Positions 1 to 64,000 of a stretch of DNA of 64,000 nucleotides are shown here, one piece after another. Numbering within the stretch: position 1 is the stretch's first letter; every line of letters begins with the position of its first letter. The notes beneath the pieces were generated by a model. It was not told where the DNA came from, made no database searches, and saw only the letters and a list, made by a program, of their open reading frames with translations. The DNA lies in assembly GCF_000308515.1 (NCBI RefSeq), contig NZ_BAFV01000124.1, positions 62,001 to 126,000 on the forward strand, read 5' to 3'. This stretch comes from Nocardia carnea NBRC 14403. Lineage in GTDB: Bacteria; Actinomycetota; Actinomycetes; Mycobacteriales; Mycobacteriaceae. Made by a program: the position numbers and the translations under genes.

Positions 1-1
1 C

Positions 2-481
2 GAAGCGGTCATCATGCGTGAGATCGAGCGGATGCTCGCCGAGGTGGGCCGGATCTCCGCCGAAGGTACCGATGTCGACGATCAGATCGCACGGACAGCG
101 TTGTTCGTCCTACGGCAGGCCCGCACGCACCCGCTGCTGACCCAGCTCATCGAGGTCTCCCCGGAGGAAGCGATCGAGTTCTACACGGTGCGCGGTGAAG
201 AGATGGTGAGTTCGGCGATCGGTTATATCGTGACGATGCTCGAGCACGGGCAGGCGGCGGGCACTATCGACGACTACGACCCGCGCCCGGTGGCCGAACT
301 GCTGGCCCGGCTGGCACATTCGCTGCTGCTCACACCGCTGGGCGGTGTCGATTTCCGCGACGAGGAACAGGCCGCGGCCTTCGTCCGGATGGCGGTTGTA
401 CCGCTCGTCCGGCACGGCGCGACGGTCGGGGCGGGTGTGGCGCGGGAATCGCCCGCGGCCGACCGGTCGCGTACCCGCTGA
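2..481 (+). CDS. TetR-family regulator, 5'-truncated by window edge
   Basis: The reading frame is already open at base 2, so the N-terminal helix-turn-helix lies outside the window and only the ligand-binding half is visible (about 159 residues). It aligns closely by eye with the complete TetR protein at 18929-19579. Both share the blocks RTHPL(L/I)TQL, EVxPEEA, FYTVRGEE and PVAELxAR(L/F)AHSL. The two are therefore paralogues, one at each end of the envelope/Tat locus. The gene ends 32 bp before the stop of the convergent MaoC-like gene. The ligand is unknown. Confidence 0.85.
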   Translation, partial: EAVIMREIERMLAEVGRISAEGTDVDDQIARTALFVLRQARTHPLLTQLIEVSPEEAIEFYTVRGEEMVSSAIGYIVTMLEHGQAAGTIDDYDPRPVAELLARLAHSLLLTPLGGVDFRDEEQAAAFVRMAVVPLVRHGATVGAGVARESPAADRSRTR

Positions 482-513
482 TCGGGCCGCGGTCCGGGAC
501 GGCTCAACGGTGT

Positions 514-1512
514 TCAGCGTGCCGGTGGGCGCAGGACCGCGTGCGCGTGGATGAAAAGTCTGCGGTCCAGGCATCGGCCGTCGAGTTCGACCACGCCCGC
601 GCCGGTTCCGTCGACCGAGACCATCCGGCCGGCGATCTCCACCGGCTGGACCGCGCGGCCGCGCTGCCCGCCGAAGTGGGTGAATTCGGCGTCGTAGCGG
701 GCGACCGCGGCGGGGTCGCCCAGACAGGACGAGAGATAGCCGGCGGTCAGCGCGAGACGCATCATCCCGGACGGTGGCCTGCCGTGCGCCTCCGGACCGG
801 CCACCGTGCGGTAGTGATCGGGAGTGCCGAGCGCGTCGTAGGTGTCCATATCGGCGCTGTCGACCGGAAAGATGCGCCGCGGTAGCGGTAATCCCGGAGA
901 AGTCGCCGCGGACCCGAGGGTTCGTCTGTTGCCGGTCCGGGCGCGGGCCCTGTCGACCACGCCGCCGAGGGGGTACGGCCGGGTCACCGGGTGCGCCGGA
1001 ACAGCGGGCGCGCAGACGTACAGCGAGCTGGAACTCGATTGCACGATCTCGCCGTGGTGGTCGGTGAACACCAGTTGTGCTTCGACGCCGGCGTATTCGC
1101 CCGTGGTCCGGATCGCGCGGATCCGGATATCGGTGGTGACGATATCCCCGGCGACCAGTAGGCGCCGGATGTCCAGGGTCTGCCGGGTGTGCAGCAGCGC
1201 GGTGGGCCGGACACCCGGGGCGAGGACCCAGACGGCGTCGTATTGTGCCCGGACCATGACGAGTGCGGCGAAGGTGGGCGGTGCGACCAGCGCCGGGTAA
1301 CCGTAGTCGCGCGCGACCGTATCGTGGTGATGGATCGGGTGATCGTTGTGGGTGAGCTCGGCGAACAGCCGAATACGTTCCGGCGTCACGGTATAGGGCC
1401 CGGTGCCGCGGATCGGGCATCGGCCGCTGAGCTGTGCCGCCGTGGATTCTCGGTTCGGTCCTGGGGAAGCGGTGATCCGCGTGGATTTCGGTACGCCGTT
1501 GACGATCTGCAT
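514..1512 (-). CDS. MaoC/HadAB-like double-hotdog dehydratase
   Basis: 332 residues. The N-terminal half carries FAELTHNDHPIHHHD followed by YPALVAPPTFAALV, matching the FAS1-like dehydratase or (R)-specific enoyl hydratase hotdog of mycobacterial HadA/HadC. The C-terminal half is a second, more diverged hotdog (AEFTHFGGQ onward, FIHAHAVL at the end). The family hydrates or dehydrates beta-hydroxyacyl thioesters on CoA or ACP. Which carrier is used cannot be told. I chose the ATG at 1512 because GAGGAG lies 5 bp upstream. The frame stays open much further upstream, but that part overlaps the PucR gene. It sits 43 bp after the PucR gene at 1556-2773, probably in one transcript. Confidence 0.8.
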   Translation of the reverse strand: MQIVNGVPKSTRITASPGPNRESTAAQLSGRCPIRGTGPYTVTPERIRLFAELTHNDHPIHHHDTVARDYGYPALVAPPTFAALVMVRAQYDAVWVLAPGVRPTALLHTRQTLDIRRLLVAGDIVTTDIRIRAIRTTGEYAGVEAQLVFTDHHGEIVQSSSSSLYVCAPAVPAHPVTRPYPLGGVVDRARARTGNRRTLGSAATSPGLPLPRRIFPVDSADMDTYDALGTPDHYRTVAGPEAHGRPPSGMMRLALTAGYLSSCLGDPAAVARYDAEFTHFGGQRGRAVQPVEIAGRMVSVDGTGAGVVELDGRCLDRRLFIHAHAVLRPPAR

Positions 1513-1555
1513 CGTGTCTCCTCGGTGCGTCCGTGGGTGGCTGCCTGCGGCGTGC

Positions 1556-2773
1556 TCAGACTGCTTTCCCCACGGGTACCGGGCCGGCCGCGACGCCGGC
1601 TCGCGCGATCGGCTTCGGTGCCGCCGGGCCCGGGTATCCCTTGCCTTCGAATGCGCCGACCACCATAGCCGCCTGCAGTTTCGACAGTCCGGATACCGTC
1701 GCCGGGTCGTAACCGGTGACCTGGTGGATGCGGCGGAATCGGTAGTCCACCGTATTCGGGTGGACATGCAGCAGCCGGGCCGTGCTCTTACGGCTGCCGT
1801 CGCAGCGGATGTAGACGAGCAGCGCCTCGACCAGGTCGCGATGCCCGTCCAGCGACGAGGCGATCCGGGCGAGGCTCTCCCGGGCGGGGCCGGGCCTGGT
1901 GACCTGGTATTCGAGGGCGATCCGATCGAACCGGTACACGCCGTGGGGGTATCCGAGGCGTCGTACCACGTCCAGCATTTCGTGCGCCGTATCGACGGAA
2001 TCCGGCACCCGGTCGGGCGGGCAGAACAGGACGGTGGCGGTGACCGGGGTGCGCAGGATGCCCTGAAACCGGGCGACGATCCGGGCCACCCGGCCATCGA
2101 TATCGCCGTCCGCGGGGACGGACAGGGTGCCGCCGTGTTCGGTGATCAGCGACAGCACGCTGATCTCGGTATCGCCGGTCAGGCACGATTCGATGCGGTC
2201 GGCCCGTACGCGCCGGTTGGGCGCCTGTTCGGTGACCTCGAATTCGAGGGCGACGACGGCAGCCCGTTCGCCGGTGCCGGGCCCGGGACCGACACCGCGC
2301 AGCGGTACGACGTTTCTTCCGGTGGTGCGCGCGGCACCGTCATAGGCGGTGCTTGCGGTGCCGAGGATGAACTCGCACACCCGGCCCAGGCGCCGGCTGT
2401 ATACCGCGAGCTGTCCGGCGGGCAGACCGCCGGCATGTAATTCCTGCACGGTCACCTCGAGGGCGCCGCGGACCGCGCCGGTGACCGCCGCGGCCGTTTC
2501 CCGCCGTGCGACCGCTGCCTCGACGGCACGGTGCAGGTCGGCGATGAGCGTCTCCGATTTCTCGCCCGCCCCTCGGTCGGGTTCGAGCAGATGCAGTAGC
2601 AGGGCGATCACGGTTGCGGGCAGTGGGTGAGTGGCGCCCGCCTCGTCGCGGTAGCGGTCGGCCCGGCGTGGGCTCCGGACCGGCGTGGTGCCGGTCCGTG
2701 GCGGTGGGGTGGTGCGCGTGGATCGGGCGAACGGTGTATTCACCAACTGCGTGGCGGCGGCATTCATGATCAC
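1556..2773 (-). CDS. PucR/CdaR-family transcriptional regulator (1)
   Basis: 405 residues. The C-terminus is the PucR helix-turn-helix (HTH_30): TARLLHVHPNTVDYRFRRI. Before it comes the family signature LDVVRRLGYPHGVYRFDRIA and LEYQVTRPGPARESL. The N-terminal ~150 residues are a diverged sensory region with no recognisable ligand pocket. The start is GTG at 2773 with GGAG 5 bp upstream; ATG at 2767 is an alternative. It is one of four PucR-type regulators in the first 19 kb. Its promoter region holds the block ATGTAACAATGTATCA, which recurs upstream of the PucR gene at 17445-18740 at nearly the same distance. Confidence 0.9.
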   Translation of the reverse strand: MIMNAAATQLVNTPFARSTRTTPPPRTGTTPVRSPRRADRYRDEAGATHPLPATVIALLLHLLEPDRGAGEKSETLIADLHRAVEAAVARRETAAAVTGAVRGALEVTVQELHAGGLPAGQLAVYSRRLGRVCEFILGTASTAYDGAARTTGRNVVPLRGVGPGPGTGERAAVVALEFEVTEQAPNRRVRADRIESCLTGDTEISVLSLITEHGGTLSVPADGDIDGRVARIVARFQGILRTPVTATVLFCPPDRVPDSVDTAHEMLDVVRRLGYPHGVYRFDRIALEYQVTRPGPARESLARIASSLDGHRDLVEALLVYIRCDGSRKSTARLLHVHPNTVDYRFRRIHQVTGYDPATVSGLSKLQAAMVVGAFEGKGYPGPAAPKPIARAGVAAGPVPVGKAV

Positions 2774-2829
2774 ATCTGCTCCGGTGTGCTTGGGCCGAAT
2801 GGCCGGCGATTTTCTCCGCGGTACCGTTG

Positions 2830-2868
2830 ATGTAACAATGTATCAGAGTACGGTGCATCGAGATACGT
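2830..2868 (-). promoter_or_regulatory. Putative operator upstream of PucR (1), TGTATC/GATACG element
   Basis: ATGTAACAATGTATCA at 2830-2845 is followed by GATACGT at 2862-2868, giving an imperfect inverted arrangement of ATGTATC and GATACGT with 17 bp between. The block lies 57 bp from the GTG at 2773. The same ATGTAACAA-x-G-x-ATCA string occurs at 18798-18813, 58 bp from the start of another PucR gene. Its reverse complement resembles 13399-13414 upstream of the FAD oxidoreductase. The regulator that binds is not known. Confidence 0.45.
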
Positions 2869-2905
2869 TTTGCCGCAAATTCGAATTACGGCTGATTTAC
2901 CGTTC

Positions 2906-3700
2906 TCAGCCGCCGTTCCGGTATCTGTGTGCAATAAGCGCAGAGCGCAACAGCCAGCTGTCGTCCGGTCGCATCGGGTCCAGGCCGATGAGCTGGTGTG
3001 TGCGCTCGAGACGATGACGCACGGTATTGATATGCAAGCCGAGCCGCCGCGCGGTACGGCGCGGCTGGAAACCCGTATCCAGGTGATGCATCAGCGTGTC
3101 CAGCAGGTGTGCATGGGGTGCGAGCGGTTCGAGCAGCGCGCCGAGCCGGTCGAAGGCCGGGCCGGGCCGGGTGAGGTGATAGGGCAGTGCCAGATCGGCC
3201 CACCGGTACATACCCGGCCGGTAGTCCAGGCGTACCGCGACCTCGAGCAGTTCGTGGGACAGGGCTGCCGCCGCCGGGACCTGCTCGGATTCGGCGTACA
3301 CAACGGTCGCCAGCAGCGCGGCGTCGGCGGCATCGGCGAGCTCGGTCAGCAGTTCCTCCGCGCAGCGCGCGTGCCGCCCGGCGCCCGGAATCAGGATCGT
3401 GTTCCGGCCGGGGGTGAGCAGGGCGGGCAGCGGATCGGGCCCGTCCAGTAGAAGCTCTGCGCGGATCCGCTCGATGATCTCGGCATCGGTGGGACTGCTG
3501 GGTGACCGGTGTACCGGAGGCGCCCACGGGGTCAACGCGATGACGTCGTATCGGTCGGTATAGGCATATCCGGTGATCCGTGCGGCGGCCGCCGCACGCG
3601 GTGGGAACAGCAGCGATCGTGCGAGTTCCTCGCTGGCGTCGTGCTGCCGGCGATGGCGGTCGTCGGTCCCGTGGCCGGTCTGGTGCGTCGGTTCGCTCAT
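2906..3700 (-). CDS. PucR/CdaR-family transcriptional regulator (2), short
   Basis: 264 residues. The C-terminal HTH_30 reads TARRLGLHINTVRHRLERTHQ, preceded by LDYRPGMYRWADLAL and YHLTRPGPAFDRL. The second position of the usual NTVDYR motif is changed to NTVRHR. It lacks the ~130-residue extra N-terminal domain of paralogues 1 and 4 and is closest in size to paralogue 3 (16608-17438). The start at 3700 has GGAG 8 bp upstream. It lies 53 bp after tatB and 132 bp before PucR (1), all on the same strand. The family activates or represses neighbouring genes in response to small molecules; the ligand here is unknown. Confidence 0.88.
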   Translation of the reverse strand: MSEPTHQTGHGTDDRHRRQHDASEELARSLLFPPRAAAAARITGYAYTDRYDVIALTPWAPPVHRSPSSPTDAEIIERIRAELLLDGPDPLPALLTPGRNTILIPGAGRHARCAEELLTELADAADAALLATVVYAESEQVPAAAALSHELLEVAVRLDYRPGMYRWADLALPYHLTRPGPAFDRLGALLEPLAPHAHLLDTLMHHLDTGFQPRRTARRLGLHINTVRHRLERTHQLIGLDPMRPDDSWLLRSALIAHRYRNGG

Positions 3701-3753
3701 CCGGAGATCTCCGATCGGGTGATAGTGGCGACCCGGTCCCGCGCGACGGCGGG

Positions 3754-4218
3754 TCAGTGTGCCGGTTCGCCGGGCCGGGTGCGGTCGCCCGGATCGTCGC
3801 TGCCGGAATTCGGGTCGTTGTGGGGCGGACGCTTGGTCAGATCCACCGTGGCCGCGGCGGCCGGAAGGTTCATGAGGCCGAAGTTCCCGGAGTCGATCTT
3901 CTCGGCGTTCAGGCCGGTCAGGCTCGCCCGGACATCGTCGGGGATGAGCGGTTCGTCGCCGAGGAGATGCCGCGTGACCAGTGACTGCGGGTCGATACCG
4001 CGCAAGCGCCGGAGTTCGGACAGCGGGGCGCGGAGCTCGTCGAACTCCGGTCCCAGGTCCCGTTTCAGTTCCGCGGTGGCTCCCGTGGCGTAGTCACGGG
4101 CTTGCCGTAACGCCCGGGCGGTCCACCGCGCGGCTTCGGGAAGCCGCTCCGGGCCGAGTATTACCAGCGCCGCGACGAGGAGGACCAGCACCTCGCCCCA
4201 TCCGATACTGCTGAACAC
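3754..4218 (-). CDS. tatB: Sec-independent protein translocase TatB
   Basis: 154 residues. One N-terminal membrane segment (residues ~5-20) is followed by the TatA/B hinge [12 protein letters not shown], whose G-P-E-R is typical of TatB rather than TatA. An amphipathic helix follows, then a polar tail rich in D, P and G. TatB pairs with TatC to recognise twin-arginine signal peptides. It is separated from tatA and tatC (15.3-16.6 kb) by an 11-kb block that contains a Tat-signal protein. The start is GTG at 4218 ([14 protein letters not shown]). None of the usual actinobacterial housekeeping tat neighbours (proteasome pafBC, sigE/htrA) is present, so I infer an accessory copy. Confidence 0.9.
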
Positions 4219-4598
4219 ACCGGGAGCGTATCGCTCCCGCAGACCGTGGAATACGAAGTAACGAAGGTCTGTTCACTGTCACAGTTGATAAGGCAGAGAA
4301 AGCGGTTGTCCGTACGGAAACGAGAAATCCAGTACAGGCGAAAGGAATTGGATGGTGGTCCAGTCGCACGGTCGAATAACGCTGGAGTTGCTCACAGAAT
4401 CGCCCGGCGACGGTGGCCGCCGCGCCGATCCATGCCGTTAACTCGTGAGCGAGTTCGCCGGGGAACACCGAGTTTTCGGCGCGCTCCGGCGTCCGGAACG
4501 CCGCGGCGACGGCCGGATCGGCCGTCGGTTCCCGGGCCGACTCGGCGCACGACACGTGGTGCCGGGCCGGCCCAAGTCGGCACGAAACGAGGCATTCG
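4219..4598. promoter_or_regulatory. Divergent intergenic region tatB / PapA-like operon
   Basis: About 380 bp without a convincing gene. Bases ~4250-4370 are clearly more AT-rich than the neighbours and should hold the divergent promoters. I could not fix a -10/-35 pair or a clean palindrome here. GAAGTAACGAAGG at ~4255 weakly resembles the ATGTAAC blocks seen upstream of the PucR genes. Confidence 0.4.
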
Positions 4599-6020
4599 GT
4601 GGTCAATTACGGCTTCTTCGAAGAATGGGATCCGGCGGGCGGTGTGCTCACCACCTGGACCGCGACCCCGCACTCGCGCGAAGCGGCGCGACGGGCACCG
4701 GCGCATCCCACACCGCCGTCGTATCAGCAGGAGGTCTACCTCCGCGCCGCATACCGTGAGGACGGACAGGGGTTCCGCGCATCGCGGCTGTGCATGATCG
4801 CCTTCGATCTGCCGGGCGTACCCGACCATCGCGCCATGACCCGCACCGTGAATGCTTTCTTGCGCCGCCACGATACGTTCACCTGCCACTTCGTTCCGCG
4901 GGTGGATGGATCGTTCGAGCGGCACCGGATCGATCCGCGGACCATCGATTTCCGGCCCGTCCGGCACGGCGCGACTGCCGGCAGCGCCGCGATCCGGTCG
5001 CATGTCCAGCGCGAAACCCCCGGCCCACTCGAATGGGACTGCTTCACCTTCGGGATCAGCGAGCGCACCGACTCTTTCACGGTGTACGCGGCCATCGACC
5101 ATCTGCACACCGACGGTGTCGCGCAGGCTCTCACCTTCGTCGACCTGCTGACGATCTACTCCGCGGAATGCGCCGGCCGTCCCGCCGCGCTACCGGAGAT
5201 CACCGGTCATATCGCCTACTGCGACCGCGACCGGCGGGTGAACCGGCAACTCGGCCCGCATTCGCCGGGCGTCCGGGAATGGCGCAACATCCTGTACCGG
5301 CACGGCGGTGAAATACCGGCGTTCCCACTGGATACCGGAGTCGTCCGGGGCGGCTACACCAGGGGCGCCCAGGTGACCGTGACCCTGCTCCCGGAAGCAC
5401 AGGCGGTCGAATTCGACGAACTGTGCGCGAATCAGGGCGGGCGTTTCCTCGCCGGGATTCTCGCCGCGGCGGCCTGTGTGGAACGTGAACTCGTGGGCCG
5501 CCCCCGATATCTCGGACTGACTCCGGTCAACACCCGGCACGAGGTGGGGGAGGCCGCTTCGGTCGGTTGGTACACCAACCTCGTTCCCGTCTCGTTTCCG
5601 GTCGGAGCGGCCGATACCTTCGCTTCGCTGGTGGGTTCCGCGCAGCGGGCCATGGACCAGGCCAGGCAGCTGTCGGATATTTCGCTGCACCGGGTGCTCG
5701 AGCTCGCCGAGCACGATCCGAATATCGGTGCCGCGCCGGGTTGCTCGACGCCGATGCTGTCGTATCTGGATATCCGCCGGATTCCGGGCGTCGCCATGTT
5801 CACCGCGGTCAACGGTGGGATCTACGCCAACCCGATCAGTCCGCGCGAGGTCTACATCTGGGTGAACCGGTTCGCGGACGCCACCCGCATCACCCTGCTG
5901 TTCCCGGACAACGGCCGCGCCCGCGAATCGGTCGACCGGTATCTGTCGGCGCTTCGCCGGGTGGTGAATACCGTCTGTTCCACCGGAGATTACGGCCTGG
6001 CCGTGGAAGCGGTGCCGTGA
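4599..6020 (+). CDS. PapA-like condensation-domain acyltransferase
   Basis: 473 residues, a single condensation (CoA-dependent acyltransferase) fold without carrier or adenylation domains. The catalytic motif at residues 167-173 is DHLHTDG, matching HHxxxDG with the second His (168) and the D172-G173 pair kept and the first His replaced by Asp. The later latch region GWYTNLVPVSF is also present. Mycobacterial PapA enzymes of this type move fatty acyl groups from a polyketide carrier or CoA to trehalose or another hydroxyl. The start is GTG at 4599 with GAGG 6 bp upstream. It is the first gene of a tightly coupled set: its stop overlaps the GTG of the MFS gene. No polyketide synthase is visible nearby. 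Confidence 0.8.
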   Translation: MVNYGFFEEWDPAGGVLTTWTATPHSREAARRAPAHPTPPSYQQEVYLRAAYREDGQGFRASRLCMIAFDLPGVPDHRAMTRTVNAFLRRHDTFTCHFVPRVDGSFERHRIDPRTIDFRPVRHGATAGSAAIRSHVQRETPGPLEWDCFTFGISERTDSFTVYAAIDHLHTDGVAQALTFVDLLTIYSAECAGRPAALPEITGHIAYCDRDRRVNRQLGPHSPGVREWRNILYRHGGEIPAFPLDTGVVRGGYTRGAQVTVTLLPEAQAVEFDELCANQGGRFLAGILAAAACVERELVGRPRYLGLTPVNTRHEVGEAASVGWYTNLVPVSFPVGAADTFASLVGSAQRAMDQARQLSDISLHRVLELAEHDPNIGAAPGCSTPMLSYLDIRRIPGVAMFTAVNGGIYANPISPREVYIWVNRFADATRITLLFPDNGRARESVDRYLSALRRVVNTVCSTGDYGLAVEAVP

Positions 6021-7426
6021 TCGCCCCGACCGCATCCGGCGCTGCCACCGGCTCCGAGCGCGTACTCCGGGGGCCGTTGATCGTCTGCCTGTTCGCGGTG
6101 GCGGTGCAGGTGCTGGATATGACGATGCTGGCGGCGGCGCTACCGGCCATCGGCCGCGCACTGCACTTACCTGCGGCGCAGCAGGTGCTCGTGGTTACCG
6201 GATACAGCCTGGTCTTCGGCTGTGCACTCATGGCCGCGGCCCATTTCGGCGACCGGTTCGGCCGCAGACGGATCTATCTGACCGGTATGACGGGATATGC
6301 CCTCTGTGCAGGCTGGTGCGCCGCTGCCGGCGGGGGAGCGGAACTGGTGACGGCGCGCTGTCTGCAGGGACTGTGCGGTGCGCTGGTGGCGGCGCAGACG
6401 CTGGCCGTCATCACGACCTCGTTCGGGCCGCGGCACCGGACCACCGCGTTCGCCGCCCACAGCGCGACCGCCGCGGCCGTTGCCGTCGCCGGCCCCGTCC
6501 TGGGCGGGGTCCTCGTCGACGCGGATCTCGGAAATACGGGGTGGCGTTCGGTCTTCCTGGCCGAGATGGTGTGTGCACTGGTCGCGGTCGCCGTGGCCGT
6601 ACGGTTCCTGCCCCGGCACCGGCCGGCGCCGGACCGGCGGTCCGATCCGGTCGGGGCCGGACTCGGGATCGCTGTGGTCGCGGTGCTGTTATCGCTCGTA
6701 CTGCCGCTGGGGGGCCCGCGATCCGTGCCCGAACTGGCGTTCGGTGGGGTATGCGTGGCGGTGGCGCTGCCGGTGCTCGTGCACCGTGGCCGCGGAACCG
6801 GCCGCGCCCAGGTGTTCCCGGTCGCGCTGTTCGCCCGGCGGGAATTCGCGCTGGGCGCGGTGGCAGTGGTGGGTTTTTCGGCGATATTCGCCGGGCTTCC
6901 GCTGACCGTGTCGAATACCGCTCAGCTGGGTGTGGGTTTCAGCGCACAGCAGGCCGGAATGCTGCTGCTGCCGAGTGCCCTCGGTGCGGTGGCCGGCGCA
7001 CTCTCTGCACCGATGCTGATCCACCGGATCGGCACGGTGGCCCTGCTTGCGGGCACGGTGCTCTTCGGGCTCGCCACGGTATCGGTTGCCGTGCTGATCG
7101 ATCCGGGGTCCGGACGCATCGACGTACCCGGTCTGATCGTGCCGCTGGCAGTAGCGGGGATCGGCCTCGGCTGGTTCGCGGCACCGTTACCCGGCCTGTT
7201 GATGTCCGGGATCGATCCGGACGACACCGGTGCGGCGTCGGGATCGGTACCCACCCTGCAGCAACTGGGTGGTGCGCTGGGACCGGTGATCCTGCTCGCC
7301 CGGCCGGAAGAATCGGCCGCGGCCTCCGATCACCTTGCCGCACTGGTCGACTCCTTGTTGATCGTTGCCGGGATGGCCGCTGCTCTGGCGATGGTGATCC
7401 TCGCTCTTCCGAGGGCGCGGAGATGA
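6017..7426 (+). CDS. MFS transporter, 14-TM drug/lipid exporter type
   Basis: 469 residues, strongly hydrophobic throughout. The motif A region reads GDRFGRRRIY between helices 2 and 3. The first helix carries LDMTMLAAALPAIGRAL, like motif D1 of the DHA2 multidrug group. The start is taken as GTG at 6017, which overlaps the TGA of the PapA-like gene (GTGA). The last base pairs overlap the ATG of the glycosyltransferase (ATGA), so the three are translationally coupled. In this setting it may export the acylated product, in the role MmpL proteins play for other PapA products. That role is inference. Confidence 0.85.
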   Translation: MIAPTASGAATGSERVLRGPLIVCLFAVAVQVLDMTMLAAALPAIGRALHLPAAQQVLVVTGYSLVFGCALMAAAHFGDRFGRRRIYLTGMTGYALCAGWCAAAGGGAELVTARCLQGLCGALVAAQTLAVITTSFGPRHRTTAFAAHSATAAAVAVAGPVLGGVLVDADLGNTGWRSVFLAEMVCALVAVAVAVRFLPRHRPAPDRRSDPVGAGLGIAVVAVLLSLVLPLGGPRSVPELAFGGVCVAVALPVLVHRGRGTGRAQVFPVALFARREFALGAVAVVGFSAIFAGLPLTVSNTAQLGVGFSAQQAGMLLLPSALGAVAGALSAPMLIHRIGTVALLAGTVLFGLATVSVAVLIDPGSGRIDVPGLIVPLAVAGIGLGWFAAPLPGLLMSGIDPDDTGAASGSVPTLQQLGGALGPVILLARPEESAAASDHLAALVDSLLIVAGMAAALAMVILALPRARR

Positions 7427-8982
7427 GTTCCGTGCGGCAGGTCGACCCGGTGCCGGTCGTGCCGAGCAGCCGGAACACCGATGTGGCGCCGTTCGCCGTG
7501 ATTCCGGTGTCCCTGCTGGCGGGCGCGGCGGGGCTGCTGTGGCTGGTGCGGGCGGACCGTTACCCGTATTTCGGAGACGAACTGTATTTCCTGATAGCCG
7601 GCCGGCATCTCGCCGCCGGCTACGCCGATCAGGGGCCGGTCGTCGCGGTGCTGGCGCGCGCGGCCGATCTCGTCGCCCCGGGATCGCCGGTGGTACTGCG
7701 CACCCCGGCGATCCTGGCGGCGGTGGCCGCGGTCGTGCTGACCGCCGCGCTGGTCCGTGAGTTAGGCGGGGGCACATACGCGCAGGTGCTGGCCGCGCTG
7801 GCCTACGCGACCTGTCCGTTCACACTGTCCCAGGCCGCCGCCCTGTCGACGTTCGCACTCGAGGCCACCTGTTCGGCGCTGGTGGTATTCCTGGCAGTGC
7901 GGTGGACCCGGACCCGCGATAATCGGCTCATTGCCGGGGCAATCGCCGTGGCCGCGCTGGACCTGCAGATCAAATGGCTCGCACTCGTGGTGCTGGCCGG
8001 GCTCGCCGCCGGATTCGCGCTCGCCGGGCCGCGGGTCCTGTGGCGCGCGCGGGTGTTGTGGGCGGCGGGTGCGGTGGCCGCGCTGAGCGCAGTGCCCGGG
8101 ATCGTCTGGCAGGCGCGGCACGGGTGGCCGCAGTGGGCGATGGGTGAGGTGATCCGGGCCGAGCAGAATTCCGCGACGGGAGGGCGGATAGCACTGCTCG
8201 GGCACCAGTTGCTGCAATCGGGTGTTCTCGGAACGGTTCTCCTGACGGCAGCGATCCTCGGTTTCCTGCGCCATGCGGGCTTACGGCAATACCGCTTCGT
8301 TGCGGTGACGGCGGTGGTGGCCCTGGGCTTCGCCGTCGTCACCGCGACCCGGCCCTATTACACGGCCGCGCTGCTACCGGCACTGTTCGCGGCGGGCGCG
8401 GTGGCTCTGGCGGCGTGGTCCGGACGGCGGGGGCGCGGTCTGGCGGTCGGTTGCGGTGCCGTGGCTACCACGATCGCGGTGGCAGTGGTGGTGGTCCTTC
8501 CGCTGGGAGCGGTGGATCGGCCCAGTGATTCGGCCGCGCAGGTTTACGCGCGCTTGCGGATGCACGGGACCAGCGGCCTGCCGGACCTGACGGCGACAGT
8601 GACGCGGGCATACCGGGAACTTCCGGCGGATGTGCGGGACCGCACGGTGATCATCACCGATACGTACTGGCAGGCCGCCGCGCTCGAATACTTCGCGAGG
8701 GCGCAGCTGCCGCCGGTCTACAGCCCCAATCGCGGATACGCGTACTTCGGACGGCCACCCGACCGCACCGGCAGTGTGCTGTACGTGGGCTCGGCAGCAG
8801 GCCGGGACACGCTGTGCGGGCACTTCCGGACGGCCGCCACCGTGGCGCAGGCCGATGAACGGCTCGGCTTCCCCGGAATCAGCCGGTTCGTCACCGTCGC
8901 GCACTGCACCGGAGTACTGCGCCCGTGGCCGGAAATCTGGGCGCGCACAACAACTCTGACTCTCGATATGGGCGTCACATGA
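7423..8982 (+). CDS. GT39-family membrane glycosyltransferase
   Basis: 519 residues with about ten membrane segments and a C-terminal soluble part (from ~residue 365). The first extracytoplasmic loop has RYPYFGDELYFLIAGRHL and then GYADQGPVVAVL, matching the acidic loop of GT-C enzymes related to protein/lipid-phosphate mannosyltransferases. These use polyprenyl-phosphate sugars outside the membrane. The ATG overlaps the MFS stop (ATGA). The C-terminal region has TDTYWQAAALEYFAR. The sugar and acceptor are unknown; the neighbours suggest a lipid or cell-wall glycan. Confidence 0.8.
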   Translation: MSSVRQVDPVPVVPSSRNTDVAPFAVIPVSLLAGAAGLLWLVRADRYPYFGDELYFLIAGRHLAAGYADQGPVVAVLARAADLVAPGSPVVLRTPAILAAVAAVVLTAALVRELGGGTYAQVLAALAYATCPFTLSQAAALSTFALEATCSALVVFLAVRWTRTRDNRLIAGAIAVAALDLQIKWLALVVLAGLAAGFALAGPRVLWRARVLWAAGAVAALSAVPGIVWQARHGWPQWAMGEVIRAEQNSATGGRIALLGHQLLQSGVLGTVLLTAAILGFLRHAGLRQYRFVAVTAVVALGFAVVTATRPYYTAALLPALFAAGAVALAAWSGRRGRGLAVGCGAVATTIAVAVVVVLPLGAVDRPSDSAAQVYARLRMHGTSGLPDLTATVTRAYRELPADVRDRTVIITDTYWQAAALEYFARAQLPPVYSPNRGYAYFGRPPDRTGSVLYVGSAAGRDTLCGHFRTAATVAQADERLGFPGISRFVTVAHCTGVLRPWPEIWARTTTLTLDMGVT

Positions 8983-9019
8983 TCATGCGAAACGGCGCAT
9001 TCGTCCCGAAGGAGTGACA

Positions 9020-10153
9020 ATGACCCGGTACCTGCCGAATACGAAGAGATCCGGAACGGGCGCAGTCGAGGAGGTCCGTGCCCGTACCGAGGGTTACGCC
9101 TCGTCACCGCGCGCTCGGCGCCGGGACCGCTCGGGTGCCGCTGGGCGCACGATAGTTCGGTGGATCGCCTCGATGCTGGGTGTGCTGATCGTGCTGTTCG
9201 CCGGCGCGGCGCCGGGTTCGGCAGCTCCTGAGACGGACGCGGGGGAGTCCCGGATCGTCGATACCGCGCCGGGACCCGACGGTTTCCTCGACGTACAGGT
9301 GTACTCGGCGGCGATGAACACGACCCTCTCGGTGCAGGTGCTGCGCGCCGGTGATCCCGCCGAAGCGGCGCCGACCCTGTACCTGCTGAACGGGGCCGCC
9401 GGCGGGCACGATGCCAGCAGCTGGCATCAGAAGACCGATATCCGGGAGTTCTTCGCCGGCGAACAGGTCAATGTCGTGATACCGCTGGGCGGTTCGGGCA
9501 GTTACTTCACCGACTGGCAGAGCGATGATCCGGTGCTCGGCCGGCAGCAGTGGACGACCTTTCTGACCCGGGAACTGCCGCCCCTGATCGACGCGGAGTT
9601 CAACGGCACCGGCGTCAATGCGGCCGCCGGTATATCGATGGCGGCGACCTCGGTGTTCCAGCTGGCCCTGGCCGCCTCCGGCCGGTATGTGGCGATCGGC
9701 TCCTACAGCGGCTGTATTCGCACCTCGGATCCCATGGGCCGGGTGATGGTCCGCGCGGTGGTCGGCCGCTGGGGCGGGGATGCGTCCAATATGTGGGGCA
9801 GGTGGCCCAGCCCGGCGTGGACGGCCAACGATCCCTATCTCCACGCCGAAGAGTTCCGCGGAACCACCGTGTACGTCTCGACCGGGACCGGTCTGCCGGG
9901 GCCGCTGGAAACCCTGCAGGGTCCCGGTATCGCGGGCGATGTCGGCAAGCTCGTGGACCAGGCGGTGGTGGGTGGTGTGCTGGAGGCGGTCACCAACCAC
10001 TGTGCTCATATGCTGCGAGACCGGTTGAACGAACTGGGAATTCCTGCCGTTTTCGATCTGCGTCCGAACGGTACGCATTCGTGGGGTTATTGGGAGCAGG
10101 ATCTGTACCGGTCGTGGCCCCTGTTCCGGGATGCCTTGACACGCGGGCAGTGA
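9020..10153 (+). CDS. Antigen-85-like secreted esterase/mycolyltransferase
   Basis: 377 residues. A basic N-terminus (RARRRDRS) precedes a hydrophobic export segment (about residues 47-67, ending GSAAP). The alpha/beta hydrolase nucleophile is in GISMAA (Ser206), as in GLSMAA of Ag85. The C-terminal histidine is in THSWGYW (His353), as in the HSWxYW of Ag85. The Ag85 LDGLR loop is altered to LNGAAGGHDASSW. Family members move mycolates between trehalose and arabinogalactan in the cell wall. The ATG at 9020 has AAGGAG 5 bp upstream; GTG at 9014 is in frame but lies on the ribosome site. It follows the glycosyltransferase by 37 bp. Confidence 0.82.
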   Translation: MTRYLPNTKRSGTGAVEEVRARTEGYASSPRARRRDRSGAAGRTIVRWIASMLGVLIVLFAGAAPGSAAPETDAGESRIVDTAPGPDGFLDVQVYSAAMNTTLSVQVLRAGDPAEAAPTLYLLNGAAGGHDASSWHQKTDIREFFAGEQVNVVIPLGGSGSYFTDWQSDDPVLGRQQWTTFLTRELPPLIDAEFNGTGVNAAAGISMAATSVFQLALAASGRYVAIGSYSGCIRTSDPMGRVMVRAVVGRWGGDASNMWGRWPSPAWTANDPYLHAEEFRGTTVYVSTGTGLPGPLETLQGPGIAGDVGKLVDQAVVGGVLEAVTNHCAHMLRDRLNELGIPAVFDLRPNGTHSWGYWEQDLYRSWPLFRDALTRGQ

Positions 10154-10185
10154 GAGCGCGGCCGGTAGACCGACTGGACACTCGA

Positions 10186-10204
10186 ACATTGACTCAATGT
10201 AACG
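10186..10204 (+). promoter_or_regulatory. Palindrome upstream of the Lcp-like gene
   Basis: ACATTGactCAATGT at 10186-10200 is a perfect inverted repeat with 6-bp arms. It runs into ATGTAAC (10198-10204), the same string found in the PucR promoter elements. It lies ~112 bp before the start at 10316 and just after the Ag85-like stop, so it may mark a separate promoter for the oxygenase. Confidence 0.35.
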
Positions 10205-10315
10205 GGATCGGTATCCTTGGTGCATACCCTCGGGGGGTCGACTTTCATTCCGCCGTCGTCGGCACATTCGTGCCGACGATCTCTTGTGCCCGTCGACTAT
10301 TCGCAAGGACCGAAT

Positions 10316-11521
10316 ATGGCTGTGATCATTCCCGTCCGGCATCCCGAACTACCCCGCAAACTACCTGCGCTGCATGCCCTCGCCGCGCTACTCGGCGTCG
10401 CCGCCCCGACCCCGGCGCAATGGCAGGAACTCGGCGAGGCGCTGACACTCGGCGATCCGCCGATGGACGCCGTGGTCGACTGGATGTACCGCGACGGACT
10501 GGACGTTACCTGGCCACTGTTCGAACAGGCGCTCCGGCACGGAATCACGGAAATGCGCGATGCGCCCGCACCGCTGTGGGATTTCTTCCTCGGGGTGGAA
10601 TCACCGCCGCACTGGCTGGATCCGGAACAGTTGCGCCGGGGCGCGCGGGTCTACCGGCTGGGCGGAGTCGACGGGGTCTATGTCGCGCGCGATGTCGCAT
10701 TCCTCGGCGGCTACCTGGCCTCCGGATTCAACAAAACACTGCTCCGCACCGGGGCGCTGGAGAAGGGCCCCGCCAAACGGTTCGCCGAAACGGCCCAGTG
10801 GGCGCTGGACGTCACCGCCGAGAACGGATTACGGCCCGGCGGTCTCGGTTACCGTTCCACGATTCAGGTCCGCCTGATCCACGCGCTGGTACGACGCCGG
10901 GTCGCGACCATGCCGGACTGGCAGGGCGAGAGCTGGGGACTGCCCATCAATCAGACAGATATGGCCGCGACCCTGGTCGGTGCCTTGATCGCGCCGATAG
11001 TCGGATCCGTGCCGATGGGAATCATTGCGCCACGGCGAGATCTGGACGCCGCCGCGCATCTGGTGCGCTATGTGGGCCGGCTCATCGGTGTCCAGGACAG
11101 CTTCCTTCCCGTCGACTTCACCGACGCGGTCCGGGTGCTGTATCACACCCTCGCCGCCATCACCGACCCGGACGAGACAACGCCGCAACTGGCGGTGCCC
11201 ATGGCCGACGACCCGCTGACCTGGCATTACCGGAACTTCCCGGAGCTGCGGCGCCGGATCGCCCGAGCTCAGCACCTCTCGATCGCCGGCGCCCTGCTGG
11301 GCCCTAAGGCAATGCGCAGACTCGGTCTGCAGCCGTACATGCCGCCGTGGTATCCGCTGCTGCGGGTACCGGTGAATCTGGTCCGCTCGGGGCTGATCCG
11401 GCTGCCCGGCGGTGCGGAACGTGTGGCAGCGCACGGCCGGCGGGCGCAGGAAGCGTTCCAGCGGACGCTCACCGGATCGGATTCGGTGGTGATCGGCGAA
11501 TCGGTCGAGGGGTTCCGATGA
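10316..11521 (+). CDS. Lcp/MpaB-type DUF2236 haem oxygenase
   Basis: 401 residues matching the DUF2236 family (latex-clearing protein Lcp, MpaB). As I recall it, Lcp of Streptomyces K30 needs Arg164, Thr168 and His198, the His being a haem ligand. Here R155 (KRFAET), T159 and H189 (RLIHALV) have exactly the same +4 and +30 spacing, offset by nine. Lcp is exported through Tat, but this protein begins MAVIIPVRHPELP with no signal peptide, so it is probably cytoplasmic. The ATG at 10316 has AAGGA 7 bp upstream. Lcp cleaves double bonds of polyisoprene; other DUF2236 proteins have different or unknown substrates, so the substrate is open. Confidence 0.8.
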   Translation: MAVIIPVRHPELPRKLPALHALAALLGVAAPTPAQWQELGEALTLGDPPMDAVVDWMYRDGLDVTWPLFEQALRHGITEMRDAPAPLWDFFLGVESPPHWLDPEQLRRGARVYRLGGVDGVYVARDVAFLGGYLASGFNKTLLRTGALEKGPAKRFAETAQWALDVTAENGLRPGGLGYRSTIQVRLIHALVRRRVATMPDWQGESWGLPINQTDMAATLVGALIAPIVGSVPMGIIAPRRDLDAAAHLVRYVGRLIGVQDSFLPVDFTDAVRVLYHTLAAITDPDETTPQLAVPMADDPLTWHYRNFPELRRRIARAQHLSIAGALLGPKAMRRLGLQPYMPPWYPLLRVPVNLVRSGLIRLPGGAERVAAHGRRAQEAFQRTLTGSDSVVIGESVEGFR

Positions 11522-11558
11522 AAGGGCACGCGCTATGGGGATGCGAATGATGCTGGTA

Positions 11559-11572
11559 CACAAATTTTTGTG
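11559..11572 (+). promoter_or_regulatory. CACAAA-TT-TTTGTG inverted repeat
   Basis: A 14-bp inverted repeat with 6-bp arms and a TT centre lies between the oxygenase stop and the transglycosylase start at 11627. It is AT-rich in a GC-rich context. It could be an operator or part of a promoter; the stem is too short for a convincing terminator. Confidence 0.3.
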
Positions 11573-11626
11573 CCGAGATCAGAGGGCGGGCCCGGCCGCT
11601 GTCTCCCGGTGGGCGGGAGCGCACTG

Positions 11627-12454
11627 ATGGGCAGGCATCGGCGCCGGCGCCGGCGGGCGCTGCCCCGGATCTCGGTGGTAACGCTGACCGGTCTGCTGCC
11701 CACCGGCGTTTTCGCTGTCGCGCACCCACCGGAGGAGGTGGCCGACGTGCCGGAGTCGGATCTCGCCAGGGGCGTGAAGGGGGTGGCCGAGAACCCGAGC
11801 CCTACCCCTCGCCTCTCCGTGCCCCGGCCGCCGCCACCGGTTTTCGTACCTCTGAAGGAAGCGAAACCGGCCCCGCCGCCGCCACCTCCGCCGGTCGTCT
11901 CCGTCCCGGCTTCGGGGGTCGGGGATATCCCGGCGGTTGCGGTGGCCGCATACCGGAACAGTGCGGTTGTCCTCGGCGCCGAAAGCCCAGCCTGTGGCCT
12001 GCCGTGGACCCTGCTCGCCGGTATCGGCCGGATCGAATCGGGACATGCTTTCGGTGCCTTGGCCGACGGTGCGGGAAATCCGGTTCAGCCCATTTACGGA
12101 CCCGTACTGGACGGGACGCTGGACGGAAACGAAATAATCACCGATACCGACGACGGTTTACTGGACGGTTCCACAACCCACGATCGTGCCGTGGGCCCGA
12201 TGCAATTCATTCCGGAAACATGGGGCTACTACGCCTCGGACGGAAACGGCGACGGAGTGACGGATCCGCAGAATATCTTCGATGCGACCCTGGCCGCCGG
12301 CCGATATCTCTGCGCCGGCGGCGCGGAGCTCGACCATCGGGAGCAGTGGGAGCGAGCGATTCTGCGCTACAACAACTCTGTGGCCTATGTCGTATCGGTG
12401 CTGGCCTGGGAAGAAACGTACCGAAATGGCTCGGGACCGTCCGCTGCGGGTTGA
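11627..12454 (+). CDS. Secreted lytic transglycosylase (SLT/MltB-like)
   Basis: 275 residues. It starts with a run of arginines and a hydrophobic stretch (VVTLTGLLPTGVFAVA), an export signal. A Pro-rich linker with PPPPPPP follows, then the catalytic domain from ~residue 105. That domain shows LLAGIGRIESGHAFG with the catalytic-type Glu, AVGPMQFIPETWGYY, and the GNGDGVTDPQNIFDATLAAGRYL region typical of actinobacterial MltB-like enzymes. It cleaves peptidoglycan glycan strands to 1,6-anhydro products. The ATG at 11627 has GGGAG 7 bp upstream; GTG at 11570 is an in-frame alternative with no ribosome site. Confidence 0.88.
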   Translation: MGRHRRRRRRALPRISVVTLTGLLPTGVFAVAHPPEEVADVPESDLARGVKGVAENPSPTPRLSVPRPPPPVFVPLKEAKPAPPPPPPPVVSVPASGVGDIPAVAVAAYRNSAVVLGAESPACGLPWTLLAGIGRIESGHAFGALADGAGNPVQPIYGPVLDGTLDGNEIITDTDDGLLDGSTTHDRAVGPMQFIPETWGYYASDGNGDGVTDPQNIFDATLAAGRYLCAGGAELDHREQWERAILRYNNSVAYVVSVLAWEETYRNGSGPSAAG

Positions 12455-12472
12455 AATTCATATCCAGAAAGC

Positions 12473-12540
12473 TGATCGATCGGGTTATATACGATCACAA
12501 ACAATATCTGATCGGAAAATATCCGCGTTACGATCGGGAC
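12473..12540. repeat. AT-rich leader with repeated GATCGG-like words
   Basis: Four copies of a GATC(G/A) word occur in 68 bp: TGATCGATCGGG (12473), ACGATCAC (12491), CTGATCGGAA (12509) and ACGATCGGGAC (12530). The stretch is AT-rich and sits directly upstream of the small secreted protein gene, so it may be a multi-site operator. The pattern was found by eye only. Confidence 0.25.
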
Positions 12541-12578
12541 GTCTTCATCGGATAGCCGCGCGAAAGGTTGAGTGATTT

Positions 12579-12821
12579 ATGCGTGCTATTGCAAAAGTGG
12601 GTGCGGCCGGAGCGATGCTCGGTGGCCTGGCATTCGGAGTGGTGCCGGCGCAGGCGGCTCCGGGTATAGCGCTGGAGCCCGCGGCGGTCGTCGACCAGGC
12701 CGCCGAGCCGGCCGCTGCGCCGGGTGGTGGTGGCGGATCCAGCATCGTCAATGCCGGGTCGTCGGCCCTGTCCTGCGCGCTGTCCAGCATTTCCGGCGGT
12801 GTGTGGTGCCTGCCGGGATGA
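12579..12821 (+). CDS. Small secreted protein, Ala/Gly-rich
   Basis: 80 residues. A Sec-type signal peptide (MRAIAKVGAAGAMLGGLAFG, cleavage near AQA-AP) is followed by a ~50-residue mature part with a GGGGG run and two cysteines (SCAL, WCLPG) that could form a disulphide. No known domain. Its signal and layout resemble the 77-residue protein at 20399-20632. The start has GAAAGG upstream and a strong terminator hairpin follows, so it is probably its own transcript. Confidence 0.7.
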   Translation: MRAIAKVGAAGAMLGGLAFGVVPAQAAPGIALEPAAVVDQAAEPAAAPGGGGGSSIVNAGSSALSCALSSISGGVWCLPG

Positions 12822-12843
12822 TGTAACACCAGTTTCGCCGGTG

Positions 12844-12894
12844 CGGCGGCGGTCCGGGAATTCGTTCCCCGGCCGCCGCCGTTTCCGTTTGTTT
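12844..12894 (+). terminator. Strong intrinsic terminator after small secreted gene
   Basis: CGGCGGCGG (12844-12852) pairs with CCGCCGCCG (12873-12881), extended inward by CCGGG (12854-12858) with CCCGG (12868-12872). The descending arm is followed by TTTCCGTTTGTTT. It is 23 bp after the stop codon at 12821. Confidence 0.8.
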
Positions 12895-13022
12895 CGGTCC
12901 TGTCGCCGTGGGCGGTACCCCCGGACGTCCGGGGAGGGCTCGGTCGTTCCGGTGGTTTCCGTTGTAGGGCAACGCCCGATCATTGTGACGCTGCCGTAGC
13001 GGCTCGGGCCCCCGGTAGGTGA

Positions 13023-13355
13023 TTATCCGGTCGGTGCGCGAAAGGATGTGTGCCGCAGGTAGTGCCGGTACCGTTCGGATCGGGCACCGTAACGCGCGGC
13101 GGGTGCCTTTTCTCGCTCGGCGGTTTCGAAATAATGGAACAGGCACCGATCGGGGCCGCCGAGCGAGATACCCCGCGGCCACTCCGGATAATTCGTTTCC
13201 GCCGGCGTCGTCGCCTCCGCCGCATATCCGACCCCGTCGGTCCCGGTCCGGCAACTGTGGAACCGGTCCTGATGATGAATTCCCTGAGCTCCGTTGAGAT
13301 CTGGTGGATGCTTCGGCAGACGGTTGCGAAAAATATTTGCAGATACCTGTGACAT
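13023..13355 (-). CDS. Possible small hypothetical protein
   Basis: A minus-strand frame of 110 residues lies in an otherwise empty 632-bp gap. Its C-terminal half has plausible composition (LFHYFETAEREK, RSERYRHYLRH) and GC-rich third positions. Its N-terminal third does not, and I see no ribosome site at 13355. No homologue is recognised. It may equally be a relic or chance. Confidence 0.25.
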   Translation of the reverse strand: MSQVSANIFRNRLPKHPPDLNGAQGIHHQDRFHSCRTGTDGVGYAAEATTPAETNYPEWPRGISLGGPDRCLFHYFETAEREKAPAARYGARSERYRHYLRHTSFRAPTG

Positions 13356-13385
13356 CGCATCAAGAGCTGATCTTTCGTTGACCGT

Positions 13386-13414
13386 ATGTATCGACGCTGG
13401 ATACATTGTTGCCC
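13386..13414 (+). promoter_or_regulatory. Palindromic operator upstream of the FAD oxidoreductase
   Basis: ATGTATC-gacgctg-GATACAT (13386-13406) is a perfect inverted repeat with 7-bp arms. Its right arm continues as GGATACATTGTTGCCC (13399-13414), close to the reverse complement of the PucR promoter block (TGATACATTGTTACAT). It lies 40-68 bp before the ATG at 13454, in operator position. Confidence 0.55.
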
Positions 13415-13453
13415 ACCTGATCGGAAGCCTGATGCCAATAAGGACGTGATCCA

Positions 13454-15238
13454 ATGGCCGAATCCGAAGTCTCCCGCCGTAGTTTCGTGAAAGGTGCTGC
13501 GGCCGGTTCGATCGCAGTAGCTGCCGCGACGGCGGCAAGCAGCGGTTTGGTAGGCCTCACCAATGCCCACGCAGCCCCCACGAAGAAGAAAGTAGCCGTG
13601 CTGGGGGGCGGTATCGCCGGCCTCACCACCGCACACGAACTGGTCGAGCGCGGGTTCGAAGTCACCGTGTACGAACGACGTGCCTGGGGTGGTAAAGCGC
13701 GCAGTATCGACACACCGTTGCCGGTGGCGGGCGGCCGCAGACCACTGCCGGGCGAACACGGCTTCCGATTCTTCCCGGGCTATTACTACGCGATCCCCGA
13801 CACCATGAGCCGAATCCCTTTCGAGGGTAATGAGCGGGGTGTCCAGGACAATCTCACGGAGGCGCTCACCGCGACCGGTGCGCAGGGCGCCCCCGACATC
13901 ACCATTCCGTTCGCGCTGGACTTCAACGCGATCGGGCTGGCGGCGAATCCGCAGCGGATCCTCCGGACACTGCTCGGCGGGATGATCTGGCTGCCGAAGC
14001 TGCCGATTCCCGATCTCACCGTCCTGCTGCGGTCGCTGCTGGTCTATTTCACCAGTAGCGACGAGCGCCGGCTCGGTCAGTGGGAGCACACCTCCTTCAA
14101 AGACTTCGTGTTGATGGACGGCTCGAACCCCACCTATAGCCTGCTCATCTCCACCGTCACCCGTGCCCTGGTGGCGGCCAAGGAAGAGAAGGCCAGCGCT
14201 CGGACGATCTGCAACCAGGCCGAAGGGTTCCTGGCCGCCATCCTGCATCGCACCGACGGACGTTTCCCGGACCAGGTGCTGAACGGGCCGACCAACGAGC
14301 GGTGGTTCGACCCGTGGCTGGCCTATCTGGAGGGCCAGGGAGTGAAGTTCCAGATGGGGACCGATATCAAATCACTGGAAGTCGCCGACGGGCAGATCAA
14401 GTCGGTGAAGGCGACCACCGAATCCGGCGACAGCGATATCGAGGCCGATTGGTACGTGATGGCCTTCGCTCCGGAGCAGGTGCCGCAATTCCTGAGCCCG
14501 GAGATCCTGGAGCTGGATCCCGACCTGGAGCGGATCAAATCGCTGGAGGTCGACTGGATGAACGGTATCCAGTTCTATCTGAAGACCGATCGGCCGATCG
14601 CCCCGGGCCATATCGGCTGGATCGACTCGCCCTGGCGGCTCACCGGTATCCAGCAGGGCCAGTTCTGGGTCGACAAGTTTGCCGACACGTACGGCGATGG
14701 CAATGCCAAAGATTGCCTGTCACTGTGCATCTCGGACTGGGAGGTGCCGGGGCAGAAGGTGCGCAAGCCGGCCATGGAGTGCAGTCCGGAGGAAATCGCC
14801 AGGGAGGTCTGGCATCAGATCACGACCTCGCAGCAGGGCGAGCCATTGGTCCCCGATCTGACGGACCGGGATCTGCACTCGTGGTTCCTCGATCCCGGGT
14901 ACCGCTGGGATCCGGCCGCGGGCAAGGGAACCAACGAGGACTACCTGATGATCAACACGAAGAGCTCCTGGGAGAACCGTCCCACCGGCCCGACCAAGAT
15001 CCCGAACTTCTTCCTGGCCGGCGACTACCTGAAGACCGAGGTCGACCTCGCGACGATGGAAGGCGCCTGCGAGGGGGGTCGGTACGCGGCGAACGCCATC
15101 CTGGACGCGTCCGGCTCGGACGCGGAGAAGGCGCAGCTGTGGAAGCACCCCACGCTCCGGGAGTTCGAGGGGGCCCGTGCCCTCGATGCGCGCCGGTATG
15201 CGGCCGGTCAGCGCAACATCCTGGATTTCCCGCGGTAG
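13454..15238 (+). CDS. Tat-exported FAD amine-oxidase/phytoene-desaturase-like oxidoreductase
   Basis: 594 residues. Residues 7-14 are SRRSFVKG, a textbook twin-arginine motif, followed by an Ala-rich hydrophobic stretch to about residue 40 (NAHA-AP). The mature protein opens with VAVLGGGIAGLTTAHELVER (FAD dinucleotide fold) and then EHGFRFFPGYY. It ends with FFLAGDYLKT and MEGACEGGRYAANAI, the C-terminal FAD-binding part of the amine oxidase/carotenoid desaturase/hydroxysqualene dehydroxylase superfamily. It would fold with FAD in the cytoplasm and then leave through Tat, whose TatA and TatC are the next two genes. The substrate is unknown, possibly an isoprenoid. The start has AAGGACG 8 bp upstream. 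Confidence 0.88.
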   Translation: MAESEVSRRSFVKGAAAGSIAVAAATAASSGLVGLTNAHAAPTKKKVAVLGGGIAGLTTAHELVERGFEVTVYERRAWGGKARSIDTPLPVAGGRRPLPGEHGFRFFPGYYYAIPDTMSRIPFEGNERGVQDNLTEALTATGAQGAPDITIPFALDFNAIGLAANPQRILRTLLGGMIWLPKLPIPDLTVLLRSLLVYFTSSDERRLGQWEHTSFKDFVLMDGSNPTYSLLISTVTRALVAAKEEKASARTICNQAEGFLAAILHRTDGRFPDQVLNGPTNERWFDPWLAYLEGQGVKFQMGTDIKSLEVADGQIKSVKATTESGDSDIEADWYVMAFAPEQVPQFLSPEILELDPDLERIKSLEVDWMNGIQFYLKTDRPIAPGHIGWIDSPWRLTGIQQGQFWVDKFADTYGDGNAKDCLSLCISDWEVPGQKVRKPAMECSPEEIAREVWHQITTSQQGEPLVPDLTDRDLHSWFLDPGYRWDPAAGKGTNEDYLMINTKSSWENRPTGPTKIPNFFLAGDYLKTEVDLATMEGACEGGRYAANAILDASGSDAEKAQLWKHPTLREFEGARALDARRYAAGQRNILDFPR

Positions 15239-15255
15239 TCCATACGCGCAGTTCA

Positions 15256-15296
15256 GGTCCGGCCGCCCCGGGTCCCCTCGCCGGGCCGGCCGGACC
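15256..15296 (+). terminator. Hairpin between FAD oxidoreductase and tatA
   Basis: GGTCCGGCCG (15256-15265) pairs perfectly with CGGCCGGACC (15287-15296); CCCGG and CCGGG inside can extend the stem. There is no T-run, so it may attenuate or protect the message rather than fully terminate it. Confidence 0.55.
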
Positions 15297-15323
15297 ATCC
15301 GTCCACAATGATCGGAGGCAGCC

Positions 15324-15587
15324 ATGGGCGCGATGAGTCCTGCACACTGGCTGATAATTGTCCTGGTATTCGCCCTCTTCTTCGGCGCGAAACGCTTACC
15401 GGACGCGGCCCGCAGCCTGGGACGCTCGATGCGGATCTTCAAGACCGAAGTACAGGAAATGCACGACAAACCGGATTCGGATCCGGCCGAATCCGGCGAT
15501 ATGCCGGTCCGGCAACTGTCCGCGGCCGATAGCGCCGACCGGGTAGCGGAGGCGAAACCGATGTTGCGGGATTCGCTGCGGGCCTGA
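15324..15587 (+). CDS. tatA: Sec-independent protein translocase TatA
   Basis: 87 residues. One N-terminal membrane segment (HWLIIVLVFALFF) is followed by the TatA hinge FFGAKRLPDAARSLG with the conserved F-G and K, an amphipathic helix, and an acidic tail. TatA oligomers form the passage for folded substrates once TatBC has bound the signal peptide. The ATG at 15324 has GGAGG upstream. It sits between the Tat-signal FAD protein and tatC and is bracketed by hairpins at 15256-15296 and 15609-15643. Confidence 0.92.
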   Translation: MGAMSPAHWLIIVLVFALFFGAKRLPDAARSLGRSMRIFKTEVQEMHDKPDSDPAESGDMPVRQLSAADSADRVAEAKPMLRDSLRA

Positions 15588-15608
15588 GCGTTCCGGTGTC
15601 ATACCGGG

Positions 15609-15643
15609 CCGGGGTGCCGCCGGAGATTCCGGCGGCACCCCGG
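15609..15643 (+). terminator. Perfect 15-bp hairpin between tatA and tatC
   Basis: A 15-bp arm (15609-15623) and its exact complement (15629-15643) surround the 5-nt loop AGATT. It lies 22 bp after the tatA stop and 52 bp before the tatC start. No T-tract follows. It probably sets different tatA and tatC transcript levels. Confidence 0.65.
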
Positions 15644-15694
15644 TGATTCGCCGTGGGCGCCCCTGCGTGACACAGCACTATCCGAGGCGAGGTA

Positions 15695-16567
15695 ATGGGA
15701 ATTTTCGACGCGCTCCGCCGCGGCCGGCGGCGGACGGATCCGGACGCCACCATGCCGCTGGTCGAGCATCTGCACGAACTGCGCAGCCGGCTGCTGAAAT
15801 CACTCGCGGTCGTCGCGGTGACCACCCTGCTGGGTTTCTACTGGTACAGCCACACAGTATTCGGTATGCCCAGTCTCGGCGATACGCTACGCGAACCGTA
15901 TTGTTCGCTGCCGCCGGAGGTACGGGCGGCGATCACACCGGACGGCAGCTGCCGGCTGCTGGCCACCGGGCCGTTCGAACAGTTCGTCCTGCGCCTGAAG
16001 GTCGCGATCACCGCGGGGGTCGTACTGGCCGCGCCGGTCTGGCTGTACCAGCTGTGGGCGTTCATCACCCCCGCCCTGCGTACCGCCGAACGCAGATATT
16101 CGGTCGGTTTCACCGCCGCCGGCAGCGCGCTGTTCGCCTCCGGTGCGGTGCTGGCATATCTGGTGGTGGCGCACGCCCTGGGCTTTCTGCTCGCCATCGG
16201 CGACAATGCACAGATCACGGCGCTGAGCGGCGCCGAATACTTCGGCTTCATGATTCAGCTCCTGGTGATCTTCGGCGTCAGTTTCGAGACCCCGCTGCTC
16301 ATCGTCGGACTCAACCTGATCGGCGTGCTGGAATACCGGCGTTTGGCGGCCTGGCGTCGCGGAATCATCTTCGGGCTCTTTGTCTTCGCGGCGGTAGTAA
16401 CTCCGCAGGACCCGCTGTCCATGCTCGCGCTCGCGGGAGCACTCACGATACTGTTCGAGCTCGCCGTCCAGTTCACCCGATTCAACGATAAACGCCGGGC
16501 CCGGCGGGCGGACTCCGCGCTGCCCGACGATACGGCCGCACCTGTTCCCGACCCGGAACCGGTGTGA
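15695..16567 (+). CDS. tatC: Sec-independent protein translocase TatC
   Basis: 290 residues with six membrane segments. The N-terminal signature [11 protein letters not shown] matches the HLxELRxRL of E. coli TatC, placing the signal-binding Glu at residue 28. The first cytoplasmic loop [22 protein letters not shown] keeps the second conserved Glu. The first external loop carries [10 protein letters not shown] and [13 protein letters not shown], with two cysteines, as in other actinobacterial TatC. It is the twin-arginine receptor. With tatA just upstream and tatB at 3754-4218 the locus encodes a complete TatABC set. Confidence 0.95.
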
Positions 16568-16607
16568 GCGGGCGTCGCACCGCGAATGTCACCGGCGCGG
16601 CCCGGGC

Positions 16608-17438
16608 CTATTCGGTTCCGGTTGTGTATCCCCGGACCACCAGGGCCGACCGCAGATACCACAGTCCCGGTGCCTCATTGGCGTCCAGGCCGGTCAGCTC
16701 ACCGATCCGCTTGAGACGGTAATCCACCGTATTGGGGTGGATATGTAATGCGCGGGCGGTCCGCTGCCGATTGAGATTGTTGGCGATATGGGTGTGCAGC
16801 GTGCGGGTCAGCTCCGGGTGCACGTCGAGCGGATCCAGTAAGGACGCGAGCTGATCCCGCCCCGGCCCCGGCCGGGTGAGCTGGTATTCGAGTGCGAGAT
16901 CGTCGAAGCGGTAGAGCCCGGCCGTCAGCCGCAGGCGGCGGACCACATCGACGATCGCCCAGACCTGTTCGGCGGCTGTCGGAATACCGGCCGGTGACGC
17001 TTCCGCGATTGCGGTGACCACCGGCGCACCCACCGCCTGCACCACGCGGTCGACGGAGGCATCGAGATCGCTGCCGGTGCCGGCGTGGGCGGGAATCAGA
17101 ACCGTGGTGCCGTCGGTGGTCCAGTGCGCCAGTGCCTCCGGGGAGAAGAATTCGGCGAGCTCTCCGGGCGTGATCCGGCATCCTTCGCTGTGCGCGGCCG
17201 CGGGCTCGCGACCGAGCGCCGGCGCGGGGGGCGGTATATCGACCGCCAGAACATGGTAGGAGCCGGCAACAACGACCCCGGCCGCCCGCGCCGCCCTCGC
17301 CGGGCTGGACCCCGTGAGCAGAGTGGCGGCCAGTGTGCGCTTCTCTGTTCCGGAGCCGGAGGACGCGTACCAGGCGGCCGTGCCGCGGCGATGGGCGCCG
17401 GGGGCTGCCCGCGTGCACGCGTTGTCGTCGACCGGCAT
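16608..17438 (-). CDS. PucR/CdaR-family transcriptional regulator (3), short
   Basis: 276 residues. The HTH_30 reads TARALHIHPNTVDYRLKRI and is preceded by LRLTAGLYRFDDLAL and YQLTRPGPGRDQL. The N-terminus has no recognisable sensor domain. The ATG at 17438 has GAGG 8 bp upstream and follows the stop of PucR (4) by 6 bp, so the two are co-transcribed. It converges on tatC with a 40-bp gap. With PucR (4) it forms the second short/long PucR pair of the locus. Confidence 0.88.
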   Translation of the reverse strand: MPVDDNACTRAAPGAHRRGTAAWYASSGSGTEKRTLAATLLTGSSPARAARAAGVVVAGSYHVLAVDIPPPAPALGREPAAAHSEGCRITPGELAEFFSPEALAHWTTDGTTVLIPAHAGTGSDLDASVDRVVQAVGAPVVTAIAEASPAGIPTAAEQVWAIVDVVRRLRLTAGLYRFDDLALEYQLTRPGPGRDQLASLLDPLDVHPELTRTLHTHIANNLNRQRTARALHIHPNTVDYRLKRIGELTGLDANEAPGLWYLRSALVVRGYTTGTE

Positions 17439-17444
17439 CCGGCA

Positions 17445-18740
17445 TCACCTCGCTGTAGGACTGTCTTCCCGCGGCGAATCCGCACCGGGGCAGCCGCCCG
17501 CCGCAGTCGTCGACGCGGCGCAGATACGGGCCGCCGGGGGCTCGGCGGCGGGTACGGCGCTGCCGTGTTCGTAACTGTGCGCGATGAGGGCGGACTGCAG
17601 ATACCACAGTCCGGTCTGCTGCACCGGATCGCAGCCGGTGAGTTCCTGAATGCGCCGAAGCCGGTAATCGACAGTGTTGCGATGCAATTGGAGCATCTGC
17701 GCGGTCGCCTGCCGGCGCAGGCGGTTGCGGATGTACAGCAGCAGCGTATCGAGTAGCTCCGGATGGTCGTAGAGGCGAGCGACCCGGGCCGCCAACCGGG
17801 TGCGGGCAGGTCCCGGCCGGGTGAGCTGGTATTCGAGGGCGAGATCACCGAACCGGTAGAGACCCGGACCGTACCGCAGCCGCTGAGCGAGATCGAGCAG
17901 TTCGTGCGCGGTATCGGCCACGGCCGCTGTTGCCGTGCGCGGTGCCGGGGCGGTGGTCGCCAGGAGCGGCACCTGGGCCGCCGCGGCCAGATCTGCCACC
18001 ACTTCGGTGACGTCCGCGGAATCGGCGGGAACCAGCAGCGTACCGCCGTGCACGCCGAGGGCGGCCAGGATCGACGGATCGCGGGCGAGAACCGGCCGCA
18101 TACGGTGCACGGCACCGTATGCGGCGGAACCCTGGAATGCCGTATCGCCTGCGCCGGCGCGGCAGTCGGCGCAACAGGTGGTGTGGAGGGTGAGCGCGAG
18201 CACCGTATACGTTTCGCTGATCCGGGCGCCGGGTGGGAGCGCCTCGGTGCGGCCCTGTGCCACGGCAGTGGCCAGCGAGCGCAGTGCCGGCGCGGGGCCG
18301 TCCGTGCCGTTCGGCAGGGGTCCGGTGAGGCCGGTGGACACCGCCTGTGCCACGGCCTCGTGGGCGTGGACGAATCGGCGGATTGCGGGCAGCAGCTCTA
18401 TCGCCGGACCGGATTGCGCGTCGGCGAGGAGATCGGCGAAACAGTCGTCGACCGCTCCTCGGACGACGCGGTGGAACGCTTCGGCGGTGCCGCCGCGGCG
18501 GATCCAGTCGGCGGCCGAATCGTGGAGCCGGGCCAGCTCGGGTGCCGGCTGCGAATGTGGCAGGCTCGCGGCCTCGTCGGTGAGTACCCGGTGGTATGCC
18601 CGGACCACCGAGGTCCGGCAGTCGGCGAGCTCCGCGGTGCCGGGCCGGGCGTCGGGTCCGGCGGTGCTGTCGCCGCGGACGGAACTGCCCGGCCGGGGCC
18701 GGGTATCGCCGGTGGGGTGAAGGTCGGCGCTGACGGTCAT
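17445..18740 (-). CDS. PucR/CdaR-family transcriptional regulator (4), long
   Basis: 431 residues. The C-terminal HTH_30 reads TAQMLQLHRNTVDYRLRRIQ, preceded by LRYGPGLYRFGDLAL and YQLTRPGPARTRL. The N-terminal ~190 residues are helical, resemble the extended N-terminus of PucR (1), and carry a CxxC (CADC) absent from the paralogues. I chose the ATG at 18740 because GGAG lies 5 bp upstream; the frame stays open to 18977, which would overlap the divergent TetR promoter. ATGTAACAAGGCATCA lies 58 bp upstream. Confidence 0.88.
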   Translation of the reverse strand: MTVSADLHPTGDTRPRPGSSVRGDSTAGPDARPGTAELADCRTSVVRAYHRVLTDEAASLPHSQPAPELARLHDSAADWIRRGGTAEAFHRVVRGAVDDCFADLLADAQSGPAIELLPAIRRFVHAHEAVAQAVSTGLTGPLPNGTDGPAPALRSLATAVAQGRTEALPPGARISETYTVLALTLHTTCCADCRAGAGDTAFQGSAAYGAVHRMRPVLARDPSILAALGVHGGTLLVPADSADVTEVVADLAAAAQVPLLATTAPAPRTATAAVADTAHELLDLAQRLRYGPGLYRFGDLALEYQLTRPGPARTRLAARVARLYDHPELLDTLLLYIRNRLRRQATAQMLQLHRNTVDYRLRRIQELTGCDPVQQTGLWYLQSALIAHSYEHGSAVPAAEPPAARICAASTTAAGGCPGADSPREDSPTAR

Positions 18741-18797
18741 ATCGGCTCCATTCGGCTGGCCGGCCCGGGTCATGGATCGAGCAATACGATAGCGCGA

Positions 18798-18834
18798 ATG
18801 TAACAAGGCATCAATATCGGGTTCACCGTGTATC
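18798..18834 (-). promoter_or_regulatory. Putative operator upstream of PucR (4)
   Basis: ATGTAACAAGGCATCA (18798-18813) matches the PucR (1) promoter block at 14 of 16 positions, at nearly the same distance from the start codon (58 versus 57 bp). TGTATC follows at 18829-18834, as GATACG follows in the other copy. It lies in the 188-bp divergent gap with the TetR gene. Confidence 0.45.
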
Positions 18835-18893
18835 GGGGCGCCGAGTGGTGATTGACGACCGCCGTGGGCCGTCGGCCAAGGCAACAGAAACCT

Positions 18894-18923
18894 TTGACCC
18901 AAAGAAACAAGGGATGTAGTTTC
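18894..18923 (+). promoter_or_regulatory. TetR promoter, apparently leaderless, with GAAAC operator
   Basis: TTGACC (18894-18899), a 17-bp spacer and TAGTTT (18917-18922) form a good -35/-10 pair. The ATG at 18929 begins 7 bases after the -10 box, so the transcript should start at or next to the start codon, without a leader. GAAAC (18904-18908) and GTTTC (18919-18923) form an inverted repeat over the -10 box, and another GAAAC lies 17 bp upstream at 18887. This is a likely autorepression site. Confidence 0.6.
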
Positions 18924-18928
18924 GATGC

Positions 18929-19579
18929 ATGTTGCGTGCGTATGACGAGGTCGAGGAGACGATCCTGGACGCGGCACTGCAGCGGATCCTGCAAGTGGGC
19001 ATCCGGCGGAGCAGCCTCGACGATATTGCGCGCCGCTCCGGGCTCAACCGGGTCACCATCTACCGGCGTTTCGCCGGGAAGGACAACCTCGTCGACGCGG
19101 TCCTGGCGCGCGAGATCCAGCGAGTTCTGGCCGAGGCCACGGCCATCGCCACCACCACGGCCGGTGTCGACGCGCAGATCGAGGAAACGGTCCTCTATAT
19201 CCTGCGGCTCACCAGAACCCATCCACTGATCACGCAGTTGCTCGAGGTGGCGCCGGAGGAGGCGCTGAGTTTCTACACCGTCCGCGGCGAAGAGTTGGTA
19301 TCGCAGGGCATCAAGTTCATCGACAGTATTCTGGACGCCGCGCAGGAGCGTGGGGGGATCGACCGGTACGACACCGGGCCGGTGGCCGAACTCGTCGCCC
19401 GGTTCGCACATTCGCTGATGCTCACGCCCACGGCCGGTGCGGATTTCGACGATCCGGATGCCGCGCGCGCCTTCGTCCGCGCGGCGATCCTGCCCCTGAT
19501 GAAACACGGCCTGGGGCCGTCCGCCCCACCATCCGGAACCCGGCGCCGTACGCGGCCGAAAACGCCTCCATCCGAATAG
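18929..19579 (+). CDS. TetR-family regulator, paralogue of the gene at window start
   Basis: 216 residues. The DNA-binding domain (residues ~8-55) has ILDAALQRILQVGIRRSSLD and the recognition helix SGLNRVTIYRRF. The ligand-binding part is closely similar to the truncated protein at 2-481 (FYTVRGEE, VAELVARFAHSL). The C-terminus is a basic tail. It is divergent from PucR (4), and its promoter carries GAAAC-N10-GTTTC. Probably it represses itself and some neighbours in response to a hydrophobic ligand. No cognate ligand can be named. Confidence 0.9.
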   Translation: MLRAYDEVEETILDAALQRILQVGIRRSSLDDIARRSGLNRVTIYRRFAGKDNLVDAVLAREIQRVLAEATAIATTTAGVDAQIEETVLYILRLTRTHPLITQLLEVAPEEALSFYTVRGEELVSQGIKFIDSILDAAQERGGIDRYDTGPVAELVARFAHSLMLTPTAGADFDDPDAARAFVRAAILPLMKHGLGPSAPPSGTRRRTRPKTPPSE

Positions 19580-19613
19580 TATTCGTGCTGGTCGGGTCCG
19601 GTGTTGCGGCCGG

Positions 19614-20105
19614 TCAGAATTTGTAGACGTGTTCGGCGGATCCGGCCAGCACGCACCAGTTGGCGAAATCGTGCTGATAGGTCACCGGCCGGCTGTCCCA
19701 GAGTCCGATCACCAGAAGCGAGACCGGTTCGTAGATCATCGGGCAGGCGGCCGGCTCGGCGGTGAGGGCGGCGAAATCACCGCCCGCCTCCTCGAGTTCG
19801 GCGCACGCGTCCACCGGTTCCGGATGGGCGCCACCGTGTTTGGGGGCGCACAGCAGGGTTGTGGTGCGAAATTCGGGTTCGCCCGAGCGGGCGACCGCGG
19901 ACAGCGTCAGCACCGAGATCCGGGAATCCCCGGCTTCCGGGGTGGGGCCGGCCGGCGGCGATGATTCGGGAGTGGCGCTTTCCGGAGTTCGCGAGCTCGG
20001 CGGCGGCTCGGTCGTGCTGGATTCCTGCGCCTGCGCGGGGGCGAGGGCGAACCATGTCCCGCATACGAGCACCGCGGCGGCGGCAAGGCGACCGAGTTTC
20101 GACAT
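19614..20105 (-). CDS. Secreted subtilisin-inhibitor-like (SSI, I16) protein
   Basis: 163 residues. The signal peptide ends near AQA-QE (residues ~24-26). A Ser/Thr/Pro/Glu-rich linker follows, then an SSI-like domain: TTTLLCAPKHGGAHPEPVDA, CAELEEAGGDFAAL, ACPMIYEPVSL, and the C-terminal RPVTYQHDFANWCVL. Four cysteines match the two disulphides of the family; the reactive-site region is ACPMIYEP. SSI proteins block secreted serine proteases. The ATG at 20105 has GAGGAAGG upstream. It converges on the TetR gene. TGTATCGATATCA lies ~70 bp upstream. Confidence 0.85.
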   Translation of the reverse strand: MSKLGRLAAAAVLVCGTWFALAPAQAQESSTTEPPPSSRTPESATPESSPPAGPTPEAGDSRISVLTLSAVARSGEPEFRTTTLLCAPKHGGAHPEPVDACAELEEAGGDFAALTAEPAACPMIYEPVSLLVIGLWDSRPVTYQHDFANWCVLAGSAEHVYKF

Positions 20106-20170
20106 TATCCGAGCCTTCCTCGAATCTCCGGCCGCGGTGTGATTGCACAACAATGGACACGTCCGGTTTG

Positions 20171-20183
20171 TGTATCGATATCA
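20171..20183 (-). promoter_or_regulatory. TGTATC-type element upstream of the SSI-like gene
   Basis: TGTATCGATATCA at 20171-20183 is a compact near-palindrome containing TGTATC, 66-78 bp upstream of the start at 20105. It resembles half-sites at the FAD oxidoreductase, PucR and small secreted protein promoters. Confidence 0.3.
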
Positions 20184-20269
20184 ATTCGAAGTATGCGCCG
20201 AGAATATGCTTATAAGAATTGTTCGCACCGGCGCCGGGAATTGTTGACGGCGGAGGGATTCCGCGGTTG

Positions 20270-20354
20270 CTCCGGGATCGGCGGCGGGGGCACGCCACCG
20301 ATCCCGGAGGTGCCGGGCCCTGCCGGGGCCGTGCCCACGAAGTCGGCACGGCCC
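20270..20354 (-). terminator. Tandem hairpins after the small secreted protein gene
   Basis: CTCCGGGATCGG (20270-20281) pairs perfectly with CCGATCCCGGAG (20298-20309). GGGCCGTGCC (20326-20335) pairs perfectly with GGCACGGCCC (20345-20354). Both lie downstream of the minus-strand gene ending at 20399 and upstream of the SSI-like gene, so they should end or weaken transcription between them. No T-run is seen. Confidence 0.6.
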
Positions 20355-20398
20355 GGACCGGCGGGGCCGGATCTCGCTGTCCCGCAACGGGGACGAGG

Positions 20399-20632
20399 TC
20401 AGGACCCCATACTGCCGGAAAGGCTCGAGACGAGGTCGAGGACGATATCGAGGCCGGTTTCGATCAGGTCCGATCCGGCGTCGATAACGCCCGATCCGGT
20501 GCTCGGGAGCATGCCGGATTCGGCGACGGGGCCGGCGGGGGTCAGGGCCGGCGCGGCCTGTGCGGGCGCTGCGGCGAGCGCTACCGCGCCGGCGATCGCG
20601 ACGGAAGCGAGAATTCCGGAAAATGCGCGCAT
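20399..20632 (-). CDS. Small secreted protein
   Basis: 77 residues. The signal peptide MRAFSGILASVAIAGAVALA is cleaved near AQA-AP. A ~50-residue mature part follows, ending in an amphipathic helix (GSDLIETGLDIVLDLVSSL) and SGSMGS. No cysteine in the mature part, no known domain. Its leader and size resemble the protein at 12579-12821. The start has AGAAAG upstream, and a GATACAC/GTGTATC palindrome lies further up at 20710-20732. Function unknown. Confidence 0.7.
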   Translation of the reverse strand: MRAFSGILASVAIAGAVALAAAPAQAAPALTPAGPVAESGMLPSTGSGVIDAGSDLIETGLDIVLDLVSSLSGSMGS

Positions 20633-20709
20633 GTGATTTCTTTCTGGTCGGAAACTTCTTGCGCCGCCAGGCTATCCCGGGTTATTTGTCCATCGCTGGA
20701 ATTGGTGGC

Positions 20710-20732
20710 GATACACGATGGTTCCGTGTATC
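20710..20732 (-). promoter_or_regulatory. GATACAC-N9-GTGTATC palindrome
   Basis: GATACAC (20710-20716) and GTGTATC (20726-20732) form a perfect inverted repeat with 7-bp arms and a 9-bp spacer, 78-100 bp upstream of the small secreted protein start at 20632. The half-site TGTATC is shared with 13386-13406, 2838-2868, 18829-18834 and 20171-20176. Confidence 0.5.
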
Positions 20733-20764
20733 CATTCGTGCCGTATTACGGCCTCGCGGAGAAA

Positions 20765-22432
20765 TCAGAGCGTGATTGCGCGGCGGGCGAGTTTGCCGGT
20801 GGCGTTGCGCGGCAACGATTCCGTCGTGATCCGCCAGCGGGTCGGCACCTTGAAATACGACAGCCGCTCACGGGCGAATTCGGTGAGCTGCTCCTCGGTG
20901 ACCGTGACGTCCGGCGCGACCACCACCACCGCTGCCACCTCCTGCCCGAGGTCGGAATGAGGTACGCCCACGACAGCGCATTCGGCGATATCGGGGTGCT
21001 CGTCGAGGCATTGTTCGATCTCGGTGGGGTAGACGTTCTCCCCGCCGCGGAGGATGAGGTCGGAGCGACGGCCGGTCAATCGGAGCTCGCCCCCCTCGAC
21101 GATGCCGTAGTCGCCGGTGCGCAGCCAGCGGTCCGGGGTGATGGCGGCGGCAGTCGCGGCCTCGTCGTCCCAATATCCGAGCATCACAAAGGGGCTGCGG
21201 ACACATACCTCGCCTTCGGTGCCGTCCGCGACCTGCACGCCGTCGGGATCGCGGATCTCGAGGTTCACGGTGAGGATCGGCCGGCCGAGCGTGCCGGGGG
21301 AGCGGTTCAGATCGGCGGGGGTGGCGACCGCGATCGCAGTACTGCATTCGGTCAGCCCGTAGCTGTCGACGAGTGCGTCGCGGGCGAACGGGAATCGTTC
21401 CCGGAGCCGGTCCTTGAACGCGATCGACGACGGGGCCGAGGCCAAGGCGAACGAGGTGAGGGAGGACAGGTCGAAGTTCTCGGCGCCGTCGTATTCGAGC
21501 AGTCGCGCGGCCATGGTGGGCACGGCTCCCCAGTTGGTGATCCGTTCCCGTTCGATCAGGCGGAGCACGGTCTCGACATCGAAACCGCCCTGATTCAAGA
21601 TCACCGCGCTGCCCGTGGCCAGCCGGGGTACGACCAGATTGTGCAAGCTCGCGATATGGAAAAGGGGCGAGGTCAGCAGGCATCGGAGTGGCACCGGTTG
21701 CGAGTCGTCGTAGTCGTGGCCCGACATTTCGGCGGCGAACGCATCGCCGAAGCGGAAGTAGTCGACGACGGCCAGCAGATTGCGCTGCGAATGCAGGGCG
21801 CCCTTGGGGCGCCCGCTGGTGCCGCTGGTGTAGAGAATGACCGAGGGGTCGTCCTCGTCGACCTCCGGCTGGGGGAGTTCGGCACCGGAATGTTCGGTGA
21901 CCAGGCGTGGTAGATCGGTTTCCGTGGTGAGCACGGTGATTCCGGAGGTGTCGAGTCCGTCCAGCAGCCGGGCGCGTTTCTCGTCCACGATCAGCACCGC
22001 GGGGCGGGAGTGCTGTAACCCGTAGTCGATCTCGCGCGCCACCCACCAGCTGTTCATGCCGACGGTGACGGCGCCCAGACTCTGGGTGGCCCAGAACGCC
22101 ATCACCCATTCGGGGCTGTTGGCGGCCAGGATCGCCACCCGGTCACCCTTGCGCACCCCGTACCGGTCGCGCAGTGCGACCGCCAGCGCCGCGACCGCGT
22201 CGAGGTGCTCGGTGAACGAGATCCGGCGGTCCGTGGTGACCAGATAGTCGCGATCGCCCCATACCCGCGATCCGGCCAGCAGATCGGCCACCCTCCGGCC
22301 GCGATGGCGAATCACCGGGATCTCGGCACCGAGCACGTCCTCGGCCACGATTTCGAACCGGCCACCGGGGCCGGTCAACCGCCGGATGATGCCTTCGATC
22401 CGGGATTGCATATCGGTTGCCGGTGTCGCCAT
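20765..22432 (-). CDS. Acyl-CoA synthetase (AMP-forming, FadD-like)
   Basis: 555 residues, usual ANL length. The P-loop is [13 protein letters not shown]; the A5 motif is [11 protein letters not shown]7 is WLRTGDYG; A8 is [20 protein letters not shown]; and the C-terminal lysine is in [11 protein letters not shown]. It activates a carboxylic acid to an adenylate and then a CoA thioester. Substrate preference cannot be read from sequence. I chose the ATG at 22432 ([14 protein letters not shown]), although the frame runs further upstream. It follows the LLM oxidoreductase gene by 89 bp on the same strand, so the two probably act together. Confidence 0.88.
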
Positions 22433-22521
22433 AGTGGCCGCCCTTCTCTCCACGGTGCCTGTCGGACAGCAACATGCCACGGCCCGACCGGGCGGTCGGT
22501 GACCTGTACCACTCAGCGAGA

Positions 22522-23427
22522 CTACGCAGGTGTGTCCGGTGGCGGTGGTCCGGGCCGGTCGTCGAATATGCAGCCGAGCCCGGCGGCGAGGGTGCGCAGG
22601 GCCGTCAGCTGGTCGCAGTAGTCGGCGGCGCCGGTGGCTGTGAGTCCGACGCTCGCGATGGTGGTGCCGGCGGTCCGGAGCCGGTCCAGGGCGTGCGCGG
22701 TACGGTCCGGGGCGCCGATCGGGTCCAGTCGTTCGCCGGCGCTGAGTACCAGGTCGAATCCGGCGGGGAGTTCGACAGTTTTCAGCATGGACTGCAGCTC
22801 GGTGAGGGGGAGTCCGAACGGGACCCAGCCGTCGCCGAATTCGATCGCGCGCCGCAGCGAGCGGCGGGTCCGGCCACCGATCCACAGCGGGACCCGCGGC
22901 TGCACCGCGTTCGGCCGGACGACCATATCGTCGAAGTCGTAGTACCGGCCGTGGTATTCGGGCCGATCTGTGGACAGGGCGGCGCGCAGCGCGGCGAGTG
23001 CATCGTCGGCGCGGGCTCCGCGTTCTGCGAATTCGGCGCCGAGCAGTTCGAACTCCTCGCGGAGGCTGCCGACGCCGAGCCCCAGGATCAGCCGCCCGCC
23101 GCTGACCAGGTCGAGCGTGCCGTATCGCTTGGCGATTTCGAGTGGATGGTGATAGCCGAGCACCAGTACCTGGGTGGTCAGCCGGATACCGCTGGTGCGG
23201 GCCGCGAGGAAGCCGAAGGTGGCCAGCGGATCCCAGTAGGTGCCGCCTCGTTCGGCCGCGATATCGACCGGGACGGCGACGTGTTCGCTACAGGTCAGGT
23301 GGTGGAAGCCCAGCCGGTCCGCAGTTCCGGCGATCCGGGCGAGTTCGGCGATTCCGGCGTCTCGTTCCCAGTCCGCGCACATCGACGGATGGGCGATGAC
23401 GATGGGCGACGAGATTCCGATATGCAT
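22522..23427 (-). CDS. LLM-class (probably F420-dependent) oxidoreductase
   Basis: 301 residues, luciferase-like TIM barrel. It starts [14 protein letters not shown] and shows [14 protein letters not shown] near the first strands, [31 protein letters not shown] and [16 protein letters not shown]. These features match the short actinobacterial F420-dependent LLM group. The likely cofactor is F420 rather than FMN. It is divergent from the IclR gene, with CTGAAA-N10-TTTCAG between, and upstream of the acyl-CoA ligase. It may oxidise an aldehyde, alcohol or enoyl substrate for the ligase; that pairing is inference. Confidence 0.82.
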
Positions 23428-23577
23428 CCTGGCGAATTCTCCGCTACTGGTGTGCCGGCTCGGTGGGTTCGGCGTCCGTTCTACCGTGCCCGCCAGGAGT
23501 GGCGTACCGGCCGTCTCGGTGGGTGGTATCCCGGCGACTCGCTCGTTCTGCCGGGCAGACGGCTTGCAGGTGCTACT

Positions 23578-23599
23578 CTGAAACAAGAATGAATTTCAG
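23578..23599. promoter_or_regulatory. CTGAAA-N10-TTTCAG palindrome, probable IclR operator
   Basis: CTGAAA (23578-23583) and TTTCAG (23594-23599) form an inverted repeat in the gap between the divergent LLM oxidoreductase and IclR genes, 46-67 bp before the IclR start. IclR proteins usually bind such sites to control themselves and the divergent gene. Confidence 0.45.
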
Positions 23600-23644
23600 T
23601 TTTTGCCTGTGAAAGGCCTCTGAACAGTGCTGTTGGAGGAAGTG

Positions 23645-24517
23645 ATGACCGTCACGGACTTGGTATCCGCCCCCCGGGCCGAGGTGCGGGAGCTGCCGCA
23701 ATCGATGGTCGAGCGAATGACCGCGATACTCGATGCGTTCGAAGGCCGCGCCGCGCGCCTGTCCCTCGAGGACGTTGCCGATTACGCGGGGCTGCCCCGC
23801 TCCACCGTGCACCGCATCCTGCACCAGTTGGTGGGCCTGGACTGGATCGAGCACACCGCGTCCGGCTACCGCCTGGGCCGCCGTGCCCTGGGGCTGGCCG
23901 GTGGCGACGGCGGCCGCAGTGAGATCCGCGCGGCGGCGGCGCCGCTACTGCACCAGTTGCACCTGCAGACCGGTCTGGTCGTGCACCTGACAGTGCTCGA
24001 GGGCGGGGACAGTGTGTATCTGGACAAGGTCGGTGGCCGATTCGCCACCTGCGTCCCCTCACGGGTGGGCGGCCGGGCACCGGCCTACGCGACCGCCGGT
24101 GGGAAAGCCATTCTGGCCGGGCTGCCCCCGGAAACCGTCGATGCCCTGTACGGCCCGCGCCTGCGCGGCTGTACCGATCGCACGGTTTCCGATCTCCCCG
24201 CACTCCATCAGGAGCTCAACCGGATACGGCGGCGCAACGGCCTCGCTCTCGAACACGGTGAATCCGCGCCCGGCGTCTCCTGTGTCGGTACGGCGATCCG
24301 CGGTTACGACGGCCCGGTCGCCGGAATCTCGCTGTGCGGGGACACCCGCTCGGCCCGGCTCGACCGTGTGGCGCCCCTCGTCGCCGACGCTGCCCGCACG
24401 ATATCGCGCTCGCTGTACCCGGAACACTCGGATCGGCGCCGTACCCGGGGTAACGCCCGGATTCCGGCGACGACGCCGGATACCACCGCCCCACTGGTAT
24501 CCGCCCGTGCCGGCTGA
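23645..24517 (+). CDS. IclR-family transcriptional regulator
   Basis: 290 residues. The winged helix-turn-helix is residues ~18-75 (LSLEDVADYAGLPRSTVHRI, HTASGYRLGRRALGL). The C-terminal ligand domain has VHLTVLEGGDSVYLDKVGG, AYATAGGKAILAGL and LEHGESAPGVSCVGTAIRGY. The last ~35 residues are a disordered basic/Thr-rich tail. I chose ATG 23645 with GGAGGAAG close upstream; GTG at 23627 is in frame. Likely controls the divergent LLM/ligase pair. Confidence 0.9.
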   Translation: MTVTDLVSAPRAEVRELPQSMVERMTAILDAFEGRAARLSLEDVADYAGLPRSTVHRILHQLVGLDWIEHTASGYRLGRRALGLAGGDGGRSEIRAAAAPLLHQLHLQTGLVVHLTVLEGGDSVYLDKVGGRFATCVPSRVGGRAPAYATAGGKAILAGLPPETVDALYGPRLRGCTDRTVSDLPALHQELNRIRRRNGLALEHGESAPGVSCVGTAIRGYDGPVAGISLCGDTRSARLDRVAPLVADAARTISRSLYPEHSDRRRTRGNARIPATTPDTTAPLVSARAG

Positions 24518-25084
24518 CGTGCCGGGGTACTCGGCAGCGATCCGCCCGTCGGCGCTCGGGCCGAAGCGGTCGCAGTGATTGCGTACTCGGCTGCGCCCGC
24601 GGGCGCGGGATCGCCGGTGGGCGGCCGCGATAGGCCCTGAGCGGCCCGCCGACCCACCTCTGGGAAATCGCGGGGCCCGCTGGATTTGTGAATTCGCCGG
24701 ACCAGTTGTCCCCAGGTCCGGGTGCGTGACCACCGGCTGGGCCCGTCCTTCGGTGAATTGCCTGATCAGCGTGAGGTTTTCGGCCGCCGTGGCAGCTTGT
24801 GCCGGCATTGCTACCCTGTCGGGGATCGGTCACCGGCGCTGCCGTAGATCCGGACAATGTTGTCCGGGCCCGGCCTCGACCGCGTGATCGATCTGCCCGG
24901 CAGCGGGTATCGTCTGCACCGCTGGGTAGCTGTGAGCAGGGCCTGCGCGGAGTGTGGAGAGATATCTCCGGGCGGGAGAGTGTGTTCGACCCGATCCGAG
25001 ATCGTCGAGTGCCGTTTCCGGTCATGAACCCGGCCGCCGGCGCCGCTCTCGGATCGTTTCCGAGGACGAGCCGAGAGGATCTGC
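24518..25084. other. 567-bp gene-free stretch before the desaturase
   Basis: No frame here has convincing coding features. It contains the palindrome at 24850-24867 and GGAGA-gata-TCTCC near 24955-24970, so it probably holds the desaturase promoter and a long leader. Frames crossing it on either strand are shadows of the flanking genes. Confidence 0.5.
24850..24867 (+). promoter_or_regulatory. CCGGACAA-TG-TTGTCCGG palindrome
   Basis: A perfect 18-bp inverted repeat with 8-bp arms about 220 bp upstream of the desaturase start. The size and symmetry are typical of a TetR-type operator. TetR-family proteins control membrane-lipid desaturation in several bacteria, but no cognate regulator gene adjoins it. 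Confidence 0.5.
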
Positions 25085-26047
25085 ATGGGACGCGATATGA
25101 CGCAGCACGAATTGCTGGTCGAGCTGGAACCGGTAGTGGCCGAGAATCTGGATCGGCACCTGGCCACGGCCAAGGACTGGAACCCGCACGACTACGTGCC
25201 GTGGGACGAGGGCCGCAATTTCGCCGCGATGGGCGGTGTGGACTGGGATCCGGAACAGTCACGGCTGTCGGAGGTCGCCAAGGTCGCGATGATCACCAAT
25301 CTGCTCACCGAGGACAATCTGCCCTCGTATCACCGCACGATCAGTGAGCATTTCTCCAGTGACGGCGCCTGGGGCACCTGGGTGGGCCGGTGGACCGCCG
25401 AGGAGAACCGGCACGGTATCGCCATGCGCGACTATCTGGTCGTCACCCGCGGCGTGGATCCGGTCGCGCTGGAGAACGACCGTATGGTGCATATGACGCG
25501 CGGTGTGCATGCGCCGGAGTACTTCATGGGCATGCTCGATCAGGTCGCCTATGTGACCTTCCAAGAACTGGCGACCCGCATCAGCCACCGTTGCACCGGC
25601 AAAGTATGCGAGGACCCCATCGCCGACCGCATGCTCAAGCGGATCGCCACCGACGAGAACCTGCATATGATCTTCTACCGCAATTTGGCCGGGGCGGCGT
25701 TCGATCTCGCGCCCGACCAGGCGATGGAATCGGTCACCAAGATCATCAAGGATTTCGCCATGCCCGGCCGCGGTATGCCGAACTGGCGGCGTAACGGTGT
25801 CCTGATGGTCAAACACGGCATCTACGATCTGCGCCAGCATCTCGACGAGGTCCTGCTGCCGGTGCTGCGGATCTGGAACGTTTTCGACCGTACCGATTTC
25901 ACCGCGCGCGGTGAACGCAGCCGTGAGGAGCTGTGCGAATACCTCGAGAAGCTGGGCAAGGATGTGCAGCGGTTCGAGGAGCAGCGGGCGCGGATGCTCG
26001 CCCGGGAAGCCGCCAAGGCGGAGAAGGCCGCGGCCACGGTGAGCTGA
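25085..26047 (+). CDS. Soluble acyl-ACP desaturase (DesA2-like)
   Basis: 320 residues, ferritin-like di-iron fold. Iron ligands are visible in LTEDNLPSYH, in WTAEENRHG (ExxH) and in ATDENLHMIFYR (second ExxH), in the order typical of plant-type acyl-ACP desaturases and mycobacterial DesA1/DesA2. It inserts a double bond into an ACP-bound fatty chain, in mycolic-acid bacteria often for meromycolate or membrane lipids. The ATG at 25085 has GAGAGG upstream; ATG at 25097 is a second option. The C-terminus is a Lys/Ala helix. Confidence 0.9.
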   Translation: MGRDMTQHELLVELEPVVAENLDRHLATAKDWNPHDYVPWDEGRNFAAMGGVDWDPEQSRLSEVAKVAMITNLLTEDNLPSYHRTISEHFSSDGAWGTWVGRWTAEENRHGIAMRDYLVVTRGVDPVALENDRMVHMTRGVHAPEYFMGMLDQVAYVTFQELATRISHRCTGKVCEDPIADRMLKRIATDENLHMIFYRNLAGAAFDLAPDQAMESVTKIIKDFAMPGRGMPNWRRNGVLMVKHGIYDLRQHLDEVLLPVLRIWNVFDRTDFTARGERSREELCEYLEKLGKDVQRFEEQRARMLAREAAKAEKAAATVS

Positions 26048-26163
26048 GCCGGACCGCGCCGTTCCCCCGGTACGCGGGAACGGTGTGCGAGGCTGGTGCG
26101 GGCGCCGGTTACACGGTGTGGGCCGGTGGGTTGCGGGTATACGCGACGGGAAAAGGAGGCCCG

Positions 26164-26808
26164 ATGAGCCAGCGAGATGTTGTGCATGCACTACTCGACC
26201 GAGCCGGTAGCACCTACGCCGCCGAAGCGGGAATCAAGCTCGACGACAAACCGGCGCCACTGTTCCAGCTGTTGATGATGTCCGAGCTGCTCAGCGCCCG
26301 GATCTCCGCCGATATCGCGACCGCCGCGACGGCCGAACTCGTCCACAGCGGCTACCGGACCGCCCGCGAAGTCGCGGACGCGCAGTGGCAGGAACTGGTC
26401 GACGCACTGGGGCGCGGGCACTATCGCCGCTACGACGAACGCACCGCCTCCCAGCTCGGCGAAATCGCCGCGACCGTCCTCGAGAAATACGACGGCGACC
26501 TGCGCAAACTCGCCGAAGAAGCCGATCACGACCCGGACCGCGCCGCCGAACTCATCCAGCAGTTCAAGGGAATCGGCCCGACCGGTGGCGATATCTTCCT
26601 GCGCGAGGTACAGGACGTATGGCCGTGGGTTCGCCCGCATTTCGACCGCCGCGCGGTACACGGTGCGCAGCGGATCGACCTGCCCGCCGACCCCGGCAAA
26701 CTGGCCCGCCTCACCCCGGACCACGAGGCCGCCGAGTTCGCCGCCGCGCTGGTCCGGGTCGCCGTCGACGACGATCTCGCCGCGGAGGTGCGGTCGGCGG
26801 CCCACTGA
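26164..26808 (+). CDS. HhH-GPD/endonuclease-III-like protein
   Basis: 214 residues. The fold of an EndoIII-type glycosylase is suggested by the N-terminal helices LFQLLMMSELLSARISADIA and the helix-hairpin-helix FKGIGPTGGDIFLREV. The catalytic Lys after the hairpin is not obvious and the C-terminal Cys cluster for a 4Fe-4S centre is missing, so it differs from true EndoIII/MutY. The ribosome site AAAGGAGG is very strong. Activity on damaged bases is not established by sequence. Confidence 0.75.
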   Translation: MSQRDVVHALLDRAGSTYAAEAGIKLDDKPAPLFQLLMMSELLSARISADIATAATAELVHSGYRTAREVADAQWQELVDALGRGHYRRYDERTASQLGEIAATVLEKYDGDLRKLAEEADHDPDRAAELIQQFKGIGPTGGDIFLREVQDVWPWVRPHFDRRAVHGAQRIDLPADPGKLARLTPDHEAAEFAAALVRVAVDDDLAAEVRSAAH

Positions 26809-26973
26809 CCGACCCGACCGGCCGGCATGTGATCCGGACCGGATCGACCGGGTCGCCTTTCAGGATCTCGGGCAACAGGGCTCGGCCCGGTGCATGGTCG
26901 GGCAAGAGCCCAGGCCCGGCGGATCCGGGCGTGGAGGTCGCGGTGGCGCGTGTCGGTGCGGGCCGGCGCCGTC

Positions 26974-27690
26974 TCAGTGCGGTATCCGCTCCTGGTAGAC
27001 CGTCGCGAGATCGCGCAACGCCTGCTCGCAGTCGCCGGTGTAACCGGACCCGTGCATCACGGCCAGGGTGGTGGGCTGTAGCTCCGCGAGCCGATTCAGT
27101 GCCGCGGGGACGGCGGGGCCGATCGACGTCGCATGGAAGACGTCTTCGGCGACGGTCGCCGGCTCGACGAGGTCGGTATCGGTGAGTGCCGGTCCGTCAC
27201 CGAGTTGGGTCATCAGGTCGCCACAGAACAGCACCCCGGTGGTCTCCTCGTACAGGACGCGCGCCTCCCAGTTGTGCGGTGCGTGCGGGGTGTCCAGATG
27301 CCGGATCCGGCGCCCGCCCAGATCGATCACCTCTCCATCGGCCAGCCGCCGTGGTGGCCGGTCGGCCAGATCGTCGATCGATACCAGGCAGCCCACCTCG
27401 CCGTGCGCCACCTCGGCGTTCGGGGCGGCCTCGAGGAAAAGGTTCATGGCCCCGCATTCGTCGGCCTCCACATGACCGAAGGTGATCCAGCGCAACTGCT
27501 CGACCGGCCTGATCCGCCCGACAGCGGCGGAGACCGCAGGAAACAAGGCCCGCATACCGGTGTGGAAAAGCAACGGTTCGTCGGCGTCGACGAAGAACTG
27601 ATTGAAGGTGAATCCGGTGGGCCCCACATCGGGAACGTAGGTGGAGAACCGGTAGATACCGTCGGCGATTTCGTCGGTTCGGGTTTCCAT
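26974..27690 (-). CDS. ODP-type metallo-beta-lactamase-fold protein
   Basis: 238 residues. The metal motif is GHVEADECGAMN (HxExD, the flavodiiron/ODP form rather than HxHxDH), followed by HGEVGC, DTPHAPHNWEARVLY, LFCGDLMT and VMHGSGYTGD. These supply the remaining His/Asp ligands of a di-iron centre. Flavodiiron proteins reduce O2 or NO, but this one lacks the C-terminal flavodoxin domain, so it needs a separate electron donor or acts as an oxygen sensor or hydrolase. I chose the ATG at 27690. Confidence 0.82.
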   Translation of the reverse strand: METRTDEIADGIYRFSTYVPDVGPTGFTFNQFFVDADEPLLFHTGMRALFPAVSAAVGRIRPVEQLRWITFGHVEADECGAMNLFLEAAPNAEVAHGEVGCLVSIDDLADRPPRRLADGEVIDLGGRRIRHLDTPHAPHNWEARVLYEETTGVLFCGDLMTQLGDGPALTDTDLVEPATVAEDVFHATSIGPAVPAALNRLAELQPTTLAVMHGSGYTGDCEQALRDLATVYQERIPH

Positions 27691-27755
27691 AGGAGACGTC
27701 CTGGTAGTTTTCGAACCCCCGGATGCAGCACCCTGAGCAGTCGAACAGCGAATGG

Positions 27756-28397
27756 TCAGTTTACTCCCGGTGCCGCTTCGGCAGAAGGTCTGACCGGCTC
27801 CCGGCCGGCGGTAGCGAAACCCGGCAGCCATCCGTTCACCAGCGGTATCATCGCCTGGATCAGCGGCCCGATCGCGACCGCGTACACCACGGTCCCGAGG
27901 CCGACCCCGCCCCCGAGCAGCCAGCCGGTGGCCAGCACCGAGACCTCGATCGTCGTCCGGACCAGGCGCACCGACAAACCGGTCCGGCGCACCAAACCGG
28001 TCATCAGCCCGTCACGAGGTCCGGGCCCCAGCCCTGCGCCGATATACAACACACTGGCCAGCGCATTGAGAACCACCGCGAGCACCATCGCGCCCAACCG
28101 CACCGGAAGCGACTCCCACTCCGGCAGCAACCACAGCCCCACATCGACCGACACCCCGACCAGTACGACATTGCTCAGCGTGCCGAACCCGGGCCGCTGC
28201 CGCAGCGGTATCCAGGCCAGTAGTACGACGGCACCGGTCAGGATGGTGACCGTCCCGAAGCTCATCGGAACATGCTGTGTCACGCCCTGATGGAATACAT
28301 CCCAAGGGTCCAAACCCACTGCGGCGCGGATCATCACGGCCATCGAGAACCCGTACAACCAGAGACCGGCGAACAGCGCCACAAGACGTCGGATCAT
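27756..28397 (-). CDS. YczE/YitT-like membrane protein
   Basis: 213 residues with about five membrane segments. Conserved family blocks are GLDPWDVFHQG near the N-terminus, FGTLSNVVLVG, GLGPGPRDGLMTGL and RTTIEVSVLATGWLLGG. The family is widespread in Firmicutes and Actinobacteria and of unclear function, possibly transport. The start at 28397 (MIRRLVALFAGLWLYG) has no clear ribosome site. It is followed by the metallo-beta-lactamase-fold gene 65 bp downstream. Confidence 0.78.
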   Translation of the reverse strand: MIRRLVALFAGLWLYGFSMAVMIRAAVGLDPWDVFHQGVTQHVPMSFGTVTILTGAVVLLAWIPLRQRPGFGTLSNVVLVGVSVDVGLWLLPEWESLPVRLGAMVLAVVLNALASVLYIGAGLGPGPRDGLMTGLVRRTGLSVRLVRTTIEVSVLATGWLLGGGVGLGTVVYAVAIGPLIQAMIPLVNGWLPGFATAGREPVRPSAEAAPGVN

Positions 28398-28507
28398 GTG
28401 ACGAGCATGCCGGGCAACCGGACTGCTCGTACAGGTCCACCTCTGTAGTACTGGCCTCTTGCTGGAGGGTCCGGCGCGTTCACCACCGGAAGGGACCGGG
28501 CTGTGAT

Positions 28508-29287
28508 TCAGGTACCGGCGGCCATGCCTCCGGTCACGCGCAGCGTCTCGCCGGTGATGAACCGGGCGCTGGGGGAGGTCAGGTACAGCATCGCCTCGAC
28601 CACGTCGGTTTCGGCGCCGTCGGTATCGATGAATTGCATTGCCTTGACACGGTCCTTCACCGCATCCGGTAGCTCGGCGCGGATCGTGTCGGTGAAGATC
28701 ATGCCGGGAGAGATCGCGTTGACGCGGATACCGGCGGGGCCGAGCTCCCGCGCGAAGGTGACCGTGAGGCCGGCCACCGCGAGTTTCGACGTACCGTACG
28801 CGGTGCCGCCGAGATGTGCTGCCGCCGAGGCGATATTGACGATATTGGCGCCCGCCCGATGTGTCATATGCGGTTGCGCCCCGAGGGTGCAGGCGATCAC
28901 TCCGATGACATTGACTTCGAAGAGCCGGCGAGTTTTCGCCAGCCCCATTTCGCCGATGGGCTTGCTGTATTCGTCGCTGTGCAGACCGGCGTTGTTGATC
29001 AGTACATCGATACCGCCGTGGATCGCGGCCGCCTCGGCCATGATCTCCGCCATTACGGTTTCGTCGGTGACGTCCCCGGTGCGGCCGGTCGCGGATCCGC
29101 CGTTGTCCCGGATCTCCGCCGCTGCTGCTTCGGCGGCGGCCGTATCGAGATCTACGAGGACGACAGCGGCGCCCTCGGCGGCGAGCGCGGCACCGAAAGC
29201 CTTCCCGAAACCCCGGGCGCCACCGGTGACCACCGCGGTAGTGCCGATCCGGGACGAAGTGCCTGATCGGCGGTCTTTCATTGTCAC
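28508..29287 (-). CDS. Short-chain dehydrogenase/reductase
   Basis: 259 residues, classical SDR. The cofactor motif is TGGARGFG, the structural motif NNAG, the active-site YGTSK with a Ser 13 residues upstream (NIASAAAHLGG), and the C-terminal VTGGMAAGT. An acidic residue at the end of the second strand (LVDLD) suggests NAD rather than NADP. The GTG at 29287 has GAGGAG 6 bp upstream; the ATG two codons later is an alternative. Substrate unknown. Confidence 0.88.
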   Translation of the reverse strand: MTMKDRRSGTSSRIGTTAVVTGGARGFGKAFGAALAAEGAAVVLVDLDTAAAEAAAAEIRDNGGSATGRTGDVTDETVMAEIMAEAAAIHGGIDVLINNAGLHSDEYSKPIGEMGLAKTRRLFEVNVIGVIACTLGAQPHMTHRAGANIVNIASAAAHLGGTAYGTSKLAVAGLTVTFARELGPAGIRVNAISPGMIFTDTIRAELPDAVKDRVKAMQFIDTDGAETDVVEAMLYLTSPSARFITGETLRVTGGMAAGT

Positions 29288-29511
29288 GTTCCACTCCTCG
29301 CGCCTTGCCGCCTGCCGTCGCAGCGCCGATACGTTGTGTCACTTGGTCGAGTCTGCTCGGGCTCGAGTGGTGTGTGGGCCGTTCGGCCGAGACATATCGG
29401 CGCCATCTTCGAGGTTCTCGCGTGGATAGCGGACCGGGGCTGTCCGGTATCGGATCTATGGTCGCGTCCGGCGGCATAACCACCGCCGCATCGACAGAAC
29501 CAGGAGCATAT

Positions 29512-29910
29512 ATGAAACTCGTCTCGACCCGCCTGATCACCGATGACATCCAGCGGATGGTCGAGTTCTACCAGCACGTGACCGGTGTCGACGCCACCTG
29601 GGCAACACCGGATTTCGCCGAAATAGTCACCCCGGCCGGCACTCTCGCCCTCGGCAGCACCCGCACCGTGGCGCTGTTCGCGGAAGGTAGCGCGCGCCCG
29701 GCCGACAACCACACCGCGATCATCGAATTCCTCGTCCCCGACGTCGACGCCGACTATCGGCGGTTGCGGGAGACGGTCGAGGGTTTCGTCAACGAGCCCA
29801 CCACGATGCCGTGGGGAAACCGGTCCTTGCTGTTCCGCGATCCCGACGGCAACCTGATCAACCTCTTCACCCCCGTCACTGAGCAGGCGGTGGCAAAATT
29901 CGCCGGTTGA
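29512..29910 (+). CDS. VOC-superfamily (glyoxalase/dioxygenase-like) protein
   Basis: 132 residues, one vicinal-oxygen-chelate module. It starts MKLVSTRLITDDIQRMVEFY and ends FRDPDGNLINLFTPV, the usual Asp-Pro-Asp-Gly-Asn signature. The expected metal His in the first strand is replaced, so it may be a binding or resistance protein rather than a metalloenzyme. The ATG at 29512 has AGGAG 6 bp upstream. It is divergent from the SDR gene. Confidence 0.85.
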   Translation: MKLVSTRLITDDIQRMVEFYQHVTGVDATWATPDFAEIVTPAGTLALGSTRTVALFAEGSARPADNHTAIIEFLVPDVDADYRRLRETVEGFVNEPTTMPWGNRSLLFRDPDGNLINLFTPVTEQAVAKFAG

Positions 29911-30005
29911 CATCCGCGCATCGGAGCTTCAGGGCAGTCGGGTCAGAGGGGATGTCGAGCCGCCAGGTACATCCTGTCGCCATCAGTCGCTGTCGGCCGG
30001 CGGAG

Positions 30006-30662
30006 TCATGTTTGCACACGAACATGGACGAATACGGTGCGAAGGATGTTCGAGTCGCCCCGGAACTCGCCGGCAGCGAGGGCTTGCTCGATGCCTATTG
30101 TTCCGGCGGCGAGAGCGACGACCACATCGGGAGCGGCAGTGAATACTGTGGCCGGATCTCGATCGGGCACGAATGCGCGCGGACCGTCTTCGTCGATCCT
30201 CAGGACCATGAGGAAGCCGTCCGTCTCGATGCCGAGTTCGACGGGGACTGAGGCAGTCACACCCCGGAGGAGGGCCGGCAACGCCAGAGTCAGCCAACGC
30301 GGCCGGAAACTGTCGTCGCCCTGGCCGGTAGTCAGCAGCGGCGCGCCCCACCGGCCGAGGGCCTCCATGGGATCCCGCAGCTCGGCCCCCCACGGTGTGA
30401 GGGTGTACACGACACTCGTGCGGTCGAGGCGACGCTCGACGATCCCGTTCGCCTCCATGGTTTTCAGCCGCTCGGACAGCAGGTTCGTCGCGATTCCCTC
30501 GAGCGAGGTCTTCAGCTCGGTGTAGCGCATCGGACCGGGAAGGAGTTCGCGCACGATGAGCAGCGTCCACCGGTCGCCGATGACGTCCAGGGAGCGCGCG
30601 AGGGCACAGAACTGCCTGTAAGAGCGCGGACTCTTCGCTTCTTGGTGGACTTTATCCATCAT
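30006..30662 (-). CDS. HxlR-family regulator with C-terminal SCP2-like part
   Basis: 218 residues. The winged helix has YRQFCALARSLDVIGDRWTL, LIVRELLPGPMRYTEL, ATNLLSERLKTMEANGIVER and YTLTPWGAELR, typical of HxlR/MarR-like regulators. The C-terminal ~90 residues resemble the sterol-carrier-type extension seen in many actinobacterial members. ATG codons at 30662 and 30659 are both possible. A TAGAAT -10 box ends 5 or 8 bases before them, suggesting a leaderless message. It is divergent from the DUF1761 gene, with CAAGT-gat-ACTTG between. Confidence 0.88.
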   Translation of the reverse strand: MMDKVHQEAKSPRSYRQFCALARSLDVIGDRWTLLIVRELLPGPMRYTELKTSLEGIATNLLSERLKTMEANGIVERRLDRTSVVYTLTPWGAELRDPMEALGRWGAPLLTTGQGDDSFRPRWLTLALPALLRGVTASVPVELGIETDGFLMVLRIDEDGPRAFVPDRDPATVFTAAPDVVVALAAGTIGIEQALAAGEFRGDSNILRTVFVHVRVQT

Positions 30663-30667
30663 GATTG

Positions 30668-30687
30668 ATTCTATCAAGTGATACTTG
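30668..30687. promoter_or_regulatory. HxlR promoter (-10 TAGAAT) and CAAGT-gat-ACTTG operator
   Basis: On the minus strand TAGAAT (30673-30668) stands just before the HxlR start. Adjacent to it CAAGT (30675-30679) and ACTTG (30683-30687) form an inverted repeat with a 3-bp centre. It is placed to control both divergent genes. Confidence 0.5.
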
Positions 30688-30710
30688 GACGTCGAGGAGA
30701 GGTGACTCCC

Positions 30711-31130
30711 GTGGAGCTGAGCATCAGCTGGCCGGCGGTCGTGGTCGCGATCGTGGTCGGCATGGCGATCGCCTGGATCTGGTACAGCGACTGGGGCCTC
30801 GTCGGCGGCACTTGGCGGAAGCTGACTCACGTGACCAAGGAGGATTCGGCGCGGGGCGGCAAGAGTCCGTTCGTGGTGCTGGTGGCATCGATCATCGTCA
30901 CCGCGCTGGCACTCGCCGCAGCCTGCTCGATCGCCGCCGGCTTCTTCGGCAACGATTCGGTCGGGTTGGCTTTTGCCGTCGGGCTAGTTGCGTGGTTGGG
31001 CTTCTCGCTCTCTACGCTCGCGCAGCACAACGGTTTCGAGCAGAAACCTGTCCGGCTCACGGTGATCAACAGCGCATATCAGCTCGTGCTGTTTCTGGGG
31101 ATGTCGTTCACCATCGGCCTGCTGCAGTAG
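30711..31130 (+). CDS. DUF1761-like membrane protein
   Basis: 139 residues with four membrane segments. Family features are AIVVGMAIAWIWYSDWGLVG at the N-terminus, GLVAWLGFSLSTLAQHN in the middle, and INSAYQLVLFLGMSFTIGLL at the end. GTG at 30711 is chosen because GGAGAGG lies 9 bp upstream; GTG at 30702 overlaps that site. It pairs with the divergent HxlR regulator. Function unknown. Confidence 0.78.
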   Translation: MELSISWPAVVVAIVVGMAIAWIWYSDWGLVGGTWRKLTHVTKEDSARGGKSPFVVLVASIIVTALALAAACSIAAGFFGNDSVGLAFAVGLVAWLGFSLSTLAQHNGFEQKPVRLTVINSAYQLVLFLGMSFTIGLLQ

Positions 31131-31315
31131 CAGTGCCTACAGTCGGAGCGCTCGAGTCCGTGGCATCGCAGAACTCCCCTGAGCCTGAGGCGGCGCCGTC
31201 TCACAAACGCTGTACAGGCCTGTCTGGAGTGGCGGTGATCCCTGTCGGCGGGGCGGGTCGAGAACCATCGATCGGGAAGTTCGAAAATTACCTATAGCGA
31301 CCGTTCGGTCTGATA

Positions 31316-31918
31316 GTGAATGATGTGCCGGTGGATCTAGATCGAATCAGCGCCCGCACGCAGGAATTGGCGGCCAGGGTGGGCGTGCAACCGCCGGATA
31401 TCCAATCGGGCCCGGCGCCGGATTGGATTGCGGAGGGTATACGACCGAGACGCAAGCGGGGCCGGCTCGTGCTCAGTGTTGGCCCCGCCTTCGATGAGCT
31501 CTCGCCGGCCGAGCAGGAAGCAGCGCTGGCAAGCATCCTGGTGTCATGGGATCTTGGCCGTCGTGGTCGATTTCGGCTTTGGGTCGGCATCATCTCGACT
31601 GCCCTCGTGTTCGGCATGCTCTACGGCTACGTATCAGGGTTACTGGGCTTCCCGGCTTGGCTGCTGATTCTCGGCGCCTTGGCAATCTATGTGATCGATG
31701 TTGTTGCGATCTCGGCCATCTGGTTACGGCGGATCGTTTATCAGCACGACCGCGAGCTCACGAAGCTGATGGGACGACCTGCTGTGGACTTGCTGCTGGA
31801 TCTCGATGCACGCAAGCGGCCTGAACTACGAGGGCTGCCACTGGTCTACATCACGCTCGCGAGTCCACACGAAACCCGGAGAGCGGAGCGTTTGAATACT
31901 CTCGTCGCACAGCCGTGA
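31316..31918 (+). CDS. M48-like protein lacking the zinc-protease site
   Basis: 200 residues. LSVGPAFDELSPAEQEAALA is like the strand-helix before the HExxH of M48 peptidases, but the next residues are SILVSWDLG instead of HELGH, so the zinc-binding Glu/His are gone. Two membrane helices follow (IISTALVFGMLYGYV, LLILGALAIYVIDVVAISAI). YQHDRELTKLMGRPAVDLLL then stands where M48 proteins have ExxxD. The end PHETRRAERLNTL also matches M48 C-termini. GTG 31316 has no clear ribosome site. Likely a catalytically dead homologue; function unknown. Confidence 0.6.
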   Translation: MNDVPVDLDRISARTQELAARVGVQPPDIQSGPAPDWIAEGIRPRRKRGRLVLSVGPAFDELSPAEQEAALASILVSWDLGRRGRFRLWVGIISTALVFGMLYGYVSGLLGFPAWLLILGALAIYVIDVVAISAIWLRRIVYQHDRELTKLMGRPAVDLLLDLDARKRPELRGLPLVYITLASPHETRRAERLNTLVAQP

Positions 31919-32155
31919 TGGTCCGGCCGGCCCTGTGCAGGAAGTGTCAGCGCACCGGGCGGCAGGTCTTCCAGCCGCTGCGCAGTCACCCGCGCCGAGC
32001 GCCGGCCGACGAGAACGGGATCGGTCACAAGGTGCACACCCCGCCGATGGCGAGTGGCTCTCCTTCTGCGCAGCGCACAGTCGGGTCCGGCATCGGTGCG
32101 ACCGTCGGCCTCGGCAACCAGGTCGCGATGATGGATCGGCAGTTGCCGGTGCGGT
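31919..32155. other. Short gap with no convincing gene
   Basis: About 240 bp between the M48-like gene and the end of the convergent cation efflux gene. Frames exist on both strands, but none has a ribosome site or recognisable features. Confidence 0.4.
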
Positions 32156-32854
32156 TCAATCGCAGCAGGCGCAGTCGTGGCCGGTGCCGGTGGTGTTTTC
32201 GGTGAGTTCGGCCGGGGTGGGGCAGCAGGCGTTGCCGCGCCAGGCCTCGATACCTTCGCGGACCGCGATGGCGGCGATGATCAGGGCGGCGAGCGGATCG
32301 GCCCATGACCACCCGAACAGGCTGTTGAGCAGCAGTCCGGCCAGCAGCACCGCCGAGAGGTAGGTGCACAGCAGGGTCTGTTTCGAATCCGATACTGCGG
32401 AGGCGGAGCCGAGTTCGCGCCCGGCGCGGCGCTGTGCGGCCGACAGCACCGGCATGATCACCAGGCTCACCGCGGCCAGGACGATACCGATCGTCGAATG
32501 CCGGGCTTCGCCGACGCCGAACAGGGCGCGGACGGAGTCGACGGTGACGTAGAGGGCCAGAGCGAAGAAGGAGAACGCGATGATCCGCAGCGCGACCTTC
32601 TCCCGCTTCTCGGGATCGCGGCCGGCGAACTGCCACGCCACCGCGGCCGCCGAGGACACCTCGATCACCGAATCCAACCCGAAACCGATCAATGCGGTGG
32701 AGGACACCCGGGTGCCCTCGGTGAGCGCGATAGCCGCCTCGATGACGTTGTAGGTGATGGTCGCCGCGACGAACCAGCGGATCCGCCGCGTCAGAACCGC
32801 ACGACGGTCGGTGTCCCCGCCCGGAGGCGGGACCGCTGTTTCCCGCAGACCCAT
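32156..32854 (-). CDS. Cation diffusion facilitator-like transporter
   Basis: 232 residues with six membrane segments. It shows the family pattern RIRWFVAATITYNVIEAAIA, ALIGFGLDSVIEVSSA (TM2 metal-site region) and SDSKQTLLCTYLSAVLL (TM5 region), then WADPLAALIIA. The typical HxxxD pairs are incomplete: TM2 keeps only the Asp, and TM5 reads DSKQT. The C-terminus is Cys/His-rich (NACCPTPAE, GHDCACCD), suggesting a soft metal ligand. Its ATG overlaps the repressor stop (TGATG), so the two are coupled. Probably exports Cd/Pb or Zn. Confidence 0.8.
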   Translation of the reverse strand: MGLRETAVPPPGGDTDRRAVLTRRIRWFVAATITYNVIEAAIALTEGTRVSSTALIGFGLDSVIEVSSAAAVAWQFAGRDPEKREKVALRIIAFSFFALALYVTVDSVRALFGVGEARHSTIGIVLAAVSLVIMPVLSAAQRRAGRELGSASAVSDSKQTLLCTYLSAVLLAGLLLNSLFGWSWADPLAALIIAAIAVREGIEAWRGNACCPTPAELTENTTGTGHDCACCD

Positions 32855-33183
32855 CAGCAGCAGCCTTCGGTCACGGCATCCGGGCAGCATGCAGGGTCCA
32901 CCGCCAGCACCAGGCCGAGTAGATCCTCCAGTGCTGCGCCGATCCGGGGATCGGCGAGTTCGTAGCGGGAGCGCCGCCCTTCGGGCACCGCGACCACCAG
33001 CCCGCAGCCACGTAGGCACGCGAGGTGGTTGGACAGGATCTGGCGGGTCACTCCGATCTGCTCCGCCAGCTCCGACGGGTAACCGGGGGCTCGGCGCAGG
33101 TTCAGCAGGATCCGGGTACGGGTCGGGTCGGACAGGGCGTGCCCGAACCGCGCCAGGGCGTCGGTGTGTACAGCGGGCTCCAC
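32854..33183 (-). CDS. CmtR-like ArsR/SmtB metal sensor
   Basis: 109 residues. The winged helix has HALSDPTRTRILLNL, YPSELAEQIGVTRQILSNHL and EGRRSRYELADPR. Cys56 and Cys60 lie in ACLRGCGLV, the alpha-4 metal site of M. tuberculosis CmtR (Cys57/Cys61), and Cys99/100 in VDPACC correspond to CmtR Cys102. Two more cysteines end the protein. CmtR senses Cd(II)/Pb(II) and releases DNA when metal binds. The GTG at 33183 has no ribosome site, but a -10 box stands 7 bases upstream, so the mRNA is probably leaderless. The stop overlaps the transporter start. Confidence 0.85.
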   Translation of the reverse strand: MEPAVHTDALARFGHALSDPTRTRILLNLRRAPGYPSELAEQIGVTRQILSNHLACLRGCGLVVAVPEGRRSRYELADPRIGAALEDLLGLVLAVDPACCPDAVTEGCC

Positions 33184-33489
33184 GCCGCAAATAGTACACC
33201 GGTTTCTGTATTCAGAAAATAATGAACCTTCAAGGTTCGACGGCGATGTGGTGCGGGCGGCGCCGATGATGATCATCTCCGCGATGTGTGTTGCGTCGTG
33301 GCGGTCCGCCGTCGAGGCGGGGCACAGATCCCTGCGCGAGCACCGCTTCGAACATCTTTCGAGTGAGCCGCATTCAGCACAACAGGCCCGCGACCGCCGC
33401 CGTCGATCACGCCCCGTGACTCCGAGCGACTTCCGTCGTCCCGATCTCACGTGGACCGGGTCGCTGTTGTCCCTGCTACCGTTCCGTCC
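33184..33489. other. Divergent gap metal-sensor / CPCC protein
   Basis: 306 bp with no gene. The part next to the metal sensor holds its promoter and two palindromes. The rest shows nothing recognisable. Confidence 0.4.
33191..33238 (-). promoter_or_regulatory. Promoter and two palindromes of the metal-sensor operon
   Basis: On the minus strand TACTAT (33196-33191) is a -10 box whose transcript would start at the GTG codon. TTTCTG-tatt-CAGAAA (33203-33218) is a perfect inverted repeat just upstream of the -10. GAACCTT-c-AAGGTTC (33224-33238) is a second perfect inverted repeat 5 bp further up. Either could be the repressor site; the first overlaps the promoter spacer. Confidence 0.55.
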
Positions 33490-34221
33490 ATGTCGGGTAG
33501 CGAGGATTTCCGTCCCGTCGGCGAGGTCCTCGCGGCGTTGGATGCGGTGTTCGCACAGGTCGAGCGGCCGGAGCGGATCGATGCGTGTCCCTGCTGCCTC
33601 AGGCCCGACAAGATCGAGGTCCTGCTGAACAAACCGCGAACAGACCTGAGTGCCGACGACCTCCGGCAGTACGTGACGGTCGCAATGATGGGGGCGGGCT
33701 CGGCCGAGGACCTGCGGTACTTCACGCCCCGGATCCTCGAGCTGTGCCTCACCGGCGAAATGGATTGGCCCGATATCGAGTGGGTTTACCAGCGGCTACG
33801 CGATGCTGGCTGGAGAGCATGGCCGGAGGCCGGTGCGATAGCCGAGTTGATGGGTGCGCTGTGGGCCGAAGTCCTCAGCGACTACCCGGATTCATACGAT
33901 CCGAACGAGTTGCTGTGGACGTTCGGCAATGCCGGCGAGAGTGTCGCCGCGAACTTGCAGAGCTGGTCACGGTTGCGGACTCCGGCAGCAGTGCACAGCC
34001 TCCGGGATTTCGTGGTCGACGACGTAGTTTCGCAGGACGGTAGGCGGGTGCCGAACGGTCTGTGGCATACCGACACTGCCGCACACCGCGAGGTCGTCCA
34101 GTGGCTCGACGGTGGCGAGGCGCGACTCGCCGTGGAGCGGGCGATCGCCCAGGAAACACATCAGGAGCTGCTCCACATGCTGAACCAGTGTCGGGATTCC
34201 CTCGCGCCGCAGCCGGATTGA
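33490..34221 (+). CDS. Uncharacterised protein with N-terminal CPCC
   Basis: 243 residues, soluble. After an N-terminal helix it carries DACPCCLRPDKIEVLL, a Cys-rich knuckle. A helical body follows, rich in Trp and acidic residues (GEMDWPDIEWVYQRLRDAGW, YDPNELLWTFGNAG). No known domain, catalytic motif or signal peptide is recognised. The ATG at 33490 (MSGSEDFRPVG) is chosen over an upstream in-frame GTG at 33451. It converges on the DUF397 gene. Function not assigned. Confidence 0.65.
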   Translation: MSGSEDFRPVGEVLAALDAVFAQVERPERIDACPCCLRPDKIEVLLNKPRTDLSADDLRQYVTVAMMGAGSAEDLRYFTPRILELCLTGEMDWPDIEWVYQRLRDAGWRAWPEAGAIAELMGALWAEVLSDYPDSYDPNELLWTFGNAGESVAANLQSWSRLRTPAAVHSLRDFVVDDVVSQDGRRVPNGLWHTDTAAHREVVQWLDGGEARLAVERAIAQETHQELLHMLNQCRDSLAPQPD

Positions 34222-34351
34222 AGGCGGTACCGCACACCCGTCCGTCGGGACTCATGTCCACCAAGGGAGTAGGCCCGGCGGCATCATCCGGTCCGAGATC
34301 CGGCACAAGTTCTGGGACCCTGCAGGCCGGGGCCCCGTCGCGCCTGCGCTA

Positions 34352-34558
34352 CTACGGTCGATCGAGTTCGCTGTTGGCGGCGTCGGCCAGGAATGCGTCC
34401 CACTGGGCGGGGGTGAGGACCAACGCCGGACCGCTCGAATTTTTGGAGTCGCGGACGCCGACCATGCCTTCGTCGAGGTGTGCGACCTCGACGCAATCGT
34501 TGCCCCCGCCGCTGTGGGTGCTCTTGAACCACCGGGCCCCGGACAGGTCGATACTCAC
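34352..34558 (-). CDS. DUF397 protein
   Basis: 68 residues. It has the full DUF397 pattern: ARWFKSTHSGGGNDCVEVAH, VGVRDSKN, then LVLTPAQWDAFLADA. DUF397 proteins are small partners of Scr1/XRE-DUF5753 regulators in many Actinobacteria, often with a toxin-antitoxin-like layout. The ATG overlaps the stop of the XRE gene (ATGA), so the two are translationally coupled. Confidence 0.9.
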   Translation of the reverse strand: MSIDLSGARWFKSTHSGGGNDCVEVAHLDEGMVGVRDSKNSSGPALVLTPAQWDAFLADAANSELDRP

Positions 34559-35430
34559 TGCTCGTACTCCCTAGCTAGCCGCCGAAGCGTCTGTTTGCTG
34601 TCTACCGCGGACAACGCTACCTGTTGCAGTGCGCGAAACGTGTCTCTGTACTGGGCCACCGCCTCGGCCATGTCGTAGTACAGGTTGCCTCGGTATCCCT
34701 CTACGTACACCGTTGGTGGCTCACCGGTCGCGCGGTCGAAGTCGAGTACCGTGAACGGTCCGCACGCAACTCCCAACGGGAACCCGGCCGAGAAGGGCAG
34801 CACGCCAACGGTGACGTTCTCGGGCAGGTCCGCGAGATGGCGTAAGGACCGTCGCATGACATCCCGGCTGCCGACAACGCGGCGTAGCACGCTCTCGTCG
34901 AGTAGCAGGTCGACTTCGACCGGGTTGCGCCGCCGGTTGATGATCCGCTGCCTTCTCAGTCGCACATCCACCCGCTGTTCGAGGTCTTCGGGCGTAGCGT
35001 CGGGAAAGTACAGCGTGTCCAATGCCCTCGCGTAGGCGGGTGTTTGGAAAAGTCCGGAGATAATGTCCGGGCGATAGACGGTCAATTTCGATGCCGACGC
35101 TTCCAAACTTACGTACAGCTCGAAGTCGGCTCTGATGGCGTGGCCGTACTCGTTCCACCACAAGCCGTCCTCGCCATCACCGTTCGCGGCCACCTTCGCC
35201 AGTTCGAGTAGCCCGGGCAGCTGGTCCATAGTGTCGTAGACCTGGCAGAGCGCTTGGATGTCGAGTAGCCGAATGCGGTTCGCCTCACCTTTTTCCAAGC
35301 GCTGCAGGGTGCCTGCTCCCCGTTCGATCAGCCGGGCGGCGTCCTGGATCGACATGCCCGCTTCCTGGCGCATATCGCGGAGACGCCTGCCTAGCTGGCG
35401 GCGTGGGATGGTGCTGGGAATCTTCCCCAT
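34555..35430 (-). CDS. XRE-family regulator with DUF5753 domain
   Basis: 291 residues. The N-terminal helix-turn-helix (residues ~10-65) has QLGRRLRDMRQEAGMSIQDA and ERGAGTLQRLEKGEANRI. The rest is the DUF5753 (Scr1-type) domain: RPDIISGLFQTPAYARAL, RQRIINRR, LLLDESVLRRVVGS and FTVLDF. Start ATG 35430 (MGKIPSTIPRR). Followed by the overlapping DUF397 gene. The family regulates differentiation or antibiotic genes in Streptomyces; the role here is unknown. Confidence 0.9.
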   Translation of the reverse strand: MGKIPSTIPRRQLGRRLRDMRQEAGMSIQDAARLIERGAGTLQRLEKGEANRIRLLDIQALCQVYDTMDQLPGLLELAKVAANGDGEDGLWWNEYGHAIRADFELYVSLEASASKLTVYRPDIISGLFQTPAYARALDTLYFPDATPEDLEQRVDVRLRRQRIINRRRNPVEVDLLLDESVLRRVVGSRDVMRRSLRHLADLPENVTVGVLPFSAGFPLGVACGPFTVLDFDRATGEPPTVYVEGYRGNLYYDMAEAVAQYRDTFRALQQVALSAVDSKQTLRRLAREYEQ

Positions 35431-35766
35431 CTGGTCGTTCCCCCGTGTTGTTGGGTGGCACCTGGCCGTTTTCGTGGGTGATCTGGTCGGCGGGGTCGGG
35501 TGCCCTGGTCGGTTGAGTTGGATGCATTGTGCACCCGTCGCGGATGGTTTGCTGGGGAAACGGGTGAAGTTGATTGGATGATCCAAACGGACTGGCCCAC
35601 TGTGTGTTCCGGGTGTCTACTTGCGCAGCACCCGGAACCGGGAAAGCCCGTGGCATCTGCGCTCTGCCATGGGACACGCAGTACGGTCGAGGAGCATCGT
35701 CGCTGGGTGGTGCGGTCCGGCCTCGGTTCCGGGTGTTGCCAACATCTTGAAACGATAGGGGAACCG
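35431..35766. promoter_or_regulatory. Divergent region XRE / hypothetical, with TTGGAT-g-ATCCAA palindrome
   Basis: 336 bp without a gene. A perfect palindrome TTGGAT-g-ATCCAA lies at 35574-35586, near the middle. The string TTCCGGGTGT occurs twice (about 35606 and 35723). The palindrome is a candidate site for the XRE regulator. Confidence 0.4.
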
Positions 35767-36084
35767 ATGGACAGAAAGGTGCAGAAGGCGCTCGGATTGA
35801 TCCGACGTGAATTGCACGGCGACGGTGTGGATATTCATCGGGTGGCGCAGCAGCACGGCTACCGGATCGTATGGACTGTCCGACTCGATACCGGCCCGCT
35901 GGCTACCGCGCTCATCTTGTGCGGGGCCGTCATGGAACACAACGCGGCGGCGGTCGCGGTGCCTTCGTTCGAGCATGCCGACGCGGTACGCCATGCGATT
36001 ACCGATATTGCCGCTCTCGTCACGCCGATGCGCGTCTATCCGCTCGGATATCGCTGGCCCGTAGTGGATCTGGACCGGCGGTGA
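35767..36084 (+). CDS. Hypothetical protein beside the XRE/DUF397 pair
   Basis: 105 residues, soluble alpha/beta composition: KVQKALGLIRRELHG, a central hydrophobic stretch PLATALILCGAVMEH, and the end RVYPLGYRWPVVDLDRR. No known domain. The frame stays open upstream, but the ATG at 35767 is the best placed. The GTG of a small membrane ORF overlaps its stop. Confidence 0.6.
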   Translation: MDRKVQKALGLIRRELHGDGVDIHRVAQQHGYRIVWTVRLDTGPLATALILCGAVMEHNAAAVAVPSFEHADAVRHAITDIAALVTPMRVYPLGYRWPVVDLDRR

Positions 36085-36305
36085 GCGTGCTGGGCTTGGT
36101 GGTGGCCTTCGGGTTGCCGTTGGGAGTCCTGTTGTGGGCGGTGTGCTGGCCGCAGCGTTACTGCCCGGGTAGGTCAGCTCGTCTTTTCGGCCGGTACGTC
36201 GACCGCGACCTCGCCGCCGAGCGTATGGCCGCCGGTGAGGCGCAGGTGGTCGCCGCTCCAGAAGCGGCCCGGGTCGTACCAGTCGGGACTGCGGTCCTCG
36301 GGTAG
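36081..36305 (+). CDS. Possible small membrane protein overlapping the next gene antisense
   Basis: 74 residues starting GTG at 36081, overlapping the preceding TGA (GTGA). It opens with a clear membrane helix (VLGLVVAFGLPLGVLLWAVC), followed by a charged tail (LFGRYVDRDLAAERMAAGEA). Its last ~130 bp overlap the 3' end of the convergent hydrolase gene, which lowers confidence. Confidence 0.35.
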   Translation: MSVLGLVVAFGLPLGVLLWAVCWPQRYCPGRSARLFGRYVDRDLAAERMAAGEAQVVAAPEAARVVPVGTAVLG

Positions 36306-36839
36306 TAGACCCATCGCCTGATAAGTGGCGGCCACGATTTCCGCGCAGTAGGCGTTCTCGACTTCGCGCGCATCGGGGCGGCGGGGGCGGCGGGATAGTC
36401 GGCGGGGCAGCTGGATTCGGCCCCGGAACCAGCGGCCGGCGAGGGCGGCGGTCGAGGGGAAGGGGGTTCCATCGAGCCGGGCGACGGTGCGCAGGACACC
36501 GTCTTCCATTGCGCGGGTGGCCGGGGGATCGAGCTGGCGCAGCCAGGCCTGCTGCCCGTACTTGTTGGCCCACACCATCACTGCGTCGCGCAGATTGTGC
36601 AATTGGGCGCCCCGATGAGTGGTGCCCGACCACATATCGGTGAGTGAGCGGCCGAGTTCGGCATGCCAGATCAGGGCCGGTAGATCGTCGATCACCACGG
36701 CCATCCCGACATGGTTGACCGGGCTGTTGGTGGTCATCCTGATCATTCGGTCGGCCGTGGAATGTCCACGGAACAACCAGATATCGCCCGTTCTGGTGAT
36801 CTCTACAGCCCGGTCGAGATCGATATCCGCACCCGCCAT
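36174..36839 (-). CDS. Permuted papain-like (YiiX/NlpC-P60 superfamily) hydrolase
   Basis: 221 residues. The N-terminal GDIWLFRGHS and NSPVNHVGMAVVID give the His of a circularly permuted NlpC/P60 fold. The Cys comes later in ENAYCAEIVAATYQAMGLL, the order found in YiiX/YaeF-type and LRAT-like proteins. No signal peptide. The family includes amidases and lipid hydrolases; the substrate cannot be told. It is divergent from the 76-residue membrane protein, with only 17 bp between starts. Confidence 0.7.
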   Translation of the reverse strand: MAGADIDLDRAVEITRTGDIWLFRGHSTADRMIRMTTNSPVNHVGMAVVIDDLPALIWHAELGRSLTDMWSGTTHRGAQLHNLRDAVMVWANKYGQQAWLRQLDPPATRAMEDGVLRTVARLDGTPFPSTAALAGRWFRGRIQLPRRLSRRPRRPDAREVENAYCAEIVAATYQAMGLLPEDRSPDWYDPGRFWSGDHLRLTGGHTLGGEVAVDVPAEKTS

Positions 36840-36856
36840 ACACGTAGCCTATTCCT

Positions 36857-37087
36857 ATGAGGTGGTGGAAGCTGCTGGGTTTGGCGGGTGCGGCCGGTGT
36901 GGTGGCCACCGGTGTGGTGGTGGTGCGCGCGGAGCGGCGCCGCCGGGCGTATACACCGGATGAGGTTCGCGAGCAGTTGCATGCGCGGTTCGCGCAGGCG
37001 GTGGCCGCGGAAACGGTCGAGGCGGCCGAACCGGAGTCGCGGCGCGCCCGGCTGCGAGCCTGGGTGCGGAGGGTGCTGCGGCGCTGA
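36857..37087 (+). CDS. Small membrane-anchored protein
   Basis: 76 residues. One N-terminal membrane helix (LLGLAGAAGVVATGVVVV) is followed by a basic stretch (AERRRRAYTP) and a charged helical tail with many Arg and Glu. No known domain. The ATG is at 36857, divergent from the papain-like hydrolase. Confidence 0.6.
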   Translation: MRWWKLLGLAGAAGVVATGVVVVRAERRRRAYTPDEVREQLHARFAQAVAAETVEAAEPESRRARLRAWVRRVLRR

Positions 37088-37200
37088 CAACCATTCGGTG
37101 ATTCAGATCACATTCGCTGCCTGTCAGGAATCCGGTCGCTGCCCCGTTCAGAGGACACGCGAACGAAAGAGGTTCACGCGAACCGGACAGGAGCACCGTT

Positions 37201-38391
37201 ATGAAGCACCGCATCATGGTCCTGGGGGCCGGATACGCCGGCGCCTACGCCGCCGGACTGCTCGCGCGGCGGCTGCATCGCGACGAGGTCGAGATCACCG
37301 TCGTCAATGCCGAACCGGATTTCGTCGAACGGATGCGCATGCATCAGCTCGCCGCGGGCCAGGAACTGCGCCGGCACGATCTGGCGGAAGTATTCTCGGG
37401 TACCGGCATCAGGCTGCTGGTGGCGAGGGTGGAAGCGGTCGATGCCGAACAGCGGACCGTCACTGTGACCGGCGCCGACGGAACCGACCGGCTCGGATAC
37501 GACACCCTTCTCTACACACTCGGCAGCACCGCCGCCCACCACGGTGTGCCGGGTGTCGCCGAGCACGCCTTCCATGTGGCCGGGCGGCCGTCGGCGCTGC
37601 GGCTGCGGCAGCGTCTGGACGACCTCGGTGGTGACGGGGCGGTGCTCGTCGTCGGCGGCAATCTCACCGCGATCGAGGCCGCGCCCGAACTCGCCGAATC
37701 CCGGCCTGGCCTGCGGGTCACGCTTGCGACCACAGGTGAACTGGGCGGCTGGCTCGGGCCCGCGGCCCGGCGTCATCTGTTCCGGGTCTTCGACCGGTTC
37801 GGGATCACCGTCCACGAGCACACCACTGTCGAACGGGTGGAGGCGTCCCATGCGGTCGCCGCCGACGGCACTGTTCTGCCCGCCGACGCTACCGTCTGGG
37901 CGGCCGGGTTCGCTGTGCATCCGGTGGCCGCCGCGAGCGGGCTCGCGGTCGAGGAGAACGGGCGGATCCGGGTGGACCGGATGATGCGATCGGTCTCGCA
38001 CCCCGATGTCTACGCCGCGGGCGACAGCGCTTTCGCCATCCGCGACAACGGCCGGCCGCTGCCGATGTCCTGCGCGTCGGCGGGTTTCACCGCCATGCAG
38101 GCCGTGGCCGCGATCGTCGGCGACCTCACCGGCCGCGAGGCACCCGAGACCTCGCTGTCCTACGTGGGCAACCACATCAGTCTCGGCCGCAAAGACGGGA
38201 TCTTCCAGCTCGTCGATGCTGCCGAGCGGTCGAAGTCGTGGGCCTTGCGGGGCCGTCCCGCCGCGCGGGTCAAGGCCGCCATTCTGAACGCGGGTCCGTG
38301 GAGTTTGCGCCATCCGACCTACGGCCGGCCCATCCGCAGGCATCATCTCGCGGACGTGCCGCGGCGGCGCAACGAGGAGGTCGCGGCCTAA
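37201..38391 (+). CDS. NAD(P)/FAD oxidoreductase (NDH-2/AIF-like)
   Basis: 396 residues with two dinucleotide folds: IMVLGAGYAGAYAAGLLARR at the N-terminus (FAD) and AVLVVGGNLTAIEAAPEL in the middle (NAD(P)H). The FAD tail is DVYAAGDSAFAI. It belongs to the pyridine nucleotide-disulphide family near NDH-2, without the C-terminal membrane helices visible in true NDH-2. It is followed after 1 bp by an ECF41 sigma gene. ECF41 factors are known to sit next to oxidoreductase, carboxymuconolactone decarboxylase or epimerase genes, so it is the probable target or partner. Confidence 0.88.
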   Translation: MKHRIMVLGAGYAGAYAAGLLARRLHRDEVEITVVNAEPDFVERMRMHQLAAGQELRRHDLAEVFSGTGIRLLVARVEAVDAEQRTVTVTGADGTDRLGYDTLLYTLGSTAAHHGVPGVAEHAFHVAGRPSALRLRQRLDDLGGDGAVLVVGGNLTAIEAAPELAESRPGLRVTLATTGELGGWLGPAARRHLFRVFDRFGITVHEHTTVERVEASHAVAADGTVLPADATVWAAGFAVHPVAAASGLAVEENGRIRVDRMMRSVSHPDVYAAGDSAFAIRDNGRPLPMSCASAGFTAMQAVAAIVGDLTGREAPETSLSYVGNHISLGRKDGIFQLVDAAERSKSWALRGRPAARVKAAILNAGPWSLRHPTYGRPIRRHHLADVPRRRNEEVAA

Positions 38392-38392
38392 A

Positions 38393-39334
38393 GTGGCGAT
38401 CGTGGACACTGCCACCGTGGCACGCTTCGAGGCCGGCCGGTCCCGGCTGGCCTCGCTGGCGTACCGGCTGCTCGGTTCGGCCGCCGACGCCGAGGATGTC
38501 GTCCAGGACGCGTTCCTGCGCTGGCAGGCCGCCGATCGCGACCGCATCGAGATCCCCGAGGCCTGGCTCACCAAGGTGGTGACCAACCTGTCGCTGGACC
38601 GGCTGCGCTCGGCGCGCGCCCGGCACGAACGTGCGGCCGGCACCTGGCTACCCGAACCGCTGCTGGACGGCGACCCCATGCTGGGGCCGGCCGATACCGT
38701 CGAACAGCGCGAATCGGTAACGCTGGCGGTGCTGCGGCTGATGGAGCAGCTGTCCCCGGTCGAACGCGCCGTCTACGTTCTGCGCGAAGCATTTTCCTAC
38801 AGTCACGCCGAGATCGGCGAGATCCTCGACATCTCCGAATCGGCCAGCCAGCAGCACACACATCGGGCGCGGCAGCGGATCGCCGCCGGGCGCAACGCCG
38901 GTGCGGCCGACCGCGCGTCCGCCCGCCGGATCGTGGAGGCCTTCGTCGCCGCCGCCTCCTCGGGACGCACCGAGCACCTGGTCGCCCTGCTGACCGATGA
39001 TGCGACCGCGATCTCCGACGGCGCCGGGCTCGCCGCGAAACTCCAGGTCTTGAAGACGCCCCGCCGGATCGCGACCACCTTGCGCGCAGGCTTCAAACCG
39101 ACCCCGGCCAAGCGCAGGCTGGTCGGTGGCCCGCTGTCCATCCACGCCGGTGTGGTCAACGGTGCACCGGCGATGATCGCCGTGACCGCGGACCGGGTGG
39201 TGGGCGTGGTGGTCCTGGAGGTCCGCGACGGCAAGATCGCCACAGTCTTCGGTATGGGCGCGCGAAGGCTCGACCGCCTCACCGGGCAATGGCAGCAAAC
39301 CGAGCACCCGGAACCGCTCATCGAATCATGGTGA
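38393..39334 (+). CDS. ECF41-family sigma factor
   Basis: 313 residues. Sigma-2: LASLAYRLLGSAADAEDVVQ, DAFLRWQA. Sigma-4: LSPVERAVYVLREAFSYSHA, EIGEILDISESASQQHTHRA. The linker has the ECF41 hallmark WLPEP, and the C-terminal ~140 residues are a SnoaL-like regulatory domain. The ECF41 DGGGK box is altered to SDGAGL and the final NPDKL box is missing (FGMGARRLDRL instead). In ECF41 factors this domain controls activity in place of an anti-sigma factor. GTG start at 38393, 1 bp after the oxidoreductase stop. Confidence 0.88.
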   Translation: MAIVDTATVARFEAGRSRLASLAYRLLGSAADAEDVVQDAFLRWQAADRDRIEIPEAWLTKVVTNLSLDRLRSARARHERAAGTWLPEPLLDGDPMLGPADTVEQRESVTLAVLRLMEQLSPVERAVYVLREAFSYSHAEIGEILDISESASQQHTHRARQRIAAGRNAGAADRASARRIVEAFVAAASSGRTEHLVALLTDDATAISDGAGLAAKLQVLKTPRRIATTLRAGFKPTPAKRRLVGGPLSIHAGVVNGAPAMIAVTADRVVGVVVLEVRDGKIATVFGMGARRLDRLTGQWQQTEHPEPLIESW

Positions 39335-39386
39335 GTGGCCGGGAAACTCCCACACGCGCAGCTCGACCGGCCGATCACACGACGGA

Positions 39387-40286
39387 TCAGGCGATTTCCG
39401 CGGAGACCCGTTCGGCGACAACAGTCATGCCGTCGAGGTTGGGATGGTAGGAGGCGGCCATGGACGCTATCGGATCGGGTGCCACCGGGGCGAGGATCCC
39501 GTTGACCCAGGGATCCGGGGAACAGGCGGTATGACTGTCGGCACCGGGGACCTGGATCGAACGTACCCCCGTATCGTCCGCGGCGCGGCGTGTTGCGGTG
39601 ATGAGCCCGTCGAACGTCCGGCGGGCGACAGCCGCGTACTCCGGCGCCAGGGGAACCATCGGGCAGGTGGTCGCGTCCGCGCCCAGGACCGGTAGGTATT
39701 CGACCAGCAGCACTGTCGCCCCGGGCGCTTTGTCCTGCACCGCACGGACGATATCGGTCAACGCCCCGGTGAGTCGCTCGATATCGGCGGCGGTGGGCTC
39801 GGTGGCGGTGCCTCCGCACAAGGCGTTCAATGCGCCGGTGATCGTATCCGGCGGTGCCGTGGGCAGTGCACCGCCGACGATGCTCCCGCAGCTGCTCGCC
39901 TGCATCCCGCCGATGAGGCCGAGGTCGTTACCGCCGATGGTGATGGTGACCAGCCGGGTGTCGCCGGTGACGGCGTCGAGTTGCGGTGCAGCGGTTCCGC
40001 CGCCGGGGATCTGCTGAGGTTCGGACAGCAGATTCGAGGTGGTCGCCCCCGAACAGGTGACATCGGTGAGCGCGAGGCCCGTTGCCTCGGCGACCTGGTG
40101 CGGATAGTTGCGGCCGGAGCGAGCGCATCCGGCGCCGTGCAAGGGTTCGATACCCGGACCGGCGGCGTAGGAGCTCCCCAGCGCGACGTATCGCCCGGCG
40201 GCCCCCGGTTCGGCGTGCCCGGCGGGAGCGGCACACAGTATCGCGGCGAACACGACGGCGGACGCGGTTGCTGTCCGGAACGGCAT
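39387..40286 (-). CDS. Secreted SGNH/GDSL lipase-esterase
   Basis: 299 residues. The signal peptide is cleaved near GHA-EP (residue ~25). SGNH blocks: block I ALGSSYAAGPG (Ser nucleophile), block III TIGGND, and near the C-terminus SYHPNLDG with the catalytic His. Several cysteines suggest disulphides, as in the secreted SGNH lipases of Streptomyces and mycobacteria. The ATG at 40286 has GAGGAG 5 bp upstream. It acts on ester bonds outside the cell; the substrate is unknown. Confidence 0.9.
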   Translation of the reverse strand: MPFRTATASAVVFAAILCAAPAGHAEPGAAGRYVALGSSYAAGPGIEPLHGAGCARSGRNYPHQVAEATGLALTDVTCSGATTSNLLSEPQQIPGGGTAAPQLDAVTGDTRLVTITIGGNDLGLIGGMQASSCGSIVGGALPTAPPDTITGALNALCGGTATEPTAADIERLTGALTDIVRAVQDKAPGATVLLVEYLPVLGADATTCPMVPLAPEYAAVARRTFDGLITATRRAADDTGVRSIQVPGADSHTACSPDPWVNGILAPVAPDPIASMAASYHPNLDGMTVVAERVSAEIA

Positions 40287-40473
40287 GATGCTCCTCGGTG
40301 AGTTGATCTGGCCGACACTGTACGTACTGGATGTCCCGGGCATCGATCTGAGAGTTGTCGTCTATACCGCTGCGGCCGGATCACCGGAAGCTGAGAAGCT
40401 GGGTCGGTGCGGTCCGGTTCCGCGACCCGCTCATGAGCTGACCGCGGCGGCTTCGCGCTCGGCCGGGTCGGAG

Positions 40474-41436
40474 TCACCACTCCACGGGGAGGGGGTGATG
40501 TGGTGCCGATGCCGCCCACCGGCGTCGCACACGACCCAGTTTGTCCGGGTTGACCTGGATACGGATCGTCTGGATGCCGCCCGGGGCCGACTCGAAGCAG
40601 AAAACACCGAGTACCTGCCCGTTCACCTCGACCAGCAGGGCCGGCCCATCGTTGACAGTGACGCTGTAGAAGGATGGCTTACTGCCGATGAAGGCCCGCT
40701 TGGCGGCGGTCGGCCGGAACAAACCGCTCAGGTAGCGGGCGATGGCGAAGCCGCCGAGGACCGGGCCTCGACGCGCCGGAACTCGTCCACCACCATCGGC
40801 GATGCTGACTGCGTCGCCGGTGAGCAACCGGATCAGCGGTTCGGTATCGCCGCTGAGAGCCGCGGTCAGGAATTCCCGGACGATTCCCCGCGCGGTCGCC
40901 GAGTCGACCGGAGTGCGGGACCGCTCGGTGGTCACATGCTGTTTCGCGCGCCGGTAGATCTGCTGGCAGTTCGCCTCGCTGAGGTCGAGCATGTCCGCGA
41001 TCTCTCGATGCTGATACTCGAATGCCTCCCGCAGCACATATACTGCGCGTTCCTTCGGCGACAGCCGTTCCAGCAGGGTGAGCATCGCGAGGGACACCGA
41101 TTCGCGTTGCTCGACGGTATCGGCGGGGCCGAGCATCGGATCACCGGCCAGGACCGGTTCCGGAAGCCATTGCCCCACATAGGTTTCGCGTCTCGCTCGG
41201 GCCGAGGTCAATTGATTGAGGCAAAGGTTGGTCAGCACCTTCGTCAGCCACGCCTCGGGGGTTTCGATCTGTTCGCGGTCTGCCGCGTGCCAGCGCAGAA
41301 AGGTCTCCTGCACGGCGTCCTCGGCATCCCCGGCCGAGCCGAGCAGCCGGTAGGCGATCGCCGCCAAACGGCCCCGCGCCCCTTCGAACAGGTCGGCCTC
41401 TTGCGAACTGAGCACCATTGCTCCATCGTCGACCAT
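40474..41436 (-). CDS. sigJ: ECF41-family sigma factor, SigJ-like
   Basis: 320 residues. Sigma-2: LAAIAYRLLGSAGDAEDAVQ; sigma-4: LSPKERAVYVLREAFEYQHR, ADMLDLSEANCQQIYRRAKQ. All ECF41 hallmarks are kept: WLPEP in the linker, ADGGGRVPA, and NPDKLGRV at the end of the SnoaL-like domain. It resembles mycobacterial SigJ, reported to respond to peroxide. ATG 41436 is listed; 41418 is an alternative. It lies close to the other, diverged ECF41 factor at 38393-39334. Confidence 0.88.
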   Translation of the reverse strand: MVDDGAMVLSSQEADLFEGARGRLAAIAYRLLGSAGDAEDAVQETFLRWHAADREQIETPEAWLTKVLTNLCLNQLTSARARRETYVGQWLPEPVLAGDPMLGPADTVEQRESVSLAMLTLLERLSPKERAVYVLREAFEYQHREIADMLDLSEANCQQIYRRAKQHVTTERSRTPVDSATARGIVREFLTAALSGDTEPLIRLLTGDAVSIADGGGRVPARRGPVLGGFAIARYLSGLFRPTAAKRAFIGSKPSFYSVTVNDGPALLVEVNGQVLGVFCFESAPGGIQTIRIQVNPDKLGRVRRRWAASAPHHPLPVEW

Positions 41437-41573
41437 CCGCGCAGGCCGAGTCCAGCCGGCCCGGGGGCCGTCGCGTCGCCCCGGGGTTCTGGATATCGCG
41501 AAACCGTCCCCTGTGCGGGCCGGCGACGGGCCCGAACTCCGGGCGATCGACTACGACCTGCCATTCTGTCCGG

Positions 41574-42461
41574 TCACCGGTTGCCCGGCGCGACGCTCCC
41601 CGGGGACTCTTCGGCGAACTCGTCGCGCAGGGCCGCGACGAGTGTTTCCGGCGGGATCGTGCGCGGCCGGTCGCTCACCTGACCGTCGCCGAGCTCGATC
41701 AGGCGCCAGGCGCCATCGGCGCGCAGCGCGAAATCTGCCGTGACGAAGGGCAGCCCGAGATCGCGGATCGGCTGTTGCGCGATGGCGGTATCGAAGTCCG
41801 GGGAGGGGGTGTCCTGTGGACTGTCGGGGTGGGGGCCGACGATGTGACAGTTACCGCCGATCCACCAGGTCCGAATCTCGGCGGATACGAACGGCTCATA
41901 AGCGCGCAGTACGAAACCGCCGGTCAGGTCCGCACCGCGCAATTCCCGGAACCGGCTCGCCACCCGCCAGGCCGCCGTGCCGTCACCGGTCTCGGGTATG
42001 AAGGCGGCGTCGTTCCAGTAGTGCTTCATCGATTTCGTGTAGTCGCGCAGCACGGCGGGGCCCGCGCCGAGCCGTTGCCGTGCCCGGTCGAATTCCACCC
42101 GCGCGGTGCCCGTTGTCCATACCGACCGGGGCGTCAGTGTGGTGAGTTCGGCGTACCAGCCGGGCATTTCGTGTGCGCGCCGGTAGTGCGGGGGTGTGGT
42201 GCGCAGGACGATATTCCGGCTGAGCAGGGCCTCGGTGAGTTCGGCGTACCGCTCGCTACGCACCATCCAGCCGCGGTATACGGCAACCCCCTCGGCCTGG
42301 ACTCGCCGTACCGCTTCCTCCGCACCGCCGGGCCGGGTGAGGTGGTCGTGATCGACCAGCGCCACATCGATCCCGAGGGTGCGCGCGGCCGCGGCCTCGG
42401 CAGCGAAATGGTCGTCGGCGCGGCGGGGACGGAGTGGATCGGCGGGTACGAGCAGGATCAT
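41574..42461 (-). CDS. ATP-grasp-domain protein (R2K-like)
   Basis: 295 residues. N-terminal MILLVPADPLRPRRADDHFA, a central region with RDYTKSMKHYWNDAAF (nucleotide-binding Lys) and FVLRAYEPFVSAEIRTWWIG, and the metal-binding end FVTADFALRADGAWRLIELGDGQVS. This matches stand-alone ATP-grasp proteins of the DUF4343/R2K type, which ligate small molecules or peptides or modify proteins. Start ATG 42461. It stands alone apart from the IclR gene 68 bp upstream. The substrate is unknown. Confidence 0.78.
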   Translation of the reverse strand: MILLVPADPLRPRRADDHFAAEAAAARTLGIDVALVDHDHLTRPGGAEEAVRRVQAEGVAVYRGWMVRSERYAELTEALLSRNIVLRTTPPHYRRAHEMPGWYAELTTLTPRSVWTTGTARVEFDRARQRLGAGPAVLRDYTKSMKHYWNDAAFIPETGDGTAAWRVASRFRELRGADLTGGFVLRAYEPFVSAEIRTWWIGGNCHIVGPHPDSPQDTPSPDFDTAIAQQPIRDLGLPFVTADFALRADGAWRLIELGDGQVSDRPRTIPPETLVAALRDEFAEESPGSVAPGNR

Positions 42462-42528
42462 GGCCGATATCGTCGCCGAACGGTATGGCCGGCCCAACCG
42501 GTTTTCGCTGCGTTGCCTGCTGTCCGGG

Positions 42529-43251
42529 TCAGTGCAGGAGTGTGCCCAGCTGCCGGGCGGCTTCGGTGACGGCGGTGGCGAGCGCGCGCTCGTCGTCGAT
42601 CTCGAATACCGAGATTCCGATCGAGGACAGCGGTGCGCCGCGGCGGCGGGGGATCAGGGCCGAGAGGCCGTACACCGTGGAGACGACCTCGCCGCGCGTG
42701 ACCGCGTAGCCCCGGTGGCGGGCCGCCTCCACCTCCGGGCGTTCGCCGGGGGCCGGTGGCAGGGCGGCCAGCATGGCCAATCCGGCCGATCCCCGGTCGA
42801 TGGCGTGTACCTGGCCCGGCCGGAACGCCACATGGACCTCGGCATTGCGTGGTTCCACGACTACCAGCGCGCGCACCTCGGACGCGCTCTCGCGGAGTAC
42901 GAGGTGGACGGTGGCGCGCGTACGTTCGGCGAGGTCCTCCATCACCGGCCGGGCCACGGTCCGTAGATCCTGTTCCACCGGCTCGGCCAGCGTGACCAGG
43001 CCCGTGCCGAGCGTGACCCGTTTGGTGTCGTCGCGGCGGCACAGGCGGTGGGCCTCGAGGGTGCGGACCAGCCGATGCGCGACAGTCCGGTGCACGCCGA
43101 CCGCGTCGGCTAGATCGCTGGTCGACAGCCCGTGCGGGTGACGGGAGAGCACCTCGAGGATCGCCAATCCGTGGTGCAGCGTTTTCGACATCCCGGAGTC
43201 GAGCTCGACCGCGGGCGTGTGTTCGCCGTCCGGTGCCGTGCTGTGGTTCAT
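42529..43251 (-). CDS. IclR-family regulator of the homogentisate operon
   Basis: 240 residues. Winged helix: LAILEVLSRHPHGLSTSDLA, VGVHRTVAHRLVRTLEAHRL. Ligand domain: VHLVLRESASEVRALVVVEP, AIDRGSAGLAMLAALP and TVYGLSALIPRRRGAPLSSI. ATG 43251 has AAGGAC 6 bp upstream; GTG 43284 is in frame. It is divergent from a nine-gene catabolic operon, and the gap holds a strong palindrome with a third half-site, so it very probably controls that operon. Confidence 0.9.
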   Translation of the reverse strand: MNHSTAPDGEHTPAVELDSGMSKTLHHGLAILEVLSRHPHGLSTSDLADAVGVHRTVAHRLVRTLEAHRLCRRDDTKRVTLGTGLVTLAEPVEQDLRTVARPVMEDLAERTRATVHLVLRESASEVRALVVVEPRNAEVHVAFRPGQVHAIDRGSAGLAMLAALPPAPGERPEVEAARHRGYAVTRGEVVSTVYGLSALIPRRRGAPLSSIGISVFEIDDERALATAVTEAARQLGTLLH

Positions 43252-43299
43252 CTCGTCCTTCTTGACTTCTGTGAGGGCGGACACTTAGCCTTCATGCAT

Positions 43300-43326
43300 A
43301 TCGCACAGTGTGTGCGATTATCGCAC
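43300..43326. promoter_or_regulatory. Probable IclR operator: ATCGCACA-gtg-TGTGCGAT plus half-site
   Basis: A perfect inverted repeat with 8-bp arms and a 3-bp centre (43300-43318) is followed at once by a further ATCGCAC half-site (43320-43326). It lies 49 bp from the IclR start and 55 bp from the SnoaL-like start, so it can control both directions. Confidence 0.7.
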
Positions 43327-43380
43327 GGTCGCAGGGTGGGGGCAAGCCGGCCGATCAGCGATCACCCGAGGAGAATGTCG

Positions 43381-43827
43381 ATGAACACGGTGTCGCCCGG
43401 AGGTCTGCCCGATCCGGCCACGGTGGCCGCGGTCCACCAGTTGTACGGGTTCCAGAGCCACTCCATAGACAACGGCCGCGCCGCCGACTGGGCGGCCACG
43501 TTCACCATGGCCGGGGAATTCCATTCGCCGAGCTATCCCGAACCGGTGGTGGGCCGGGCTGCGCTCACCGACTTCGCCCGCGGCTTCTACGAGGCGGCGC
43601 AGGCGGCGGACGAGATCCAGCGGCACGTGGTCACGAATATCGCGATCCGGCAGCTCGACGACGCGACGCTCGAGGCCGGTGCCTATCTGCAGATAGTCGC
43701 GACCCCTCGCGGCGGCCGCTCGCGGCTGGTGCGGATGACCACCTTCGAGGACCGCCTCCAGCGCACCGACGGCGGCTGGGCGATCGCCCGTCGCCGCGTT
43801 TCGCGCGACGACACACCTCCGGCATAA
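43381..43827 (+). CDS. SnoaL-like (NTF2-fold) protein
   Basis: 148 residues. NTF2-like fold suggested by AAVHQLYGFQSHSIDNGRAA, DWAATFTMAGEFHSP, GRAALTDFARGFYEA, RHVVTNIAIRQLD and RRVSRDD. Relatives act as polyketide cyclases, dehydratases, steroid isomerases or the small subunit of ring-hydroxylating systems. ATG 43381 is chosen because GAGGAG lies 7 bp upstream, whereas ATG 43375 is too close to it. First gene of the operon; in this context an isomerase or dehydratase is plausible. Confidence 0.8.
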   Translation: MNTVSPGGLPDPATVAAVHQLYGFQSHSIDNGRAADWAATFTMAGEFHSPSYPEPVVGRAALTDFARGFYEAAQAADEIQRHVVTNIAIRQLDDATLEAGAYLQIVATPRGGRSRLVRMTTFEDRLQRTDGGWAIARRRVSRDDTPPA

Positions 43828-43877
43828 CGCCGGCCACCTCGACTTTCTCCCATTTTCATCTCAGGAAGGACCAGGAA

Positions 43878-44714
43878 ATGAGCACCACCACGGACCGGGA
43901 CAATCCGGGCCGCACCGATGCGACCCCGATGACCGCGCAATACCCGGAAATGGCGGGCAAGGTCGCTGTTGTCACCGGTGCGGCCCAGGGGATGGGTGCG
44001 GTCTTCGCGGCGGGGCTGGCCGCGCGCGGAGTATCGGTGGTGGCCGCGGATATCAACGAGGACCAGGTTGTCACCACCGCGGACCGGATCAACGCCGAAC
44101 TCGCCGGGAACGGGGCGGACGTACCGGCGGGCCGGATCGTCGGTATGCGGGCCGATGTCACCGCGCCCGCCGACCACGAAGAACTCGCCCGGCGGGCAAT
44201 CGCCGAATTCGAGCGGATCGACTTCTGGATCAACAACGCCGGTATCTTCCCGTTCGCGCCGGCCGAGGATATCTCGCCCGAGCAGATCGGCGCGACCCTG
44301 CGGGTGAACGTCGAGGGCGTGCTGTACGGCGCGCAGGCCGCGGCGCGGCATATGCGACCCGGCGGCGCGATCGTGAACATGTCGTCGGTGTCCGCGCTGC
44401 GGGTGCGGAAGGGCCGGGGCGCCTACTGCACCTCCAAGGCCGCAGTCGCGCATATGACCGAATCACTGGCAGTCGAATTCGGTGACAAAGGGATCCGGGT
44501 GAATTCCATCGCCCCCGGCTACATCGATACCGCCATGACCCGCTGGGTCCAGGACGATCCCGCCGCGCTCGCGCACGCCCTCGAGGTGGTCCCGCTACAC
44601 CGGCTCGGTTCGCCGGAGGAGGTGTTCGGGCCGCTGCTGTTCCTGCTGTCCGACAGCGCCCGCTACATCACCGGCCACAGCATCGCCGTCGACGGCGGGT
44701 CGCGCCATGTCTGA
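43878..44714 (+). CDS. Short-chain dehydrogenase/reductase (1 of operon)
   Basis: 278 residues, classical SDR: TGAAQGMG cofactor motif, VVAADINE (Asp after strand 2, so NAD is likely), NNAG, catalytic MSSVSALRVRKGRGAYCTSK, and the C-terminal GHSIAVDGGSR. ATG 43878 has AGGA 5 bp upstream. Its stop overlaps the next SDR by 8 bp. Probably oxidises an alcohol of the ring substrate. Confidence 0.9.
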   Translation: MSTTTDRDNPGRTDATPMTAQYPEMAGKVAVVTGAAQGMGAVFAAGLAARGVSVVAADINEDQVVTTADRINAELAGNGADVPAGRIVGMRADVTAPADHEELARRAIAEFERIDFWINNAGIFPFAPAEDISPEQIGATLRVNVEGVLYGAQAAARHMRPGGAIVNMSSVSALRVRKGRGAYCTSKAAVAHMTESLAVEFGDKGIRVNSIAPGYIDTAMTRWVQDDPAALAHALEVVPLHRLGSPEEVFGPLLFLLSDSARYITGHSIAVDGGSRHV

Positions 44715-45489
44715 CCGCCCGGACTATCCCGGAGTCGTCCTGGTGACCGGTGCCGCGGCCGGTATGGGCGCGGCCCATGCGCGGGCGCTCGGCGCACTCG
44801 GCACCCATGTCTGTGCCGCGGATATCACCGACACCACCGAACTGGTCGCGGAGATCACCGCGGCCGGTGGTTCGGCCAGCGCGCATCTGCTCGATGTCGC
44901 CGACCGATCGGCCTGGGACCGGGTCGTCGACGAGATTCGTACGCAACGTGGGGAACTCGGCGGCCTGGTCAACAATGCCGGTATCTCGCGGCGGCTGGAA
45001 TTCACCGACACCCCGGACGAGATCTGGGAGAAAACGCTGCGGATCAACCTGTCCGGCCCCTTCTACGGGATGCAGGCCGTGGCGCCGCTCATGCGTGATT
45101 CCGGCGGCGGATCCATCGTGAACATCTCCTCGATCACCGGGCAGATCGGCTACTTCTCCCCGGCGTACTCGGCCAGCAAATGGGGGCTGACCGGGCTGTC
45201 GAAATCGGCGGCGGGCGGCCTGGCGAAATGGGGTATCCGGGTCAACTCGGTCCATCCGGGTCTGGTCGGGACCGCCCTGGTCACCGGTTCGGGCGGGTTC
45301 GTGGAATCGTCGCTGCGGTCCATTCCGATGGGGCGGATGGGCGCGCCCGAGGAGATCACCGACGCCGTACTGCATCTGCTGTCGAACCGGTCGAGCTATA
45401 TGACCGGCAGCGAGGTCACCGTCGACGGCGGACTGGTGTCCAACGGCCTGTACCACCGCATCGTCGCCGATACCGAGGGGAGCCTGTAA
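44707..45489 (+). CDS. Short-chain dehydrogenase/reductase (2 of operon)
   Basis: 260 residues, classical SDR: TGAAAGMG, CAADITD (NAD-type Asp), NNAG, catalytic NISSITGQIGYFSPAYSASK, and the end GSEVTVDGGL. The start overlaps the preceding SDR, and its TAA shares its last base with the ATG of the flavoprotein (TAATG). Two different SDRs side by side suggest oxidation at two positions of the substrate. Confidence 0.9.
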   Translation: MSDRPDYPGVVLVTGAAAGMGAAHARALGALGTHVCAADITDTTELVAEITAAGGSASAHLLDVADRSAWDRVVDEIRTQRGELGGLVNNAGISRRLEFTDTPDEIWEKTLRINLSGPFYGMQAVAPLMRDSGGGSIVNISSITGQIGYFSPAYSASKWGLTGLSKSAAGGLAKWGIRVNSVHPGLVGTALVTGSGGFVESSLRSIPMGRMGAPEEITDAVLHLLSNRSSYMTGSEVTVDGGLVSNGLYHRIVADTEGSL

Positions 45490-46928
45490 TGGATGACGAA
45501 TTCGATGTCATCGTCATCGGCGGCGGTGGGGCCGGCCTGGCGGCCGCGGTCTCCGCGGCCGAAGACGGTGCCTCGGTGCTGCTGTTCGAATCCGAACGGG
45601 AACTCGGCGGCTCCACCCAGCTGTCCGCGGGCCTGTTCACCGCGGCGGGAACCAGTGTGCAGCGGGCCCTCGGGATCGAGGATTCGCCGGACAAGTTCTT
45701 CCAGCACTACATGGACCTCAACCAGTGGGTGTTGCGCCCGGGGCTGATCCACGCCTTCTGCGAGAATGCCGGACCGACACTCGAATGGCTCATCGGCCTC
45801 GGACTCGAGGTTCCGGCGGCCGTTTCCGGTAATGCACACCAGCCGGGCCTGACCCGCGCGGGAGTGGAGGACGTGTGGCGCGGGCACGTACCGAAGGACC
45901 AGGGCTACGGCCTCGTCCAGGTCCTGGCCGGGGCCGCCCGTGCGCACAGTGTCGAGGTCGTGCTGGGTACCCGGGTGGAGAAACTGCTGGTCCAGCAAGG
46001 GCGTGTGGCGGGAGTCGTCGCCGACGGGATCGACATGCAGGCGAAAGCTGTCGTCGTCGCCTCCGGTGGTTTCGCCCGGGATCCCGAGTTCCTCGACCGC
46101 TATTTCCCGGACGTGCGCGAGGCGGGCGAATCCTTGTTCGTGGTGGCCGCACCGGGCAGCCGGGGCGACCACCTGCGCTTCGGGGAGAACATCGGTGCGG
46201 CACTGACCGGCCACGGCTGGGGGCTGCTCATGCCCACCGTGTACTTCCAGCGGCAGCACCACTGGCAGTCCGGGTTCCCACCCGCCTCGCGAATCCATGT
46301 GAACCCGCAGGGCCGGCGTTTCATGGACGAGGACGCGTCTTATGCCGTGTCGACCGGAATCCTGGACCAGCACGGCGGCTACGGCTGGATGATCTTCGAC
46401 GAGAAGGCCCGGACCGGACTTGCCCCCGGATACACCGACTGGACTGCCGAACGGGTGGCCGAGGAGGTCGCGGCCGGACGTACGGTGCGGGCCGGCAGCT
46501 GGGACGAGCTCGCGGCAGCCATCGGAGTCCCGGCCGCTGCCCTGCGCACGAGTATCGATCGGTGGAACGCCGAGGTGCCCGCGGGCCAGGACACCGAATT
46601 CCGCCGGCACGTTTCTCTGGCCGCGAAAGGTGTGACCGAGCCGCTGGACCCGATCGAAACCGGCCCCTTCTACGCGGCCAGGATCCTGCCCGCGGAGCTG
46701 GTCTGCACCCACACCGGCCTCGAGATCGACGCACGTGCCGCCGTACTCGATACCACCGGAGCGCCGGTGGCAGGACTGTTCGCCGCCGGTGAGGCGGGCG
46801 GCGGGGTCCTCGGACAGCGCTACGTCGGCGGCGGCAACGCTGTCGCCAACGCGCTCACCATGGGCCGGATCGCCGGCCGCAGCGCGGCGCTCGCGTCGCG
46901 CCCCCTTTCGAACGCACAAGGACGATGA
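45489..46928 (+). CDS. Fumarate-reductase/KstD-type flavoprotein
   Basis: 479 residues. The FAD fold is DVIVIGGGGAGLAAAVSAAE, then ELGGSTQLSAG. The mid part has SRIHVNPQGRRFMDED, and the end is GLFAAGEAGGGVLGQRYVGG and GNAVANALTMGRIAGR. This is the FAD_binding_2 family (fumarate reductase, 3-ketosteroid delta1-dehydrogenase, urocanate reductase). Members move hydride across C-C bonds next to a carbonyl. Between two SDRs, a SnoaL-like protein and homogentisate genes, a ring desaturase leading to an aromatic product fits, but that is inference. Confidence 0.85.
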   Translation: MDDEFDVIVIGGGGAGLAAAVSAAEDGASVLLFESERELGGSTQLSAGLFTAAGTSVQRALGIEDSPDKFFQHYMDLNQWVLRPGLIHAFCENAGPTLEWLIGLGLEVPAAVSGNAHQPGLTRAGVEDVWRGHVPKDQGYGLVQVLAGAARAHSVEVVLGTRVEKLLVQQGRVAGVVADGIDMQAKAVVVASGGFARDPEFLDRYFPDVREAGESLFVVAAPGSRGDHLRFGENIGAALTGHGWGLLMPTVYFQRQHHWQSGFPPASRIHVNPQGRRFMDEDASYAVSTGILDQHGGYGWMIFDEKARTGLAPGYTDWTAERVAEEVAAGRTVRAGSWDELAAAIGVPAAALRTSIDRWNAEVPAGQDTEFRRHVSLAAKGVTEPLDPIETGPFYAARILPAELVCTHTGLEIDARAAVLDTTGAPVAGLFAAGEAGGGVLGQRYVGGGNAVANALTMGRIAGRSAALASRPLSNAQGR

Positions 46929-46929
46929 C

Positions 46930-48270
46930 ATGTTGGGAAACGAGCTGATGCCCGAAGCAGCGCACCGCTCCGAATCGGCCGCCGGCACCGGCCCGGCCAA
47001 GGCGCAGTCGCCGGTGAAGGTGGTCCGCGCGGCGGTCGTCGGCACCGTCGTCGAATACTACGACTTCGGCATCTACGGCTATATGGCGACGGTGATCGCC
47101 TCGCTGTTCTTCGTCTCGGAGAACGATACGGCCGCGATGCTGGGAACCTTCGCCGCCTTTGCGGTCGCGTTCTTCCTGCGGATCCCCGGCGGTATCTTCT
47201 TCGGCCATATCGGTGATCGCTACGGCCGCAAGAGCGCGCTCTCGTGGACCATCCTGCTGATGGTGATCGCCACCGTGGTCATGGGCCTGCTACCCACCTA
47301 TGTCACGCTCGGCGTCTGGGCCACGGCCATCCTTGTGCTGGCCCGGTGTGTGCAGGGTTTCGCCGCGGGCGGAGAACTCGGTGGCGCCAACGCCTTCGTC
47401 TCCGAATCGGCGCCGGCGCGCTGGCGGGCGACGCAGACCTCGATGGTGAACTCGGGCACCTACCTCGGCTCGCTCGTGGCCTCGCTGGTGGCGCTGGGCC
47501 TGACCTCGTTCTTCGACGAAGAAACCATCCTGTCCTGGGCCTGGCGTATCCCGTTCCTGCTCAGTGTGGTGATCGGTGTCGTCGGCATCTGGATCCGCAA
47601 TCATATGGAGGACACCCCGCAGTTCGAGAAGCTCTCCGAGAAGGGCGAGACGAAGAAGCTGCCGATCATGGAGTTGCTGAGCACCTCCGGCGGCGCGGTC
47701 GTGAAAATCATCTTTCTCGGTGCCCTGATCACCGGTGGCTACTACATCGCCTCGGTGTACGCCGCCACCTATCTGCAGACCTCCGGCGGGCATTCCTCGA
47801 CGATGGCGTTCCTGTCGACCTCGCTCGCACTGGTACTCGGTGTCATCACCTTGCCGATCGCCGGCTATCTCGCCGACCGCTACGGCCGCAAACCGGTGTT
47901 GTTCGGCGGTAGCGCCGCCGCCGCGATCCTCGGCGTCCCCATGTTCATGCTGATGTCCGGGTCCGGGGCATGGCAGGCAGTGGTCGGGCAGTCGGTGCTG
48001 TTCATCTGCGTCTCGGTCGTCAACGGCGCCTCGTATGTGACCTACGTGGAGATGCTCAAGGCCTCGGTGCGCTACAGCGGTCTGGCCCTGGGCAACAACA
48101 CCACCAATATGCTGCTCGGCGGCACGGCGCCGTTCATCGCGACCTACCTCATCGACCTCACCGGCAATTCGCTGGCGCCCGCCGCATACTTCGTGTTCTG
48201 CGCGCTCCTCACGCTGGTGACGGTCTTCTTCATCAAGGAAACCAAGGGCATCGCCCTGCGGGTGGACTGA
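46930..48270 (+). CDS. MHS-family MFS metabolite:H+ symporter
   Basis: 446 residues, twelve membrane segments. Family marks: GTVVEYYDFGIYGYMATVIA at helix 1, GHIGDRYGRKSALSWTILLM (motif A), GFAAGGELGGANAFVSE, and GYLADRYGRKPVLFGG in the second half. It belongs with ShiA, KgtP and ProP, importers of organic acids and zwitterions. It begins 2 bp after the flavoprotein stop and precedes hmgA, so it is the likely importer of the operon's substrate. Confidence 0.88.
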   Translation: MLGNELMPEAAHRSESAAGTGPAKAQSPVKVVRAAVVGTVVEYYDFGIYGYMATVIASLFFVSENDTAAMLGTFAAFAVAFFLRIPGGIFFGHIGDRYGRKSALSWTILLMVIATVVMGLLPTYVTLGVWATAILVLARCVQGFAAGGELGGANAFVSESAPARWRATQTSMVNSGTYLGSLVASLVALGLTSFFDEETILSWAWRIPFLLSVVIGVVGIWIRNHMEDTPQFEKLSEKGETKKLPIMELLSTSGGAVVKIIFLGALITGGYYIASVYAATYLQTSGGHSSTMAFLSTSLALVLGVITLPIAGYLADRYGRKPVLFGGSAAAAILGVPMFMLMSGSGAWQAVVGQSVLFICVSVVNGASYVTYVEMLKASVRYSGLALGNNTTNMLLGGTAPFIATYLIDLTGNSLAPAAYFVFCALLTLVTVFFIKETKGIALRVD

Positions 48271-48316
48271 CCCCGCGCCGTCATCGACACATACTCGTCT
48301 TCCCGAGGAGGCAGGC

Positions 48317-49513
48317 ATGGCGTATTACCGCCGGCTCGGCGATGTTCCGCCGAAACGTCACACCCAGCACCGCGACGACAGCGGCCGGCTGTACTACGAA
48401 GAGCTGATGGGCGAGGAGGGCTTTTCCTCGGATTCGTCGCTGCTCTATCACCGCGGTATACCGTCCGCGATCTCCGGATCGACCGTCTGGGAGCTCCCGG
48501 ACCAGGCCACGGAACCGAATCATCCGCTGCGGCCGCGGCATCTGAAACTGCACGAGCTGTTCCCGCAGGAGAGCTGGTCGCAGACCGATATCGTGACCGG
48601 ACGCCGGCTGCTGCTGGGCAATGCCGATGTGCGGATCTCCTATGTGGTCGCGCAGCAGACCTCGCCGCTGTACCGCAACGCTCTCGGCGACGAGGTCGTC
48701 TACGTGGAATCCGGTGCGGCGCGGGTCGAAACGGTCTTCGGAGCGCTGGAGGCCCGGCCCGGCGACTACGTGGTGATCCCGACGTCCACGACCCATCGCT
48801 GGATTCCCCACGGCGACGAACCGGTGCGTGCGTACGCGATCGAATCGAGCAGCCATATCGCGCCGCCCAAACGCTATCTCTCGCGGTACGGGCAGCTCCT
48901 GGAGAACGCGCCGTACTGCGAACGCGATCTGCACGGGCCGTCGGAGGTCCTGCTCGCCGACGGCACGGATATCGAGGTGCTGGTCAAACACCGCACCTCC
49001 CGCGGGATCGTCGGCACCCGCATGGTGTACCCGCGGCACCCGTTCGATGTGGTCGGCTGGGACGGTTGCCTGTACCCGTACACGTTCGATATCGAGGATT
49101 TCGAACCCATCACGGGTCGCGTGCACCAGCCTCCGCCGGTGCACCAAACCTTCGAAGGCAACGGGTTCGTGGTGTGCAATTTCGTTCCCCGGAAGGTCGA
49201 TTACCATCCGCTGGCCGTTCCGGTGCCCTACTACCACTCGAATGTCGACTCCGACGAGGTGATGTTCTATTGCGGCGGGAACTACGAGGCGCGCAAGGGA
49301 TCCGGGATCGGCCTCGGGTCGGTGTCGGTCCATCCCGGCGGCCACGCCCACGGTCCGCAACCGGGCGCTATGGAACGCTCCCTGGGGGTCGAGTCGGTCG
49401 AGGAGACCGCGGTCATGGTCGACACCTTCGCGCCGCTCGAACTGGGAGAAGGCGCGCTGGCCTGTGAGGATCCGGACTATGCCTGGTCGTGGCTGGGGGA
49501 GGCGGGCGAATGA
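48317..49513 (+). CDS. hmgA: Homogentisate 1,2-dioxygenase
   Basis: 398 residues, the shorter actinobacterial form. The C-terminal cupin iron site is visible: YYHSNVDSDEVMFYCGG (His and Glu ligands) and SVHPGGHAHGPQPG (second His). HPFDVVGWDGCLYPYTFDIE and GFVVCNFVPRKVDY are also characteristic. It opens homogentisate to maleylacetoacetate with O2. Its stop overlaps the next ATG (ATGA). GAGGAGG lies upstream of the start. Confidence 0.95.
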   Translation: MAYYRRLGDVPPKRHTQHRDDSGRLYYEELMGEEGFSSDSSLLYHRGIPSAISGSTVWELPDQATEPNHPLRPRHLKLHELFPQESWSQTDIVTGRRLLLGNADVRISYVVAQQTSPLYRNALGDEVVYVESGAARVETVFGALEARPGDYVVIPTSTTHRWIPHGDEPVRAYAIESSSHIAPPKRYLSRYGQLLENAPYCERDLHGPSEVLLADGTDIEVLVKHRTSRGIVGTRMVYPRHPFDVVGWDGCLYPYTFDIEDFEPITGRVHQPPPVHQTFEGNGFVVCNFVPRKVDYHPLAVPVPYYHSNVDSDEVMFYCGGNYEARKGSGIGLGSVSVHPGGHAHGPQPGAMERSLGVESVEETAVMVDTFAPLELGEGALACEDPDYAWSWLGEAGE

Positions 49514-50373
49514 TCCCCGCCCTGCTGCGCGGCCTGTGCGACGACGCGGCGCTGTTCCCACCCGGTAACGCACCACTGCCCGCCGCGCTCACCGCGCACG
49601 CCCGCTACCGCGACAGTGCCTTCGCGGCATTGGTCGGTCCGTTCATTTTCCCGATTCCCCGCCTCGCCGAACTCGCCGCGTCGCAACCCGCGCCGATCGA
49701 GGTGGTCCTCACCGCGCCCGAGGGCCCCGGGGCGGTGGCCATCGCTCTGGACCGGACCGCCGAGATCGCCGGGGTCACCGTCGTGGGCGTCGAAATCGCC
49801 GCCCGGCCAGGACAATCCGCGGAAGAGTTCTTCGCGGAGCTACCGGCGGCAAGACCGGGATGGCCGGAACTCGCCGTCTCGGTCGAGGTTCCCCGGGACA
49901 GCCGCCGGGCGCAATTCTTCGACCGGCTCGCGGACTCGCCGTATGTGGCGAAATTCCGCACCGGAGGGGTGGTCGCCGAGGCCTACCCGGACACACCGGA
50001 ACTCGCCGCCGCGATCCGGTCGGCCGTCACCGCCGGCACTCCGTTCAAAGCGACCGCGGGCCTGCACCACGCGGTCCGCAATACCGATCCCGCCACCGGA
50101 TTCGATCAGCACGGGTTCCTCAACCTGCTGCTCGCGACGCACCTGGCGCTGGCCGGCGCCGATACCGCCGAACTCGCCGACATACTGGCCGACCGTGACG
50201 GCCGTGCGATCGCCCAGCAGCTGGCCGCGCTCACCGACGAGGAGACCGCGGCCGTGCGAGCGGCGTTCCGCTCCTTCGGCACCTGCAGTATCGGCGACCC
50301 GTTGACCGAGCTGGTGGATCTGCATCTGCTTCCCGCCGCCCTGCGGCCCGTCCCCGAAAGTTCAGCACCATGA
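49510..50373 (+). CDS. Uncharacterised protein between hmgA and fahA
   Basis: 287 residues, soluble. A conserved-looking core reads FRTGGVVAEAYPDTPELAAA, then GTPFKATAGLHHAVR with adjacent Lys and paired His, then GFDQHGFLNLLLATHLAL. The N-terminus has LCDDAALFPPGNAPL. The alternating strand/helix pattern could be a TIM-barrel-like fold. It overlaps hmgA and fahA by 4 bp each, so it is made with both. The step between those enzymes, maleylacetoacetate isomerisation, has no recognised enzyme here. A role in that step or elsewhere in the pathway is a hypothesis. Confidence 0.75.
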   Translation: MIPALLRGLCDDAALFPPGNAPLPAALTAHARYRDSAFAALVGPFIFPIPRLAELAASQPAPIEVVLTAPEGPGAVAIALDRTAEIAGVTVVGVEIAARPGQSAEEFFAELPAARPGWPELAVSVEVPRDSRRAQFFDRLADSPYVAKFRTGGVVAEAYPDTPELAAAIRSAVTAGTPFKATAGLHHAVRNTDPATGFDQHGFLNLLLATHLALAGADTAELADILADRDGRAIAQQLAALTDEETAAVRAAFRSFGTCSIGDPLTELVDLHLLPAALRPVPESSAP

Positions 50374-51551
50374 CCGTCATCGACATACCCGCCGATTCCC
50401 TGTTCGGGATCGGCAATCTGCCCTACGGTTCCTTCTCTACCCCGGGCACCGCGCCCCGGATCGGTGTCCGGGTGGCGGACAAGGTCGTCGACCTCGCGCT
50501 TGCGCTGGGTGACGACGTGTTCGCCCGGCCGGTCCTCAACGATTTCATGGCCCGCGGCCCGCGGGAATGGTCGCGGGTCCGGGCACGGATCACCGACCTC
50601 GTCCGCGGCGAGATCGACACGGACGCCGTGCACGATATCGCGGACGTGACGATGCACCTGCCCATCGCCGTCGCCGACTATGTCGACTTCTACGCCTCCG
50701 AATACCACGCGACCAATCTTGGCCGGCTGTTCCGCCCGGATTCGGCGCCGCTCATGCCGAACTGGAAACATCTTCCGGTCGGCTACCACGGCCGCGCCGG
50801 CACCGTGATCCCGTCCGGCACCGATATCGTCCGCCCGTGCGGGCAGCGCAAAGCCCCCACCGAACAGGCGCCTTCCTTCGGTCCGTCGCGACGACTCGAT
50901 ATCGAGGCCGAACTGGGCTTCGTCGTCGGAGTACCGTCCGCACCCGGCACGGTGATCACACCGGACGATTTCGCCGATCACGTCTTCGGTGCCGTGGTGG
51001 TGAACGACTGGTCGGCGCGTGATATCCAAGCGTGGGAGTACGTCCCGCTGGGCCCGTTCCTCGGCAAGAGCTTCGCGACCTCGATCTCACCGTGGGTGGT
51101 GCCACTGGCCGCGCTCGGGGCGGCCCGGGTCGACACCCCGGTACAGGACCCGGAGCCGCTGCCCTACCTGCGCGGCACCGAGAAATGGGGCCTCGATATC
51201 GATCTCAGCGTCGAATGGAACGGGCAGATCGTCTCCCGCCCGCCGTACGCCGAGATGTACTGGTCGCCCGCGCAGATGCTGGCCCACACCACCGTCAACG
51301 GTGCGACAGCGCGTACCGGTGATCTCTTCGCGTCCGGGACGATCTCCGGCCCCGAGCCGGACCAGCGCGGTGCATTCATCGAGCTCACCTGGGGCGGTGC
51401 GGAACCCGTCGAGGTGGCCGGCGAGACCCGGACCTTCCTCCAGGACGGCGACGAGGTCGCCATTGCCGCCACCGCACCCGGACCCGAGGGCTCACGGATC
51501 GGATTCGGGGAGGTCCGGGCCCGGATCCTGCCCGCCACACAGGCGGGCTGA
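50370..51551 (+). CDS. fahA: Fumarylacetoacetase
   Basis: 393 residues. The N-terminal SH3-like domain ([13 protein letters not shown]) is followed by the FAH fold. Metal and catalytic residues are visible in [47 protein letters not shown] (Glu pair), [20 protein letters not shown] and [16 protein letters not shown]. It hydrolyses fumarylacetoacetate to fumarate and acetoacetate. The ATG overlaps the stop of the preceding gene. Confidence 0.95.
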
Positions 51552-51679
51552 TGAGGGGCGAGGTCGTGACGCCGGTGCGTTGCCCGCGTCACGACCTCGC
51601 GATCCGGCTCCGGGCGCTCGGAGCCACCCGACCGGCGTGGGACTCGGAGATCCGGCCACGGGGAGAGGACGATGGCCTT

Positions 51680-53404
51680 GTGTCCGATGATTCAGCTACC
51701 CCCGCTACGTCCGCTACCCCCGATATGAAACCCCGCAGCCGCGATGTGACCGACGGCCTGGAGAAAACCGCTGCGCGCGGAATGCTGCGCGCGGTCGGTA
51801 TGGGCGACGACGACTGGGTGAAACCGCAGATCGGGGTCGCCTCCTCATGGAACGAGATCACCCCCTGCAACCTGTCGCTGGACCGGCTGGCCGGCGGGTG
51901 TAAGGACGGTGTATTCGAAGCCGGCGGGTTTCCGATGCAGTTCGGCACCATTTCGGTGTCCGACGGTATTTCGATGGGGCACGAGGGGATGCATTTCTCG
52001 CTGGTCTCCCGTGAAGTCATCGCCGACAGCGTGGAGACGGTGATGCAGGCCGAACGGCTCGACGGTTCGGTACTGCTGGCCGGTTGCGATAAATCGCTGC
52101 CCGGCATGTTGATGGCGGCGGCCCGGCTGAACCTGGCCAGTGTGTTCCTCTACGCCGGATCCATCCTGCCGGGTATCGCGAAACTCTCCGACGGCAGCGA
52201 ACGCGAGGTGACCATCATCGACGCGTTCGAGGCCGTGGGCGCGTGCGCTCGTGGGTTGATGAGCCGGGCGGATGTGGATGCCATCGAACGCGCCATCTGC
52301 CCCGGGGAAGGTGCCTGCGGCGGTATGTACACGGCGAACACGATGGCCAGCGCGGCCGAGGCGCTCGGGATGTCGCTGCCGGGGAGCGCGGCACCGCCGG
52401 CGACCGACCGCCGCCGCGACGGTTATGCCCGGCGCAGCGGGGCGGCGGTGATCGAACTGATCCGCCGCGGGATCACCACCGCCGATATCCTCACGAAAGA
52501 GGCGTTCGAGAACGCTATTGCAGTGGTGATGGCGTTCGGTGGCTCCACGAACGCGGTGCTGCATCTCCTGGCGATCGCGCACGAGGCGGGGGTCGCGTTG
52601 AGCCTGGACGATTTCGCCCGGGTCGGCCGGCAGGTCCCGCATCTGGCCGATGTCAAACCGTTCGGCCGGCACGTGATGACCGATATCGATCGCGTGGGCG
52701 GTGTTCCGGTTCTGATGAAGAGCCTGCTGGATGCCGGCCTGCTGCACGGCGACTGCCTGACCGTGACAGGCCGTACGGTCGCGGAGAACCTCGCCGAGAT
52801 CGCGCCACCGGACCCGGACGGGAAGGTCGTGCGCGCGCTGTCGTCCCCGATCCACCCCACCGGCGGAATCACCATCCTGCACGGTTCACTGGCACCCGGC
52901 GGCGCCGTGGTGAAATCGGCGGGCTTCGATTCCGATGTCTTCGAAGGCACCGCCCGGGTTTTCGACCGGGAACGAGCCGCCATGGACGCCCTCGCCGACG
53001 GGACGATCACGGCGGGTGATGTGGTGGTCATCCGGTACGAGGGCCCGAAGGGCGGTCCGGGTATGCGGGAGATGCTCGCGATCACCGGTGCCATCAAGGG
53101 CGCCGGGCTCGGCAAGGATGTGCTGTTGCTGACCGACGGTCGATTCTCCGGCGGCACCACCGGCCTCTGTGTGGGCCATGTGGCGCCGGAAGCGGTGGAC
53201 GCGGGACCCATCGCCTTCGTCCGCGACGGTGACCGTATCCGCCTCGACGTCGCGGCCGGAACCCTCGACCTGTTGGTCGCACCCGTCGAACTCACCCGGC
53301 GCCGCGACGGCTGGGCGCCGCTACCGTCCCGGTACACCCGCGGAGTGCTGGCGAAGTATGTACGCCTGGTCGGTTCGGCGTCGAACGGTGCAGTCTGCGA
53401 CTGA
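51680..53404 (+). CDS. IlvD/Edd-family dehydratase
   Basis: 574 residues. Fe-S cysteines are in [25 protein letters not shown] and [17 protein letters not shown]. The C-terminal part has [19 protein letters not shown]. This is the dihydroxy-acid/sugar-acid dehydratase family. It may be the branched-chain biosynthetic IlvD. Its position 128 bp after fahA, on the same strand and before a strong terminator, also allows a catabolic dehydratase of the operon. I chose GTG 51680 ([15 protein letters not shown]) with a GAGAGGA 10 bp upstream. Confidence 0.88.
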
Positions 53405-53487
53405 CTCCGGCATCTCCGGCCACTGGTCGAGAGCTGATGCACAATCCGCGTCACGATGACGCCCATCCGTGCAACTGCCCGAACGGG

Positions 53488-53522
53488 GAGGGTCCGGCAG
53501 TGGTACTCGCTGCCGGACCCTC
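53488..53522. terminator. Bidirectional hairpin between the dehydratase and small secreted gene
   Basis: GAGGGTCCGGCAG (53488-53500) pairs perfectly with CTGCCGGACCCTC (53510-53522) around a 9-nt loop. It lies in the 124-bp gap between convergent genes and can end both transcripts. Confidence 0.75.
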
Positions 53523-53528
53523 GAACGA

Positions 53529-53849
53529 TTACCGGGCCGAAGCCGACCAGCCGTAGTGGGTCGCAGTGTGGCCCGCGGGGACCGTTGCCACGGGCACCCC
53601 GGTGCAATCCGGGGTGTTGTACACGCGGAAATCGCGACTGCTTCGGTTCTCGAACCGGATATCGCGCTGGAACCCGCTCGCCCAGCACGCATCGAGATCG
53701 CTCAGTTCGAGTGTGTTGTCGACGATCACCACGTCCCGGCCGTCGCCCGAACCGGCCGATCCGGTGGGGAACGCGGCTGCGGCAGGCGCAAACGCGGTTA
53801 CCGCGGCAACTGCGAGAACACCTGCAATGGAGTATCTTTCGATTTTCAT
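53529..53849 (-). CDS. Small secreted protein
   Basis: 106 residues. The signal peptide (SIAGVLAVAAVTAFAPAAAA) is cleaved near AAA-FP. The ~75-residue mature part carries two Cys (DACWAS, PDCTGV) and ends GHTATHYGWSASAR. The pattern DxRFENRSSRDFRVYNTPDC resembles small beta-sheet secreted proteins of Actinobacteria, but I cannot name a family. Confidence 0.7.
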   Translation of the reverse strand: MKIERYSIAGVLAVAAVTAFAPAAAAFPTGSAGSGDGRDVVIVDNTLELSDLDACWASGFQRDIRFENRSSRDFRVYNTPDCTGVPVATVPAGHTATHYGWSASAR

Positions 53850-53907
53850 CCGTGAATCCTAGCTGCGCTCCGGCCGGGGCCGGGAACGGCCACAGTGCCA
53901 CTCGGTA

Positions 53908-56900
53908 CTACCATTTGACGTTGATCGGCCCGGGTGACCACAGACCACCGTGCGTCTCCTGGTCGACCGACGGTTGCGCCGGACGTGCCGCGCGGTCGAT
54001 CGGCGTGAACCGCTGCAGCTGGCCCCAATCGTGGCTCCAGTCGTCCTTCAGGTAGGTGGCCAGGGTTTGTGAGCGCAGCAGCTGGCGGGTCCAGCCCAGC
54101 GGGCCACCGCCGTCGTGGCTCTGCCACAGCGAGGTAGTGTGCGAGGCCGGGCGGTTGGGCAGGATGCGCCAGCCGGGCGGTTGCGCGATCCCGTCCTTGT
54201 GGTCGTAGGGCCGCTGGCACGGGAACTGCAGGCCCACGGCCCAGTCCAGCAGGACCGGCTGTTCCGACCCGATCAGTTCGTTCAGGGTTTGCGTCCGCGG
54301 AATACGCGGTGGGGTGAGCGCCATCCACTCCTGGGCGTCGACGGACAGATCCTTGGCCTTGATGCGGACCACATCGGCCTGCTCCGGGATCTGGTCCAGC
54401 GGCACCCGCATATTCCGCCAGGACGGGGTCGGGCCGATATCGATGGGCATCACCTGGCCGAGGGGCCGGGCGCTGGTCGCCGATTCCGCGGTGCCGTATT
54501 CGATATCGATCGGCTGGCCGGGCATCACCGAACCGTCCTGGGTGGTCGCCCGGAAGCGGCCCGCGGCGGTGATCGCCATGATTCCGTCGCGGTCCTGTGG
54601 AGCCGGCAGCCGGTACCAGCCGGTGGTCAGTTCGGCCGCTTCCTGCTGCCCGGCGGTCCCGAGGACGGGGGTGGTGTCGGACAAGCCGAAGGGCAGGGAA
54701 GCGCCGCCGGTCTGCGTCCGGGAACTACCGTCGGAGCCCTCGTCTTCCAGGGCGTCGGCGATACTGCTCTCCTCGTCCTTGGACTGATCGTCGTCGGAGG
54801 TCACGTTGGCGACGCCGTTCGGTACGAAACCGGCGCTGTCACCGGCGAAGGTGCTCTCGGCGTCGCCGGACAGCGGGGTGAGCATGGCGGCATTCGGATC
54901 GGTTTCGACCAGCACATCGTTGGCCATGCCGCACGGTTCGCCACGGACCGCATCGATATTGGACCGGGCCAGCGAGAACGCCGGGTATTGCGTGGCGGCA
55001 GCGGTCGCGAACGAGCCCACCTGGAACACGACGATCACCGCTGCCGCCACTGTCAGCGGCGGGACCTTCGTCATGCGCCAGGCGCGGCGCGATACCCGAT
55101 GCGGTGTTCCCGGTTCCGGGGCCCGCAGATGCCACCAGCCGGCCAGTATCAAGCACACTACGGCCACGGTCAGGAAGATCTCGCTCATCCCGAGACCGGC
55201 GATCGAGGGCGGCTCGTTCCACCACGGGATCCCGTGATCGGAGGCGTAGAACCATTTGTTCACGCCGGTGAAGATCTGCGCCATCGCTATGGCGACAACG
55301 GCCGCGAACAGGGCCCGGTAGCGCGGGGCCCGCATCACCTTCGGACCCACCGCGACCGCGGTGACGACGGCGACGGCCCCGGCGAGCCCCGCGAAAACAC
55401 CGTTGTGGTGGGTGAACTTCGTCGGGACGATCGCCATCAGCAGCATCGCGCCGAAGGTGATCCCGAGCAGCCGTTTCGCCGGGCCGGGCGCGACGAACGG
55501 GATCCGGCCGCCCTTACGCAGTATTACGAATGCGCACACCAGCAGCCCGAGCCACATCGCGACCATCCCGAACCGGCGCCCGATCGAACCGTCGGCCGTG
55601 GGGGTGAACAGTCGCTGATAGGCGACATAGTCGTCGTACCAGGGAATGGAGGGACCCACCTCGTTGTGTACGCGGGTCATCTCGACCATCGCCGACAGGG
55701 GCTGGACGGCGAAGGCGAACACCAGGACGAGGGTTCCGGCGGCCGCCAACGGTGCCAGCAGTGCGCCGTAGGCCATGATCCGCGCGGACCAGGATGGCCC
55801 GGACGTGCCGGGATCCGACATTTTTCGGGCCCGGGCGATACCGAAGCGGACGACCGACCGCGCCCCGGCCGCCAGCGGCGCGAAACAGATCACGCCCGAC
55901 GGCGCCGCGGTCAGGCTGAACGCGGCGACCAGAATGGCCATCGCATACGGCAGCAGCTGCCTGGTCGCGATGGCACGTTCGACGAAGCACCAGGTGAGCA
56001 AGACCGCGACCGCGATCACCGGTTCCGGGCGCAACCCGTTGTTGTACGGCAGCCACACCGCCAGGAATCCCAGCGCACCGGTCCATACGACGACCTTGTC
56101 GTGCCGTAGGACGACCCCGAGCCGGGGGATCACCTCCCGGCTCAGGGCCAGCCAGGCGAGGAACCCGGCGAACAATGTCGGTAACCGCACCCAGGGGCTG
56201 GCGATGCTCAGCTCGGTCATATGGGCGATCACGTCGTAGGGCGGGGTGCCGACCGGGTTCTCCGGTACACCGAAGAACCGGAAATAGTTGGCCATATAAC
56301 CGGATGCCAGCGAGGTGCGGGCCATCCCGAACTGGTAGCCGTCGTCGGAGGTCGTGGATCCGATGAAATGCCAGACCACGAGTGTCGTGAGCACCGTGGC
56401 GTCGACAGCGGTGAAGGTCAGCCAGCGCTGCGGTAGCAGGCGGCGTATCCGGCGTCCTGCCGAATGGTCGAGTTTGAACAGTGCCACCAGGGAGGCCAGT
56501 GCACACAGCACCGCCAGCACTCCGGCGGCTCGTTTGGCGAAAGTCGGGACGACCGAGAAGCGACTGTCCACCTCTGCGGTCACCGTCGTCCCGGCCGAAT
56601 CGGTCAGATCGCTGAAGACACCGACCAGCTGTGGCCGGAAATCACCCGCGAGGAACACCGGCTCGGTATCGGTTCCGGTGAGTTCGGCGGTGGTCCCGGA
56701 ATTATCGGAGTGCACGGTGAGGGTCGCGTCGCCGAGTTCGGCGACCGGGACACTGAACATCGACTGGCTGCGCAGCACCACCTCGAGGCGGGCGGGCGAG
56801 CCGTCCGCCGCGGGCTGGACCCGCGCAACGAATCCGTACTTCTCCAGATCAGGTGCCTCGGCGGGCATGGTCGCCGCCGCCAGGCCTCCGTCTTCGGTCA

Positions 56901-57162
56901 GCTGCTGTAATGCCGAGCCGGGGATATCGGCGTCGAAGGAGACCGGTGCGTAGGAGATCAGCGGGGCCGCGACGCTGTCCGTGGAGCCTTGCTGTGGCCA
57001 GCTCAGCGTCGTCTTGTCCACATGGACCGGGAGGAACGGGACAGCGAGGGCGAACAGGGTGGCGAGGAGGCCGGCGAGCAACGCCACCGGCCTCGCCCAT
57101 TGTCCGCGTGCGGACCGGGTGGCCCGAGATTGCTCCGGGGGCGTCAGGTCCGCCCTCACCAT
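53908..57162 (-). CDS. Emb-type arabinosyltransferase
   Basis: 1084 residues, the size of EmbA/B/C. About a dozen N-terminal membrane helices, then a C-terminal extracytoplasmic carbohydrate-binding part from ~residue 690. The GT-C catalytic loop is in IGSTTSDDGYQFGMARTS (paired Asp). It adds arabinofuranose from decaprenyl-phosphoarabinose to arabinogalactan or lipoarabinomannan and is the ethambutol-target family. Which of A, B or C it is cannot be settled here, and no second emb gene is in the window. ATG 57162 is used; GTG 57174 is an alternative. Confidence 0.93.
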   Translation of the reverse strand: MVRADLTPPEQSRATRSARGQWARPVALLAGLLATLFALAVPFLPVHVDKTTLSWPQQGSTDSVAAPLISYAPVSFDADIPGSALQQLTEDGGLAAATMPAEAPDLEKYGFVARVQPAADGSPARLEVVLRSQSMFSVPVAELGDATLTVHSDNSGTTAELTGTDTEPVFLAGDFRPQLVGVFSDLTDSAGTTVTAEVDSRFSVVPTFAKRAAGVLAVLCALASLVALFKLDHSAGRRIRRLLPQRWLTFTAVDATVLTTLVVWHFIGSTTSDDGYQFGMARTSLASGYMANYFRFFGVPENPVGTPPYDVIAHMTELSIASPWVRLPTLFAGFLAWLALSREVIPRLGVVLRHDKVVVWTGALGFLAVWLPYNNGLRPEPVIAVAVLLTWCFVERAIATRQLLPYAMAILVAAFSLTAAPSGVICFAPLAAGARSVVRFGIARARKMSDPGTSGPSWSARIMAYGALLAPLAAAGTLVLVFAFAVQPLSAMVEMTRVHNEVGPSIPWYDDYVAYQRLFTPTADGSIGRRFGMVAMWLGLLVCAFVILRKGGRIPFVAPGPAKRLLGITFGAMLLMAIVPTKFTHHNGVFAGLAGAVAVVTAVAVGPKVMRAPRYRALFAAVVAIAMAQIFTGVNKWFYASDHGIPWWNEPPSIAGLGMSEIFLTVAVVCLILAGWWHLRAPEPGTPHRVSRRAWRMTKVPPLTVAAAVIVVFQVGSFATAAATQYPAFSLARSNIDAVRGEPCGMANDVLVETDPNAAMLTPLSGDAESTFAGDSAGFVPNGVANVTSDDDQSKDEESSIADALEDEGSDGSSRTQTGGASLPFGLSDTTPVLGTAGQQEAAELTTGWYRLPAPQDRDGIMAITAAGRFRATTQDGSVMPGQPIDIEYGTAESATSARPLGQVMPIDIGPTPSWRNMRVPLDQIPEQADVVRIKAKDLSVDAQEWMALTPPRIPRTQTLNELIGSEQPVLLDWAVGLQFPCQRPYDHKDGIAQPPGWRILPNRPASHTTSLWQSHDGGGPLGWTRQLLRSQTLATYLKDDWSHDWGQLQRFTPIDRAARPAQPSVDQETHGGLWSPGPINVKW

Positions 57163-57184
57163 GGTGTCGGTCACGGGGGGCGAT

Positions 57185-57207
57185 GGTAACGTGACGCATT
57201 CGTTACC
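57185..57207 (-). promoter_or_regulatory. GGTAACG-N9-CGTTACC palindrome upstream of the emb gene
   Basis: A perfect inverted repeat with 7-bp arms, 23 bp upstream of the listed start. A related palindrome GGTAA-cgtca-TTACC lies at 57496-57510 on the P450 side of the same gap. The position suggests an operator for the arabinosyltransferase gene. Confidence 0.55.
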
Positions 57208-57602
57208 GGCGAAGTCGGGCAAAACATCCACGGTGGTCCAGTTCACTCCCGGCCGTGTGAGCAGGGACGATTCCGGATCGACGGTATTGCGATCGGAATG
57301 CTCCCCGGAAACACGGGCTTGAAACGAAACTATTTCTGTTCGGCCCTGTTTCTTCCGGAACGGCCCCGCTGTGGTCCGGGCCCCGCCGGCTGTTGCGGAG
57401 CTCGGCGGAGCACGCGGCCGTGGCCGTCGGCCGGGGGTGGGCCGAGGTGGATCGAGGCAACTATCGCAATCCGGCGGCATGGAGTCGCGATAATGGGTAA
57501 CGTCATTACCGAATGGTGAAAATGGGGTTCTTGTCGCCGGTGACCCATCCGATCGCGGAGGCCTGGCACCCGAAGGCCCCGCAGCGATCGAAGGAGTTCG
57601 CC
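57208..57602. other. Divergent gap emb / P450
   Basis: About 395 bp without a convincing gene. It includes the second palindrome GGTAA-cgtca-TTACC (57496-57510), about 100 bp before the P450 start. Frames that run through it extend the flanking genes but lack ribosome sites. Confidence 0.45.
57496..57510 (+). promoter_or_regulatory. GGTAA-cgtca-TTACC palindrome upstream of the P450 gene
   Basis: Perfect inverted repeat with 5-bp arms. It shares GGTAACG with the palindrome at 57185-57207, so one regulator could bind both ends of the divergent gap. Confidence 0.45.
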
Positions 57603-58814
57603 GTGGCCCGTGCAGACCGGATCTATTGGGACCCCTTCGACCGTGATATCGCCCGCGACCCGTATCCGATCTACCGCCGGTTACGCGACGAAGCGCCGCT
57701 CTACTACAACGACGAGCACGATTTCTACGTGCTGAGCCGCTACGACGATGTCGACCGCGCCCTGCTGGACTGGCAGACCTTCTCGTCGTCGCGCGGCCCG
57801 ATCCTGGAGATCATCAAGGCCGGAGTCGAGATCCCGCCGGGCACCCTGCTGATGGAGGACCCACCGGCGCACGATATCCACCGCGCCTTGCTCGCACGGG
57901 TGTTCACGCCGCGGCGGGTGCTCTCACTGGAACCACAGATCCGCGATATGTGCACCCGGTCGCTGGACCGCCTCGCCGGCACGGGACGGTTCGATCTCAT
58001 GACCTCGTTCGCCAACGAGGTGCCGATGCGGGTGATCGGGATGCTGCTCGGTATCCCCGAGTCCGACCAGCAGGGTGTCCGCGATCGAGCCGACGCGAAC
58101 CTACGTACCGAACCCGGACAGCAGATGCAGGTATCGGATCAGGCGATCCCGCATACCGATACCTTCGCCGAATACATCGATTGGCGCGCCGAACATCCGT
58201 CCGACGATCTGATGACGGAACTGCTGAACGCGCAATTCGAAGACACCGAAGGCGTGACACGCACCCTGACCCGGCAGGAGATCCTGACCTACATCACGGT
58301 GGTCGCGGGCGCCGGTAACGAAACCACCGCCCGGTTGCTCGGCTGGCTGGGAACACTGCTGGCCCGCCACCCGGAGCAGCGTGCCGAGCTGGTCGAGGAT
58401 CCGCGGCTGATCCCGAAGGCGATCGAGGAAACCCTGCGTTTCGAACCCACCGGCCACGCCATCGCCCGCTACGTCACCACCGATGTCGAACTGCACGGCA
58501 CCACTGTGCCGGCCGGCAGTGCCATGATGCTGCTGGTCGCCTCCGCCAATCGCGACCCCGGCCGCTGGGACGATCCCGACACCTTCGATATCCACCGCCG
58601 GATCAGCAATCTGCGGACCTTCGGCTTCGGCACCCACTACTGCCTGGGCGCCTCACTGGCGCGACTCGAAGCCCGGGTCGCGCTGGAGGAATTCCTGAAA
58701 CGCTTCCCGGCCTGGGAGGTCGATTGGGACGCAGTGGAACTCTCGTCCACCTCGACCATGCGCGGCTGGGAAACCGTGCCGATCACCGTCGATCTGCCCG
58801 CTGTGCATGCCTGA
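57603..58814 (+). CDS. Cytochrome P450
   Basis: 403 residues, normal for a soluble bacterial P450. The haem loop is FGFGTHYCLGASLAR (Cys347), the I-helix AGAGNETTA, and the K-helix EETLR. I chose GTG 57603 because AAGGAG lies 6 bp upstream and the residues before it (from 57513) look non-coding. It hydroxylates an unknown substrate and needs a ferredoxin, none of which is adjacent. An acyl-CoA ligase gene follows on the same strand after 115 bp. Confidence 0.9.
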   Translation: MARADRIYWDPFDRDIARDPYPIYRRLRDEAPLYYNDEHDFYVLSRYDDVDRALLDWQTFSSSRGPILEIIKAGVEIPPGTLLMEDPPAHDIHRALLARVFTPRRVLSLEPQIRDMCTRSLDRLAGTGRFDLMTSFANEVPMRVIGMLLGIPESDQQGVRDRADANLRTEPGQQMQVSDQAIPHTDTFAEYIDWRAEHPSDDLMTELLNAQFEDTEGVTRTLTRQEILTYITVVAGAGNETTARLLGWLGTLLARHPEQRAELVEDPRLIPKAIEETLRFEPTGHAIARYVTTDVELHGTTVPAGSAMMLLVASANRDPGRWDDPDTFDIHRRISNLRTFGFGTHYCLGASLARLEARVALEEFLKRFPAWEVDWDAVELSSTSTMRGWETVPITVDLPAVHA

Positions 58815-58869
58815 ATCCGGCGAGATATCGGTAAGCAATCGGTGCCGCCGGAGAATGCCGAATACGCTA

Positions 58870-58899
58870 CGAAGCCATAGGGGTCGGGCGTAGGCTTCG
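58870..58899 (+). terminator. Weak hairpin after the P450 gene
   Basis: CGAAGCC (58870-58876) pairs with GGCTTCG (58893-58899) over a 16-nt loop in the gap before the acyl-CoA ligase. No T-run. Could equally be a small regulatory element. Confidence 0.3.
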
Positions 58900-58929
58900 G
58901 ATTCGATCGACCCGAATCTGGAGTGCAAC

Positions 58930-60513
58930 ATGGCCGGTGCTGCGGAAATGATGTCCCGAGGAATGAGCGCAGGCGATCAGCTCGCCCGCCACGCACGCAG
59001 GATACCGGACACTCCGGCCTTGCGATTCGGTGGAATATCGCGTAACTACCGCCTCTTGAACGAGCGGGTTTCCCGGTTGGCGAACGCCTTACGGGACCGT
59101 GGCGTCGGCGCGGGGGACCGGGTGGCCGTACTGGGCCTGAACTCGATGGAGGTCGTCGAGGCGTTCCTCGCGCCGATGCGGGCCGGTGCGATCTGCGTCC
59201 CGATCAACTTCCGGTTGACCGCCGCCGAAATCGCCTATCTGCTGGAGGATTCCGGCGCAGTCGCGGCCGTGGTGGATGCCCGGTTCGCGAGTGTTCTGGC
59301 CGATGCGCGGCGGAAGGCACCCGGATTGCGGACCTGTCTGGTGATCGACGGTGAACCCGGCACCGCGGGGGAGCACGGCGACGATTACGAAACCGCGCTC
59401 GCCGCAGCCGATCCCGAGTGCCGGGCGAATCCCGTCGACGAGAATTCGGCGGCCTACATCATGTACACCTCGGGCACCACCGGCCGCCCGAAGGGTGCGG
59501 TGCTGACCCATACCAACCTGCTGCTGCACGCCTTCAGCGTCAGCCTGCACCAGGGCAGCTCCGGAGATGTCGACCCGGTGGCGCTCAACGGCGCACCACT
59601 GTTCCATATCGCCGGGTTGTCCAGCTATCTGATGTGCCTGCTGCCCGGCGGCACCTTCGTGATCACGGCGTCGGGTGGATTCGATCCCGCCGCCTCGGTG
59701 GAACTCCTGGCGCGGGAACGTGTTTCCAGCTGTTTCTTCGTTCCGGCGCAATGGCAGGCGATCTGCGCGCTGCCGGATATCGCGAAATACGATCTGTCCG
59801 CGCTGCGGCAGATCTCCTGGGGTGCGGCGCCCGCCTCGACCACGCTGTTGCGCACGATGATCGAGACGTTCCCGCAGGCGTCGGTATCGACGGCGTTCGG
59901 GCAGACCGAATGCAGCCCGGTGACCTGCACCCTGCGCGGTGAAGACGCCATCCGCAAGATCGGCTCGGTGGGGATGCCGATCCTGAATGTCGAAATCCGC
60001 ATCGTCGACGACGAGATGAACGATGTGCCGGCCGGAGAGGTCGGCGAAATCGTCTACCGGGGCCCGACGGTGATGAAGGAGTACTGGAACAAACCCGAAG
60101 AGACCGAACGGGCCTTCGCCGGCGGCTGGTTCCACTCCGGGGATCTGGTGCGCCAGGACGAAGACGGTTATCTGTTTGTCGTCGACCGGAAGAAGGACAT
60201 GATCATCTCGGGTGGGGAGAACATCTACTGCGCCGAAGTGGAGAACATCCTCGCCGCGCACCCCGGGATCGCCGATGTCGCTGTAATCGGTGTCCCGCAT
60301 CCCACCTGGGGCGAGGCACCGCTCGCGGTGATCGTCGCGGCGGACCCTTCCGCACCGCCGACCGCCGCGGGAGTCGAGGAATTCGCCCGCATCCAGCTGG
60401 CCGGATACAAATGCCCGAAGGAAATCGCGCTGGTCACCGAGCTTCCACGCAACCCCAGCGGCAAGGTACTGAAAACCGTCCTCCGCGAGACGTATGCACA
60501 GGATGCTCCGTAA
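58930..60513 (+). CDS. Acyl-CoA synthetase (AMP-forming)
   Basis: 527 residues. P-loop YTSGTTGRPKGAVLTH, AFGQTECSP, WFHSGDLVRQDEDGYLFVVD, RKKDMIISGGENIYCAEVEN, and the C-terminal RNPSGKVLKTVLR. All catalytic motifs of the ANL superfamily are intact. Makes an acyl-CoA from a carboxylate; chain-length preference is not readable. ATG 58930 has GGAG 8 bp upstream. Being next to the P450, it may act on the same oxidised substrate. Confidence 0.88.
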   Translation: MAGAAEMMSRGMSAGDQLARHARRIPDTPALRFGGISRNYRLLNERVSRLANALRDRGVGAGDRVAVLGLNSMEVVEAFLAPMRAGAICVPINFRLTAAEIAYLLEDSGAVAAVVDARFASVLADARRKAPGLRTCLVIDGEPGTAGEHGDDYETALAAADPECRANPVDENSAAYIMYTSGTTGRPKGAVLTHTNLLLHAFSVSLHQGSSGDVDPVALNGAPLFHIAGLSSYLMCLLPGGTFVITASGGFDPAASVELLARERVSSCFFVPAQWQAICALPDIAKYDLSALRQISWGAAPASTTLLRTMIETFPQASVSTAFGQTECSPVTCTLRGEDAIRKIGSVGMPILNVEIRIVDDEMNDVPAGEVGEIVYRGPTVMKEYWNKPEETERAFAGGWFHSGDLVRQDEDGYLFVVDRKKDMIISGGENIYCAEVENILAAHPGIADVAVIGVPHPTWGEAPLAVIVAADPSAPPTAAGVEEFARIQLAGYKCPKEIALVTELPRNPSGKVLKTVLRETYAQDAP

Positions 60514-60664
60514 GGTCGGGAGCACGGGACCCGGAGGCGATCGTCCGGTTGTGCGCGCCGTACCCGGTCAGGTGTCCGGATTTCGGTTAGTGTGGCGATT
60601 CACGCGTCTGTGAGTTCGCGCGGGCCGGTGCCGGGCCGATCCGCCGTCGACGAGGGGAACCCCC

Positions 60665-61309
60665 GTGAATCTGTGGAGTTATGTCCAGGGGCGAGGTGAG
60701 ACACTGGCGTTCCTCACCTATCAGCATGCCTCACTGGCATTCCAGACCGTGCTGGCCGGCAGTATCGTCGCGGTCCTCATCGCTGTCGCGGTCTACCGGC
60801 TGCCGCTGCTGTCGTCGCTGTCGTTGACCTCGAGCCGGGTCGCGCTGACCATTCCCTCACTGGCTCTGCTGGCGCTGCTGCTGGTGCCGTTCGGGCTCGG
60901 TGTGGTTCCTTCTTTCCTGATGCTGGCGTTCTTCGCGGCGCTACCGGTGATCGGCAATGCGATCGTGGGATTGCGTTCGGTACCGCCCTCGGTCGTCGAA
61001 TCGGCCCGGGGTATCGGCTTCTCCCGGTGGCGGATCCTGCTCACCGTCGAACTACCCATTGCCTGGCCGGTGATCCTCACCGGTATCCGGGTGTCCACCC
61101 AGATGATCGTCGGCGTCGCCGCCATCGTCGCGTACGTGCTCGGACCGGGCCTCGGCTCGCTGATCTTCAACGGCCTGTCGCGGCTCGGCGGTGCGAACGC
61201 ACTGGAAATGGCGTTGACCGGCACCATTCTCATCGTCGCCATCGCGCTGGTTTTCGACGCGCTGCTCGTCGTGCTCGGGCGTTTCACTATCGCAAAGGGA
61301 TTGTCATGA
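60665..61309 (+). CDS. Osmoprotectant ABC permease (1), OpuB/ProW-like
   Basis: 214 residues, about five membrane segments. The BPD transport signature is in VVESARGIGFSRWRILLTVE (EAA loop). Typical of betaine/choline/carnitine ABC permeases. GTG 60665 has GAGGGG upstream. Its stop overlaps the ATPase ATG (ATGA). First gene of a four-gene operon. Confidence 0.9.
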   Translation: MNLWSYVQGRGETLAFLTYQHASLAFQTVLAGSIVAVLIAVAVYRLPLLSSLSLTSSRVALTIPSLALLALLLVPFGLGVVPSFLMLAFFAALPVIGNAIVGLRSVPPSVVESARGIGFSRWRILLTVELPIAWPVILTGIRVSTQMIVGVAAIVAYVLGPGLGSLIFNGLSRLGGANALEMALTGTILIVAIALVFDALLVVLGRFTIAKGLS

Positions 61310-62772
61310 GCGAGGCTGTGACCGGCCGGCCCGCGCCGGCGACACCGGAACGGGCGGTGACCGGCGCGTCCATCACCCTGGACTCGGTCGTCAAACGCTA
61401 CCGGGGTCAGGAGACTCCCGCGGTGGCCTGCCTGGACCTGGAGATCGCGGCGGGAGAGATCGTCGCATTCGTCGGGCCGTCGGGCTGCGGTAAGACGACC
61501 ACGCTGAAGATGATCAACCGCTTGATCGAACCGACCGAAGGCCGGATCCTCATCGGCGATCGTGATGTGACCCGGGAGGACCCGGACAAACTACGGCAGT
61601 CCATCGGCTATGTCATCCAGTCCGGTGGCCTCTTCCCGCACTGGACGGTCGCCAAGAACATCGGCGCGATTCCGCGGGTTCTGGGCTGGGACAAACAGCG
61701 GATCGCCGAACGCACCGAATACCTGCTCGACCTCGTCGGTCTCGACCCGGCGGAATTCGCCGGCCGCCTGCCCAAGGATATGTCCGGCGGGCAGCAGCAG
61801 CGCGTCGGAGTCGCGCGCGCACTGGCGGCCGATCCGCCGGTGCTGCTGATGGACGAACCGTTCGGCGCGGTCGATCCGATCACCCGGGCCCGCCTGCAGG
61901 ACAGTCTGCTGGCCATCCAGCACGAACTCGGAAAAACGATCGTGGTCGTCACCCACGATTTCGAGGAGGCGACCAAACTCGGCGACCGGGTGCTCATCCT
62001 CTCCGAAGGCGGTCATATCGAGCAGTACGCGACCCCGGAGGAGATCCTCACCGACCCCGCGACCCCGTTCGTCGAGGAATTCGTCGGCTCCGGCGCGAAA
62101 CTCGCATATCTGACCGTATCCCGGGTCCGCGACGTCGAAACCCACGACGTCATCACCGCCCGCGTAGGTGAACCGGCGCCCGCGGTGATCGAACGCGCGA
62201 AAGCCGCCGGGCACACCTGGGTTGTGGTGGTAGACGATGCCGGCCGGCCGCGCTCCTGGCCGACGCTCACGGAAATGGCGACCAAACCGGAAGTCTCCGA
62301 TTTCCTGGACCGGCGGCTACCGGTGGTCGCCCGGTCCTCGACCCTCAACGATGCGCTGGACGCCATGCTCGCGACCAGTCAGGGCGCCGCGCTGGTCACC
62401 GACGGCCGCGGCGCGGTGGTCGGATCGCTGAGTATCGGTTCGGTGACCGAGCTGATCCGGGACAAACTCGCCGAAGTGCGCGAGGAGGACACCGAGGTCT
62501 CCTACACCACCTACGTGGACGGAACGGATCCGGCGCCGACACCCGTGGTCGCGGCCGACGACGAACCCGCCGCGGCCGATAGCGAACCCTCCGGCTCCGG
62601 CCCCGTAGCGCAACATCCGGCGACCGATAGTGCGACGGCCGGCTCTGCGCGGCCCTTGGCGCCCGGCACTGTACCGCCCGAGACGGCCGGCTCTACGCGG
62701 CCCGCGGCCCGCGGCCGTGACGTCAACGGGGAACCCGGTGGCGACGACAGCGATTCGGGCGGCCCGTCATGA
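61306..62772 (+). CDS. Osmoprotectant ABC ATPase with CBS pair and long tail
   Basis: 488 residues. Walker A GPSGCGKTT, Q-loop VIQSGGLFPHW, signature MSGGQQQR, Walker B VLLMDEP and H-loop VTHD. A CBS-type region follows from ~residue 265 (FLDRRLPVVARSSTLNDALD, GAALVTDGRGAVVGSLS), which in OpuA-like systems senses ionic strength. The last ~90 residues are a disordered Pro/Ala/Asp-rich tail, longer than usual for this family. Coupled on both sides by 4-bp overlaps. Confidence 0.92.
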   Translation: MSEAVTGRPAPATPERAVTGASITLDSVVKRYRGQETPAVACLDLEIAAGEIVAFVGPSGCGKTTTLKMINRLIEPTEGRILIGDRDVTREDPDKLRQSIGYVIQSGGLFPHWTVAKNIGAIPRVLGWDKQRIAERTEYLLDLVGLDPAEFAGRLPKDMSGGQQQRVGVARALAADPPVLLMDEPFGAVDPITRARLQDSLLAIQHELGKTIVVVTHDFEEATKLGDRVLILSEGGHIEQYATPEEILTDPATPFVEEFVGSGAKLAYLTVSRVRDVETHDVITARVGEPAPAVIERAKAAGHTWVVVVDDAGRPRSWPTLTEMATKPEVSDFLDRRLPVVARSSTLNDALDAMLATSQGAALVTDGRGAVVGSLSIGSVTELIRDKLAEVREEDTEVSYTTYVDGTDPAPTPVVAADDEPAAADSEPSGSGPVAQHPATDSATAGSARPLAPGTVPPETAGSTRPAARGRDVNGEPGGDDSDSGGPS

Positions 62773-63506
62773 ACCGGCTGCGCCGCCTACCCCTCGACGT
62801 CTGGTTCGAGCCGCTCATCATCGTGGTGATCGGCGCCGGCTATTTCCTGTGGTATCGGTCGACAACCTTCACCCCGACCGAGCAGGCGTCGCTGAGCTGG
62901 GCGAACCTGCAGACCACCATCCTCGAGCACATCAAACTGACCGTGGTGGCCACGGTGATCGTCGTCGTGGTGGCGATACCGCTGGGTATCGCGCTCACCC
63001 GGCCCGCACTGAAACGATTCGAACCCCTCGCGGTCAATATCGCCAATATCGGCCAGGCCGCGCCCGCGGTCGGCCTGCTGGTGCTGTTCACCTTCTGGCT
63101 GGGCACCGGATTCCGGACAGCGATCGTGGGCCTGGTCGTATACGCGGTGCTGCCGATTCTGCAGAACACGATCGTGGGCCTGCGGCAGGTGGATCAGCGC
63201 ACGATCGAGGCCTCGCGCGGGATCGGCTTCTCGGGCGCCCGCACCCTGTTGCAGGTGGAACTACCGCTGGCGGTGCCGGTGATCCTCAACGGTGTGCGCA
63301 CCGCTTTGGTGATCCTGGTGGGCACCGCGACGCTGAGTACCTTCATCGGCGCCACCAGCCTCGGCACGCTGATCACCACCGGCGTCACCCTGTTCCTGCC
63401 GAAACTGCTCGTCTCCGGCGCGATCCTGGTGGCGTTGCTGGCCTTGATCATCGATTGGCTGGGCCGGCTCGTCGAACTGGCCGCGACTCCGCGAGGTATC
63501 TCATGA
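62769..63506 (+). CDS. Osmoprotectant ABC permease (2)
   Basis: 245 residues, six membrane segments, EAA loop in TIEASRGIGFSGARTLLQVE. It differs from permease 1 by an N-terminal extra helix (FEPLIIVVIGAGYFLWY). Heterodimeric permeases are usual in OpuC/OpuB-type importers. ATGA overlap with the ATPase and with the binding-protein gene. Confidence 0.9.
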   Translation: MNRLRRLPLDVWFEPLIIVVIGAGYFLWYRSTTFTPTEQASLSWANLQTTILEHIKLTVVATVIVVVVAIPLGIALTRPALKRFEPLAVNIANIGQAAPAVGLLVLFTFWLGTGFRTAIVGLVVYAVLPILQNTIVGLRQVDQRTIEASRGIGFSGARTLLQVELPLAVPVILNGVRTALVILVGTATLSTFIGATSLGTLITTGVTLFLPKLLVSGAILVALLALIIDWLGRLVELAATPRGIS

Positions 63507-64000
63507 CCGCGCCCCGCACCCGGCTGCTCGCCCTGGTCGCCGCGCTGGCGCTGCTGGTCACCGGGTGCGGTCTGGTGAGCTCGTCGGGAACCTTCCACGA
63601 TGCGACCCTGCCCGGCGGTGCCCGCCCGCTGGACGGTGCACGGCTCACCGTCACCTCCAAGAGCTTCACCGAAGGGGTGCTGCTGGGCAAGATCACCGCC
63701 ACCTATCTGGCCGCGGCAGGTGCCGAGGTCACCGATCTCACCGGTGCGCCGGGATCCGCGTCGTCGCGGCAGGCCCAGCTGAGCGGTGACGCCGACGTGC
63801 TCTGGGAATACACCGGCACCGGCTGGGTGAACTACCACAACCAAACCGAGATCATCGCCGATCCCCAGGAACTGTGGCAGGCCGTCCACGATATCGAGAA
63901 GAGCGAGTACGGCCTGGAATGGTTGCCGCCCGCCAACTTCAACAACACTTATGCCTTCGCCGCGTCGGCGCTTACCGCCGAACGGCTCGGTGTGCGCTCC
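63503..64000 (+). CDS. Osmoprotectant-binding lipoprotein, 3'-truncated by window edge
   Basis: 166 residues are visible. The N-terminus is a lipoprotein signal with lipobox LLVTGCGL (Cys at residue ~22). The mature part begins with ARLTVTSKSFTEGVLLGKI and continues DADVLWEYTGTGW, as in OpuCC/ProX-type solute-binding proteins for betaine or choline. It overlaps permease 2 by 4 bp. The rest lies beyond the window. Confidence 0.88.
   Translation, partial: MTAPRTRLLALVAALALLVTGCGLVSSSGTFHDATLPGGARPLDGARLTVTSKSFTEGVLLGKITATYLAAAGAEVTDLTGAPGSASSRQAQLSGDADVLWEYTGTGWVNYHNQTEIIADPQELWQAVHDIEKSEYGLEWLPPANFNNTYAFAASALTAERLGVRS

Follow-up and report, generated by a model that had tools for sequence, protein, structure and literature searches.

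The window analysed here, a stretch of 64,000 nucleotides from Nocardia carnea NBRC 14403 (contig NZ_BAFV01000124.1, positions 62,001 to 126,000), contains on its forward strand a compact run of three overlapping genes. The first, hmgA (48317..49513), encodes a homogentisate 1,2-dioxygenase in a divergent 398-residue form, and the third, fahA (50370..51551), a fumarylacetoacetase. Between them lies an open frame for a protein of 287 aa (49510..50373), called X here, which is predicted to fold as a TIM barrel and is our candidate for the maleylacetoacetate isomerase; an alternative GTG start upstream, at 49489, would give 294 aa. With the end of HmgA at 49513 and the start of FahA at 50370, X shares four bases with each (hmgA/X junction, GAATGATC; X/fahA junction, CACCATGACC), so that coordinates and junction sequences confirm the double 4-bp overlap read by an earlier note on this DNA. 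The identities that the same note had given to the neighbours of X hold against Pfam and NCBIfam profiles: HmgA matches PF20510 (1.7e-8) and PF04209 (5.9e-6) above the Pfam cut-offs and reaches 66 bits on TIGR01015, whose cut-off is 511, and FahA scores 434 bits on TIGR01266 (cut-off 375.3). FahA also matches PF01557, the fumarylacetoacetate hydrolase superfamily, in Pfam, a domain absent from X. This divergent type of HmgA accompanies X.

Upstream of hmgA, the window encodes an IclR-type regulator (42532-43284, reverse strand), followed on the forward strand by two short-chain dehydrogenases (43308-44711 and 44707-45489), a FAD_binding_2 dehydrogenase (45486-46928) and an MFS transporter (46798-48270). 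These genes may constitute a route feeding the pathway, in which an alicyclic compound is aromatised to homogentisate. Part of the set recurs near HmgA-X-FahA elsewhere, for example at L031, L037, L055-L057, L067, L068 and L070.

X had been described as an unknown protein, and profile searches agree: it gave one chance-level match in Pfam (E 0.098), no family match in NCBIfam or PHROGs and no solved chain by sequence, and the profile retrieved a single chance-level match among solved chains (E 0.34). Two sets of its relatives, of 32 and 67 sequences, yielded scattered chance-level matches only when scanned against the families. At E <= 10, X matched neither the profiles of DeoC or related aldolases nor those of the mycothiol-dependent maleylpyruvate isomerases (Pfam, NCBIfam), nor the MaiA model TIGR01262 (NCBIfam). 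The last model has no match in the whole genome, which bears out the remark that no recognised maleylacetoacetate isomerase is present. The 27 pattern matches obtained in viral contigs included no relative, and searches of the open-licence literature, a body that leaves most subscription journals outside, turned up no paper naming or testing X.

The motifs AKFRTGG and FKATAGLHH of X had pointed to the two lysine motifs of deoxyribose-phosphate aldolase (DeoC, DERA) ahead of any search by fold. The structure predicted by AlphaFold2 with 67 aligned relatives is an eight-stranded TIM barrel (mean pLDDT 95.9, pTM 0.93). A Foldseek comparison of this model with the PDB gave no match at E <= 0.001, and VIA-align 2 placed 1n7k first (Z 14.1, rmsd 3.5, 206 aligned residues). 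Its first 42 rows (Z 14.1-12.0) comprise DERA entries, aldolases under other titles, and designs built on the DERA scaffold, such as KE70, and the next match, at 11.8, is a pyruvate kinase. By these scores, DERA is the nearest solved fold to the modelled X, with a margin that is modest but consistent. DeoC/DERA (TIGR00126) shares with the predicted X the eight-stranded alpha/beta barrel and two lysines, the one on strand 6 (which in DERA is the Schiff-base lysine) and the one on strand 7: in the model of the genome's own DeoC, the motif lysines K145 and K175 occupy these strands, and in strand order they correspond to K148 and K180 of X. A comparison of the two profiles gave a probability of 1.2% (E 0.045), and the sole stretch that it aligned pairs K180 with the strand-7 lysine. 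In contrast to DeoC, X exceeds the length of the DeoC model by about 80 residues, carries C259, has another set of conserved acids, and belongs to another pathway. We thus regard X as similar to DeoC in predicted fold and lysine placement, and as a candidate at most for membership of that family.

Conservation was counted over 114 aligned X sequences, across which the core GTPFKATAGLHH, previously picked out as conserved-looking, is indeed maintained. P18, E126, R150, K180 and G184 are present in all 114 sequences, and E95, K148, T182, R190, H201 and N205 in 113; H186 is found in 112, H187 in 98, and C259 in 112 (the exceptions being loci L052 and L096). Near the N-terminus, the motif DDAALFPP (codons 11-18, 49540..49563) contains D11, conserved in 112/114 with two gaps, F16 and P17, each in 112/114, and the invariant P18. 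E95 (49792..49794) is assigned to strand 4 and E126 (49885..49887) to the end of strand 5; AKFRTGG (codons 147-153, 49948..49968) bears K148 and R150 on strand 6, and FKATAGLHH (codons 179-187, 50044..50070) bears K180 on strand 7. C259 (50284..50286), the proposed built-in nucleophile, would lie just past strand 8. By the strand limits of the model, E95, E126, K148, R150, K180 and C259 are all on or beside barrel strands.

The linkage seen in Nocardia is widely conserved. Loci bearing X were collected from plasmids (9), genomes (22), contigs (80) and Priestia (2), 113 in all, of which two are near-duplicates, and fahA lies directly downstream of X on the same strand in 105 of them, or in 103 of 111 once X proteins at least 97% identical are merged; 80 of those 105 loci show the 4-bp overlap. 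In L047 and L124, fahA follows at 193 and 537 bases, respectively, and at six loci there is no fahA in the fetched stretch, with FahA present elsewhere for five of those genomes. hmgA is directly upstream of X on the same strand in 85/113 loci and divergent within 300 bases in 8/113. The arrangement of X and FahA is beyond chance. A plasmid operon of Priestia carries hppD, X, fahA, an aminotransferase annotated hisC, hmgA and an amino acid permease, with every step of tyrosine breakdown annotated save the isomerase. The proteobacterial operon of Pontibrevibacter has the order hmgA-maiA-fahA, and X therefore occupies the slot of the known isomerase.

Seven of the 11 genomes searched through loci (G303, G307 and G309-G313) hold two copies of X, and in five of these seven (G303, G309, G311, G312 and G313) one copy is by FahA and the other by HmgA; several of the second-copy matches span one stop codon. 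Other layouts were also observed. X stands alone, away from FahA and HmgA, in L097, L101, L104 and L112, from Streptomyces and Kitasatospora with FahA elsewhere in the genome; in G305, HmgA and FahA abut and X is on a separate contig. On the Streptomyces plasmids L024 and L025, X-fahA occurs with no hmgA in the stretch, and a protein annotated with a maleylpyruvate isomerase N-terminal domain is encoded less than 4 kb from X.

At the level of genomes, tblastn gave solid-score matches to X in 15 of the 61 family genomes (19 when four weak partial matches are counted) and in 10 of 246 sampled genomes of the phylum Actinomycetota, and full-length FahA in 21/61 and 26/246 genomes of the same sets. 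These share four genomes and comprise 303 distinct Actinomycetota. FahA is present in 45 of the 303, a count of matches above about 290 bits that includes four genomes below the curated cut-off (G042, G138, G262 and G283); X occurs in 24 of these 45 and at a solid score in none of the remaining 258. The same 24 came back when the 45 were searched with a profile. HmgA of the type found in the window accompanies 21 of the 24 X-bearing genomes and 13 of the 21 FahA-bearing ones without X, at an E <= 1e-30 that distant HmgA could escape. The weak partial matches to X (G010, G017, G041 and G043; E 4e-5 to 8e-4) were discarded as chance, and the two of these four genomes represented as L053 and L054 have no HmgA or FahA match nearby.

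A broader scan of the species-genome collection matched at least 592 stretches, at least 568 of them encoding relatives, and the best 80 all come, by name, from Actinomycetota. X is also found in 24 plasmid records, from Streptomyces, Pseudonocardia, Rhodococcus, Tsukamurella, Nonomuraea, the cyanobacterium Kovacikia and, in six cases, Priestia, and all 24 accessions recur among the FahA matches. Altogether, FahA was found for all the examined X-bearing genomes or loci but one. On a FahA tree of 78 rows (20 fetched loci without X plus 58 of 103 X-bearing rows), the presence of X needs nine changes, against a mean of 18 after shuffling, with none of 500 shuffles as low. As reconstructed on this tree, the presence of X is clustered, yet it appears to have been gained or lost many times.

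Two X sequences depart from the conserved pattern. In L096 (Rhodococcus sp. H36-A4, G304; X at 5001-5789), the genome has no detectable FahA or window-type HmgA, and 7 of the 32 columns conserved at 93% or more are altered, the mean over the 114 sequences being 0.37; the five nearest relatives of this protein (58-66% identity) have none of the 32 altered. L096 X is likely a relic, with the pattern expected when constraint is lost after loss of the pathway. L052 X (5977-6903) also has 7 of the 32 near-invariant columns altered, K148, H186 and C259 among them, with HmgA and FahA adjoining. Such change beside a retained HmgA and FahA counts against the reading of decay and against that of an isomerase; this divergent protein is possibly inactive or altered in function.

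Six genomes of the family sample have adjoining HmgA and FahA and no X, the two matches lying 18-50 bases apart. L140, whose HmgA stop codon overlaps the start of FahA, comes from a genome in which no X was found, and yet the FahA proteins of L140 and the X-bearing L067 share 94.7% identity. X is therefore not universally required, as relatives keep HmgA-FahA without it. The cut-off of MaiA model TIGR01262 was reached in none of the 45 FahA-bearing genomes, which gave three weak matches, and 21 of the 45 have neither X nor MaiA. Such genomes can thus achieve the step in another way, be it through a mycothiol-dependent enzyme, the thiol itself, another protein, or a FahA that accepts the cis isomer. 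Regions were fetched for 20 of the 21 genomes, leaving out G208, and the gene caller left FahA unplaced in 4 of the 20. Among 19 neighbour proteins inspected by eye at 10 of the 20 loci, no isomerase was recognised beside FahA. An unusual evolution of FahA, reflecting a takeover of maleylacetoacetate, was considered for these genomes and set aside as a general explanation after a mixed result: for the ten X-less loci having both genes, FahA of L138 and L152 is more divergent than that of X-bearing pairs at a similar HmgA distance, and FahA of L137 and L140 is less so.

A role of X in the homogentisate pathway is strongly supported by the linkage in three phyla, the co-occurrence with FahA and the decay of L096 X, and we regard it as nearly certain. 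The earlier note had offered X as a new isomerase or a helper of the pathway; the pathway role stood on the three lines just named, and of the two functions the isomerase fits best, with a chemistry that we infer. We consider it probable that X is the missing maleylacetoacetate isomerase, one that would need no thiol cofactor, of a homogentisate pathway operating without glutathione; our confidence is somewhat lowered by a published rival label for that step, discussed below. It would be a new protein family for a known reaction. Mycolic-acid actinobacteria are not known to contain glutathione.

Maleylacetoacetate is a 1,3-diketone in which one of the ketones is conjugated to a cis double bond. 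In MaiA, the thiol of glutathione acts as a reversible nucleophile. In the proposed scheme, HmgA would yield the cis product, maleylacetoacetate, X would convert it to fumarylacetoacetate, and FahA would hydrolyse the latter to fumarate and acetoacetate. A barrel lysine of X, K148 or K180, would form an imine or enaminone with the ketone adjoining the double bond, or would polarise that ketone; a nucleophile, most likely the near-invariant C259, would add to the double bond, the C2-C3 bond would rotate, and departure of the nucleophile would leave the trans isomer. C259 would thus stand in for the glutathione thiol of MaiA, and a path through the lysine only would be the main alternative to this cysteine chemistry. 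We know of iminium activation of unsaturated substrates by DERA only as an engineered reaction. As described in the relevant passages of PMC9400869, Lys-167 is the Schiff-base residue of DERA, and in an evolved variant an iminium ion mediates the addition of a nucleophile to an unsaturated substrate. A more specific and clearly more tentative idea is that X founds a family of cis-trans isomerases on a DERA-like barrel, in which a lysine iminium or enaminone is combined with a built-in cysteine replacing glutathione. The homogentisate pathway could then run alike in bacteria with mycothiol, bacillithiol or other thiols, and X would be the missing isomerase for part of the Gram-positive bacteria.

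Although the breakdown of tyrosine and phenylalanine is a textbook pathway, many Gram-positive bacteria have no gene agreed upon for the isomerase step. Bacillus anthracis has an operon of hppD, fahA and hmgA; in the passages of PMC4457819 that deal with it, no isomerase gene could be identified and the fate of maleylacetoacetate is said to require more work. X offers a named, clonable candidate with predicted catalytic residues, which makes the question directly testable. If the proposal is true, a glutathione-free isomerase would become available for engineering, and nature would provide an example of lysine-barrel chemistry serving cis-trans isomerisation.

MaiA and X share the slot between hmgA and fahA, as in Pontibrevibacter, and would share the reaction. 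Unlike MaiA, a zeta-class glutathione transferase with the fold of that superfamily, X is a predicted TIM barrel without a match to TIGR01262. A MaiA query against the plasmid collection matched 231 records, and the 60 among these that were listed are all Pseudomonadota by name, none of them an X record.

That X acts otherwise on the intermediates, by hydrolysis or cleavage of maleylacetoacetate, tautomerisation of fumarylacetoacetate or clearance of succinylacetone and other side products through aldolase-type lysine chemistry, seems unlikely to us, although the two lysines of the aldolase-like barrel are well suited to making or breaking C-C bonds of a diketone and a maleylacetoacetate hydrolase has been reported for some Bacillus species, as cited in PMC4457819. 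A second hydrolase would be redundant in view of the presence of FahA in all but one X-bearing case, and X sits in the place of maiA.

Less probable again is a helper role without catalysis, in which X would stabilise or activate FahA or HmgA. The model for such a protein is HmgX of Aspergillus fumigatus, likewise an uncharacterised protein of a homogentisate cluster needed for one step and proposed to serve HppD, according to the portion of PMC3203155 devoted to it; compared by description, HmgX is fungal, acts at HppD and is paired with hppD, whereas X pairs with FahA and HmgA. The translational overlap of X and FahA in 80/105 loci and the two-copy genomes that pair X with each enzyme agree with a helper. 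Against it, the invariant K180, E126 and R150 and the near-invariant C259, on or beside barrel strands, look catalytic, X is unlinked to both enzymes in L097, L101, L104 and L112, and a FahA 94.7% identical occurs without X.

We give little credit to the possibility that another protein is the isomerase and X is secondary, the step being served, in the manner of the gentisate pathway, by an isomerase that depends on mycothiol, or else by mycothiol itself. The mycothiol-dependent maleylpyruvate isomerase, which has a DinB-like fold, performs a cis-trans isomerisation after ring cleavage in glutathione-free bacteria, as proposed for X; X differs in having no match to its family models. Actinomycetota, Bacillota and cyanobacteria use different thiols, and such an explanation leaves the tie between X and FahA in Actinomycetota, Bacillota and a cyanobacterium unaccounted for. 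The 21 FahA-bearing genomes without X and MaiA speak for it, as do the maleylpyruvate isomerase N-terminal domain proteins of the two Streptomyces plasmids, the use of the mycothiol-dependent enzyme for gentisate in Rhodococcus (described in part of PMC3937715) and a family member of S. albidoflavus among the genes plotted for tyrosine metabolism in PMC11012174.

Least probable as the isomerase, in our view, is a protein resembling enoyl-CoA hydratase/isomerase to which the name Mai was given in Rhodococcus opacus R7 and BCP1, a label that, in the sections of PMC4591350 concerned, appears to be a sequence-based prediction. For R7, this 2015 paper lists hmgA (AII08874), fahA (AII08876) and mai (AII08877, 'Enoyl-CoA hydratase-isomerase'), and its account of these genes passes over AII08875; going by the numbering, AII08875 should lie between hmgA and fahA and is expected to be X. 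A gene of this kind, named by eye, is also located downstream of fahA in the X-less L140. By tblastn, the L140 protein has counterparts in 14 of the 113 X loci, six of them at 65% identity or more (of which L031 and L059 are the same genome), in one of the 20 X-less loci, L140 itself, and nowhere in the window, a much looser association than X shows with FahA.
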